A stretch of DNA of 64,000 bases, from NCBI RefSeq assembly GCF_026151205.1, contig NC_087081.1, positions 5,079,246-5,143,245 of the forward strand, given 5' to 3'. The stretch's first letter is position 1. Each line of letters starts with the position of its first letter. The stretch comes from Bolinopsis microptera. Taxonomy: Eukaryota > Ctenophora > Tentaculata > Lobata > Bolinopsidae. Of the stretch, positions 1 to 64,000 are shown one piece after another. The notes below the pieces were generated by a model. That model searched no databases. It was not told where the DNA came from and was given only the letters and a program-made list of their open reading frames with translations. Position numbers and translations under genes: made by a program.

Positions 1-169
1 CTGCTATAACATCTTGTCGTTTGATGTCATGGGTAGACAGTGAACTCTGAAACATTAGTTGATTTAAGCTCTTGTTATCGTAACGTGGATTTCTAGATTG
101 AGGTAACTCATTACTATTAGCTATTCTAATAATAAAAGACTACATGTTTTTTGTCCCTGACCAGTCGTT

Positions 170-288
170 CACCGGCCCCTAACCGGCCCCTAACCGGTCA
201 CTAACCAGCCACTAACCGGCCACCAATCAGCCACTAACCAGCCACTAACCAGCCACTAACCAGCCACTAACCGGCCACTAACGGGTCA
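170..288. repeat. 11-bp minisatellite (CACTAACCAGC-like)
   Basis: About ten imperfect 11-bp units built on cactaaccagc, with ccggc and ccaatc variants. The array sits directly beside the splice donor of the exon at 294-433, inside the following intron on the minus strand. Confidence 0.85.
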
Positions 289-293
289 CTTAC

Positions 294-3200
294 CGTTGGG
301 AACCTGGCAGACCAAGGTCGGTTCTCATCCTCCACATCAAAGTCACTGTCCACACCGCTCAGGATGAACTCCTGGTGGGACTTCAACGTGGATGACTGGC
401 TCGCGTTGTCAACTGAGTTGGATCGTCGGAGCGCTGAAACGAGGCAAGGTTTAGAATAAGAGATTAGTGAAAGTCCGCGGTGCCGTGGATTTGATGAACA
501 GGTTTTAATTGTATTCATCTACAATGTTATCGACGGTAGCATATTAAGATATCAAATTTAGAATAAAACGTATTTTTATCAAATTAATCCAGACCTGTCA
601 TAAATTGAACTAAAATATGAAAAAAACTAACGTATTCAAAAAGGAACATTCAGATCCAAATTTAAATCGTCTAAATAAAAAAGAAAATAAAGACGCACAT
701 CGTGGCAGGGGAGGAATAGAAGTAGATCCCTCGCTCTGAGCCCTATACAAAATAAAATTACAAGAGTATCTTTTGTTGATTGCCATGCTGGCCATGCCCT
801 GGCAGGGAGTCAAATACGGCCGGTTTGACGACAGTGAATCTGCAGGACCGTGTGTTATGTAACCAGCTCCATATGGATAATAACGGAGCTGAAGAACCAG
901 TACTCTAGTAGCTAATTACAGCGTGTCAATTCAAAGAACCGTGTATCTGTGGTGGTCTGTAGGAGTTATACCACGTTATGGGTGCGTTCAATTAGGCATC
1001 TAATTTATCCTAATTGATCCAATTAAGGAGGTTGGTGCGGCCAATCAGGTGCTCTGGAAGAGGAAAATAACAGGCTGGTCTGGTGCTGTACCACAACCAA
1101 TTCCACACGAGGTTCAGGTTTATTATAATGTGGACGAAAATAAGCTTGTATTTTAGAATTTCTATCTTGGTTTGCTTCTAGAATTTCTATCTTGGTTTGC
1201 TTATAATTGAGGCAGTTTAAACGCTGTCTTTAGTTTAATATAATCTTTCCAGTGCTGCCCATGTCAGAACTGAGTTGCAGTTTCAAGATCGATTGTAAAA
1301 TGTAACAAATAATATGTCAACAAATAATAATCTATCAGATCAAACTATAATACTTCATGGCTTAACCCAATCTTAATTAAATCATTCAATCTAAATAACA
1401 TCACTACCATGTAGCGGAAGAGGCTTCTCCTCAGCGATCGTCAGCAAACACTCCGCACTGCGCGCCTGTTTGGCCTGATAGAAACTCATCTTCTTCTTCT
1501 TGCTCCTTCTCTTGATCATCATGGTCACTCTTCTTGTCAGATACCCCAGGACCCTCCCTAGCCTGTACTCCTCTACGTAGGATAAGTGTACTAGCAAGCT
1601 GGACCAGAGGGAGGACAACTTCAACATGGTGAGGGGGACGAGTCAGACGGGTCACAAGTGAAACAAGTGGGACTAGTGGGACTAGCGGGACTAGTGAGAC
1701 TAGTGAGACTAGTGGGACTAGTGAGACTAGTGAGACTAGTACTACTAAGTCCGATCTCAGGTATGGGAGATGGGATAAAAACGGAGGCTATGTGCGGATG
1801 TAACGCAATGTGATTCAGTGGACTGTGATGATGCAGCTCTGTGTTGTAGTCAGATAGTGGATATGGTATATGGTATAATTGTTGGAGGAATAATACGAAT
1901 AGTCTAATAGTACGTCTGGGGAACAAAGCACTACAGTATCTTGGCAAAGCTGAATAGTTTCTGCAAATGTTGGCAAGGTCATGACTGGATCATAGGATCG
2001 CTTTGACAATCGGGGGGTTTAATGCACAAACAATAAATGTTGAAATACTACGAGTATATAATCGGGCTAAACTGGTACGCTGTTTAAGATTCGAAGTTGT
2101 CCATGTGAGAACTGACAAATACGATTAAACGTCAAACGTTGCACAACCAAAGTACTGCGAACATATATAGGCTCAAAATAGCACATATACTACCGTCCAC
2201 ACTATACAACATTAAAATACAACTTTTGCAAATATACGCGTAGACACCAAATAAGAGGTTAATAAGCAAGTTCGAAAATACAAAAAACCCCACTTTTCCA
2301 AAACGGTGTAGAGCGAGAAGCAAGGCTGGGAATATACACACAGCACAGAATCAACAAAACTGTTACTGTCTAGTCATTATGACATATGAGGCAGATATAC
2401 TAGCAAAGATTACATAATTGTTAAGTGTTAGTAAGGCTATTAGGCAGTACTCGTCACTAGCTCGCTGCTTCCTCTCTCACAGATCGCAGGTTGGGGTGTG
2501 ACGTCATAAGGTTGAGGTGTGACATAATAAGATGACGGTATCAATGGATTAACCACCAGGCATGATGCTAATCCAGTGTTACCATTGGTAAGGAGGTGTA
2601 ATACGATACTAGAGGGTTGCAGGGCGATTCTCATTATCGGGTGGATGATCTTTCTGGCAACTTTCGAAGTTCGAACCCAGACAAATTGAAGAGTTGCCAA
2701 TAAGATAAACGGAAATGAAAACTAGGTGGAGCACTGGAGGAGGGACTTGGTCTCCAGATCCGGAGTGGAGCGTGAACAAAATCGGGTAAAACTACACGGT
2801 AACCCGATACACTGGTAGAGGACAGTGATAAGCTGGGTGGAAATTTATATATTCTCCCGCTTTTTGAGTGAGAGAAACCCGGCAGAGTGCACATATAAAG
2901 CCTATGGTATATATATATATACTACACAGTTTATATACTACACTACCGGGAGAGAAGAATTGTAGTAACAGCACACAGTGTAGAGTTACAGACACTTCTT
3001 GCTAGGTGCACTGCTGCTGCAGGGGGTGTTTAAACTTTGGAGCGGGACAGTGGAGGAGTTGGGGGAGGGGGAGGAGAGGGTTCTGCTAATTGGTACGTCG
3101 AAAGTCAAAACTTTGTCACACTTGGAGGTTGTTTCTGTTACACTTTCGTTACACTTCCCACAGTGTGTGATCCGAGTAGAAAATTGAATGTGTTTTCTGT

Positions 3201-6200
3201 CGTGTGGTGAGGGGAGGAGAAGAAGTTAATAAGATATAATGGGTCTCATTAGTCACTAGTCTCTGTTGAACAGAGCACCTACTCTAGACTCCAGAGATTA
3301 TAGTCTCCATGAAACAGACACTTAACAATCGTCTTCAAAAGGTGACAAAGCAGTAGATATGAAGAGGTAAAGAGGAGCAAGACTATAAGGAAAACGAAGG
3401 ATTTCCCAGTACTCACTACTCAACCGTTGTCTCCTCTATACTGAATACTAAATTTGATGCATGAGGTAACACCCCTAAATTGCAAATGAGAGAGTAGGAC
3501 GGTTACAGGTCATTGTACGTTTTGAGCGTATGTTGCAGACTATACAGCAGGCCGCAGCTCATTAATATGTTGATGAGTCCTAGTAGCAGCCACAATTGTG
3601 AAGTTATCTCATCCTGCTAGTTGTTGTAGCTACAGTTCCTTATTTAATTACTTCTAGCTCTGTAATGTCCCATCCATTGTATCCCGTTTTCAAAAAGATC
3701 TTTTCCGTGCAAACGAAAGATGCAACAAAGGAACGAACACTACACCTATGACTATGAAAAATGTTGTTATGGATTGTTTCGGAAATATCAATAACGGCCC
3801 ATTATTTAGGTATTTTTATATCTTGTAATTTTGATTTGGTTATAGATCATAGAAGTAGAGTATTTATACTGTACTTTAAACGTTTTGCAATTTAATTACT
3901 TGCGTATCACTCATAATCAACATAAAATGAAGATGGAGGTCATTAGCATCATTTATTCAGGTTAAAATGGTGAAGTGAAGATAAGATCTTTCTAGAACGA
4001 GTCAAGTCTACAGACTCTAGTCTCTAAAAGCTAACAGTGCGGACAAAACAACAGTGTACATATTAAGACTGTGAGAAATGTCATTATCGCGATGCAGTCC
4101 ACATGTTGTTGACATCCTCTGTGACCAGTGATGAATTTCGGGATGTTAGGCATGTTGAAAGAATTCGATACTGCTACAGCTCCGTTTATATTGTACTTGC
4201 GATTAAACACCTTCTCTTGCTCCCCTTTCACGTGCCTACGTGCCTTGATACCGGAATCTCCCTAATATGGTCGGCGAAGAAGTCTGTCTGGCCCTAATAC
4301 TCTAATAATATGGCCGGAAGGTGGATATAAGGTAGTTAAATTGAATAATAGTAATAGTGGTGAGGGTATATAAGTAGACAGTACTATTAAGGGGGGGGGG
4401 GGGGGTTCACCCTGATTTTTTTGTGAAACTTGGTTTTGAGATAGCAGTTGACCAACAAACTAGGACCAGTGACCGAACTTTTGAGGGGGTCCCGGACCCC
4501 AACCGTCAAACGGTGCCCGCGGGGCAGCCACGCCCATATTTGGTCCAAATTAGGCCCAATTTAGCCAAATACCCTGAACATGCCCAAAATCCAGATTTTA
4601 GGTGCTTTACTTGTAGCTAGTGGTCCCCTGAACTCGTATATGAATTTTCATCAAGATTGGAAAAAAAATGACTGAGTTATGAGCAAAAAACCATATGACC
4701 ATATTTGGGCATACGCACCAAATTTGATCGAATTTGGCCCATAAATTGGTCAAATATCAATATTTTTGAATGAAACTAACTTTATATAAAAGGTAAGCCT
4801 ATGTTACACATTATCTATGATTATCAGCTCTTTATCTACCTAACCGTGGATTCTGTGTTCAAATAATCGCAAAAAATGAACAAAATTGCCCATATCTCAG
4901 TTCGCGATATTTGCAAAACTGATTTCGCTCAAAACAATAGAACTCAATAGGGTTTTAATATTTTACATGAAATTTTCAGAATCAACGTAGAATCGCATTT
5001 CGACTTTAAGTTTTGTATTGGAATTTTGAGTTAGGCCTTTAAAAAAATTTGGCGGCCAAATTCCAAAATTTGCAATGCGAAATTCAGAATTTGGCCGCCA
5101 AATTTTTTTAAAGGCCTAACTCAAAATTCCAATACAAAACTTAACTGCTATTGAGTTCTATTGTTTTGAGCGAAATCAGTTTTGCAAATATCGCGAACAA
5201 TTATTTGAACACAGAATCCACAGTTAGGTAGATACTGAGCTGATAATCATAGATAATGTGTAACATAGGCTTACCTTTCATATAAAGTTGGTTTCATTCA
5301 AAAATATTGATATTTGACCAATTTATGGGCCAAATTCGATCAAATTTGGTGCGTATGCCCAAATATGGTCATATGGTTTTTTGCTCATAACTCAGTCATT
5401 TTTTTTCCAATCTTGATGAAAATTCATATACGAGTTCAGGGGACCACTAGCTACAAGTAAAGCACCTAAAATCTGGATTTTGGGCATGTTCAGGGTATTT
5501 GGCTAAATTGGGCCTAATTTGGACCAAATATGGGCGTGGCTGCCCCGCGGGCACCGTTTGGCGGTTGGGGTCCGGGACCCCCTCAAAAGTTCGGTCACTG
5601 GTCCTAGTTTGTTGGTCAACTGCTATCTCGAAACCAAGTTTCACAAAAAAATCAGGGTGAACCCCCCTCCCCTCCCCCCTAAGCCCGTCCCCCCTCTATA
5701 AATGTGCACTCTAAAGAGCACTGAACAGTGGTGTCCGTGGCAGGGATATAGCTATGCAATAAAGTAACAATTATAGTGTCGAGGAGATATATTCCAATAA
5801 AGTAACAGTTCAGTGTTACAATAAGGTAACATCAGGACAACTCGTGATATTGATGCTATATTTGTGGTTCCACGTATTATCCTGGAGACACTCGAGGCTA
5901 CCTAATCAAAAGCATCAAGAAAAACTAAAATTCCTATTTATGTTAAATTATTTTTAAAGTTACTTATACAGGTGAAATAGTTTTTTACTCACTTTGTGGC
6001 GCTTTGCCTCTGTCAAACACGTTGGAGGTTTCTAAGCTCTTACACCGCGGCAAGTTGTCTGCGTTGCCGTTACCCGTAGGGAATGCGCTGGAAAGAAAAT
6101 TCAAGTTGAAGTTAAAATTGTATTTATTTATAAAATTTGCCAAAATATCAACATAACACTCCATATTATAACAATAAAAAAATATTTTACCGTTCCAATA

Positions 6201-7653
6201 TTAAATTAAAAGGGCAAAAAATAGACTTGACTAGTAACTATTAAATTGAGGATGGAGCGATCAAGTTAATAGTCGAAAATAAGAGTCCTGGACAATTTTG
6301 ACTCGAATAGTGAATGAAACTGGAATTCCTAACCGTGCATTGACTTAAAGACTTAAGTATACTTTAAGCAAAACTTACAGGTTAGCAGCCCAAACACACT
6401 TTATGCCACCGTTTAATAATTATGCTTTAATATTTTAATGATATTTTCATTCATCAGTTGATTTCAAATAAACCCAACGACAAATCAAATTCGAAGATCG
6501 CTATTAAAGTATTATGTATCAAAAAATTAAAATCCAGGGTCCCCCTCTCACAAAAAGTTAGCTCCGTAAGGATAAAACAGAATTTTGAAAATTATTTATA
6601 GCAATAAATAAATGACTTCAAATTTCCCTCACAAAAAATTTCGCAATTCTCTGGTAAGCGAATTCGCGTGTTGAAGTTCACTTAAACGAAGAAATGATCA
6701 CCACCCTGCGCAATATATATCGTTGCTAGGTTACAGTTGCTAGGTTAGTTTAATGATCACCACCCTGCGCAATATATATTGGTACCATTGATGTAAGGAT
6801 ACAAATGACAGTGCAATGATTGCTTGCGTGCCATAAAAGGTTATTCTTTAATAACTATTAAGTCCAGTGTTATTAAGAAAATGACAAACCTGAGCGATAA
6901 ATCGACGCTGTTGTTCTGATGAAGACTTAATTCGTTTGCGCTTTTAGAGATAGCACCGCTGTTTGAAAGCTTTCTGCTTGTACTGAAACAAATGCTGGTT
7001 ACAAACTTCTGTAGGTTCATTCAAGTACGGTTAATATTCAAATTAAAGTGTCATACTAGTGTATGATCTATAGTTAGAGACGGTTTCTGGCGGGGGGGTC
7101 ACCATATTCGTTTGAAATGTGACAGTAATTATTTATTAATTTGGTTGACTAGGAGCATCGCGGTAAGTCACAAATAATATGGTATACGCCTCCCCTAGGC
7201 CCTATCCAGATCATACACTTCTATAATCTACAAAAAATGTTACCTTACGCAATTTTATGAACATGGATGAGACATTAACAAATTTTCATACGTTTACATA
7301 AAATATTGAAAGAGAAAAAAGAGGCGCTACTACGCAAGCATTGGTCAGCACCTTAAAGGATCAACAGTCAGGTCGTAAGGAGACGCACTCGATAGAGGAA
7401 CCGCAGACCTTGCAGCTGGACAAGAGTTGAGCGAGCAACAACTGCTTGTTATAACAATCTCCGGCACAATCCTACAGTCTGGCATAGACTGAGCTGACTG
7501 GGACCTGCCCCTGTCCATTGCATCAATGTCGCGGAGAAGTACCAGTTCCGATATGTCGGAGAGACAGCGTTTACGTTGTTTGTCCGCGTTTAATGATGAA
7601 GTGGTGGTGGTGGTGGATCCTTGTTCGTTGGTTCTGATTGCTTTTAATGACAT
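294..7653 (-). CDS. Spliced gene for a Ser/Arg-rich protein of unknown function (partial, continues off the left edge)
   Basis: Not recognised as a known family. Four exons chain on the minus strand with matching phases. The first is 7352-7653 (ATG at 7653 chosen; the frame is open to about 7716, so an upstream acceptor is possible), ending TTTAAG|gtgctg. Next is 6890-6982 (acceptor tttcag, donor gtttgt), then 5993-6087 (acceptor tttccag, donor gtgagt), then 294-433 (acceptor gtttcag, donor gtaagt). Coding lengths 302+93+95+140 make exactly 210 codons. The visible protein has no membrane segment and is rich in Ser, Asn and Arg. It has a Thr run near residue 17, a basic KQRKR patch, and an LRRSNSVD segment that looks like a kinase or 14-3-3 site, followed by an acidic DSDFDVEDE stretch. 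This suggests a disordered, phosphorylated N-terminal region whose folded domain lies off the window. The exon chain is seen; function is not inferable. The weakest junction is the first donor (gtgctg). Confidence 0.6.
1408..1627 (-). CDS. Alternative first coding exon of the left-end gene
   Basis: An ATG at 1627 opens 73 codons ending CATG|gtagtg in phase 1, exactly the phase needed to join the acceptor at 433. It has its own initiator and no good phase-compatible acceptor, so it fits an alternative promoter and first exon inside the 5.5 kb intron rather than a cassette exon. The encoded N-terminus starts with a hydrophobic stretch (MLKLSSLWSSLLVHLSYVEE), followed by a very basic segment (TRRVTMMIKRRSKKKKM), which suggests membrane or acidic-lipid association. 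A second overlapping frame is also open here (acidic, ends in a stop), so the reading is likely but not proven. Confidence 0.4.
1655..1745. repeat. 9-bp minisatellite (GACTAGTGA)
   Basis: About ten units of gactagtga/gactagtggg lie just upstream of the alternative first exon, in its presumed promoter region. No core promoter element is evident around it. Confidence 0.85.
4391..5679. mobile_element. Harbinger-like foldback element, 1.29 kb, TAA target duplication
   Basis: Two arms of roughly 600 bp are near-perfect inverted copies of each other. They meet at about 5070, where ggcggccaaattccaaaatt faces its reverse complement. The ends are G-runs (GGGG... and ...CCCC) followed by ttcaccctgatttttt. 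The flanks are TAA on both sides (4388-4390 and 5680-5682). Terminal GGG plus a 3-bp TWA duplication is the known signature of PIF/Harbinger elements. The left arm holds about 100 bp (around 4870-5020) missing from the right arm. There is no transposase frame, so it is non-autonomous. Short mirror ORFs in the two arms are by-products. It lies in the intron between 433 and 5993. Confidence 0.8.
6694..6778. repeat. Short direct duplication of about 28 bp
   Basis: The string gatcaccaccctgcgcaata occurs twice, 57 bp apart, separated by a gttgctaggtta doublet. It lies in the intron upstream of the 5993-6087 exon. Confidence 0.7.
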
Positions 7654-7719
7654 AGATTGCGTCGAGGGGTGGAGATTCTTCTTCAAAGCATTGTAAGTAG
7701 CTAGATCAGAGAACTAGTG

Positions 7720-9235
7720 ATATACGATCAGCTATAGGTTATTAACGATTGACAGTAGCTGGATTGTGGAGCTATGAGAGTATAGTTTATTGCTAAATGT
7801 GTTGCCAAAAAAGGAGAACTTCATCTGAGTTACTGCTGACGTTAATACAAAATGTCATGTAACCTAGTTACCACCTAGTTACCCCAAGTTACCCCCTAGT
7901 TACCATGTAACCATGTTAACACTAATTGAGATGATATAGAGAGCTCTATCAAATCAAATAAAGCGATCAAACTAAAGTATTTCTCTAAAAGTGTAACGGT
8001 AACAGATATTTAAAAGATAATAAGTTATATCAAGTAAAACTAGAAAATCATTCGTATTATCAATTTGAAATTCAAGATTTTAAGCTGGATTCCTGCATGA
8101 AAGTACTGACCATGTATCACACATAGGCGTAGTCAGTATCATAAATGGGCGTAGTTATAACATCAACTAACAACTGTCAAAATATATTAACCAGCGCTGC
8201 GCAGTTTACAACCCACACACTCTAGCAGATATACAGGGTTCTAGAAATGATGACGTCACAATGTTGGAAAGAGGGTCTTATTATTAATTTTAAACTAATT
8301 ACAACTGACAACACTGCAAATTATAACATTTGTTTAATACATTTTATTGAGGATGATACAGAATCAAAAAGGGGTATTTAGTTCGGAGAGTCCTAAAATC
8401 ACGTTTCTCTTTATCTAAAGATTTAATATGGTATAACTATAAACTTATAAGAGGTTGGAACAATTGTCATACGTCATAAGCTCCACGGTACCTCATCAGA
8501 ATGAACACTTATTCTCACCATTGTCGTAAACCGACTATATAGCTCATGACACAAATGTATAAGTGTGTTAACGAGAATATCGTACAATCTATTGTTAGGT
8601 ACTGATCAGACTTCATACCATCTTCGTAACATATTGGAATGTGAATGGATCAACGACTGGTCAGAAAATAGGCACCAGGCAGTGCGAGAAAATGTTGGGA
8701 ATGGTTGATAAATAACAATAAATGTTGGGAATACAGCGTAGCCAAGTAGGAAGTACCTTTATTCCAGCTGAATTCAAGCTGATGGCCGTATAGGAACGAA
8801 ATTGTGCATCATATACACTATACTCATCAGAAGGTTATTTACTTGAGGAGAAAACAATAGCTACACATACCAATCACATACCTTGGCTCAGCTGTAATTT
8901 ATAGGGAATTTAGAGTGAAACGAACGAAACAAGATATTGAACCATCCTGCGACTAATTAAAATTGAGAAATAATTGCTACAAATAAAACACACAAGTGAT
9001 TAACTAAAAGCAGGACTATTTACAACAGCTTTTGTTCACTGTTCGCTGCACAGTTACATTTATCTCTATAGGCAGAGAATGTTGGACAACAGCAGCAGCA
9101 GTTATTTGGGAAATTGGGCGATTAGTAAAGCCGCTATACGGCCGCTATACGTCCTCTATAAAGCCACTATGCTGGTCGTTACACGGACACGATATCAATT
9201 ATTTCTATCCATCTAACGGCCACAATACTACCACT
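7720..9235. other. Gene-free stretch
   Basis: AT-rich, with short ORFs only. A small ttacccc/tagttacc repeat lies near 7860-7915. No gene, tRNA or element boundary was recognised. It may hold the promoter and 5' UTR of the left-end gene. Confidence 0.5.
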
Positions 9236-9855
9236 ATAACACGGCCGCTATAAGGCCGCTATAAGGCCGCTATATGGCCGTTATAAGGTCGCTATAAGGC
9301 CGCTATAAGGTCGCTATAAGGCCGCTATAAGGCCGCTATAAGGTCGCTATAAGGCCGCTATAAGGTTGCTATAAGGCCGCTATAAGGTCGCTATAAGGCC
9401 GCTATAAGGCCGCTATTAGGCCGCTATAAGGTCGCTATAAGGCCGCTATAAGGCCGCTATAAGGTTGCTATAAGGCCGCTATAAGGTCGCTATATGGCCG
9501 CTATAAGGTCGCTATAAGGCCGCTATAAGGCCGCTATAAGGTCGCTATAAGGCCGCTATAAGGCCGCTATAAGGCCGCTATAAGGTTGCTATAAGGTTGC
9601 TATAAGGCCGCTATAAGGCCGCTATAAGGTCGCTATATAGCCGCTATAAGGTTGCTATAAGGCCGCTATAAGGCTACTATAAGGCCGCTATAAGGCCACT
9701 ATAAGTTCGCCATAAGGCCGCTATATGGCCGCTATATGGCCGCTGTATGGCCGCTATAAGGTCGCTATAAGGTTGCTATAAGGTCGCTATAAGGCCACTA
9801 TAAGGCCGCTATAAGGCCGCTATAAGGCCGCTATAAGGCCGCTATAAGGCCACTA
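9236..9855. repeat. 11-bp minisatellite (GGCCGCTATAA), about 55 units
   Basis: Tandem ggccgctataa with frequent gg-tcg and gg-ttg variants and a few ctatatgg units. Each unit contains CTATAAG. Degenerate cousins of the motif (ggccgtatagaggc) recur near 39110-39560. Confidence 0.95.
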
Positions 9856-10210
9856 GTTATTTGTATCTCTAGCACTGGACAACACAGCAGGACAGCTATA
9901 ACATACATAACCGCACTCGGACTTACTCAACACCTTTACAAATAATGTTATTGTAACATACAGTAACAGGATCCCGAACTATACTACAACTAGAATAAGA
10001 GAACGATCCGACACATATAGAGAGAGAGAATCCACAAATCTACGCGGTACAAAAGCCGTAAGTTCATGAAATCATACACGCGAAACTCAATTAATTGACT
10101 ACGAATATCACATTACTCTTTTTTTCCTCTCTACGGGATCCCTGTGAAATACTCATCACGTATTGCAGATATGTTAAGCCTGTTAAACCTCGCATATATG
10201 ATTGTATTTT

Positions 10211-10281
10211 GTAATGCTGAACTTCTAGGTGTGGTGTGGTGTGGTGTGGGGTGTGGTGTGGTGTGGTGTGGGGTGGGGTGC
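10211..10281. repeat. GTGTG-rich pentanucleotide tract
   Basis: Imperfect gtggt/gtgtggtgtgggg repeats, about 70 bp. Confidence 0.85.
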
Positions 10282-10289
10282 TTAACTTC

Positions 10290-13200
10290 TTAATGGAACA
10301 TTAGAGGGACGAAGGACCGGGAACTGCAGGTCAGGGATACAGATACATGTTATGGGTTAGTCACATGGTCTGTGACGTTTGGTAAAGTAAAATTCAAAAT
10401 CAATTCATAAATGATGAATTGATAATTGGATAAATTCTTACGTGTCAAAGTAAGCTTTATTTGTCAAATACTAAAATAGTTGATTGATAGTGATAACTTT
10501 GAAATTAAATTTAGATAAATGAAAAAATAAAATTTTGTTATGATTATAAAACAGGATCTTATATACCGACAAAAATGATTCATAAAATTCCTTAATGCGG
10601 TAAACTGTACCCTTGAAACAGATATTCCCAACACCTGTTACATGCAGCTATATCTTTGATTTCGTTCAATTCTTGCAAGTTATCTATGTGCAAATTTCTA
10701 CTACTTAAATCACTTCTTAAAACAGATAACAAACACTTAACTTAACAACAGATAAAATTTTAAAGCAAATAAAATTCCTACACAAAAGCGAAACAAAAAA
10801 ATGATCACACCATATTTTTTGTAAATTATCGCAACTTATGTAAAGAAAATCAAAATTATAATCCATTTAAACCCAAAAATTATTCTTTATTATGATGGCT
10901 ATTGGATGCGTGTGCAGTGTGCATGTGTGATGAAATTATAGTATTACAACTTAGCAAACCTGTGTTTCATATGTTAATGTTTTATAAAATCCCATCAGGT
11001 CTAGACGATCGATTACAATCTAGACAAACAAAATGACGCATAAACATTCAACAAGTATCATATTCAGCCAGCTCATAATTAAACAAATAATAAACCTCAT
11101 GAAAGGATAAATTACATAAATTACACACTAACACTATGTAATTTGTGGTGTGTATAACAGTCTATAGAGTATTGAAGTAAATAACTTTGCGCAGTGAAGG
11201 TTGAATCTGAGCACTACTTACTCATATTACTCAACAACAAAACTAAAACTACAGTAGAACTATTATGGATATCGCATTACTCATCCCTCGGTTCTATTGC
11301 ATTTACCGGTATTACATGAATAAATCAAATCTTTCAAACTTTGATGCCAGAGTAAACCTTGTTTATTAAGTGGATATCTTTGATATGTATTAAAAGACTC
11401 CTGCAAAAGCTGTGGGGAAGTATTACTACTACAAGAGACTGTAACCTAAACTACATTGTGACAGTAGGAGCACTACCGCTAAGCTTAAAGCTACTGCTCA
11501 ACCAGCCTAGTTAGTACCAGTGTACATCATCATTACTATGTAACAGTGCAGCACCTGCTTTATATCTTGAGCTATTTTGTTACATTGAAGTGGAGTATTA
11601 ACCTGGGGGAGGCATACTGTTGTTTCAGAACCTCTCAAACACTATGTGTTAATCGGCAATTGTCACTTGATGGACGAACATCGGTCGAATACAAATTCGG
11701 TAAAACGTTACTCAGTTTTTGGATTAAATGGCAAAAAAGGGGACGGCGCACAAAACTAAAAAGACACGCACGAGCAAGATACAGGACTGCAGGGAACAGT
11801 GCACACCATTAAAAACAGTGCACGAGCAACAGCCAGGACTACAGGGCATCGGCTACAAATATTTTCAGCTAGAACACAATAGAAAGTATGTCAGGGAAGA
11901 CGATAGAAAGCAGGCCAACTTAATTCAATAATGCCCATTTTTACAGTGGTTGTTTTTAACATTTACATATGTTGTTGAAGCTGCCGGGTAGAGGTGTGAA
12001 TGTACTGCACTTGACTGCGAATATTTGGTATGTACGATAGCTAGATAGCCTGGGTATATATTGTAGTAAGCGGAGTAATAGTATACTGTATAACGTTATA
12101 TACAGGGGGATGCAAAATGAAGGTACGAATTTTAAGTGGGTATAAATTTCTGAGAAAATTCAGGTGATACATTTTCTCAGAAAAATAAGAATGATAGTGA
12201 TACAATGAAAAAACTAAATGATTGATAATTTGCAGAATCCAACAACGTCAACGTGTACAAAATGCTGCGCGTGTTAGACGATATATATAAAACTATATAA
12301 ACTAAATATATTGTAACAGAAAAGAGCTGTTATAATTTGTATGGGGCAAAATAAAACTGCAAATCTGTCAACATGAGAACTGCACTGCATAATTTAACTG
12401 GTATCTTCTAGCTGTAGTATCTTGATATGTATTATAGAGAGTGTGCTTAATTGAGGGAATTGTGATTCACTGACGTTGGCTAGATCAAAAGTAATGGGCA
12501 ACTTGTCAATAATGAGCTCCTCCTTTCAGGCCGGCGTTCTTAGAAAATTAAACATTTATAGCGGTCTTAGAGGCGGAGTATGAATTGTGATTCTCATAAA
12601 AGGTCCCTCTCTCTCTCTCTGCTTAGGTCGACGGTCGTTGGCCTCCTACGGTAAACGGAAAGCCTTCTCGCCGTGCCCTCAGATGGAACCCTCGTAAAAT
12701 GTTCCATTATTATATTTTTCTCCAGATTTTGGCTAACATTTTTTCTCACAAAAGCCTACGTGGCTGGCATGCATAACTCTTTATCATAGCATATTATTAT
12801 ATATATTATTAGCATATTATTATATATATTATTGATACTTGTCTGCGCGACATTGTCAACAACTGCTAGACAGAAAGGCGTGCGGGGAAATATCTCAACA
12901 CCTAGAGCTCGTCAGGATTACATGTTTCAATAATAAACAGAGAATTAGTATAAATATAAAGCATCGCCAGGGCGAGGAAATAAGGATAATAAGGAGAATT
13001 GGTATTAGTTGGATTATATTCCACATAATGTGCCCTGGACCCTTATAACTCTGCTCCCTTATAGCTCAAGCATGTGTAAGTAAAGTGGAAGTATCCAGCT
13101 GAAGATGATTAATACGTTTTTTAAAAGCGTCTGTTACTACAAACTATCGTATCATTTATATGTTCCAAGAAGTCCCTAAAAAAGTAACCGTTTTGTCTAA

Positions 13201-13430
13201 TCCGAGATCAAGGTTGCATACTAGTTGATCGTACTTAACAGAAATCAATTAAAAACAACAATTGTAGTTGATTGTACTTAACAGTAATCAATTAAAAAAC
13301 AACATTCATCTAGTGGCAACATGTTGGTAAAGTGCTTTATAATTATTACAAATCTATGGAGATTACTCACCTCAATTATACAAAAAAAATAAACAAAAAG
13401 ATAACATTGCAATAAAGAAAATCTGGGATA
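10290..13430. other. Gene-free AT-rich stretch
   Basis: No supported gene. Only short ORFs without splice logic or family resemblance occur. A small AT direct repeat (agcatattattatatatatt) lies at about 12787-12835. Confidence 0.5.
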
Positions 13431-15689
13431 ATATCCGGTAGTAGAGACTAGGTAGGACAAATGAAACTACTGTTTAGGAGGAAACGCGAGCTTTCAGAGT
13501 ACTACACTTTCATCAGGCTCAAATTATTTGTTATATAGTAGTGTTGAAAGTATTAAAACTCTAAAAGAAAATCTGATCATTTTATAACTTATTGGACGGT
13601 TTGTGACAGTCATTAAGTCGCCTGTCAGTCTTATAAGCGGTCTTAGCGGTCTTTTCAGTGTGCAACCAAGAGCTTGGTCCCTCTGTAGTGAAACAAGGTG
13701 TTGATTGTAAACTAGAAAAAATATGGAAGCCAGCACTCCAACATATCCATTTGACACATCAACAAACATTATAAAAACCCCACAACAAACAAACCCAAGT
13801 TTGACCTTAACTTTTACAAAAAAAAAACAAAAGCTACCGAAGCGCACAACAACAAAAAATCGACAACTCTCAGAAAAGCGCAACAAAATACCCAAACTAC
13901 ACGCTCTCTGACACACTGACACACGCACACTAGCCCACCCTTCACGTTCCTTGCCCACACGTACAGTTGGGGTAGCTAGGGTTAAGCTATCATGCTGTAG
14001 CTGTTGAAATGCGACTTAAAATTCCTGGAGCTCTCTATTCAATATATATTATAGTTATGTTATATATATATGTGATACTTATATGCTGTTCTATCATGTT
14101 GCTCTAGCTCTCTCGTTGAAATATAACACTGAATTACTAGCTAAAAACGGAGTAATATTTATGTTTTATATATTGTATCGCTTGATATACTTTAATATGA
14201 TGTGTGCGTTGTGTTATTAAGTTATATAGTTATGTTAAGGTCCATGTGCATGATGTGCTTGTATATCAAGCTGCCGTGTGGGCGCTTAATTAAGCGAAAA
14301 CTTTAATTAGCAGTATAAATTAGTACGTGTAGCTAAATTATTGAATGAGGAGTTGGCGAACACAATTATCAACAAAATACTAAATAGTCTTAAAATTGAA
14401 AAATAAAGTTCAAAATTATATCGCTGAATATTATAATAATAGCACAGATCCAAGTATTAAAATAGTCAACGCGATAAAGTCCTTAAAATAGCTCCTAAAG
14501 ATCAGTAATTCTCTCCGTACAAGTCGGCACTACAGCTCACTTCAAAAACGAATGTGTCTCCATGGCGGGTGATCCTGCGGGTCACAACACACCGTGAAAA
14601 CACGTGGCAGCTCGGAACAGGGTCTGAAGTGCGTCATTTGGCACGTGCACGTTCCATATGTTGCCATGGTAACTGCTCCTGAAGTGCGTCAATGTAAACT
14701 CCGACAAGATAACTATGCCTACATCTAGCTCCTGTGTTCCTGACCTCCCAGACTTTTAGAAAATATAAGGTATGTTGTACGTGCAGACGTGAGACGGGAC
14801 AAGTCTTCTGGATTATTCAGAACATGCGATATTGGTGGGGGTCTATGAAAGATGTTTTTGGTTGGCAGATGAAACGAGTTATAAAAACGAAAAAAATACT
14901 TCTCGATTTCCCTTGTCAGAAATGTTACATATCCAACTACTTAGCTCCAACGAAAACAATTGAACTGTCGTAAAAAAAGGATAATTTTGTTAACAACAAC
15001 GTTTGCCAAAACTATATAAACGATGCAGCTTTGACTTTGTGCCAAGAGGGCGTATAATATCCGTGGGACTGTGGCGTTTTAGAATTTTCCACATTAAGCG
15101 GATGATGGCATACCCATCCCTCCCTCTCTGTATTGACGTTCATTCTCTTACTCTTATAGCCAATAATCGAGATCTACAGCTAATTCCACATATCATCATG
15201 TTCTAGAAACTATTATAGAGTTGGCTTTGTGACAAGGACTTAAAGAGGACCAGAGGTGGGTACTATGACAAACAGGTTTTAGTAAAATCGCACTGAGGAA
15301 CCGGATAGTATTATAGTTTAACTGGAGGAAAGTACGGAGTTGGACAGATATACAGCGGAGGACACTACGTCGGGCGACACTACGGCTTTATGACAACGAC
15401 TAATGCTCGGTTGCGGCAAACAGCAGGTTTTAATGTTAGAGCAAGGATCCAAAAAGGGTGGACAGCACGACGGAGTGAGGCTAAAAATGTGAAATTAACC
15501 GTGCTAGTGGCCTCCGCCGTAGTGTGCCCCGCCGTAGTGTCCTATACCCGCTACCAAAACCTTTCTTAGGAGTAATATTAAGCTGCAAACATAACACAGC
15601 TACACATCTTATGACAAAGAAATCATACCTAATTAGAAGCGAGTGTTAAATAAAAGGTAGCATTACTTAGCGTTCAATATATCCCAGAT

Positions 15690-15797
15690 AATTCTGCTGC
15701 AGATGTGGAGCGGTCATTTAACATTATTAGTGCTTGGAGATGGCAACCATTCAGGAGTTGTAAAGATGCAGCTTTGCTTGATAGATTGACTCGATAA
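15690..15797 (+). pseudogene. hAT-type transposase C-terminal remnant
   Basis: A 35-codon open frame reads NSAADVERSFNIISAWRW and continues to a TAA at 15795. The pattern N-S/A-x-x-x-ERSF-x-x-(I/M) followed by an aromatic/basic stretch is typical of the C-terminal dimerisation region of hAT transposases (similar to SNAxxERxFS). No upstream catalytic domain, DDE residues or terminal repeats were found, so this is a decayed fragment. The assignment rests on a short motif and could be chance. Confidence 0.35.
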
Positions 15798-16513
15798 ATT
15801 AACCTTATATCTATAATGAAAGATGAAATATGAAAAGGGGACACTTTGTCATCGGTTCACTTTGCCATACATGTTTAATTACAATCTAAATCAATTTAAT
15901 GGTGGTGTGTGAATTAAAGCTTGCTATTATTTTGCCTACAGATTATGTTTTTTCAGTTAGTATTACATGAATGTAACGATTGCGGTTTATTTTTATATTA
16001 TACTGTATTGAATAAACCGGTTTCAAAGCCCTTATGGATGGCCCTCGGGTCTTTAAAACAAACATAATAGTTCTTATCTCTGACATCTATTTAGGGCAGC
16101 AACGCCAGGTGCGCACACATTTTGCGCGATGACTTGTAGCATTGTAAAATTACTCGAAGGTTGTCATATTTCATTCTAAAATAAAAGTTTTTAAAGGTTC
16201 TTTTATAGGTGATCACATGGCAATGATGGTACATTTTCTGAATTCTATTGTAAAATCAAGTATAAAAATGCAACAAACATAAAACGGCAAACTATGCGAC
16301 TTCGTACCTTAGTTTACGTTAGAGAGCTAATACAAATATGAACAATTCGCAACCATCTTGAATGAACAATACATTTCATACATCATTTACACTTTTGCAT
16401 AAAAGGTATGCAATGTTTCCTTATTTATAGGTCAATAATACACTAATGAATAATGAACACAACAATCCGCAAGTTATTAAGTTATACAGTTATAATGAAC
16501 AGAACACTCCGCA

Positions 16514-18161
16514 AGTTATAAAGTTATAAAGTTATAAAGTTATAAAGTTATAAAGTTATAAAGTTATAAAGTTATAAAGTTATAAAGTTATAAAGTTATA
16601 AAGTTATAAAGTTATAAAGTTATAAAGTTATAAAGTTATAAAGTTATAAAGTTATAAAGTTATAAAGTTATAAAGTTATAAAGTTATAAAGTTATAAAGT
16701 TATAAAGTTATAAAGTTATAAAGTTATAAAGTTATAAAGTTATAAAGTTATAAAGTTATAAAGTTATAAAGTTATAAAGTTATAAAGTTATAAAGTTATA
16801 AAGTTATAAAGTTATAAAGTTATAAAGTTATAAAGTTATAAAGTTATAAAGTTATAAAGTTATAAAGTTATAAAGTTATAAAGTTATAAAGTTATAAAGT
16901 TATAAAGTTATAAAGTTATAAAGTTATAAAGTTATAAAGTTATAAAGTTATAAAGTTATAAAGTTATAAAGTTATAAAGTTATAAAGTTATAAAGTTATA
17001 AAGTTATAAAGTTATAAAGTTATAAAGTTATAAAGTTATAAAGTTATAAAGTTATAAAGTTATAAAGTTATAAAGTTATAAAGTTATAAAGTTATAAAGT
17101 TATAAAGTTATAAAGTTATAAAGTTATAAAGTTATAAAGTTATAAAGTTATAAAGTTATAAAGTTATAAAGTTATAAAGTTATAAAGTTATAAAGTTATA
17201 AAGTTATAAAGTTATAAAGTTATAAAGTTATAAAGTTATAAAGTTATAAAGTTATAAAGTTATAAAGTTATAAAGTTATAAAGTTATAAAGTTATAAAGT
17301 TATAAAGTTATAAAGTTATAAAGTTATAAAGTTATAAAGTTATAAAGTTATAAAGTTATAAAGTTATAAAGTTATAAAGTTATAAAGTTATAAAGTTATA
17401 AAGTTATAAAGTTATAAAGTTATAAAGTTATAAAGTTATAAAGTTATAAAGTTATAAAGTTATAAAGTTATAAAGTTATAAAGTTATAAAGTTATAAAGT
17501 TATAAAGTTATAAAGTTATAAAGTTATAAAGTTATAAAGTTATAAAGTTATAAAGTTATAAAGTTATAAAGTTATAAAGTTATAAAGTTATAAAGTTATA
17601 AAGTTATAAAGTTATAAAGTTATAAAGTTATAAAGTTATAAAGTTATAAAGTTATAAAGTTATAAAGTTATAAAGTTATAAAGTTATAAAGTTATAAAGT
17701 TATAAAGTTATAAAGTTATAAAGTTATAAAGTTATAAAGTTATAAAGTTATAAAGTTATAAAGTTATAAAGTTATAAAGTTATAAAGTTATAAAGTTATA
17801 AAGTTATAAAGTTATAAAGTTATAAAGTTATAAAGTTATAAAGTTATAAAGTTATAAAGTTATAAAGTTATAAAGTTATAAAGTTATAAAGTTATAAAGT
17901 TATAAAGTTATAAAGTTATAAAGTTATAAAGTTATAAAGTTATAAAGTGATAAAGTTATAAAGTTATAAAGTTATAAAGTTATAAAGTTATAAAGTTATA
18001 AAGTTATAAAGTTATAAAGTTATAAAGTTATAAAGTTATAAAGTTATAAAGTTATAAAGTTATAAAGTTATAAAGTTATAAAGTTATAAAGTTATAAAGT
18101 TATAAAGTTATAAAGTTATAAAGTTATAAAGTTATAAAGTTATAAAGTTATAAAGTTATAA
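16514..18161. repeat. 8-bp satellite (GTTATAAA), about 205 uninterrupted units
   Basis: Nearly perfect gttataaa over 1.65 kb, with a single evident variant (aagtgataaag at about 17947). The preceding 70 bp hold a degenerate doublet (ccgcaagttat...ttataatgaaca), the apparent seed. The array ends in ttataatgaatcc, which echoes the left flank. Confidence 0.98.
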
Positions 18162-18431
18162 TGAATCCGACTCTAAAAGAAAATGAATGCCACTAACCGC
18201 GGGCTCTAAGGGACACAGCTAATATTGGGGATACCTAGGAAAAATATAATTCTAAAGATATAATGGAAGCTGGGTAAATGCGGCTATATTTAGCACACTC
18301 TGGTAGTTCAGATTCTGAACTTCTGAACTTCAGAACAACAGCGCCTGGAATTTCTATTAGCATATCTGAAAAGAGTTAAAAGATAGAGGCTGGAGATGGT
18401 ACACGGTAGTCCCGTTATGTAGACTCATATG

Positions 18432-19085
18432 AGTATTTATAAGAGTCTGTAGTTGCTAGACCTACACCAGTATTTATAAAAGTCTGTAGTAGCTAGACCT
18501 ACACCAGTATTTATAAGAGTCTGTAGTAGCTAGACCTACACCAGTATTTATAAGAGTCTGTAGTAGCTAGACCTACACCAGTATTTATAAGAGTCTGTAG
18601 TAGCTAGACCTACACCAGTATTTATAAGAGTCTTTAGTAGCTTGACCTACACCAGTATTTATAAGAGTCTGTAGTAGCTAGACCTACACCAGTATTTATA
18701 AGAGTCTGTAGTAGCTAGACCTACACCAGTATTTATAAGAGTCTGTAGTAGCTTGACCTACACCAGTATTTATAAGAGTCTGTAGTAGCTTGACCTACAC
18801 CAGTATTTATAAGAGTCTGTAGTAGCTAGACCTACACCAGTATTTATAAGAGTCTGTAGTAGCTTGACCTACACCAGTATTTATAAGAGTCTGTAGTAGC
18901 TTGACCTACACCAGTATTTATAAGAGTCTGTAGTAGCTAGACCTACACCAGTATTTATAAGAGTCTGTAGTAGCTTGACCTACACCAGTATTTATAAGAG
19001 TCTGTAGTAGCTTGACCTACACCAGTATTTATAAGAGTCTGTAGTAGCTTGACCTACACCAGTATTTATAAGAGTCTGTTGTAGC
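18432..19085. repeat. 37-bp minisatellite, about 17-18 units
   Basis: The unit begins agagtctgtagtagctagac and continues ctacaccagtatttata. Variants are mainly gctaGac versus gctTGac. Units are highly alike, indicating recent homogenisation. Confidence 0.95.
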
Positions 19086-19305
19086 TAGACTAACATAGGT
19101 TTACCCTGCAACCATGAAGCTGGAAAAAAGGTTTTTCCTGGGATTCCAAATGAAATTTATTTGAAACTATTTAGTCAACCCTGGTAAAAGAGTCTGTAGT
19201 AGCTAGACTAACATAGGTTTACTCTGCAACCATGAAGCTGGAAAAAAGGTTTTTCCTGGGATTCCAAATGAAATTTATTTGAAACTATTTAGTCAACCCT
19301 GGTAA
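19070..19305. repeat. 118-bp tandem duplication flanking the 37-bp array
   Basis: The segment gtagctagactaacataggt onward through ctggtaaaa occurs twice with a 118-bp period. Each copy begins inside a minisatellite unit, so the array edge was duplicated together with its flank. Confidence 0.9.
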
Positions 19306-19309
19306 AACA

Positions 19310-20540
19310 CTTACTTACTTACTACAATGTGTTACCATGGTTACTAACACTTACCCCTTAACCATCTTTTCCTCACCGAGCGGCTCCATTCCTTGCATCA
19401 GGTACTAGCTGAACTCTCTCTAGCATTGGTTCCTCCTAACACTGCGTGAGGTAAATATACTGTGAAACACATTACACTGGCAACACACATACTCAAAAAC
19501 AGAAAAATAGCTTTTTAATGAACTGCAGTTGTTTAATTTCGTTACTAAATATCTCGTATGAATATCAAATGTGCATCCAGAAGCGAAGGTGGTACGGAAA
19601 TATGTTGCAATCGGAAAAAAACAAAATTGAGCAATAACGAATAATTGTATTTGATGCTTAAAGATGAAAGCTGTTAATTATAATGAGACCAAACTGAAGC
19701 TGTCAAAATACAAATTCAGTTTCTATTTTGTAACAAACTGGAAAAAAATAAAACGGCTAAATTCTATAAAAGCTCCAGATACTATCCTTCAACTGGAAAT
19801 CACACAAATTGTTTCTTCAAAGGAATATAAAGAATGAAGCAATACCAAAAAAGTGCAGGGCATAAAGCACTTTTGTGAAAATGCAAACCAAATTTGTATA
19901 AGTGACAGTTTTTGTAACGAAAGCATTTGTACACATTTACACTCCTATACAGGCCAGCAGAAAGCGAATGTCTCCTAACTAAATAATAAACTATTTCCAT
20001 ATAATTCTACTCAGTTCTAAGGACCATTTATTATCAGCTAATCTAAACGTTGCAAACTACTACTATCAAAAGAAATGAAAACTGGGCTAACACTTTTAGA
20101 TTCCTGGTACAACAGAATTACTTAAATACCCAAATAGTGTAACCTCCAGGAATTCATACCCAGCGGTATTTGTAGGGTGCGGTGGACCACACCGTCATGA
20201 GTATTAGCGTGACGTTTCAGGAATCAGTTAGCTAGATTAACAAAAAGTTGTACTGCAGGAATTTAAGTCGATTTTAGGAGTCCGATGGGCGATTAAATAT
20301 TATTAAATATTAAATTGTCAGCCTCTCCACAGTGCAATTCTGTAGAATTATACCCATTTCTGGTTATACTCCTAAAAAGGTAAAGAAGGTATTTATATAT
20401 AGTCTGCGTCAGCTCGACAGAATTATCACCAAATTAAAGATGAAGCTTGTGAATGAAGGAACAACGTAGCCTCCTGCTAACGAATACGTAGACTCTGCAG
20501 CTTCTTTTTTTACGGAAAAGTTCGAAATTAAATGATCTGG
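19310..20540. other. Gene-free stretch
   Basis: AT-rich sequence with no supported gene or element. Confidence 0.45.
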
Positions 20541-20545
20541 CAGTT

Positions 20546-20830
20546 TTAAATTAGGCAAAGAAAGAGATCTTTCAGCTCATGATTGTTCGGGTCACCGATT
20601 TCAACGCACATAATAAACTGAGCCCAATTTAGCTTATCGAGCTCAGAACATTCAGGTCTCAACATTTTCAAAATATCTAAAAGATTACAAGGATGATATA
20701 GAAGACAACGGAAATTTCTGAAGAAACGCAGAATTTTCGAAAGCATGAGCATTCGGTATAGCTGCGTGTCAAAGGTTGACATGTATGTAATGCATTGCGA
20801 ATAGCTGTCATTTTCATACCCAATTTGCAC
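20546..20830 (-). CDS. Unrecognised open frame, possible terminal exon or pseudogene
   Basis: An open frame of about 95 codons bounded by an in-frame TAA just upstream. It has no initiating ATG at its 5' end, so if real it is an exon or fragment. The product reads as plausible protein: an aromatic/basic stretch (LRFFRNFRCLLYHPCNLLDI), then LRPECSELDKLNWAQF and GDPNNHELKDLF, ending LCLI. No family was recognised and no strong acceptor was identified. Codon usage looks less random than neighbouring ORFs, which is the main reason to list it. Confidence 0.25.
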   Translation of the reverse strand: MQIGYENDSYSQCITYMSTFDTQLYRMLMLSKILRFFRNFRCLLYHPCNLLDILKMLRPECSELDKLNWAQFIMCVEIGDPNNHELKDLFLCLI

Positions 20831-20839
20831 ATGTTATTA

Positions 20840-23150
20840 ACTATTATAACTCACCACAATACTGACAGACTCCGCAAGCAATCCTCGCGCTGTCATTGAA
20901 CAACGTGATCAATAGTACGTGATTAAAATATGCACATATCATAATTAATCCAGATCTTAATATTCTAATAATTAAGATTATGACTAATAATTCTATTGGC
21001 GAACTTGCACACTAAAGTCTAAAGTACAAAAGTACAGAAAGGAAAACCAGAAAGCAAAATTAACTAGACATCGAGAACAATTGACTAATTCTTGTAATCC
21101 AATGCCGAAAATTCTGGAAGCATCTGAAACAAGGAACTGTTAAACCCTGAATTTCAAGCCATAGAACCAAAGGAGCCTACTTGAAAGACGAGCAAAACAT
21201 CCCCTTATAAAGCGTATATAATACAACACGGTAGCAGTAGTGGAGACTAGATATAACGAGATATATAACCGTATATAGAGCCAGGGTAGACAATTTAAAA
21301 GCGAGCAGTCTGCAGCCTATCTTCCGAGTGCTATGTAACTATGGAAACCCTAGAGGGTATGTTAAATGTTGGATGAGACCTTGTGCTGTGCTAATATCTG
21401 CTTGTGTCTTACTTTCTTCAGAAATGGAGCCTCTGAGGAAGGTTAAGCGTAACTTATTAAACACAGCTGGAAGTTAAAACAGGGATATTTAGTTCTGTTC
21501 AATCTGAAGGTACGTGTTGAGAGAAAATAATTACTGGCAAGTCCGAAACTCCCGGTTTCGCTATTGATTACCTCGGTTAGTGTAGTCTAAAACCTTGTAA
21601 TGTTACTTTTTATTTATTGAATGCACAATGATTTATTCATATTGAAAGCTTTACTAAAAGATGCCGAAAGATTATCAATTATGTTTAAAGTTATCTCGGG
21701 GTTTAGGTTCGTCACGACTCACGTTGTAAAGTTATAGTTGCTAGTATAAACACTAAACAAATGCTTCTTATACTATTAGTTTTTAAAAGTAACTCTCAGA
21801 TAAGTTAAAGTAGATTAAACTATATTATTCAGATGATGTGGATTTTGCCAGTAATGATTAAGCGTGTCACACGGAACTTAACCCAAACTATACTTTTATT
21901 TTGCTATGTAGTTACAGTTTAAATTGACATCCCAAATTCATGGAAAACATAACAAATTAAACAAGTTATTACGGAAGAAAAGAAATTATCCTATTAGAAC
22001 ATAATTACAGAAACAGCCCTGCAACTCTAACCAAACCAACACAACTCCAGCAACAGTATGGCAACAATACCACTCCAGTGACGTTAATGATCACACTCCC
22101 TCCCCCCACGTACCAACCCCCACTAATCAGACACAAACACAACCAGAAAATAATGTACAACTCTAACAACAACGCAGTATAGAGATATACGTTACAACGT
22201 CGTATATTATAAAGGAGTCAAGCCAATTAGCTGGCTTGGGAACGGGCTAAATATACGCACTATAATTTACTATTAATCAAATTATACTACGTACACACTA
22301 ACAGTGTGTGTGTGTTTTGCAAGAAACTTTCGATATACGAAAGCAAAGATTTATACATCAGAGAGAGAGAGGGTGTGAGATGTTTAAACGGATTTTCAGT
22401 TTGGCAGTTCATGGCAGTTCGTGACAAATTGTTGGCAAGTGCAGAAGAAATGAGCTTGGTGATGCAGGTAGCTAAACCAAATTATTGCACGGAATACAAA
22501 GCTAAAGCTAATAAATTAAGCAAACGGTAAAACTAAAAGCATTATTTCTAACTCTGCCTTCCTCCAGTAATACGGATACAAAAGGGCTCGACTAGTCCCT
22601 ACTGCAGTACAAATGAGAAGGATAAATCAGATACGATAGAAGGAAGTTGTAGGGCTGCTCCACCCGGGCCACTATAACACTAACATACCATAGCCTACCA
22701 GATATATTGATATAGAGCAAAGCCTTTGATATAATCATACCAGAAATTATTAGACTACTACAGCTAGTGCTGACAATTATTAGAGCGCAATTTTAAAGTT
22801 TTACTAGACGGATCAGGTCTGTAAAAATACCCGAAAAATTTGAAAACGAACTTTTGGAGCTCCTGAGAAAAACAACGATAGCATGATGTATGCATTGAGC
22901 TGTATAGTGTATAATGGGTTAATTTTAGCTGAGCAAGCACCACGCTTTACTCTAAGTATATTTACATCTCCACTAGGAAATTAACCAGCATGGTGATTCA
23001 GATAATTGTACAAAATGGATGCTAAATATATTCAAATAAAAACACACATGTATAAATATAATCATATGCAATGTACTATTACACGTATAAGAACACGATA
23101 AGTCTGGGATAAATCAGACCGGGGTTGCAGGAGAGGGTAGCTTGAAAGAT
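20840..23150. other. Gene-free stretch
   Basis: AT-rich, with no supported gene. A 74-codon plus-strand ORF at 22306-22530 has no recognisable domain or splice context. Confidence 0.45.
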
Positions 23151-23159
23151 TTAAATCTC

Positions 23160-24243
23160 ATCCTGGTAGCTGAGGTGGGCGCTTGAGTATCTCCCCCCAG
23201 CAACCTCATCTTGGTAGCTAAGGTGGGCGCGTGAGTATCTCTCCCCTAGCAACCTCATCCAGCATCCTGGTAGCTAAGGTGGGCGCGTGAGTATCTCCCC
23301 CAGCAACCTCATCCTGGTAGCTAAGGTGGGCGCGTGAGTATCTCTCCTAGCAACCTCATCCAGCATCCTGGTAGCTAAGGTGGGCGCGTGAGTATCTCCC
23401 CCCAGCAACCTCATCCTGGTAGCTAAGGTGGGCGCGTGAGTATCTCTCCTAGCAACCTCATCCAGCATCCTGGTAGCTGAGGTGGGCGCGTGAGTATCTC
23501 CCCCAGCAACCTCATCCAGCATCCTGGTAGCTGAGGTGGGCGCGTGAGTATCTCTCCTCATGAGCAACCTCATCCTCACATCCTGGTAGCTGAGGTGGGC
23601 GCGTGAGTATCTCTCCTAGCAACCTCATCCAGCATCCTGGTAGCTGAGGTTGGCGCGTGAGTATCTCTCCTAGCAACCTCATCCAGCATCCTGGTAGCTA
23701 AGGTGGGCGCGTGAGTATCTCTCCCCAGCAACCTCATCCTGGTAGCTGAGGTGGGTGCGTGAGTATCTCTCCTAGCAACCTCATCCAGCATCCTGGTAAC
23801 TGAGGTGGGCGCGTGAGTATCTCCACTAGCAACCTCATCCAGCATCCTGGTAGCTAAGGTGGGCGCGTGAGTATCTCTCCCCAGCAACCTCATCCTGGTA
23901 GCTGAGGTGGGTGCGTGAGTATCTCTCCCCAGCAACCTCATCCAGCATCCTGGTAGCTAAGGTGGGCGCGTGAGTATCTCTCCTAGCAACCTCATCCAGC
24001 ATCCTGGTAGCTAAGGTGGGCGCGTGAGTATCTCTCCCCAGCAACCTCATCCTGGTAGCTGAGGTGGGTGCGTGAGTATCTCTCCTAGCAACCTCATCCA
24101 GCATCCTGGTAGCTGAGGTGGGCGCGTGAGTATCTCCCCCAGCAACCTCATCCTGGTAGCTAAGGTGGGCGCGTGAGTATCTCTCCTAGCAACCTCATCC
24201 AGCATCCTGGTAGCTGAGGTGGGCGCGTGAGTATCTCCCCCAG
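23160..24243. repeat. 54/47-bp minisatellite with splice-site-like motifs, about 21 units
   Basis: Units run cctggtagctgaggtgggcg, then cgtgagtatctctcctagca, then acctcatccagcat. Short units lack the last 7 bp. On the plus strand each unit carries a donor-like GTGAGTAT followed 8-10 bp later by a pyrimidine tract ending CTAG or CCAG. On the minus strand 54-bp units are open as an 18-residue repeat (RMLDEVARRDTHAPTSAT), but the 47-bp units break the frame, so it is probably not coding. Confidence 0.95.
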
Positions 24244-24249
24244 CTTTGT

Positions 24250-26600
24250 ACGACTACCTGCTCACGAAGCTCTATTATAATAGAGCAGCAGCAGCTCCCC
24301 ATCCTAATATAGTACAGAATGTGCTGCCCTTTTAGGCTCACCAGAGATATGCTGGGCAATATTTGTACCGTTGTCATTATAATTATAGATGTTGAGCTGC
24401 TCCGATACTGTTTACGGCTTCGTCTATAATAAGATATTTAGTGCAGGTAATTATAGTTCAGTTATCAGTACTACTACTAGGATTCTGATCAGCGACAGTT
24501 TACTAATAGAATTAGAAGGGATAACAGTCCTGACACCAAAGCTATACCGCACGAGATATGGGTGTTTCACTTACTTGGGTTCAGTCTTATGACTAACAGT
24601 AACAGGATTAAGGGTATCGCGTGAGCGATGCAATTTTGGTATCTATATCGATGAATTTGGGAGCCGGTTCAAAAATGTTGTTTGAACGAATTTGTGACCG
24701 ATCAGGTTAGCATGAAATTAATTTGAACCATTGAAAGCTTATAGTTAGAGCCCCGATTCTTTATCTTTTCTAGTTAGTAAAACTTTTTTCCTTTTAAACG
24801 TATTAAATGTAAAAAAACAAATTCAACAATCTATTACAAAAGCCCAATTTTACAGTTTTTTGGGATGAAAAAAAAATTGTTCAAAAAAATCGTTTTAGTC
24901 GGGAACCGTGTCATTTCGAAAACAAAATCGCTTTTGTCATATGACATTAAAATGTTTATATATCGATATACGTGTAATTTCTTAAACAAAGAGAACTTGC
25001 AAGGGTTTTTTAAGCAATTTTAAGTCTGATCCCACATTGTTTTATGATATTTAATGTTTCTGAACGATTTCCCTAACCCGAATCTCATCGTAGACCATCA
25101 ACAATTATAACTATGTCCCAAGTGACTACAAAAATTATATTCGACAAATACGAAACACCCAATCCTTTTCGAAATTGAAGGCCAAACATTACCATTCAAT
25201 TTAAATTAACAAAAAAAAACTTAAAAGTATATTATATGAAAGGAATATATTATAGCTGCACATGAATGACCAGAAAATTGAATTCAATAAGTATTCAATC
25301 GTTTTCTTTCCTAAATTTTTAGAAAATTAAAAATTTTTTTTTGCAGCAGATCTTGTTATAAATTCGACTATCCCAAAACCTGGCTTTATCTTCAATCTCG
25401 ACCCGTTGCTCATATGAGACCTGTTCAAAATAAAAGTGTGCCACGTTCTACCTCTCCGTCACTCTGGGTTGCAACAGATCAAGTTAGAATGTGGTAGTAA
25501 CAATATCAATCATTAAGTAAAGATCATCAGATATAGTCATCATTATTTTTACTTTAAGGAAAGTAAGTGTCAGTAGCGAGGGGATATTGAGTTAGTGTCA
25601 CGCACACTTACAGTTACCACATGGCGTGACATACAAACGTCAAGTATTATTTAGGTTTATAACTTAAAATGTCTTAAAATCTCGAATGATCCTATTATGA
25701 GTTTCAAATAACCCATTCCATGACTGACTAATATCAATAATGGTGCAAACATATCCCTTATGTAGGTGCTGATTGATCTAAGAACAATTTACACCGATAA
25801 ACTATACATAATGACTCATTAACAAGGCATAAATAATGATGCATAAATGAAAAATTAACGTATGTCCTTACTATTGTCACATAGATCTAGGGCCTGAACA
25901 TAAATTTCCATTAGCTCTAAAAAACTGAAGAAAAAAAAACAGCTTGCGAACTATGCACATTTGCGCCGCTTAAAACAAGTAATGAGCAAATATAAAAACG
26001 TTTAAATATTCTTAAATTCTACTAGTCCTAAAAACGAAAAGAGAATTGTAAGCCTATTAGCACCTAATAACATGGCACAGTACACGTACAGTACCGTGTA
26101 CGCATCTTTGACAACACATGGTCAGGACTGCAGAGTTGGATGTTATCCAGCACCAGTCAAGCACCCCCTTTGAAATATCGTAAATCCTAATTAACATGAC
26201 CGTGAAGTTGTGAGACTGAACACGTTAATGAGCTCTCAGCTGGACGTTCTCCCATATGTTATACAAGTATTAAACTGTCATGTAAAGCACATTAAACTGT
26301 ATATGATGACGTGAAAGACAGAAAGCGGGGGCGCTAATGAAGGCTGTTTTAGTCAGACTCAAAACTTCAAAAGAGAAAAAAAGAGAAAGATTTATGACTC
26401 ATAAATTATGAGAAAATTATGAGAAATGCTTTCTCCTTTCTCTCCGAAACGATGATTGGTATTTCGTCCTTCTGTCGGACTATCCCACGACACGTCTGTA
26501 CATTACATAGTCGCTAGGAAGAGCTGATGACCCTGTTATAATTACTGTATACTGGAGACTCCCCACCACATACTGCAGCTACTCCTGTCACGAGACGTTC
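24250..26600. other. Gene-free stretch
   Basis: No supported gene. 24640-25420 has the even, poly-A/T-rich texture of a dispersed repeat (many ttcaaaaaa/ttttcgaa strings), but no termini or coding remnant were found. Confidence 0.4.
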
Positions 26601-26625
26601 TGGTGATTTATTGAGGAAGTCACCA

Positions 26626-26671
26626 GGGTTACCAGGGTTACCAGGGTTACCAGGGTTACCAGGGTTACCAG
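26626..26671. repeat. 9-bp repeat (CCAGGGTTA), five units
   Basis: Five perfect units. They lie inside a 92-codon plus-strand open frame (26611-26889) and would encode (LPG)n there. The frame has no ATG before the repeat and no recognised domain. Confidence 0.9.
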
Positions 26672-27172
26672 GGATGTCACTACAGTTACTCACACTGAAG
26701 TTGATATCAGTTAATTTACATGTTGTAGGGAGTTTGTCCTGTTGTATGTTTAACTGTGAGGTTGAACAGAACTCAGTGAGTCAAATGTTCCAACGAAATG
26801 ATCTATTAATTAACAATGATCTACGAACAGTAATCCAGCCAAGTGATGATGGCCCCGCAACTCCGCAAGCAACCCCCGTTCTTGTATGAGCTATGATATG
26901 TTGCATACAACATATGATGCTCAATAAATCTACAAATTCTTCGAGTTACAATGTAGTTATATATTTGGTTAACTGTCTCAAAAATGTCTGGCCACCTGGG
27001 CTTGTCAGCGAGGTTGCATTGGTAACAGCGAGGATTATCGAGCAGATATGTAGGCGAGGATTGCTGGCGCCGGAGCTTTTAATCTTGGCTGCTGATCAGA
27101 TGAGAGGAGTGGTCAGGGTGGGGAAAAAGGCTGGGTCCTCTGAATAGTGTATCAGTAGCTATATATAGCTAT

Positions 27173-27206
27173 ACTAAGAGGGTCTTATATATGCGACCCT
27201 CTTAGT
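27173..27206. other. Perfect 12-bp-stem hairpin
   Basis: The stem actaagagggtc pairs with gaccctcttagt around a 10-nt AT-rich loop. There is no poly-T tail of the RNA polymerase III type. Its role is unknown. Confidence 0.6.
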
Positions 27207-27689
27207 TATTTATCTTTCACATATAACACTCTTGTTGAAAGGGTAATATATCATTATTATCTGTGATCAGTCAAATTTTTGTCGTATTAGCCGAAAGACT
27301 GAGACTGATAGGTAAACATGTGTTACAAGTTGCTCCACGAGGATAAGCTGAGTTCTTGATAAATACAACCAGAACTCACATCCTCCGTCTCGAAACAACA
27401 TTGGTTGCTGTGATAAGGCCCTAAACCTTATACTGCTGTATAAGCATTAAGCATTATCTTCGTTAGTATTTTCTGTTAGTGTAAAGATGTAAGTACTAAC
27501 GAGACAACATCAAAATATGGATAAGAAGATATGACATTCAATTTAAATAATTAATGAATAACATTAAACGTAAAATAAAAGTAAAAATAAAGACAGCACT
27601 AACCGAGGCGAGAGGAAGGAGTGATGCAGGAGATGTTTTACTTTTTCCCTGCCAAGAAGTGTGTTATAAATTATAAATTATAAATCATA

Positions 27690-28612
27690 AGTTATTCATT
27701 ATTCATTATTCATTATTCATTATTCATTATTCATTATTCATTATTCATTATTCATTATTCATTATTCATTATTCATTATTCATTATTCATTATTCATTAT
27801 TCATTATTCATTATTCATTATTCATTATTCATTATTCATTATTCATTATTCATTATTCATTATTCATTATTCATTATTCATTATTCATTATTCATTATTC
27901 ATTATTCATTATTCATTATTCATTATTCATTATTCATTATTCATTATTCATTATTCATTATTCATTATTCATTATTCATTATTCATTATTCATTATTCAT
28001 TATTCATTATTCATTATTCATTATTCATTATTCATTATTCATTATTCATTATTCATTATTCGTTATTCGTTATTCGTTATTCGTTATTCGTTATTCGTTA
28101 TTCATTATTCATTATTCATTATTCATTATTCATTATTCATTATTCATTATTCATTATTCATTATTCATTATTCATTATTCATTATTCATTATTCATTATT
28201 CATTATTCATTATTCATTATTCATTATTCATTATTCATTATTCATTATTCATTATTCATTATTCATTATTCATTATTCATTATTCATTATTCATTATTCA
28301 TTATTCATTATTCATTATTCATTATTCATTATTCATTATTCATTATTCATTATTCATTATTCATTATTCATTATTCATTATTCATTATTCATTATTCATT
28401 ATTCATTATTCATTATTCATTATTCATTATTCATTATTCATTATTCATTATTCATTATTCATTATTCATTATTCATTATTCATTATTCATTATTCATTAT
28501 TCATTATTCATTGTTCATTATTCATTATTCATTTTTCATTTTTCATTTTTCATTTTTCATTTTTCATTTTTCATTTTTCATTTTTCATTTTTCATTTTTC
28601 ATTTTTCATTAT
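27690..28612. repeat. 7-bp satellite (ATTCATT), about 130 units, with variant blocks
   Basis: Long run of cattatt. It contains a block of about six cgttatt units (28059-28096) and a distal block of 11-12 catttttt-like units (28530-28605). Variants are clustered rather than scattered, which shows local spread of single mutations. Confidence 0.97.
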
Positions 28613-29100
28613 TCACCCTTAATGCTTTAATGTAAACAGGCAATTAATGTTTGCCCAATGTTTAGGTATCGGTTTATTAACGATAGTATTAATGATAAGT
28701 ATAGTACTATCAGTGATCGATTGATCAGCAATTTAGTTTCTAGAAAAGGTGGCCTGAAATATTTTAAAACTTTACCAAACTTTATTTAAACAGACCACAA
28801 CGATGAAAAAATTGACAAAAATATGACAAAATTTCGGTTTTTTAATAATTTTGAATACCTTCGAGTTAGAGCGTTCATTGTACCGTCCACGTTCGAAAAG
28901 GTAGCTATTTTCGTAGTCGAAAAGTGCACTTAGTATAAAAGTGGGGCTAGATCAGAGCAAAGTTGGGCTGATGAGAATTAATAAAGTACGTGAAAATATA
29001 AGTTGGGAGGACAATTCTTAGAATCGGAAATAGTTTGAATTTGATCGAAGAAGGAGGGAATTTGATTTAACAGTAATGGTACGTAACTTAAAAATTTGCA

Positions 29101-29106
29101 TTTATT
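29101..29106 (-). promoter_or_regulatory. Candidate poly(A) signal AATAAA of the five-exon gene
   Basis: AATAAA on the minus strand, about 207 nt downstream of the proposed stop at 29313-29315. Position and spacing fit, but the motif is common in AT-rich DNA. Confidence 0.35.
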
Positions 29107-29312
29107 GGTCTTCAAAGCACTCTTTTACTAGTTTATAGGCGACTACATTTCATTTTTACTGTAAATCGGCTTGAAAAAATCATCCAAGAGATCAAGAGAT
29201 CGTTAAATGAAACTAAAAAGGCCTCACATTCCTATACCATGTACATCAATCATTGTTGACATTATTAGTGCAGCTATAATACATTGATATACTGATTAGC
29301 AATATTCATATT

Positions 29313-30819
29313 CTAAAGAGGCGTTCTACCATAGTTATTGGAATCTGTTGCATATATTACATACCTGTCACCACTTATATATACAGCTCCTTGCTGGTAT
29401 ACACAGCTTTATATGCAGTGTTAAACATAATATATGTGTGATGTGTTCAATTGATCCTGTAACGGGTGTCTGATGGGGCTGAGCTTGTTTCAATAAATGG
29501 GGTCGCGGCAAAAGGATGTTTATATAATATATGGTGGCAAGATTACCACATTTACTGGGAACGTTTCTGATAATATTTCGCACATTGGCTGGCACTTACG
29601 TTCCGGTAGTGCGTGCCCGATTATGAATTTGGATTCGTGTGTTCTAACTTGTCGGTCAACAATTCTCTCTCAAGCTCGAAATTAAAAAGAAATTTGGCTG
29701 AATCTTTATAAGTTTATATGCTGGTTGCTAATATACCAGTCTTTATTCTGGCTACCTAAACGCTTGTAAGAAGCTAAGCGACCTTTAATCAGGTCTGTCG
29801 GAATAATTGCCTTTAAGTTCAACTCACTCTAGTAATTAATTAATTAGTAATTAATCAATTAACTCACTCAAGTTCATGTTCTGCGTGGTGTGCCGCTGCA
29901 GCTGCGTCTTGTAACTTGTGCTAGAAACATTTTAAAAATCACTTAATTTTTCAAATTGTACTAATTAGAAATTAGAAAAGAAAGGTTGATTAGCAATTAC
30001 GACTGTAGATTTTGAGTACCTCAGCTGGTTTAATTAGGAACTGAATGTTTCAAACCAATATGTAAACTAACCCGTATGTGAAGCATTGGACTCTGATGCC
30101 TCCTCATGGGAGCAGGTGAGTTGGGCCTCATCGCAATATTATTGTTAGAGCATCCAGCAGAAGCAGAAGACACTCTTCGTCTAGGATAGCTGTTTGGAGA
30201 CAAATGAAAAGGACTGTGGGGGGCGTCCATGGACCCTGCAGAACATTCCGTGTTTGCTCCTTTAGAAATATATTTGTTTAGCAGAGAAATTTATTGGATA
30301 TTATAGAAACTTCGCTGATCGTGAGCACTTCTTCAAGTATTATATACAAGGTACACAATCATGACGAATAAGATAATTTAATCCTATATAATCGAAGAAA
30401 TCAGTTACCTCGTGAAATGAAATTTGACGGACACCAAACATGGTAGCATATGCCCATAATGAATGATTGGCTACCCAATCGTTGTGATAATAATATGATT
30501 TGTAAAGCTTCTGGCAATTGCTCATTGCGGCATGATAAGAGGTAGGCTCAAATGAATCCTTTGATAAATCAAGCAGACAGTATCATCGTATATTACACCC
30601 ACAGCATGTAAAACCAGTATTTTAAGGTATTAATAAAATGAAAAAAGGTGTTGACTTACGTTTTCTAACCCTTGTAATGTCAACAGGAGGAGCCTCCAAA
30701 GACAAAGATATTCGTTTGTGTTTAGGTCCAGCGGGGGGTTTTGTCTGCTTGTTCTTCTCTCCGGACATCTTTCTCGATATCTTGACTTTCTCTCCGGATA
30801 TTTTCCTTACTACTTTCAT
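29313..30819 (-). CDS. Small five-exon gene, basic Ser/Pro-rich protein of unknown function
   Basis: No family recognised. Proposed exons: 30660-30819 (ATG at 30819, donor gtaagt, phase 1 out); 30072-30235 (acceptor ttctgcag, donor gttagt, phase 0 out); 29868-29920 (acceptor gtttctag, donor gtgagt, phase 2 out); 29600-29664 (purine-rich acceptor gagagag after a T-rich tract, donor gtaagt, phase 1 out); 29313-29344 (acceptor caacag, TAG stop). Lengths 160+164+53+65+32 give 158 codons with every phase matched. The protein starts with a Lys/Arg-rich region containing a doubled (I/M)SGEK motif. Pro/Ser/Arg-rich segments (SPFHLSPNSYPRRRVSS, RPNSPAPMRRHQSP) follow, then an Ala/His stretch (HKLQDAAAAAHHAEHEL). 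The composition suggests a disordered, possibly nucleic-acid-binding or phosphorylated protein. The first two exons are well supported; the last two are tentative. An inverted transposon nest starts about 50 bp upstream of the ATG. Confidence 0.45.
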
Positions 30820-30871
30820 GTCTCTACTTTCTTTCAATTAGTAGTCATTATACGTCATATCACTTCTGGAA

Positions 30872-31370
30872 ATCACAGTGCTGGCAAGCACGACCGTTGC
30901 ATTTATTGTGGGTATACTATGTACCCCATTTACTATTATACCCCCTTTACTATTATACCCCCTTTGGTACACGTTACAAGCCTCTTTCGTGCACGCGAAG
31001 CGTGCACTCCGGCAGGAGTTTTTCATTAAGACTCATTAAGACTCATCGGAAGTCGTTCGACAGATTTATTTTTAGTTCAAAACATTCTAATTTGATGTCA
31101 AAGATGACAGGAATAAAAAATAGTTATGTTGAGATTTTTAAGAAATTTGCATAAAATACTCGCCAGCACTGTTATACGAAATTCGGTAAAAAACCCAAAA
31201 TCGCCATATTCAGGTGCCTTAAAAACCATGTTAAAATTGAGTTAGAGATCTGAAATTTTTTAGGACGTCTAGACGTTGACCAAATCGATTGCGAAAAAAG
31301 TTTCAAGATTCAGGAGCATCGGGAAATGGGTTTTCTAGAACCCCTGTTTTACGACAGATTGTCGTGATAC
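30872..31370 (+). mobile_element. Dispersed element A, copy 1 (about 0.5 kb)
   Basis: From atcacagtgctggcaagcac to cgacagattgtcgtgatac; an inverted second copy lies at 33022-33541. Inside are the hairpin gtgcacgcgaagcgtgcac and a doubled tataccccctt motif. A shorter inverted pair (acagtgctggcaag at the start, ctcgccagcactgt at about 31160) suggests a 300-bp MITE within it. No coding capacity; superfamily unclear. Confidence 0.65.
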
Positions 31371-31391
31371 ATACATACATATACATATACA

Positions 31392-31981
31392 TATATTTTA
31401 CCAAAACCCATAATCATGGGTAGAGTGGACCGCTGCCAGTGTCTCTCTTTCCCAAACAAAAGGAAATGATATTAATTTGATTGACCGTTCTCAAATGCAA
31501 AATGATACCGAGAATGAAATCAGTCGCTCGCTTTTCCCATTCATTCACGGCTTACAATCAATCACATGCTGTAAAAATTCCTTTGGGTTGCGTTCGGGTC
31601 GATATACCTAGTATTTCGGGATAAGGGTGGTACTGGTAGTTAGTATTCATTCACGGCTTACAATCAATCACATGCTGTACAAATTCCTTTGGGTTGCGTT
31701 CGGGTCGATATACCTAGTATTTCGGGATAAGGGTGGTACTGGTAGTTAGTAAATTAGCTGAAGTTTATTGAATCTTTATTGCTGAGTACAGCTGCCTTCG
31801 GGTAGTTCTTCTTAATCTATTACAATTGTAAATTAATGGAAAAAGCGAGCGACCGATTTCATTCTCGGTATCATTTTGCATTTGAGAACGGTCAATCAAA
31901 TTAATATCATTTCCTTTTGTTTGGGAAAGAGAGACACTGGCAGCGGTCCACTCTACCCATGATTATGGGTTTTGGTAAAAT
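31392..31981 (+). mobile_element. Inverted-repeat element E, copy 1, with internal 106-bp duplication
   Basis: Bounded by inverted copies of about 165 bp starting ttttaccaaaacccataatc. The interior holds a 106-bp direct duplication (cattcacggcttacaatc onward, starts 31541 and 31647) absent from copy 2. Non-coding, MITE-like, superfamily unclear. Confidence 0.8.
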
Positions 31982-33021
31982 ATCATCTCTTTTTGATTAT
32001 AATGTCATATCAGGATACTTTATAAAATCGAAATATAAACTGATGTCTTCATTAATAAGGAGGAAGTTTCAACGATTTCGAAATTTTTACTTAAAAAACA
32101 TTTCCTTGTGTTTAAGTAAGCATATCGGTCTATCACTGACTGAACATAAAACATTATAATCATTCAAGTTGCCATTAACTTCATTTATAATGACATTGAA
32201 CTGTCGTGGTAAAGCAGAATTTGTTCGAAATCACGAATGAGCATAATTCTCACCGTTCGCACGTGCAAACTTTGAGCGGACGTTACGTGCGCATCCAATA
32301 CTGAATCGCCGTAAATTTTTGCATAGCGGTATTTTATATATAGTTTGATAAGCGTGCAAAGTTTCAAAAGATTTCAAATAGAACTTGGATCACAACGGGA
32401 CTCCAAAGTTGATAAAAATCGTGAAAACACCAATTTTCAGTGATTTTAGCAATTTTTAATCAATTTGGGCGTGTCCCCACGTGTGCAACTTTTTGATTTT
32501 CAACTTTAAAACTAGCCTAATGCACAATTTATACCTATAGGAAGCAGAACTGAGCTCCACAACCCAAGGGATAGCCCAACACCAGAGAATACTAAATCGC
32601 AAAATTGACGTTTTAAAAAAATAATTTTTCAAAAAAGCACTAACTTCAAAGGCAAATATCTTTATGAAGGAGTAAGATAAGAAAACTTTCCGGTAGATTT
32701 TCAGAATGCTTGAACAATTATCTAAGGTAAAAATTTCCTCAGATTTTAAATAAAATTACATCTTAATGGTTTAAAATTAATTTTAAAAGTTATTACTTTG
32801 TCGAAAATCAAGTTTTAAAAACGGTTAACTTGATGACGTCATCAAGGGGTGTTTATGACGTCAAATAATTTTTTTATACAATGTAAACTAAAGTGTAAAC
32901 AATTATTTTAAAGACCTGTGGTCGGAAATGGCTGTATCTTTTATACTTTTGAATCTATGGACACCTAAATTTAGGATACAATTGACTATATTTGACTGTC
33001 AAAGCGTCTATCCCTGAATAT
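31982..33021. mobile_element. Left arm of a 2.1-kb foldback element
   Basis: About 1.04 kb matching, in reverse complement, the segment 33542-34562. Scattered mismatches and small indels show the arms are not brand new. Includes gacgtcatcaaggggtgttt and gcgtgtccccacgtgtgcaa. Non-coding; ORFs in it are by-products. Confidence 0.85.
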
Positions 33022-33541
33022 GTATCACGACAATCTGTCGTAAAACAGGGGTTCTAGAAAACCCACTTCCCGATGCTCCTGAAGCCTGAAACCTTTTTTG
33101 CAGTCGATTTGGTCAACGTCTAGACGCCCTGAAAAATTTCAGATCTCTAACTCAATTTTAATATGGTTTTTAAGGCACCTGAATATGGCGATTTTGGGTT
33201 TTTTACCGAATTTCGTATAACAGTGCTGGCGAGTATTTTATGCAAATTTCTTAAAAATCTCAACATAACTATTTTTTATTCCTGTCATCTTTGACATCAA
33301 ATTAGAATGTTTTGAACTAAAAATAAATCTGCTGAACGACTTCTTAATGCCTGAAAAACTCCTGCCGGAGGCGGCGGCCTTCGGCCGCCGCCTCCGGCCG
33401 GAGTGCACGCTTCGCGTGCACGAAAGAAGCTTGTAACGTGTACCAAAGGGGGTATAATTATAGTAAAGGGGGTATAATAATAAATGGGGTACATAGTATA
33501 CCCACAATAAATGCAACGGTCGTGCTTGCCAGCACTGTGAT
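33022..33541 (-). mobile_element. Element A, copy 2, inserted at the centre of the foldback
   Basis: Inverted copy of 30872-31370. It differs mainly by an extra 31-33 bp GC hairpin (33365-33397) next to the shared gtgcacg hairpin. It separates the two foldback arms exactly at their symmetry point. Confidence 0.8.
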
Positions 33542-34562
33542 TCAGGGATAGACGCTTTGCCAGTCAATTATAGGCTACATTCAGGTGTCTGTAGATTTGT
33601 ACCTATAAAAGATACAGCCATTTCCGACCACAGGTCTTGCAAATAATTGTTTACACTTTAGTTTACATTGTATAAAAAAAATTATTTGACGTCATAAACA
33701 CCCCTTGATGACGTCATCAAGTTAACCGTTTTTAAAACTTGATTTTTGACAAAGTAATAACTTTTAAAATTAATTTTAAACCATTAAGATGTAATTTTAT
33801 TTAAAATCTGAGGAAATTTTTACCTTAGATAACTGTTCAAGCATTCTGAAAATCTACCGGAAAGTTTTTCTAGCTTGCTCCTTCATAAAAATATTCGTTA
33901 TTGAAGTTTGTGCTTTTTTGAAGAATTATTTTATAAAAACGTCAATTTTGCGATTTAGTATTCTCTGGTGTTGGGCCATGCCTTGGGTTGTGGAGCTCAG
34001 TTCTGCTTCCTATAGGTATAAATTGTGCATTAGGCTAGTTTTAAAGTTGAAAATCGAAAAGTTGCACACGTGGGGACACGCCCGAATTGAAAGAAAATTG
34101 CTAAAATCACTGAAAATTGCTGTTTTCGTCATTTTCTGTCAACTTTAGAGTGCCGTTGTGATTACAGTTCTTCTTGAAATACTTTGAAACTTTGCATGCT
34201 TATTAAGCTATATATAAAACAATTACATGCAAAAATTTACGGCGATTCAATATTGGATGCGCACGCAACGTCCGCTCAAAGTTTGCACGTGCGAAAGGTG
34301 AGAATTTTGCTCATTCGTGATTTCCAACAAATTCTGCTTTGCCACGACAGTTTAATGTCATTATATATGAATTTAATGCCAACTTGAATAAGTATTAAGT
34401 GGCATATTCAGTCAGTGATCGACCGATATGCTTCCCTAAACACAAGGATATGTTTTTAAAGGAAAAATTTCGAAATCGTTGAAACTTCCTCCTTATTAAT
34501 GAAGATATCAGTTTATATTTCGACTTTATAAAGTACCCTGACATTATAATCAAAAAGAGATG
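33542..34562. mobile_element. Right arm of the 2.1-kb foldback element
   Basis: Reverse complement of 31982-33021, from attcagggatagacgctttg to caaaaagagatga. Confidence 0.85.
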
Positions 34563-35081
34563 ATATTTTACCAAAACCCATAATCATGGGTAGAGTGGAC
34601 CGCTGCCAGTGTCTCTCTTTCCCAAACAAAAGGAAATGATATTAATTTGATTGACCGTTCTCAAATGCAAAATGATACCGAGAATGAAATCGGTCGCTCG
34701 CTTTTCCCATTCATTTACAATTGTAATAGATTAAGAAGAACTACCCAAAGGCAGCTGTACTCGGCAATGAAGATTCAATAAACTCCAGCTTGTTCAATAA
34801 GTAATAACTACCACCCTTGTCCCTTACCCCGAAATACTAGGTATCGACCCGAACGCAACCCAAAGAGATTTTTACAGCATCTGATTGATGTAATCAATCG
34901 AAACTTATTTATACAATTCGTAAGCCGTGAATGAATGGGAAAAGCGAGCGACCGATTTCATTCTCGGTATCATTTTGCATTTGAGAACGGTCAATCAAAT
35001 TAATATCATTTCCTTTTGTTTGGGAAAGAGAGACACTGGCAGCGGTCCACTCTACCCATGATTATGGGTTTTGGTAAAATA
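34563..35081 (-). mobile_element. Inverted-repeat element E, copy 2
   Basis: Same 165-bp terminal inverted repeats as 31392-31981 but with a shorter, single-copy interior. Its placement mirrors copy 1 around the centre of the foldback, so the whole 31392-35081 block reads as one nested palindrome. Confidence 0.8.
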
Positions 35082-35089
35082 TTGTTATA

Positions 35090-38000
35090 TCTTTATATGA
35101 ATTTTAGAGGGAATTATTATAAATATCAGTGAGTTGTATCATTTTCGACAATAGTTGGTTTTTTTGCGGCAAAATCCCACGAATAGGATGTACTAAGTAA
35201 TTTGTTTGCTGTTGAGGCATTATTCTTTCTTGCTTTGATGTTTTCTTGTAATGAAAATGTGCGGAAGACGTTAACTTTTACTTTTGATTTGGACTTTATT
35301 CAGTTGGCATAATTAGTTGGTAATTTTTATGTAAATGCCTACAAAAAGGAAAGAATCTTTTTAAAGATTTTTGCAGAATTTTCACAAGGTTCGGTTCCTA
35401 AATTGAGACTTGATTATGCATTTTCCTGCGTTAATGAAACTGGTTTTAGACTTAAGGCACAACAAATAACACAAACTAAATCAAACCGAAAATAAATTGA
35501 AACGTGACCAGTACCTGAGTAAATCAAGTGACCAGAACTTGAGTCACGTGACCATGACCTGAGTCAGAGTAAATCACACTCCTTGGAAAATTTCGCTTGA
35601 AAGCAGTACAATTTTCTGGGTGATCAATTAAACTCAAACAAGAAGCGCCCTCAACGGGAAGTATAAACGGCATCTGACATCTGTTCCGATTTAGACAAAC
35701 CTAAGACTTCGGGGCGGGAAATCCTGACAATCTCGACTGTTTATTAGCCTTTGATCTAAATTAAAGTGTCATCTGAAACACAGTTACAAGGAGCAAACTG
35801 TTTTACAAAAGTGCTCAAAATAGCTGGCATGAATTATAACGACGTTTAACGTGAGTTAAGTGACTTTTGAAAGTATAATGAGCCTGATAATCAAATATCA
35901 GGAAGCTAAGATATCCGACGTTGAAATGGAAATTTTGCTTTATTAAATGTAAAACCTCTCTTGAAAAGGAGTGATAATAAAATTAAAAATGATATCACAA
36001 CAAATAAAATAAAGCAAAGGCCAAAACTGTATAATATAAAAGCTTGAGACGAGAGCACGGGGAAAAAAGAGCTCGAAACTGCAATAAAATTACACTAAAA
36101 GCTCGAAATATGGTCGAAGCCAGCTGTGTTATAATCTACTTGTAGACACTAAGACAGCATACCAAGTCCCCAAAATCACGTCCGCCCACGGTTTTGACCG
36201 GAGAGTCTCTTATTTGCTTCTCAATTAACATTAATTAAGAGGCCAGCTGTCACAGTGTCACGAGCTCGTTATAGGTGTGTTTCCGAGACGACACACGTGA
36301 CGTTACAATGTCTACAGTACCATAACACAGCCACTATAATTACTGTGAATATATATGCATCGTGATGGAAACGTTTTAAGCGGGTAAACGCCAGTCCGAA
36401 CCGTGGCTCCATAACATGAAGCTGCCTCGTTTTAATAAAGCACTATAATACACCTTGCACCAGATTTGGAAGCCCCTGAACACTGAACCAGTTAACGCCT
36501 CACCTAACGAGATTAACAAGAAAAATGCGGGGGTGTGATGGTGACAGAGAGAAAGGTTGCAGCAAATTTAAAATCAGAAAAGTGGCAAAGTCAAATAAGG
36601 AAATCCCTTTAAAAGTCACATCCCACTCTACCGGGCTCTCTACAATAAGCTTCACAAGGTGATTTAAGAAACTGTTGAATTCGCGAGAAAGAAATGTTAG
36701 GTGCATATTTCATCATCACTGAAAAGTGCGCTGTTACTGTTACTGATGATAATACAATTATGGTATTATACTCCAACTCGGCCAATCTATTACAAATAAA
36801 CAACTTTTTTTGCTCTCAAGTTTTAACCGTCTTGTAGAGTTGTAAGGTAATTTTCACTAAACTAAAAACAGCTAAAAACAGCTAAAACAGCTATAAAACA
36901 GCTAAAAACAGCTAAAAACAGCTACAAAAGTACAAATGACCGGGCAATTTAATCAAAGTATCAAAATAGGATGGTTTATAATGCAAGCCTTTAAGCCGAT
37001 GGATATTGTATCAACATGCAGCTTATATCACTCCAGCAGTTGCACTGCAGATTTACTGCCGCCGTAACATTGCGACACCCTGGTTTAATGGAACTGGTAA
37101 GATCAGACCAAACCAATATACCAGCTGGGATCAAACTCTGGTTATCTGTGTGGGAGTTGAAATAAATAACCATTTTACCTTCACACAGACATCGAACGCT
37201 GTAATATAAGAAGATGACGATCAGATCTCGTTGTTAAATAACCATTCAACCGATATTTGCTAGAGTTTTATAAGCAGTATAGTAACTGAACCAGGGATTT
37301 AGAAAGATTAATCGTAAACAAAAATACAACCACACGGTGCCTTATTGCGTTTGAAATTGAATTGGTCATATTTTTTTTGATAATTAAAACCTCCATCGGC
37401 ATTGTGGGCTAGCTCACAAGTATTTTCAATTGTATATCGTAGGGTCAAAACGAAAATTAAGAGGTATCAATGATGTTACATTAATCAAATAATCATACTA
37501 TTTACGATTTGAAGGCTTCGATAAATCTGACAGCTTTTAGCATACCTATATAAGCTTACAATAAAGCCACCAATTTGAGGCGGAGTATACGACAATTTAG
37601 TATTGCATAATATATTCAATCACTTTATAGATCACACTAATCTAACGGTTCCTATATGGCTGTTGCAACCATAAACAATCACAAAACTGCCACGATATGG
37701 CTTTTGCATGGCCTCGTCATGGCCAGTTCAAATTTTGAGAAGACTATCATCCTGTCCAGTTACCTTAGATGTAAGCAATAAGGATTGCAACTAAACGAAA
37801 TGGAAGCAACTCGGAGAGTATCATACCACGATTATAACAGAGTGTAGATATTGTTCAGGGTAGCAATAGCATACGTTAGTCGATAGCAGAAACTGGAAGC
37901 ATGCTAATTAATTTAAAGGGGTCCTGAGGCCGATCCTCCTGCGCTTCCATGGAAAGGTATTTGGAACGGTTTATGTTTGTCATCTTAAGTTGACAACTTT

Positions 38001-38480
38001 ACCCCGTGTTAAGAAGCTGTTTTCAAGGGCCAGTATTACGTTCAGTGACATGACAACTTTATTGGAAACTGGAAAGGTCCATGTACAAAACAGTGAGGTA
38101 AAGCGTTTCCCAAGGTTGTCAAACTCGAAATCAAAATTAATTATAACGAAATTGAATGAATTCTGGTGGGTAATTAAAACAGTACTCGGATTTAATGTTG
38201 ACGTTTAAAAGCAAACATAAGTGAATATTACCATCTTATACACTTATAATTCCTTAATTCCTGCTTTTAAATGCCACTGTTAAATTATTGTCATATTATT
38301 ATGATTACATATTATGATTACATGTTATGATCGCATATTATGCGTATCTAACTCTCCTTAAATTTGATCAAATTGACTTAAAGTAAGTACTTAGCGTCTC
38401 GAAGTTAATATTAGACGCTTCATATCTTCTGACACTATTAATACCCATTTACGTTGTTTGAACCTTGTGAATTGTAACTG
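35090..38480. other. Gene-free stretch
   Basis: AT-rich. It holds a gtgaccagnacctgagt triplet near 35510-35570 and the short array at 36871-36935. No supported gene; the short ORFs lack splice or domain support. Confidence 0.45.
36871..36935. repeat. 12-bp repeat (CTAAAAACAG), about six units
   Basis: Imperfect ctaaaaacag units of 10-12 bp. Confidence 0.8.
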
Positions 38481-38489
38481 ATATTAGTG

Positions 38490-38890
38490 AGGCTGATAAG
38501 TAATGATATGGCGGTGATTGATAAGTAATGATATGGTGGTGACTGATAAGTAATGATATGGTGGTGACTGATAAGTAATGATATGGTAAAAAAGTTAGTG
38601 ATTGATAAGTAATGATATGGTGGTGACTGATAAGTAATGATATGGTGGTGACTGATACGTAATGATATGGTGGTGACTGATTAAGTATTAGAATGCGGTT
38701 GTGACTGATAAGTATGATATGGTTGGTGACTGAAAAGAAGTAATGATATGGTGGTGACTGATAAAGAATGATATGGTGGTGACTGATAAGTAATGATATG
38801 GTGGTGACTGATAAGTAATGATAGGGCGGTGATTGATAAGTAATGATATGGTGGTGACTGATAAGTAATGATAGGGTGGTGACTGCCAAT
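38490..38890. repeat. 25-bp minisatellite, about 15 units
   Basis: Unit tgatatggtggtgactgata plus agtaa, with several indels around 38590-38770. The minus strand is open over long parts (SPPYHYLSVTTISL repeats) because of repeat composition only. Confidence 0.95.
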
Positions 38891-38949
38891 GTCTGCTCAT
38901 ATACCTAATGTCTGATGTCTCCGTCAATTTGATTGGTTCTACTAAACGG

Positions 38950-41900
38950 AACCATTTAAATTCTAAAACTTGAGTTGATAACGTCTAATAGTTAATGTGC
39001 ACGCTTTAAATAAGGAAGTTGTGGAACCTAGCCTCAACGAATTTATTAGAGATTAATATAAAACTTTTTAATAAGAGGGTGTTCTCCAGTTTAGAAACAG
39101 ACACCAAGAATGGATATACGCCCGTATAGAGGCTGTATAGAAGCTGCATAAACTTAAAAAGGCCATATGGATCAGAACGCCGCCTCGTTTTGGAAAAACC
39201 GGTGGCCGCATGGCCAAAATTAGCGGTCAGTGGCGTAGCCAAAAATAGCGACGGCCCTGCTGGTGACGTCCATGTATGAAATAAAATCTGTCACGTTAAC
39301 TGAGTAACTGGGGAAAACTACAAGCTTACGTGTTGTATTTCCGGATGCCGACCTAATTTCACGGTTCGGCGGCGTGGCTAAATTCGCAGTGTTGGTGGCG
39401 TTCGGCGGCGGCTCGCAGCTCAGGTATGAAAGCCGTATGATGGCCTTAAAATATTACATGAAGGCCGTTATATGGAGCCACATGAAGGCTGTACCACATA
39501 AATGCCGTATGGAGGCCGTATAGAAACCGTGCGAAGGCTGCATAGAGACCGTATGGTTGCTGTATGGTTGCAATAACTAATGGCCAATAATTTCCCATTA
39601 TATGAAACATAAGGGCCCCAGTTAATAAACAATCAAAAAGCAAACACAGCCGAAAACCAAAAAAAGAGTAACCACCCAACACTATGAAGCAATGGCGGGG
39701 TTTCTCCCAGACTATAGTCGCACATCCATACAGTATAGGTGTTAATACTTTGATATTAGTAGCCTAGTTTCTCTGCGGACACAGAACAAACCTGCCGGTG
39801 TAGATTTGCTGGGTCCAGGTCTCAGACGATAACATTTTGATATATTAATATACTAATATACTGCTGTACACCATCATGTTGTACGTTTGTAGGGTATATA
39901 AGCCATAAAACCTGTGTTTGTTTTAGGAATTGAGTTTAAGATGATGTTGACTTCTTCACAGCGCATTCCTAATGATTGCTGGACCGCTCTGGTCCACTTC
40001 CTCTGAGTCAAGAGGTATTATAAGTGATGGTATTTGGGAATTTTATGTCGCACATGATTATATCATATAAGCATATAGCAGTGCAGCTCGATTGTTTTGT
40101 CACGTGACAGCGATTATCCAATCATCATCGATCCATTGAATTCCACTGTCGTTGTCATGTGTCAGAAAAAACTTACACAATCTCCCAATCATTGCCCATT
40201 TCTGTAAGTCCGGAAATGAGGTCAGCTTAAGTCGTCCGACTACAATCCTTGTCAACTGCCCAAAAACTACAAAACACGAAACCTAACAGCTAGGTAGTAA
40301 TTAACTGATCGATTACACTCCTTTTTGAAGTCCGACACAAGATCGTGAATCAAACCGATACTATAAAGTATAACCTTTTAGATATATCTAAAAGGTTATA
40401 CTTTATAGTATAGACAATTGATATATATATCAATTGTCTGCTATTATATTGCCAGCTGTATAGATAAGGTTTGGATAAGTGATTGATGCCAAGTCTCGAG
40501 AATCGATATTTGTTTCAATTCCAATTCCGTCGCCCGCTATGATCAGACCCCAAAACTTGACATCAGAAATCAAATTTAACGACTGTCGGCTCAAGAAATC
40601 AGATCTAAAGAGTTGATACTTGACATAGAGTCTGATCTAAGACGACTCTTGGTAACTAAGAGTGATTGACTAATGACTGTGCCAAACCCTATTCCTCGTT
40701 AAACTCTACAAAAGTAGTAAGAGACCCCTGCGTATATGGGAAGAAAAACTATGCCATATTTCAATATTCGGTATGTATTGACAATTGACAACATCAAGTC
40801 CTGGCGGTGCCTTAAATTGTTCAATTGCCTCGAAGGAATTCATTATATCGTGTCTGTGTGTTCATTGGTCGATCTTAATTAAGGTCGTTTGAAGGCTGAA
40901 AGGTCGGTGAAATTACAGTTGACCAACACTATATTTGGTCAATACAAGCTAATTTTTTTCACTTAACCCTGTAATATGTTGAGGTCTGCCCAGTCATCAT
41001 TGCAGGGTGGACAATCTACAACTGACCAATGGCTTGGAGTTACTGTCCGCCCATGTTCATCGAACGAATGAGGACACATATGAAATATAGAGATATAGGG
41101 CGTGGACAGCTCCTTGACCAAATCAAATGGTTGAGAAATAAATCAAATTAATTCATTTTCGTCGATTGGACGCAGTTCATTGAGTGTATTTGTTGAATTT
41201 TCGAACTAACCGTCTGTGTGTTGTAATGCAATGAACAAAATTGAATATTTGAGAAACACCACCATATTACAGACATTAGATTTATATCATTCACAAATTA
41301 CCCATGAATGGACACTGGATAGAGGCGGAAGGAAAACTTTAACCCCAAAGACTTCATGTTCTACTTTGATGCAACCAAATATCTATTAAAGTTGTATAAC
41401 AGGTCACTACCTCAAATCCTAACATCGATCCTGACCTTATTATGACTATAATGTTATAGAATATTTCTATCAAAGTACCAAAAGACGAAGAACACGATTG
41501 TACCACACGGAATATCCAAAGAGCGAAAGTACAAGTAAAAAACAGATACTGATAGTAATGAGTAAGCTGGAAACTACTAAACTCAGGTGTGAATGTCCGA
41601 AAACAATATATTATAATCCAGCAGATAAAAGTTAATTTATGAAGAAGTGCTAAGAGAATAGCACAGTGAACAATAGCGCAGTGTCAGTAATCAGCACTTC
41701 ATCTCCGTGTGAGAGAGGTCTTACAATCACACTTCAGTTGTTTCTTTTGAGGCAATAGATAGAATAAAGCTGTACCTACATGACGTTATCGTGTGTACTG
41801 AGTGCTATTGAGAGGCATCGTGCTACTCAAAATGAGATTTTACCAAAACACGGCATAAATATTAATTCATTGTGAGTGTGAAAGTTGGGCAATGGACATT

Positions 41901-42490
41901 TTACCAAGCGGAATCGTGAACAAAAAGGACATCGAATGGAAAACCTAAAGTAAAAACGATACAAGTGTCGCTTCGTATACATTGTATTTTGTAAAGAGCA
42001 TGGAAGTTCAACTCCCGAAGTGTCATCTGAAGGTCACGTGACCGCAACCTTAACGCACGTGCACTCGTCATGGTATCACGTGGGTAACGCACGTGGTATG
42101 ACCCTGGTGACATGTTAGGAGACCAGCCCAGTACGTGAAGTCGGGCTGATGTACAGATTATAGCTGTGACACGTGTGGATAGGTGGACAAACGTTTTCTA
42201 ACATAAGAACGACAATGTATTTTATTAATGTGTTATATAAAGTTATAAGCTCTGTTGGAATTGTTAACAGATAGAGAGAGAGAGAAAGAGAGCTGAACGT
42301 GCGATCTAGTCTACTGGTCGCAGTGTATGTGTGGGTAAAGCGTGCTTAACCGGATTTTTGATCTAAATGTAACAGATCTTTCAGTGGCAGCCAAATAATT
42401 TCTCCAGTCCGCTGATCCCAGCGGTTCATGACAATTTGCAGACTCGAAAATACTAACTCACTGTAACTATAACAGGATTAAACAGTAAAA
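38950..42490. other. Gene-free stretch with degenerate GGCCGTATAGAGGC motifs
   Basis: 39110-39560 contains loose repeats of gccgtatagaggc/gctgtatag, resembling the 9.2-kb array. The rest is AT-rich without a supported gene, apart from the palindrome pair at 40358-40439. Confidence 0.45.
40358..40439. repeat. Two adjacent perfect palindromes (54 bp and 28 bp)
   Basis: 40358-40411 is a perfect 54-bp palindrome centred on gatatatc (arms actataaagtataacctttt). 40412-40439 is a perfect 28-bp palindrome centred on atatat (arms agacaattgat). They abut with no spacer. Confidence 0.95.
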
Positions 42491-42501
42491 CAGTTATATA
42501 C

Positions 42502-42507
42502 TTTATT
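42502..42507 (-). promoter_or_regulatory. Poly(A) signal AATAAA of the GPCR gene
   Basis: AATAAA on the minus strand, about 80 nt past the receptor stop codon at 42586-42588. Position fits a short 3' UTR. Confidence 0.6.
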
Positions 42508-42585
42508 GTACATTTATATAATCCCGGTTAAATTAGATCATGGTACCAAATGTTGAGAGGTGAGCCCATAAAAAGCAAATATTTG

Positions 42586-45500
42586 TCAGAAGTTACTTAT
42601 TTTCAGGTCATTGGGGTTGAAAATAATACTTTGCTCCTCCTCAAGTTCAGGGCACGCCCCTAGAGACCTCCGGGGATCCTCTATCACAACTAGCTTCATT
42701 GGTTTGCCTCGCGGACGAAAATGCCTTCTTTTTGGGGCGCCCTTAACTTTTGAATTGGCAGGTTGGTTCTCCGTTTCTAACTTGTTGGAACTTTTAGCTT
42801 TGTTGGCCGATTTACTGCTAGTAGCGGTAGTTGAAGGTGCGTTGTTTCTTTTGTATGGCATGACAAGTGGGGACGGAGGAGCTGACTTCATGGGGGTCGT
42901 GTTTGGGGAGGTACCCCCGGGACTCCTATCAAGACTTGACAGCTTCAGCTCCCTTGGTTGCAGTACTGCCAGAGACAGCCTCCTCTCAGTTTGAGGGGTC
43001 TTCTGGGACTTGGTTAGAACGGGAGAAGAGTGTTGCCTGGAGTGTGGTAATAATGTGGGTGGTTTGCTGCTCATTGGAATGGCCGCGATGGAATGCCGTT
43101 CCCGTTCTGAAGGGGCTGGTGGTGGTTTGCTTATCTCTTGACGGGGTCTTGGGAGGGATTTCATGCCTGTAGTCTGATTCTTAGGAGGATGACTGGTTTT
43201 TTCTCTACACTCAGAAGGAAAAGGCTCATTACCCTCACGTTCGTGAGGTACGAAGGGGTCCATTCTTAGTCTCAAACTCCGAGGTCGAGGGTACTGATGA
43301 CCAAAAGCGTTACTCATCTTTTTGTTAGCATGTTTACTTGTCTTAGGATAAGTTGGCTGTTCGGGACAATCCCTTTCAACAATGTCTATCTCACCCGATG
43401 ATTTCAACCGATCTAAAAAGTTCACCTTATCCATTTCCACGACCACTGTAGAACACGTTGAACCAAATGCCTCCTCGAATATAGCCTCCTCTGCGGACCT
43501 CATGGCTTCCAATTCCCTTGTCATCATACTCTGTCGCCTGTTTGCAGCAAACTCATGAATCTTATCAGTCAAAGAAAGCCGTTTCCCGTTGTCATCGACC
43601 CATAAACAAGAGGTAACTCTTTGTGGGGTGTGAGAAAACTGAATAATAACATCTGTGTACCTTATTTTTCTTCTCACCAGCCTATCATCATGATGATGAA
43701 AGTTACATTTCTCAACTGTAGACTTCCTCCAGGGTAACGCGCCCTTGAACCGTGAACCTTGAAAATAATAAACAACCGGATTGAGAATACAGTTGAGGAA
43801 GAGTAAAATAACGCTGGGAAGGAGGTAGATGTAGTGGTGGGAGAGGTGGTTCTCCCCTCCAAACAGTGAGAACAACAAGTTACACCTCACTACTCCCAGT
43901 ATTTCCAGGAGCTGTTCAAGAGCTACTGTCCAGTAGGATAGGTAACAGAGGACAAATGCGATGATAATTAGAATTAGAGTCTGGATCGCTGATCCTCTTG
44001 TTCGGGGTTGACCTGTGTGGAAAGAGAGTATTTGTTAATAGTTAGGCTGGAAATTTGGACTCCTTAAATTTGCTGCATTAACAAGGGAATAGTTCTATTT
44101 GTTTCATCATGGACATCTTTATGTTTCTAAGGAGTGGAATCAAAGAATTTGATTCGCTTTATAGCAACCACTCACGGCCAAAACCTTCTCTCAACATAGC
44201 CTTGACCTCCACCGTCCTTCCTATCTTTGTTTTCTCCAAACAGGTGCTTCTGGTTACTCTGTAGGGAGAGTGTAACCTTGAAATTCGACTAAATATTTAT
44301 TTCCTTGTGAGACGAAATTTAGTAAGCCTTTTAAAATACGATATAACCACTATTTTAGAAGTGTTAATTGAATTAACACTGGTAAATTATCCATGACTAA
44401 CTTTAGTCGACATACACTTGAAGTGGTGGAAACTGTATCATCTCTAATGTTAGAGGATGATACAGTTTGATACAGTTTGAAAAAAGGCAACATTTCCCCC
44501 TTTTCAGCCAATTTCGTGAAAGCAACAAAGCCAAAGATTTCATAATGAACCTGAGACAGCACTGATAAGACAGTGAATTAAGGTAGAGTTCGAGGATCAA
44601 AGCAAAGCTGGACAAGAAAGTGAAAGTTAAAGTGAAAGCTGGACAAGAAAATGAAAATGAAAGTAACAAAACCAAAGATACGGACCTGAGACAGCACTGA
44701 TAAGACAGTGAATTAAGGTAGAGTTTGAGGATCAAAACAAAGCTGGACAAGAAAGTGAAAGTGAAAGTGAAAGCTGGACAAGAAAATGAAAGTGAAAGTA
44801 ACAAAACCAAAGATACGGACCTGAGACAGCACTGATAAGACAGTGAATTAAGGTAGAGTTTGAGGATGACAACAAAGCTGGACAGGAAGATGATGATACC
44901 AGGCAGACAGATAGGGAGCACTACCAGGGCCACGTACAAGTAACCTATATGCTCCCCGTCATCTTGTGGCTGAAAGGAGTTAGTTTAACTATACCGATTC
45001 TTTTGGAGAAAAGTGCTGGATTTATCTGAATATAATTATACTCAACCTGAGTCTATTCGGAAAAAATTTAAATTGATCTTGAAAGATTCGTCAAATAAGA
45101 CTTAATAGCAATACAGAATTTAATCAGTTTAACTATTACTATCAATGAGTGATGTTATTTATAATGCCTTTACAAAGTATTATGAAGTTTGAAGTGGTAA
45201 TACTGATGATAAATCGATAATTCAGTTAGGAAGATAGAAATTTAGTGAGACTATGTATGTATAACGTATATCAATCACCTCGTATATTTCAGATAGTCGA
45301 TACTGACAAGAAGCCACGATCGGGATGTAGACGTACTCCTTCCCAAAGAAGAAAGGAATAATTGAGATTATTGCTGCTGCTAGCCAGCAAGTGGAGATTA
45401 TAATTTTGTTGTTCATCCTGCTCTTCCAACACTTCTTCATGAACGGGAAACCCATCACTAGAGCTCGAGTCACACTGAAATTGTTATGTTGTGAAACCCA

Positions 45501-47492
45501 TCACTAGAGCTCGAGTCACACTGAAATTGTTATGTTGTGAACCCCATCACTAGAGCTCGAGTCACACTGAAATTGTTATGTTGCAATTCTCAGTAATATT
45601 TAAACATACGAGGTACAACACTTTCCCTGATCGTCCATCATCAGTGTGTATAATACAAATCATTAAGTAATTACCAATAAAGATTACAGGTTAATTACGA
45701 ACAAATTACCGATACCTGATGTAGAGAATAAGGAACACACTGGTTCTTGAAGCCAAGTTGAAGACAACCCCGCTGACATTGCAGAGTAGCTTGTTCAGGA
45801 GATCTGTCTCGAACAATAACATCTCGCGCCTGTGGAATGAAGACATTAATCCGTGTATTACCCACTCACAGCACAGAAATAGCGAACCCAACCCACTCAC
45901 AGCACAGAAATAGCGAACCCAACCCCACTCACAGCACAGAAATAGCGAACCCAACCACTCACAGCACAGAAATAGCGAACCCAACCCACTCACAGCACAG
46001 AAATAGCGAACCCAACCCCTCACAGCACAGAAATAGCGAACCCAACCCACTCACAGCACAGAAATAGCGAACCCAACCACTCACAGCACAGAAATAGCGA
46101 ACCCAACCACTCACAGCACAGAAATAGCGAACCCAACCCACTCACAGCACAGAAATAGCGAACCCAACCCCTCACAGCACAGAAATAGCGAACCCAACCC
46201 CTCACAGCACAGAAATAGCGAACCCAACCCCTCACAGCACAGAAATAGCGAACCCAACCCCTCACAGCACAGAAATAGCGAACCCAACCCCTCACAGCAC
46301 AGAAATAGCCAACCCAACCACTCACAACACAGAAATAGCGAACCCAACCCCTCAAAAAAACAGTAGCAGTGATCCCAACCCCTCAAACAAAACAGCAGCA
46401 TTGAAACCTACCCGTTAAAAATGACAGCAGCATTGAAACCTACCCGTTAAAAAGAACAGCAGCAGTGAAAGGCATGACAAGAAGAGAAATAGAAAGATCG
46501 CAGATAGCCAGGTTGAGGAACACCACCACCACGCCCTGCTCATCTGCTCGGGTAGTTCGTGCACTTCTCATCCTCAGTACTCTTCGTATCACGTACACCT
46601 AGGAGAGTGGTGTAGTGGTGTAGTGGTGTAGTGGTGTAGTGGTGTAGTGGTGTAGTGGTGTAGTGGTGTAGTGGTGTAGTGGTGTAGTGGTGTAGTGGTG
46701 TAGTGGTGTAGTGGTGTAGTGGTGTAGTGGTGTAGTGGTGTAGTGGTGTAGTGGTGTAGTGGTGTAGTGGTGTAGTGGTGTAGTGGTGTAGTGGTGTAGT
46801 GGTGTAGTGGTGTAGTGGTGTAGTGGTGTAGTGGTGTAGTGGTGTAGTGGTGTAGTGGTGTAGTGGTGTAGTGGTGTAGTGGTGTAGTGGTGTAGTGGTG
46901 TAGTGGTGTAGTGGTGTAGTGGTGTAGTGGTGTAGTGGTGTAGTGGTGTAGTGGTGTAGTGGTGTAGTGGTGTAGTGGTGTAGTGGTGTAGTGGTGTAGT
47001 GGTGTAGTGGTGTAGTGGTGTAGTGGTGTAGTGGTGTAGTGGTGTAGTGGTGTAGTGGTGTAGTGGTGTAGTGGTGTAGTGGTGTAGTGGTGTAGTGGTG
47101 TAGTGGTGTAGTGGTGTAGTGGTGTAGTGGTGTAGTGGTGTAGTGGTGTAGTGGTGTAGTGGTGTAGTGGTGTAGTGGTGTAGTGGTGTAGTGGTGTAGT
47201 GGTGTAGTGGTGTAGTGGTGTCGTGGTGTAGTGGTGTTGTATGTGAGGAGTTTTTCCTATTAAATAAGATTCTTCGGTTTAATTTGTGTGTGCAGTATCA
47301 AACAATTTTCAATTTTTTTAAAAGTTGAAGGGTCATGACACTGATCCTTCAAGTGCCCAAAACTATGATGACCAGTATCAGTATGGGGTGTAAAAGTGTG
47401 ACTCACTGCGATGCAGTTGCCGATGATACCCAGTAGAGACAGACACGAGACTGCTACTCCCAACATTATATCCACCAACTCCGAGGAGATCA
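42586..47492 (-). CDS. Rhodopsin-class G-protein-coupled receptor with long C-terminal tail (seven exons; N-terminal exon not found)
   Basis: Plasma-membrane receptor, ligand unknown. Exons (minus): 47407-47492, 46444-46598, 45716-45829, 45279-45474, 44821-44969, 44176-44258, 42586-44012. All junctions are GT-AG and phase-matched, giving 736 visible residues. TM1 has GIIGNCIA (N1.50). TM2 has NLAICDL (D2.50). TM3 begins LLCNVSG (disulfide Cys), with its partner in ASCQYR after TM4 (CWLAAA). TM5 has LPICLPG. TM6 reads FVLCYLSYW, so CWxP is changed to CYLS. TM7 has NPVVYYF. The DRY position reads SVTRA. A tail of about 390 residues is Ser/Pro/Lys-rich and ends after a basic stretch (PKRRHFRPRGKP). 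Exon 1 starts in phase 1 after aacgtttcag, so the initiator lies in an unseen upstream exon or is split (A|TG). Borders of exons 2, 4 and 5 are tandemly duplicated (see findings). Orphan-like; subfamily not assignable. Confidence 0.9.
44550..44950. repeat. 135-bp unit, three copies, over the end of GPCR exon 5
   Basis: The block around cctgagacagcactgataag recurs at 44550, 44685 and 44820, an exact 135-bp period. Each copy contains the last part of TM5 (SF-ILKLYLNSLSYQCCLR on the minus strand), a donor GT, and a tract of gtgaaa/acaaga repeats. Confidence 0.95.
45451..45585. repeat. 46-bp unit, three copies, over the acceptor of GPCR exon 4
   Basis: cccatcactagagctcgagt followed by cacactgaaattgttatgtt occurs at 45451, 45497 and 45543 (46-bp steps). 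On the minus strand each unit carries the same tttcag acceptor and the first codons of exon 4. Confidence 0.97.
45865..46440. repeat. 30/32-bp minisatellite filling GPCR intron 2
   Basis: About 15 units of ctcacagcacagaaatagcg plus aacccaaccc (30 bp, variants 28-31). They grade, towards the exon at 46444, through two cctcaaa...cagcagca units into two 32-bp units (ttgaaacctacccgttaaaa...), the last of which overlaps the exon-2 donor. On the minus strand 30-bp units read WVRYFCAVS-like repeats, by composition only. Confidence 0.95.
46607..47237. repeat. 8-bp microsatellite (GTGGTGTA), about 79 units, in GPCR intron 1
   Basis: Nearly perfect gtggtgta; one gtggtgtc unit lies at the far end. It fills most of the 808-bp intron and ends only 8 bp from the acceptor of exon 2. 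Confidence 0.98.
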
Positions 47493-47499
47493 CTGAAAC

Positions 47500-50250
47500 G
47501 TTAGTTTTATTATAATTCACATTGCTTTTAGTTAAATTAAAAGGAAGATAACCTTGGGTTGCTTTCTTTTCAGGACTAAAGGCTCTGAGTCATTAAGATG
47601 TAAATCCAAAATTGTAAGATCTTAAGGCAAAACGATAAAAATCGGCTAATAACATTTGCAAAGTTGAGCGTGTTCGTATGGATTAAGGCACCGAGAAATT
47701 TATAAAGTCTTATTAAGTTATTAGATGAAGATCCTACAGCTTATTATTATTTGACTAGCCTGGTTTTGATAAACTGTGCTCAAAGAAGCCCACACCAGTA
47801 AGGGACGACTCATTAGAACAGTCACTCTCTCTGGAGAGAAATACCATGATGGCCTTGTCATTGATGCTCAGCACATCGTAAGGGGAGGATTTGTAGTGTG
47901 ATCATCACATGTTTCATCGTCTGTCATTTAACCACTAATCATTGTAATATATATCGTGTGCTAAAATCAGCTCTGACGGGCGCCAAACATGCGCCCGGGT
48001 ACTATTATATGTGATAGATACACATATGGCGAATCATATGATCTTGAAGCTGACATGTCATCAGATGAACAAAATGGCAGGTTATTATTTATTTCTATCT
48101 GGCAATGATAAAAAATCGAAAATGTTTACGCCAAATAAAACGGGGTGAAAATTTCTGCCAAATATATTGTAACAGTAAAAGTTATTAACTAAAGATCGGT
48201 GTAATAGGACAGTATCCGTTAAATTTGAATAAAAGCAAGCCATTACTAGGCACTAGCACTATATTATATTGCTTACTTATTTACAGCGATTATAACTTGA
48301 TATTTACATCAATTATAACATGACTATTGACTAAGAGTAAGACACTACTCATTATTCAAAATTAAGAGCTCTGAAATACGTCAAAAAGAATAATAACGAC
48401 TGAAGAGTGCAGACCATCAACATTCAACATGAAAATCATCAACAAATGTAGATCAAAAGGCTGCATTTACTAATCCATTGATGGTATGGAGAGAAATAAT
48501 GGAGAGAAATAATTCACAGTCTTAGCAATATTAAATTGAAGATCTGGCGTAAGAATACAATTTTGCTATTTTACTTCAATTTATTTAGTACGGGAACTGT
48601 CCATAATTGCAAAAGGATACAGAGGTAAAAGTATCAAAACTCTGAACAGTACTATGATCTCATGATGAAGAGCGTTATTTTCCAATGATCATTGTATCAT
48701 AACATGAGTACACATGTTCTTAATGACCCCTCAGAAATGTATCAAATGTTGTGTTATTACTTTGAGTTTCTGTAAATCGTATAGTATGATTATAAAACAA
48801 AATATCACGAAAGAAAATAATTTCCAAAAATAGTTTTAGCGACTTTTCAGTTTTCGTATGATAGACAAACAAGCTGAGTCGAGGGACTAACCAAATTTCG
48901 ACATGGTTAGTGGTTACATTATTTTATACCTGTATATGATATTTAATAATTAATTATGAATTAAATAAAAGTTTGAAACTAGGGATATAGTTAAAAACAA
49001 CGCCTAAGTCTAACCTTTTCCTAAAACAAATAACTAAATGTCAAAACGTCACTGCATAGTTTCTTTCAATTAAATATATCTAATTAGATATAGTCAATAT
49101 ATCTAATATTTTTGTCTAATAGACAATGATAATATTGAATAATATATTTAATATCATTGTCTAATAATAGACAATAGTATTGTTAAATAATTTTGAATTG
49201 TCCCTTTGACTCATGGACTGAATTCAACTAATTCACTCGAATTAAAAATATCCTTAACGGAGGCAGACTGATTGGAGACTGGCCTTACAGAGACCAGATA
49301 ATGTTTAAATAATTATACAACTAAGTAAATAACGATAAAAAAGTATAGCATAAAATCCTGTGCCCTGAGTGATGTGTGAGATTTGTCTGGCGCTTATCTG
49401 TGATGATTTATAAAAAACGCATTTTTACGCCGATAAGTACAAGCTGGAATGCACACTATAGATCACCCTGCATTACAGCATCTACTAACCTGTTAACAAT
49501 TCAAGTATAAGCTGATACTGACAACAAATGCTTATTTCCCGATATGAAATTCCCTGAAACCTCACCAGATCACACATTTATTTATACGGATTTTAACAAC
49601 TAAAATTGTATAAACATCTAGAATGCTTATATTTTAACTAGAATAAACCGAAAAGTACTATTTTTAAAACGGCATTTTCCGATAATATAGCAGACATGTA
49701 GTACTAAATTACCCATGTAAAGCACGTGAACATCTAAACTACTTATAACTCGACCATGTGACCCTAATAATGATGTTACAAAAAATTACCGTTTAAAAAA
49801 TAGCAATATTTTCCGATAGGAACTTCATGGAAACCATACTAAATCACCACGGAAACCAAACTACATCACCACGTGTTTACAGCAGATTTAAACGACTATA
49901 AATAAACCAACTATGTATAAACTGTCACCAAAAACAAATTATATCCAAAGTGTATTTACAGGGGGAATGAGGAATACAGAGAATGTTATGTGAACACAGA
50001 ATTACAGCGCACGTTGTCGTCATGCTGTATTAGCAGAGCGGTTAACTTCCTGTATACTCAGTGCTCACAGCTGTTTAATTCACCAGGTCTTCCCCACAAC
50101 CCGCATAATACACTCTGTGTTGATTGAGTGTTAAGGATCCTTGCAGCCACGTGACCTGGGAGAGCTTGAGGGCACGCACACACGTCAGTATTGTGGAGAC
50201 TAATCTGGTAATCTGTATACGCTAATTAGTTATGGGTAATACGCCATGTA
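47500..50250. other. Gene-free stretch upstream of the GPCR
   Basis: AT-rich. It probably holds the missing first exon and promoter of the receptor, but neither could be identified. Imperfect AT palindromes built on agacaatgata lie near 49080-49165. Confidence 0.4.
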
Positions 50251-50251
50251 C

Positions 50252-52821
50252 AGGTAGGGGTACAGCTGCTGAGAAGTGTTACTGAGTTAGTACAGGTGGG
50301 GTTACAGCTGCTGAGAAGTGTTACTGAGTTAGTACAGGTGGGGTTACTGCTGCTGAGAAGTGTTTCTGAGTTAGTACAGGTGGGGTTACTGCTGCTGAGA
50401 AGTGTTTCTGAGTTAGTACAGGTGGGGTTACAGCTGCTGAGAAGTGTTACTGAGTTAGTACAGGTGGGGTTACAGCTGCTGAGAAGTGTTACTGAGTTAG
50501 TACAGGTGGGGTTACAGCTTCTGAGAAGTGTTACTGAGTTAGAACAGGTGGGGTTACAGCTGCTGAGAAGTGTTACTGAGTTAGTACAGGTGGGGTTACA
50601 GCTACTGAGAAGTGTTACTGAGTTAGTACAGGTGGGGTTATAGCTGCTGAGAAGTGTTATTGAGTTAGTACAGGTGGGGTTACAGCTGATGAGAAGTGTT
50701 ACTGACTTAGTACAGGTGGGGTTACAGCTACTGAGAAGTGTTACTGAGTTAGTACAGGTGGGGGTACAGCTGCTGAGAAGTGTTACTGAGTTAGTACAGG
50801 TGGGGGTACAGCTGCTGAGAAGTGTTACTGAGTTAGTACAGGTGGGGTTACAGCTGCTGAGAAGTGTTACTGAGTTAGTACAGGTGGGGTTACAGCTTCT
50901 GAGAAGTGTTACTGAGTTAGAACAGGTGGGGTTACAGCTGCTGAGAAGTGTTACTGAGTTAGTACAGGTGGGGTTACAGCTACTGAGAAGTGTTACTGAG
51001 TTAGTACAGGTGGGGTTATAGCTGCTGAGAAGTGTTATTGAGTTAGTACAGGTGGGGTTACAGCTGATGGGAAGTGTTACTGAGTTAGTACAGGTGGGGT
51101 TACAGCTACTGAGAAGTGTTACTGAGTTAGTACAGGTGGGGGTACAGCTGCTGAGAAGTGTTACTGAGTTAGTACAGGTGGGGGTACAGCTGCTGAGAAG
51201 TGTTACTGAGTTAGTACAGGTGGGGTTACAGCTACTGAGAAGTGTTACTGAGTTAGTACAGGTGGGGTTACAGCTGCTGAGAAGTGTTACTGAGTTATTA
51301 CAGGTGGGGTTACAGCTACTGAGAAGTGTTACTGAGTTAGTACAGGTGGGGTTACAGCTGCTGAGAAGTGTTACTGAGTGATTACAGGTGGGGTTACAGC
51401 TACTGAGAAGTGTTATTGAGTTAGTACAGGTGGGGTTACAGCTGATGAGAAGTGTTACTGAGTTAGTACAGGTGGGGTTACAGCTACTGAGAAGTGTTAC
51501 TGAGTTAGTACAGGTGGGGGTACAGCTGCTGAGAAGTGTTACTGAGTTAGTACAGGTGGGGGTACAGCTGCTGAGAAGTGTTACTGAGTTAGTACAGGTG
51601 GGGTTACAGCTGCTGAGAAGTGTTACTGAGTTAGTACAGGTGGGGTTACAGCTGATGAGAAGTGTTACTGAGTTAGTACAGGTGGGGTTACAGCTACTGA
51701 GAAGTGTTACTGAGTTAGTACAGGTGGGGGTACAGCTGCTGAGAAGTGTTACTGAGTTAGTACAGGTGGGGGTACAGCTGCTGAGAAGTGTTACTGAGTT
51801 AGTACAGGTGGGGTTACAGCTGCTGAGAAGTGTTACTGAGTTAGTACAGGTGGGGTTACAGCTTCTGAGAAGTGTTACTGAGTTAGAACAGGTGGGGTTA
51901 CAGCTGCTGAGAAGTGTTACTGAGTTAGTACAGGTGGGGTTACAGCTACTGAGAAGTGTTACTGAGTTAGTACAGGTGGGGTTATAGCTGCTGAGAAGTG
52001 TTATTGAGTTAGTACAGGTGGGGTTACAGCTGATGAGAAGTGTTACTGAGTTAGTACAGGTGGGGTTACAGCTACTGAGAAGTGTTACTGAGTTAGTACA
52101 GGTGGGGGTACAGCTGCTGAGAAGTGTTACTGAGTTAGTACAGGTGGGGGTACAGCTGCTGAGAAGTGTTACTGAGTTAGTACAGGTGGGGTTACAGCTA
52201 CTGAGAAGTGTTACTGAGTTAGTACAGGTGGGGTTACAGCTGCTGAGAAGTGTTACTGAGTTATTACAGGTGGGGTTACAGCTACTGAGAAGTGTTACTG
52301 AGTTAGTACAGGTGGGGTTACAGCTGCTTAGAAGTGTTACTGAGTTATTACAGGTGGGGTTACAGCTACTGAGAAGTGTTATTGAGTTAGTACAGGTGGG
52401 GTTACAGCTGATGAGAAGTGTTACTGAGTTAGTACAGGTGGGGTTACAGCTACTGAGAAGTGTTACTGAGTTAGTACAGGTGGGGGTACAGCTGCTGAGA
52501 AGTGTTACTGAGTTAGTACAGGTGGGGGTACAGCTGCTGAGAAGTGTTACTGAGTTAGTACAGGTGGGGTTACAGCTGCTGAGAAGTGTTACTGAGTTAG
52601 TACAGGTGGGGTTACAGCTGCTGAGAAGTGTTACTGAGTTAGTACAGGTGGGGTTACAGCTACTGAAAAGTGTTACTGAGTTAGTACAGGTGGGGTTACA
52701 GCTGCTGAGAAGTGTTACTGAGTTAGAACAGGTGGGGTTACAGCTGCTGAGAAGTGTTACTGAGTTAGTACAGGTAGGGGTACAGCTGCTGAGAAGTGTT
52801 ACTGAGTTAGTACAGGTGGGG
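50252..52821. repeat. 42-bp minisatellite with a nine-unit (378-bp) higher-order period, about 61 units
   Basis: Unit ggggttacagctgctgagaa followed by gtgttactgagttagtacag and gt. Variant gctgatgag (or gctgatggg) units start at 50685, 51063, 51441, 51651, 52029 and 52407, spaced 378, 378, 210, 378 and 378 bp. Units with an in-frame TAG (ggttatagctg) recur in step. On the plus strand the unit reads as a 14-residue repeat, VGLQLLRSVTELVQ, but recurrent stops and lack of a start or splice context argue against a protein. Confidence 0.97.
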
Positions 52822-52829
52822 AGTTAATT

Positions 52830-55800
52830 ACTTCATAGTTGGAAGGTACGTGATTTGCGTGATATTTCAAGATTTACTTGTGGAACTGCCACAGCTTATT
52901 CAGTCATTTAAACCGGACCACTAACTCTAACTCCGATTCAATTTGAGAAGTCAAACTTTATTATTAACTTGCTTTATTTGTTCATCTAAGAAACTGTGTA
53001 CTCTTTGAACTACCGCTTATCAGTCCCAGGTAGAATGCTAGACGTGTTACACAAACAAGCTAGATCATACCTAAACTATTAGTATTACCTTTAAGGGCTT
53101 ATCAAGCAAACGTACGAAACGATGATTCAATACCAGCAATAAAATCTACAAACAAACACTTTTATTTACAATCTAAATTCTAAGCAAAAACGCTGAGTAT
53201 AGAATTATATAATCAAAGTATCAATGTACAGCACTTCTTAATCGTTAATCAACACATCGTTCTAAAGTGACTAACTTTCATGAAACTTTCTGTCCTAATT
53301 TCAGGACGTTTTCGTACTGGCGTGTGTACACTCTCGTACTGGCACACGTACTACAAACACTTAAGTACCTTATATAAAATATGTTATTTACACTTTGCAC
53401 TAAGCCTCCAAACAAGCAGGAACAACCCATGTGTATTGTGTAAAAACATATTATAGTGCTCTCGCGAGGTGAGGCAAATTCTGGATTTGAAAATTCAATT
53501 ATGTTAGATTCAATTTTTTTGACAGCAAATAAAAAGATTGATCGCAGCATAATTACTAATTAGATAATTTGGCGAGCTGTTGCGAGTAAAACATGTTAGA
53601 AGCATGTCAAGTGAGCTCGGACATTCCATTAATTCATTAATTAAGCTTTTGCATATCATAACTATGCAATTTAAAAACCATCAGGAAAACTCTTCGCTAG
53701 ACAAATCAAATATTGGAACTGAAAAATAATTACTGGGCAGATTTGAAAAGTATGTAACGGACAGAATAGCAACCCTGCATTCTATTTAATGTATATCATG
53801 TTTTTAAAACGACTCCAACTGCCTCTAGAAAGGCATTTGCAATGATTCACCGAGAATTATTTCAAATGCCTTACATACCTGGAATTATTCGTGAATCATT
53901 GCAAATGCCTCTCAAGTCTCATATCTTGAATTATAGCTTAAAATTTCACGTACAAATGTACCATTATTACTTTTATCATAAATTTGGTATCAGAGAAAAG
54001 ATGATTCGTAAAGAAAACAGGATTTCAATTTGAAATTACATTTAGAATATTCCAATGATCAAATATTATAAAAACCATCAACAGAGTATTATAAATATCA
54101 TAATTCGTGATATACGGATATAATATAAAAAACATAGAAAAACATCAAAAAAACGATTACAACTCAAGTACAGGACGTGACAAAGCCAAATTACACTGCT
54201 TTATTTTACGGTTGATAGTGCAAAAGAATTTGACACTTAGTGATATAGTATAATCAATGCTAAAGTCAGTAACTAACGAACTCAATGCAGTATGACGGGC
54301 TGGAGAGGGCTTAACTTGCTGACGAATTAGCGCAGAACAAAATTTTTCGGTAAAACATAAAACCGTTAAAAAAAACACCGGCAACTTCTATTCGATGCCC
54401 TGATAAGAAGAAAAAACGAGGATAAAACCTACTAAAAACTTTCCAAAAATCAACTTCATAATTCACATCTGTGACGAATAACACAGCTTAATAAATTGAG
54501 CAAAAAAACATAATCTGTCAGACGCACGAATATCACGACCACACGGCTGTGTGTTACTAATACCCAACTGTCCTAACACACGGTGAGCAGACGTAGGACT
54601 ATTTGATGTGTTATCCGAATTATACTTGATGATATTCAGCCGAGTCGGAGACTGGTGTGAAGAATGTCACAAAAAACGTAAGCTATCGCAGAGGAATGCC
54701 TAAAAAGAGAGCAGCAAGTAAAACATACGTGTGATATTCAAACCGGGCAGCGCATATTGTATAGTTTAGCACTTAACACCTGATCGCTTCAACTAGGTTT
54801 CTGATTTGTTTTTTGTATAAACTCCACCAGGATGATTTTATTTAAAGAATGGAACTAATTGAAAAGTTATAACGTTTTTAAAGGTCACGTTCACACTCCT
54901 TATATGGGTATCACGTGGTTCACACTCTGTCACACCACTCAGCCGGAAGTTTGGAGACAACATCAAATCATTAACTTATAGAGCTGCCGTAATTTCGTGT
55001 TTACGTAAATAATGGTTTGATATGCAGTGTGAGTGTGCTATGGAAGTTTTTTATTGATCGTCTGTCATGTACGGCATGTGATGTAGATTATCTTACTATA
55101 TATAAAGCGAGACGATATATTTGGATGGATCCGTACCATTTACTGACGCCATGGCATCAACATGGCGAAGCCAGCCGCTACAATTGTATGTACATTAAGA
55201 CTAATAGTGATTAAATAATAAACTGCACAATTTATTTAAGAGGTAGTATTTAATAGTGATATATGAATTGCACCAAAGGGAGTGCGGAAAAACTAAAAGC
55301 CAAGCTCTCGTACTAAAAAGAGAACAGATGGAAAGAAAAGGTGGTACTGGTCAAAAAGCATTGAAAAAATTCAGCCCAACCAAAAAAATTTCAATGTTGC
55401 ATCTCGACTTAACTGGTGGTCATGGTGTTTGAAGTTTCTATTTCTTCTACATCCACCTCCAGTAATGCCTTGAGGTAGTAATAAGTGCAAAATCGCGAAC
55501 TGATTTGTGGGTTAAATGATAGACTTTAAAAGTTTAAAGAAGATTCGTTAATCTGTAGGGAGTATGTGGGTCGTGGGACAGGAAACCACGCTGGAACTTC
55601 ACACCAGAAAATAGAATCGAGTAAGAACTGGGGACAAAACATTTACTGCAGCAAGATCGATGAAATAGAGAAACTGTCAATTTCAAAGAATTCGTTGAGG
55701 CATTTTTATACAATAACAGGTCAAATATTCGAAAATAAAGCTTGTAAAGTGATGAAAATATAAACAATATATTCACTAAGAAGACATGTGTCAAGACCTC

Positions 55801-56150
55801 AAAATAATTAGCAACTTAATTGCTCACCGCCAGGATTCCGTTGTTTGGCATTAAAGCACTGGACTAACATTTACGGTAATCAGTTTATGACAACTGCTAC
55901 TGTCCAACAATTAAGCTGTTTGTAAGTTGCGATAGGTCTGTTACATTGTCATATTAACTGTCCGTCCATACAGTATACATAATACGTTAATCTCAGTATG
56001 GTACAGTAAATCCACCATTTACCACAAACACGTTGGGAGAAAGGAAAATAGTACGGTAAATCTGTGTGTAGGTTAAATTGTGGTTTTTATTTTTTAGTCT
56101 CAGTCGGAGCACGTGGTGTTTCTTTCCTTGTAATCAGGCAAGCAGTTAGG
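52830..56150. other. Gene-free stretch
   Basis: AT-rich, no supported gene. The only notable structure is the hairpin at 53831-53910. Short ORFs at 53278-53550 and 55534-55794 lack any domain or splice support. Confidence 0.45.
53831..53910. other. 80-nt hairpin with a 20-bp perfect stem
   Basis: aggcatttgcaatgattcac (53831-53850) is the exact reverse complement of 53891-53910. Pairing continues imperfectly inward and leaves a loop of roughly 30-40 nt. The size and shape resemble a microRNA precursor or a tiny MITE; nothing else supports either. Confidence 0.5.
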
Positions 56151-56163
56151 TAAGGAGAATAAG

Positions 56164-56558
56164 AGTAACAAGCCTTATAAGGTGCTTGTAACAAGCCTTA
56201 TAAGGTGCTTGTAACAAGCCTTATAAGGTGTTTGTAACAAGCCTTATAAGGTGTTTGTAACAAGCCTTATAAGGTGCTTGTAACAAGCCTTATAAGGTGT
56301 TTGTAACAAGCCTTATAAGGTGCTTGTAACAAGCCTTATAAGGTGATTGTAACAAGCCTTATAAGGTGATTGTAACAAGCCTTATAAGGTGTTTGTAACA
56401 AGCCTTATAAGGTGTTTGTAACAAGCCTTATAAGGTGTTTGTAACAAGCCTTATAAGGTGTTTGTAACAAGCCTTATAAGGTGTTTGTAACAAGCCTTAT
56501 AAGGTGCTTGTAACAATCCTTATAAGGTGCTTGTAACAAGCCTTATAAGGTGCTTGAC
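56164..56558. repeat. 23-bp minisatellite, about 17 units
   Basis: Unit taacaagccttataaggtg plus nttg, with n = c, t or a. Each unit contains the palindrome CCTTATAAGG and a near-palindrome cttgtaacaag. Confidence 0.97.
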
Positions 56559-56680
56559 ATCACCACTAAAAGATCCCAGCTCCATTCCACCCAACCGGAA
56601 CTATCGAAACTTGTTTTGTCACTCTTGCGGAATGGTTGGGCACGTAATTCGAAATAGCAGAAAGCGAGTTAGTGACCTAA

Positions 56681-56888
56681 GGGGGTGTTCACATATTACG
56701 TAATCAGCCGTGGGGCCAGGGGGGTTCAAATGCTTACGGTTGATTACGGGGGGGGGGGGTGTCAAACCTTGATTACGTAATATAGGGGGGGGGGGGTTCG
56801 GTCTTGATTACGGTTGATAACGGGGGGGGGGGGGGGGTAAAAAATGCCAAAATATTGATATCGTAATATTGAATATGTGAACGACCCC
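56681..56888. mobile_element. Harbinger-type MITE, 208 bp, TAA target duplication
   Basis: Terminal inverted repeats gggggtgttcacatatt and aatatgtgaacgacccc (a 17-bp pair with mismatches), flanked by TAA on both sides (56678-56680, 56889-56891). The interior has ttacgtaatc and tgattacgg motifs and three long G runs. GGG ends plus TWA duplication fit PIF/Harbinger. No coding capacity. Confidence 0.8.
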
Positions 56889-57101
56889 TAAGTAGGTCTC
56901 GATCACAAAGTGGATATTACGATTCCCACTATATTATATAGTGCGTTTTGCACATTATTATATATGGTGACAAAGATCAGCTGTCATTATAATAAAGTAT
57001 ACAATATAATATATACAACTGGTTTTCTTCTCTTATAGAAAAAGGGCTCTACTAGCTGTAGCTAGGAGCATGAAATATCGGTACAAAGCAAACTATGCAA
57101 T

Positions 57102-57146
57102 TGTCAAACTATAAGTTTCATGTTTGAAAAGCAATCTTCAGTGACA
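57102..57146 (-). ncRNA. Hammerhead-ribozyme-like motif in the element's 3' end
   Basis: In minus-strand order: TGTCA, CTGAAGA, a 15-nt segment, GAAAC, TTATA, GTT, TGACA. CTGANGA and GAAA are the two conserved hammerhead core strands. C-G and A-U can form a minimal stem III closed by TTATA. TGTCA/TGACA form stem I either side of the predicted GTT cleavage point. Stem II is weak (only two to three pairs, with U-U next to the core). Penelope-like elements are known to carry minimal hammerheads, which makes the position apt. Confidence 0.35.
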
Positions 57147-57281
57147 TAATTAACATAAAAATGGCAAACATAATACAACACAGTGCTCCTTTATCAAATT
57201 TTATAATTAACAATTAACAATTACTCAATACTACTAAACCTATATAAATAACTACAAATCCTAATAACTAATAAATACTAA

Positions 57282-58148
57282 CTAAATATGTCTAACTAAG
57301 AATCTCCTAGAGTGCCTACATTTAGAAATAATTTCTGATCTTTTATTAATAATGCCTGGGGTTTTAAGTATGTATAGTTTCTCGTCTAAGCAGAGGCCAC
57401 AATGCCCCGCTCCAGCCTTATATTTCTTCGATTTAGTAATAATCTTCCAGTCTATGCTATATTCAATCATCTTCTCCTTGAGGTCCCATATCAATTTTGA
57501 TAACTCGGTACTCAGTCTGTGCTTAGAATTCTTAAAACTTTGTCGATGATTGTACCACCGTGTCTTAAAACTGTTTTCAGTCAATCCAATATAGGCCGTT
57601 TCCTTGTTAGATGCCGTTTTAACGGTTGCTTGGTATACTATGCATTTGGCTAGACATTGTCCTTTGAGGGGGCACTTCGAGGCGTCTCTGCAATTACACT
57701 CTTTTTCTGGAGCTTTTTTCTTTTCAGATTGTTTCTCTAGGACTGATTTGTTGTGCCCTTTGAGTATCCTTCCCAAACTGGGCATGCAGCAATAGCTTAT
57801 TTTCACGGTATTCCTATTGATGATTTTATGTAACGGTAGGTTTTTCGGGAAATGCTTATCGATAAGAGCGAAGAACTTTCTTCCGATGTTGGTTGAAACG
57901 TTTGCACTGAATGGGGGATTGTACCATAGGATGTTCCTCTTCCGCGATCTCTTTCTCATTTTAGGCGGTGGTGTTTTATAATCGATGGTGTGACTATATC
58001 CGCTATCTCTAAGTGCCTTCTCATAATCGCTTTTGGCTTCATTTAGGCATGTCTTGTTGCTGGATATGCTTATCAATCGTGATTCTATCATTGAGGGTAA
58101 GTTCTTCAATATGATGGGAGGATGATTGGATTCTGCGTTAATGTACAA
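57282..58148 (-). CDS. C-terminal part of a Penelope-like element protein with GIY-YIG endonuclease
   Basis: Open frame of 288 codons; in the intact family it would be the tail of a reverse-transcriptase polyprotein. The N-terminal part carries the linker conserved in such proteins (SNHPPIILKNLPSMIESRL; RKRNILWYNPPFSANVSTNI; HKIINRNTVKISYCCMPSL). From about residue 150 comes a Cys cluster (CNCRDASKCPLKGQC). The GIY-YIG nuclease follows: IVYQATV, then AYIGLTENSFKTRWYNH with the catalytic-type Arg and His, and the Glu in TELSKLIWDLKE. A second Cys pair (HCGLCLDEK) and a basic end (SKCRHSRRF) close it. The nuclease nicks target DNA during insertion in this family. The first codon of the frame is probably not a true start, because related linker sequence (DKSYRPYRKPNDTPL) lies just upstream, split from this frame. 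The fragment is likely inactive because the RT domain is missing. Confidence 0.85.
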   Translation of the reverse strand: MYINAESNHPPIILKNLPSMIESRLISISSNKTCLNEAKSDYEKALRDSGYSHTIDYKTPPPKMRKRSRKRNILWYNPPFSANVSTNIGRKFFALIDKHFPKNLPLHKIINRNTVKISYCCMPSLGRILKGHNKSVLEKQSEKKKAPEKECNCRDASKCPLKGQCLAKCIVYQATVKTASNKETAYIGLTENSFKTRWYNHRQSFKNSKHRLSTELSKLIWDLKEKMIEYSIDWKIITKSKKYKAGAGHCGLCLDEKLYILKTPGIINKRSEIISKCRHSRRFLVRHI

Positions 58149-58253
58149 CTACAATGGTGTGTCATTTGGTTTCCTATAAGGTCTGTATGACTTGTCTGTT
58201 AGGTCGAGCACGACATCTTATAGTTTGACAATTGCATAGTTTCCTTTGTACCG

Positions 58254-58330
58254 ACAATATAATATATATATATATATTATTATTATATATATATATATAA
58301 TATAATATATATAATAATATAAAGTGCTTG
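58254..58330. repeat. (TA)n-rich palindromic tract
   Basis: About 75 bp of tatata/attatta abutting the inverted repeat of the Penelope-like element. A similar AT tract lies at 56925-57015 on the other side. Confidence 0.8.
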
Positions 58331-58864
58331 GCACTATATTGTATAATGTATATAGTGTTGTCACTATAAAGTGCGATTACCGGATATTACCATAGCGAAA
58401 CAGGATTTAGATTACCTGGGGACCTCAGGCTATCATGTTCATTAACATAATTAGAGATTCGGCGGAATGACAGGCTGAGCGCGGCCCAGTAAGATTAAGA
58501 GGGTATCTGGAACAAAACAACCACACCAGACCAAGACTATCGGGAACGAACGTTAGAAATTACGCCTCAAACCAGGATGCTCGAGTACATTATGATGACG
58601 CGCAGTTACCTGGACAGCTTCCACCAGACTCACCCAACAACCACGGCACTAATTCACAACTCCCGTACAATGGAAAAAAAATGATTACGGTTTATAACCT
58701 ACCAGGACGCGCGCCGAGTTGGACTCGTCGACGGTCCTGATATTTGGAACAAATATTTTACGAGTATCACCCGTTAAGAACTGCCCTGTCTCAAGGTATT
58801 ATAAAAGTAGCCTTGTTTGGTGTATTTCTGGACGCTGATTCCGGTTTATGCATATGTTAAAACC

Positions 58865-60533
58865 GTTTTGTTCGGCTGCAAAAACACATACTCATTTGCA
58901 ATTTTTAATACGTTTGTTTAAATTCGGTTTCACTAATTCACTCGCCATGGATTATAGGAAACGCGCGATATTTTGTTTTCGCATTGGATATAAAGATGAC
59001 CAATGATATTGCAGTGTTTAAGTCACGTGCGCGTGATATAGCGCGCTGGCGTGTGATTGAGATCAGATACAAACTTTTGTTCTTTCCTCTTTTTCACTGC
59101 CTTCTGATAAACCTATCGCCTGCAGTTTGTTGAATATCTCTGTCATCTGTCATTTGCCTTAAAGTGATACCCTTATCGTAAGCTTTTTTTAATGGTTTCA
59201 ATGTCATGAGAGCTACATGCATCCAAGAAAAATGTATGATTTTAGTACTTTTCTATGTGGCACTGTTTACTGTTTCGTATTTTGCATTGTCGACCAGGAC
59301 GAAAACCAATGTAACACCGAGTTGTAAACCTGACTAGAAAACATAATTAAAGAAAGTACCGCAACCTCGCACGTTAATGTTTAATTTTGAACCTTAAAAC
59401 TATTGAAAAGTTTAGAATCATTGCAGCCATTTCTACTGTCATTATGCGACCAACTCTTTAGTCCCACTAGTCGACTAGTATTATTCAATTTTAATAGTGT
59501 GGTGTGCCCTAATTCATGAGGAAGTAGCCAGCTGATATTATGAAATCGTGTTACGGTTATACTTGAGTGTATTATTAAAGCATGAGTTAAATATTTTGTG
59601 AACATATATTTTTATTTTGTAATACTCATACTCATACTCATACAGTAGCCCTTAACTTGTATTGATAGATTGTATAATTGATCTGTTCAGTCGTTTATTC
59701 TTAGTCATTCATTCTCAGTGTGTCGTGTTTACAAACAAAATCTTGATTGAGTATGTATTTGGGAGTTCGTTGTCTGTCTGTTCAGTTTCGGATATGAATC
59801 TGTAGTCTTGTTTCAGACTGGTGAGGATGTTAAACATTTTGTGACTTTATCCACCACTTCCACTCGATCGGAGTTAAAAGATGTAGGACCTCCCTCCCTC
59901 CCTCCCTCCCTCCCTCCCTCCCTCCCTCCCTCCCTCCCTCCCTGCCTCCCTCCCTCCCTGCCTCCCTCCCTCCCTCCCTCCCTCCCTCCCTCCCTCCCTC
60001 CCTCCCTCCCTCCCTCCCTCCCTCCCTCCCTCCCTCCCTCCCTCCCTCCCTCCCTCCCTCCCTCCCTCCCTCCCTCCCTCCCTCCCTCCCTCCCTCCCTC
60101 CCTCCCTCCCTCCCTCCCTCCCTCCCTCCCTCCCTCCCTCCCTCCCTCCCTCCCTCCCTCCCTCCCTCCCTCCCTCCCTCCCTCCCTCCCTCCCTCCCTC
60201 CCTCCCTCCCTCCCTCCCTCCCTCCTCCCTCCCTCCCTCCCTCCCTCCCTCCCTCCCTCCCTCCCTCCCTCCCTCCCTCCCTCCCTCCCTCCCTCCCTCC
60301 CTCCCTCCCTCCCTCCCTCCCTCCCTCCCTCCCTCCCTCCTTCCCTCCTTCCCTCATTCCCTCCTTCCCTCCATCCCTCTGGTTCCATGATCGGGACGCA
60401 ACCTTACTTGAATGGTATTTGGAGATATATCTCTAGGATAATCTTGGTTTAAGCTTTTTGATGTGTAATACATAGATTCGGGTGTAGGAACCAAGGCTCC
60501 TATTTGTTCTTTTAGAGCTCCACATTTGGAAAT
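58865..60533. repeat. Segmental tandem duplication, copy 1 (1669 bp)
   Basis: Begins gttttgttcggctgcaaaaa and ends ccacatttggaaat. Copy 2 follows without any spacer. It contains a 74-codon minus-strand ORF (59381-59605) with no recognised domain. Confidence 0.97.
59889..60377. repeat. (CCCT)n array, copy 1
   Basis: About 490 bp of ccct with two cctgcctc units, one cctcctccc slip, and a degenerate cttccctcatt tail. Read in frame it gives (PPSL)n on one strand and (GREG)n on the other; neither is a gene. Confidence 0.97.
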
Positions 60534-62044
60534 GTTTTGTTCGGCTGCAAAAACACATACTCATTTGCAATTTTTAATACGTTTGTTTAAATTCGGTTTC
60601 ACTAATTCACTCGCCATGGATTATAGGAAACGCGCGCTATTTTGTTTTCGCATTGGATATAAAGATGACCAATGATATTGCAGTGTTTAAGTCACGTGCG
60701 CGTGATATAGCGCGCTGGCGTGTGATTGAGATCAGATACAAACTTTTGTTCTTTCCTCTTTTTCACTGCCTTCTGATAAACCTATCGCCTGCAGTTTGTT
60801 GAATATCTCTGTCATCTGTCATTTGCCTTAAAGTGATACCCTTATCGTAAGCTTTTTTTTAATGGTTTCAATGTCATGAGAGCTACATGCATCCAAGAAA
60901 AATGTATGATTTTAGTACTTTTCTATGTGGCACTGTTTACTGTTTCGTATTTTGCATTGTCGACCAGGACGAAAACCAATGTAACACCGAGTTGTAAACC
61001 TGACTAGAAAACATAATTAAAGAAAGTACCGCAACCTCGCACGTTAATGTTTAATTTTGAACCTTAAAACTATTGAAAAGTTTAGAATCATTGCAGCCAT
61101 TTCTACTGTCATTATGCGACCAACTCTTTAGTCCCACTAGTCGACTAGTATTATTCAATTTTAATAGTGTGGTGTGCCCTAATTCATGAGGAAGTAGCCA
61201 GCTGATATTATGAAATCGTGTTACGGTTATACTTGAGTGTATTATTAAAGCATGAGTTAAATATTTTGTGAACATATATTTTTATTTTGTAATACTCATA
61301 CTCATACTCATACAGTAGCCCTTAACTTGTATTGATAGATTGTATAATTGATCTGTTCAGTCGTTTATTCTTAGTCATTCATTCTCAGTGTGTCGTGTTT
61401 ACAAACAAAATCTTGATTGAGTATGTATTTGGGAGTTCGTTGTCTGTCTGTTCAGTTTCGGATATGAATCTGTAGTCTTGTTTCAGACTGGTGAGGATGT
61501 TAAACATTTTGTGACTTTATCCACCACTTCCACTCGATCGGAGTTAAAAGATGTAGGACCTCCCTCCCTCCCTCCCTCCCTCCCTCCCTCCCTCCCTCCC
61601 TCCCTCCCTCCCTCCCTCCCTCCCTCCCTCCCTCCCTCCCTCCCTCCCTCCCTCCCTCCCTCCCTCCCTCCCTCCCTCCCTCCCTCCCTCCCTCCCTCCC
61701 TCCCTCCCTCCCTCCCTCCCTCCCTCCCTCCCTCCCTCCCTCCCTCCCTCCCTCCCTCCCTCCCTCCCTCCCTCCCTCCCTCCCTCCCTCCCTCCCTCCC
61801 TCCCTCCCTCCCTCCCTCCCTCCCTCCCTCCCTCCCTCCCTCCCTCCCTCCTTCCCTCCTTCCCTCATTCCCTCCTTCCCTCCATCCCTCTGGTTCCATG
61901 ATCGGGACGCAACCTTACTTGAATGGTATTTGGAGATATATCTCTAGGATAATCTTGGTTTAAGCTTTTTGATGTGTAATACATAGATTCGGGTGTAGGA
62001 ACCAAGGCTCCTATTTGTTCTTTTAGAGCTCCACATTTGGAAAT
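60534..62044. repeat. Segmental tandem duplication, copy 2 (about 1511 bp)
   Basis: Outside the CCCT array I see only two differences from copy 1: gcgcgcta for gcgcgata near 60638, and one extra T in a T-run near 60858. The same 74-codon ORF recurs unchanged at 61051-61275. Confidence 0.97.
61559..61888. repeat. (CCCT)n array, copy 2
   Basis: About 330 bp, roughly 160 bp shorter than copy 1 and without its internal interruptions, but with the same degenerate tail. Confidence 0.97.
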
Positions 62045-62650
62045 TATGAATTTGAGTGTACTCAGTGTTATAGTTGTTTGGCGTCAGCTAGACTGGCATA
62101 AGTGGTCCGCACCCGACTAACAGCCAGCCCTCTGATTGGGCAGCGTGACTGCTATTCGATAGCTTAAATTGGCCAGATTGCGTGTCACGTGGTACCCTAC
62201 AGAACAGACGTGTGTTCAAGTTAATTTGCAGTAGAAATTCAACTGGGATGTTCGGTTTATTCTTCTTTGTTACTCCCTGTTGGCATTCTTGATAAGCGCT
62301 AATCTCGAGGGTACCAATTACCACCATTATATATTACTGCTTTCCACTATTTGGCTTTGACTGAGAGGATTCAGAATGACATCAAGACCTAAAAACCTTA
62401 GGTTCTTAACTCGACTCAGGATTGTTGATTTTCTGGTCAATTTCCTGGCTTTTCAACTGGTTGCTGGGGTAATTTCATTAGATCCCTGATGCTCCTGTCC
62501 GGGACTCCGGACAGTAATAATGGCAGGTTTGTTACTATGTATTACTGATATAAGAGTCAATTTTGTTTTGAGCCTATACCGTGATCTTCATTACATCTGC
62601 TATAGTGATACCCAGTGTTAGGTAGTATATAAGCTTACTGATTGTTCTAC
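62045..62650. other. Gene-free stretch
   Basis: No supported gene. A short string (gtaataatggcaggtttgtt) near 62515 recurs in similar form just after the ORF fragment at 62922-63020, hinting at one dispersed element spanning 62.4-63.05 kb. Confidence 0.35.
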
Positions 62651-62654
62651 TATA

Positions 62655-62817
62655 GTAACTAGTAACTAGTAACTAGTAACTAGTAACTAGTAACTAGTAA
62701 CTAGTAACTAGTAACTAGTAACTAGTAACTAGTAACTAGTAACTAGTAACTAGTAACTAGTAACTAGTAACTAGTAACTAATAACTAGTAACAGTAGTAA
62801 CTAATAACTAGTAACCA
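62655..62817. repeat. 7-bp microsatellite (TAACTAG), about 21 units
   Basis: Perfect taactag units. The last 50 bp are variant (ataactagtaacagtag). ACTAGT, a palindrome, is present at every junction. Confidence 0.97.
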
Positions 62818-62921
62818 ATGACTTTTTAGTTTAATTGGAATCAGTTACTGGTTAATTTTTCTACGAATCTATTCATGGACTATACTAAAGTTAAACTATT
62901 AATAAAGTGATTCAGCGGCAC

Positions 62922-63020
62922 ATGAAGAAGGTTCGAGAAGAGCGTACTAAGAAGTTCCTGGAACGTTGCCAGAAGTCCCCCCATGGTACTGAGTTTTCCC
63001 ACCCGGAGGCTTCCCTGTAA
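62922..63020 (+). CDS. Short coding-like fragment, unrecognised
   Basis: The frame ATG...TAA encodes MKKVREERTKKFLERCQKSP followed by HGTEFSHPEASL. It stands out from its AT-rich surroundings by balanced codon use and a helical, charged start. In-frame sequence extends a few codons upstream (IQRH), so it may be a terminal exon or the tail of a transposon protein. No family recognised. Confidence 0.3.
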   Translation: MKKVREERTKKFLERCQKSPHGTEFSHPEASL

Positions 63021-63479
63021 TAATGTCATGTTGCAGGTTTGTTACAATTCTTGATGTCATTTGTTTTATAGCGTAAATATTCTGTTATTCTAACAGCACC
63101 GTCATAAAAGTGTTTTAATCCTTCAAACATATGTAGCTGATAAAATAACATGTTGTAAAATTATTGAAATGTGATGTGCTCTGGTATCCGTATATAATAT
63201 ATCGACTATATATTATGGTAGAATCTAGATAGATAAGAATCTGGTAGAATGTAGAATGTGGATCTATTTAACAGTTGGAGCTGAGGCACGTTTAAGAGTC
63301 AAATCGATTTCAATTTCAATTGCCCTTTCAGAAATCTCACCGTTGATAAACAGAGCTACAAATCTAAACAATTGTGAGATTTATCCTTGGCCGTGTAACA
63401 ACTTAAAATAGTGGTATCTGTTCGCGATGCAAAACTGAAAACAATTCGATATTGTTTTATTATACTGCTTGGCACTATC

Positions 63480-63905
63480 CGTCGCGGAGTAGAGTCTGCG
63501 GCGGAGCCGCCGGACTCCGAGCGGACTCCGAGCGGACTCCGGCGGAGCCGCCGGACTCCGAGCGGACTCCGGCGGTGCTCCGCCAAAATGTATTTACACT
63601 GGACTCGAGTACATTTTGGCGGACTCCGAGCGGAGCCGAGCGGACTCCGAGCGGACTCCGAGCGGACTTTAAAATCCGCCGCGGACTCCGAGCGGCTCCG
63701 CGGCGGCTCGGCGGAGTGTCCGCCGCGGACTAAGCCACTAGGCGGACTCCGGTCCGCCGCGGACTCCGGCGGAGTGCTTGGCGGACTCCACCGGACCTCT
63801 CCGCCAGACTTGAATCCGGCGGAGTCCGGCGGAGCTTGGCGGAGTCCGCCAGCTCGGCGGACTCCGCTCGGAGTCCGCCGGACTCCAACAGAGTCCACTG
63901 ACTTC
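63480..63905. repeat. GC-rich repeat island (GCGGACTCCGA)
   Basis: About 425 bp of ggactccgagc, ggcggagccgcc and related units in both orientations, far richer in GC and CpG than anything else in the window. An internal inverted pair (ccaaaatgta/tacattttgg) lies at about 63583-63622. Long ORFs crossing it are compositional. Confidence 0.9.
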
Positions 63906-64000
63906 CGACCTCCGACTTCCGACCCTCGGCTAAATTTGTCACGTGACATACAACATAGCATTTTGCAATATTGTGGTCAGATGAAAAGGTCGCTAGTGAT

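Follow-up and report, generated by a model that had tools for sequence, protein, structure and literature searches.

Tandem repeats that span exon-intron borders have been described in amphioxus, where they are known as 'mirages' and have been found in Adh3, in the globin genes BflGb6 and BflGb9, in TnC and in PGBD5 (PMC3087553, PMC3902484). According to the portions of these reports considered here, mirages lie at 5' or 3' borders, are composed of units of 10–160 bp, are unstable in length and have homogenized inner units and diverging edges; they are reported to leave normal splicing undisturbed (PMC3087553, PMC3902484). Duplication at splice sites also figures in the Rogers model, as outlined in the part of the work used here, in which introns are gained by tandem genomic duplication of a segment containing AGGT (PMC3443670), and in human segmental-duplication genes, where internal tandem repeats at exon-intron borders are described, in the part of the report drawn on here, as altering splicing and introns (PMC2812944). 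A limited literature search, judged by title, yielded no report of tandem border repeats in ctenophores, and all the mirages in print that it found are from lancelets.

We have analysed a stretch of 64,000 nucleotides from the ctenophore Bolinopsis microptera (hereafter the window), in which a receptor gene on the minus strand carries a tandem repeat at the border of exon 2 and intron 2. This repeat is probably a mature mirage that has grown from the exon border. A preliminary description of the same DNA had seen the repeat, and the observation is real, but two further repeated borders of the gene (one of them provisional) and the existing name for such structures had been missed.

The receptor gene and the repeat at its exon 2 border

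The five joined exons of the gene match the Pfam profile 7tm_1 (E 4.5e-15, 56.3 bits against a cut-off of 30.5, profile positions 1–181 of 260). Exons 1–4 join in a single frame, and the gene model, from which the N-terminal end was left out, is sound there; the last exon matches the C-terminal part of the same profile at 21.2 bits, below the cut-off. Judged by its predicted protein, the host gene is a class A (rhodopsin) GPCR and exon 2 is truly coding. The 8-bp array of intron 1, which also lies close to exon 2, was considered as a border repeat and rejected, being a dispersed satellite: TACACCAC arrays occur on other contigs too (C6, C5, C2 and more).

Table 1. Features of the receptor gene and its repeats, in window positions (a slash marks the exon-intron border)
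Feature	Position	Strand	Details
Last exon, TM6–TM7 and long C-terminal tail	42589..44012	-	ORF; acceptor
Third border repeat (provisional), 135 bp x 2.5, over the TM5-coding end of exon 5 and CAG/GTCCGT	44549..44888	-	TRF; frame
Second border repeat, 46 bp x 3, over exon-4 acceptor	45447..45583	-	TRF
Intron 2, non-repeat 3' end and acceptor TTCCACAG/GCGCGAG	45830..45859	-	
Units 4–19, homogeneous 30–32 bp minisatellite	45860..46340	-	TRF 16.2 copies, 96% matches; single genome place
Units 2–3, diverged copies, 32 and 31 bp	46341..46403	-	75% identity with unit 0; p 0.0002 in both cases
Unit 1, 29/32 copy of unit 0	46404..46435	-	identical donor 9-mer; decoy GT at 46411
Unit 0, exon-2 end and true donor CGG/GTAGGT	46436..46467	-	intron start 46443; predicted U1 duplex -10.6 kcal/mol
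Exon 2, TM1 end to TM2 end	46444..46598	-	155 nt; frame and splice sites
Intron 1, 79-copy 8-bp satellite (TACACCAC)	46606..47237	-	ends 7 nt before exon-2 acceptor

The last 24 coding nucleotides of exon 2 and the first 8 of intron 2 form what is here called unit 0, and on the minus strand the exon end reads ...CACTGCTGCTGTTCTTTTTAACGG/GTAGGTTT. Unit 1 directly adjoins it, with three changes in 32 bases and an unchanged donor 9-mer, and is followed by units 2 and 3; the immediate 32-bp copy and the more diverged copies beyond it had both been recognized in the preliminary description and are borne out here. Unit 0 aligned with each of units 1, 2 and 3 better than with any of 5000 dinucleotide shuffles (p 0.0002 in each case), which rules out chance similarity for units 0–3; on these alignments, which show likeness over the full unit, their descent from the exon border is clear. 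Beyond them lie 16 near-identical units (units 4–19), the last of which is truncated beyond its GGGT, in donor register. The homogeneous array of some 15 units of 30 bp that had been proposed thus stands, although with a count of 16, a unit length of 30–32 bp and a truncated last unit. Intron 2 is 614 nt long, and repeats account for about 584 nt of it (about 95%). Without its array the intron would be about 38 nt long, which is perhaps too short, so that something else may have been lost.

When the 264.65 Mb genome (232 contigs) was searched with the array DNA, by a method that passes over simple repeats and words of very high frequency, the only match was the locus itself, which is therefore found as a single copy in the assembly. 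Because the array DNA matched nowhere else, the array was probably born locally, and insertion of a dispersed satellite was rejected on the same ground.

The similarity of the array to the exon border was graded. Unit 0 against a homogeneous unit (unit 12) gave a borderline result (p 0.05, dinucleotide shuffles), and with mononucleotide shuffles the whole array unit gave p 0.001 against unit 0 and p 2.5e-4 against unit 2. Divided into halves, the array unit resembled the exon series in its 3' half (p 3e-4 against unit 3, 8e-4 against unit 2 and 0.018 against unit 0) and not significantly in its 5' half (p 0.12 against unit 0, 0.28 against unit 2 and 0.29 against unit 3); the homogeneous units are thus linked to the exon series only via unit 3, with significance confined to the 3' half of the unit. 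A tree of the units had been proposed as a test of a border origin, and its outcome is divided: the exon end groups with units 1–3 (support 0.994 for this split, but only 0.154 for a pair of exon end and unit 1), whereas the 16 homogeneous units are all set apart from units 0–3 by the longest branch of the tree (support 0.994). Taking the shuffle p values, the half-unit tests and the tree split together, we consider descent from the border clear for the first copies and, on these alignments, likely for the whole homogeneous array. Of the earlier claim that the repeat descends from the exon-intron border, what holds in full is the part concerning units 0–3, a graded series in donor register, whereas in the homogeneous array only half of each unit shows a significant relationship; in the same way, the evidence for growth of the intron by copying of its own 5' splice site is good where the first copies are concerned and weaker for the array as a whole.

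A comparison with the nearest paralogue found for exon 2 (locus L039, C6:16897845-16897949, 51% identity over 35 residues) bears on which came first. This locus encodes PFTALMLFSGRV where the receptor gene has PFTAAVLFNG followed by RE, so that the exon end PFTAAVLFNG and the paralogous PFTALMLFSG follow a common pattern, PFTAxxLFxG. None of the three tandem repeats at L039 with a period of 10 or more touches the corresponding border. Since L039 encodes a similar end and has no repeat at that border, the coding end of exon 2 is probably older than the array. The L039 exon-end DNA also scores best with unit 0 (14 of 23 positions identical) and worst with the array unit, the differences being small (scores 3.0 to 6.0).

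Splice sites within the repeats, in this gene and at other loci

The true donor and the donor of unit 1 tie in a simple predicted U1 duplex, and the next best predicted site in exon 2 and intron 2 reaches -6.3. The donor 9-mer, identical in units 0 and 1, is degenerate in later units. GTGAGT, which had been said to occur in many units, is present in 10 of the 20, each time preceded by T and with weak predicted U1 pairing (-5.0). We read all 44 downstream GT sites with a predicted U1 energy of -4.0 or better, and all 44 meet a stop, the 81st codon of the partial reading, which sits just past the end of exon 2; the frame is open only from the exon-side donor. The statement that a reading continued beyond the true donor runs straight into TAG is therefore correct for every site read, and by reading frame, on paper, the spare donor would yield truncated protein only, as had been suggested.

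Splice-border repeats are more general in this gene than exon 2 alone, as they occur at two further borders, one of them provisional (Table 1). At exon 4 the acceptor octamer is identical in three copies. Decoy acceptors open at 45566 and 45520, and from either of them the partial reading stops at its 130th codon; the copy that adjoins the true exon 4 (start 45474), the last of the three, meets no stop and gives an open frame. The junction of exons 5 and 6 does not close, the donors being of phase 2 and the acceptor requiring phase 1, and because these phases do not fit we treat the exon-5 border repeat as provisional. Its 135-bp copies are all open in frame; spliced from a later donor, the protein would gain repeats of half a transmembrane helix, 45 residues each. 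With this provisional border included, 3 of the 10 borders of the gene lie in tandem repeats. As tandem repeats make up 12–21% of the window, some such matches are expected, and the case for an enrichment of repeats at this gene's borders varies with the measure used: when the border pattern was slid over the window, P was 0.15–0.29 if borders within repeats were counted and 0.004–0.024 if distinct arrays hit were counted. The sliding test placed the exon-6 acceptor about 10 nt off, and there is no repeat near that acceptor. Elsewhere in the window, on the minus strand, a 288-aa ORF (57285–58148) had no Pfam match at E 0.01 and by eye resembles the GIY-YIG end of a Penelope-like retroelement; further on, the same 76-aa ORF occurs twice (59384–59611 and 61054–61281), about 1.67 kb apart, its copies flanking a CCTC array at 59889–60379.

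Nineteen other GPCR-like loci were scanned by TRF (two of these, L026 and L054, are one place). Between their coding blocks we count 16 gaps, not all of them necessarily introns, and a border duplication is present in one: at L028, a 24-bp stretch of exon end and donor stands twice, keeping the frame and allowing eight more residues. In L033 and L052, the repeats close to the ends of coding blocks were judged by eye not to be border duplications. The donor and acceptor of the L028 intron (minus strand, 1452–1243 of G000:C6:4805345-4808704) share CTTACACYCAGGTR. The contexts of its first donor and of its acceptor agree at 13 of 20 positions (AG/GT unscored; p 5e-4, one of seven comparisons), and the intron may be a candidate for birth by tandem duplication, which we offer as a lead only.

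A second set comprised 38 loci (30 kinase and 8 glutamate receptor), which were chosen by best match and so were mostly matched in one uninterrupted frame. A plus-strand ORF was read at 20 of the 38 and none at the other 18; in 3 of these 20 a short repeat (10–15 bp unit) touches the ORF, in one case at the ORF end (L058). Two glutamate receptors of this genome have as their best solved relatives chains of ML032222a, which we take to be a Mnemiopsis leidyi gene and whose closest copy in the genome is 81% identical over 111 residues. On contig C3 nearly the same stretch of the myosin-head profile was matched twice, at G000:C3:9154012-9154203 (profile 105–167) and 9154255-9154485 (profile 102–167), about 240 bp apart within one 1218-aa open frame; this may be an exon duplicated in tandem or a further border repeat.

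Origin of the repeat and competing explanations

Our preferred explanation begins with tandem duplication, by slippage or unequal exchange, of the 32-bp stretch across the donor, which would place a second donor just downstream and give the order exon end, donor, exon end, donor. Were the exon-side donor used, the protein would be unchanged and the added copy would become intron, at little cost; the extra copy would thus be nearly neutral, because exon-side splicing leaves the protein as it was. Further rounds could then expand the copies as in any minisatellite, with homogenization of the inner units, until the repeat occupied some 95% of intron 2. At an acceptor the mirror case would apply and the last copy would have to be used, as in the exon-4 array. 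On the best reading, the mirage would be silent because the exon-side site would be the one retained in splicing.

The relationship between units 0–3 and the array could instead reflect two origins, the first copies deriving from the border and the 30-bp array being an independent minisatellite that ran into, or took up, half a unit (GAGGGGTTGGGTT) at unit 3. TRF indeed splits the region at about 46340–46354, in line with the strongly supported division of the unit tree, and the restriction of significance to the 3' half of the unit and the borderline comparison of unit 0 with unit 12 fit such a junction. However, the two parts have a similar period and no gap between them, the full units align in donor register, unit 2 resembles the whole array unit well beyond mononucleotide shuffles, and no second genome copy of the array was found, and we regard two origins as unlikely. 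That growth ran from exon to intron we infer from the paralogue and from the order of the units. For the opposite course, an intronic repeat into which the exon-2 end and its donor later slid, it can be said that the intron of L039, read by eye, lies about 7 nt away from the position of intron 2, so that in one gene or the other the border may have shifted; but the exon end encodes a paralogue-like stretch and the exon copy is an end unit rather than an inner one, which makes this course very improbable.

Nor do we favour the idea that decoy donors and acceptors are kept as regulated poison sites, tuning receptor output via stop-containing mRNA. It would draw on the equality of decoy and true donor in predicted U1 pairing (-10.6, against -6.3 for the next best site) and on the stops to which the decoy donors (81st codon) and the exon-4 decoy acceptors (130th) lead in the partial reading. 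On the other side, the L028 decoy stays in frame, and amphioxus mirages are reported, in the portions of the work cited, not to disturb splicing (PMC3087553, PMC3902484); we give this idea hardly any credence.

A mirage grown from the exon border, with splicing that would prefer exon-side sites, invites a broader proposal, which we make tentatively and think rather doubtful as yet: border-seeded tandem duplication may be a common and ongoing means of intron lengthening in ctenophores, each duplicate being silenced by exon-side splice choice, so that an intron would be assembled from copies of its own splice sites, and some of the duplicated pairs would give rise to new introns. The ctenophore mirages, two or three in one gene and one in another, suggest a general route of intron growth in minisatellite-rich animal genomes, and such loci lend themselves as natural tests of how several equal splice sites compete when only one of them keeps the frame.

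Comparison with known border repeats and intron gain

Three of the described traits of mirages are found here. Units span an exon-intron border securely at the exon-2 donor and exon-4 acceptor, and provisionally at the exon-5 donor; the copies carry splice signals (the donor 9-mer in units 0 and 1, the acceptor octamer three times); and inner units are homogenized (units 4–19) and edge units diverged (units 1–3), although at the far edge of the array the last unit is cut, not diverged. As far as the cited parts of the amphioxus reports go (PMC3087553, PMC3902484), the likeness therefore extends to tandem, minisatellite-like, border-spanning repeats with splice signals in their copies and to homogenization of inner but not edge units, whereas the ctenophore host, the two or three repeated borders in one gene and an array that forms nearly the whole intron are points of difference. 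The human repeats share the location at exon-intron borders; those repeats belong to recent paralogues with RNA evidence, and the part of the report drawn on here describes no exon-seeded mature minisatellite (PMC2812944). Intron gain under the Rogers model, as outlined in the part used here (PMC3443670), likewise rests on a tandem duplication that copies splice-like sequence, but here an existing intron grows and its acceptor side is unlike its donor side. Indeed, the donor and acceptor contexts of intron 2 match at 7 of 20 positions (p 0.45; the other four introns, p 0.48–0.80), and birth of intron 2 by AGGT duplication was rejected on this count; the L028 intron, with its 13 matches of 20 (p 5e-4), may fit that model (PMC3443670). 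The exon-2 repeat is thus of a known kind, and what is new is its host phylum, the clustering of such repeats in one gene and an intron that the repeat has almost entirely taken over.
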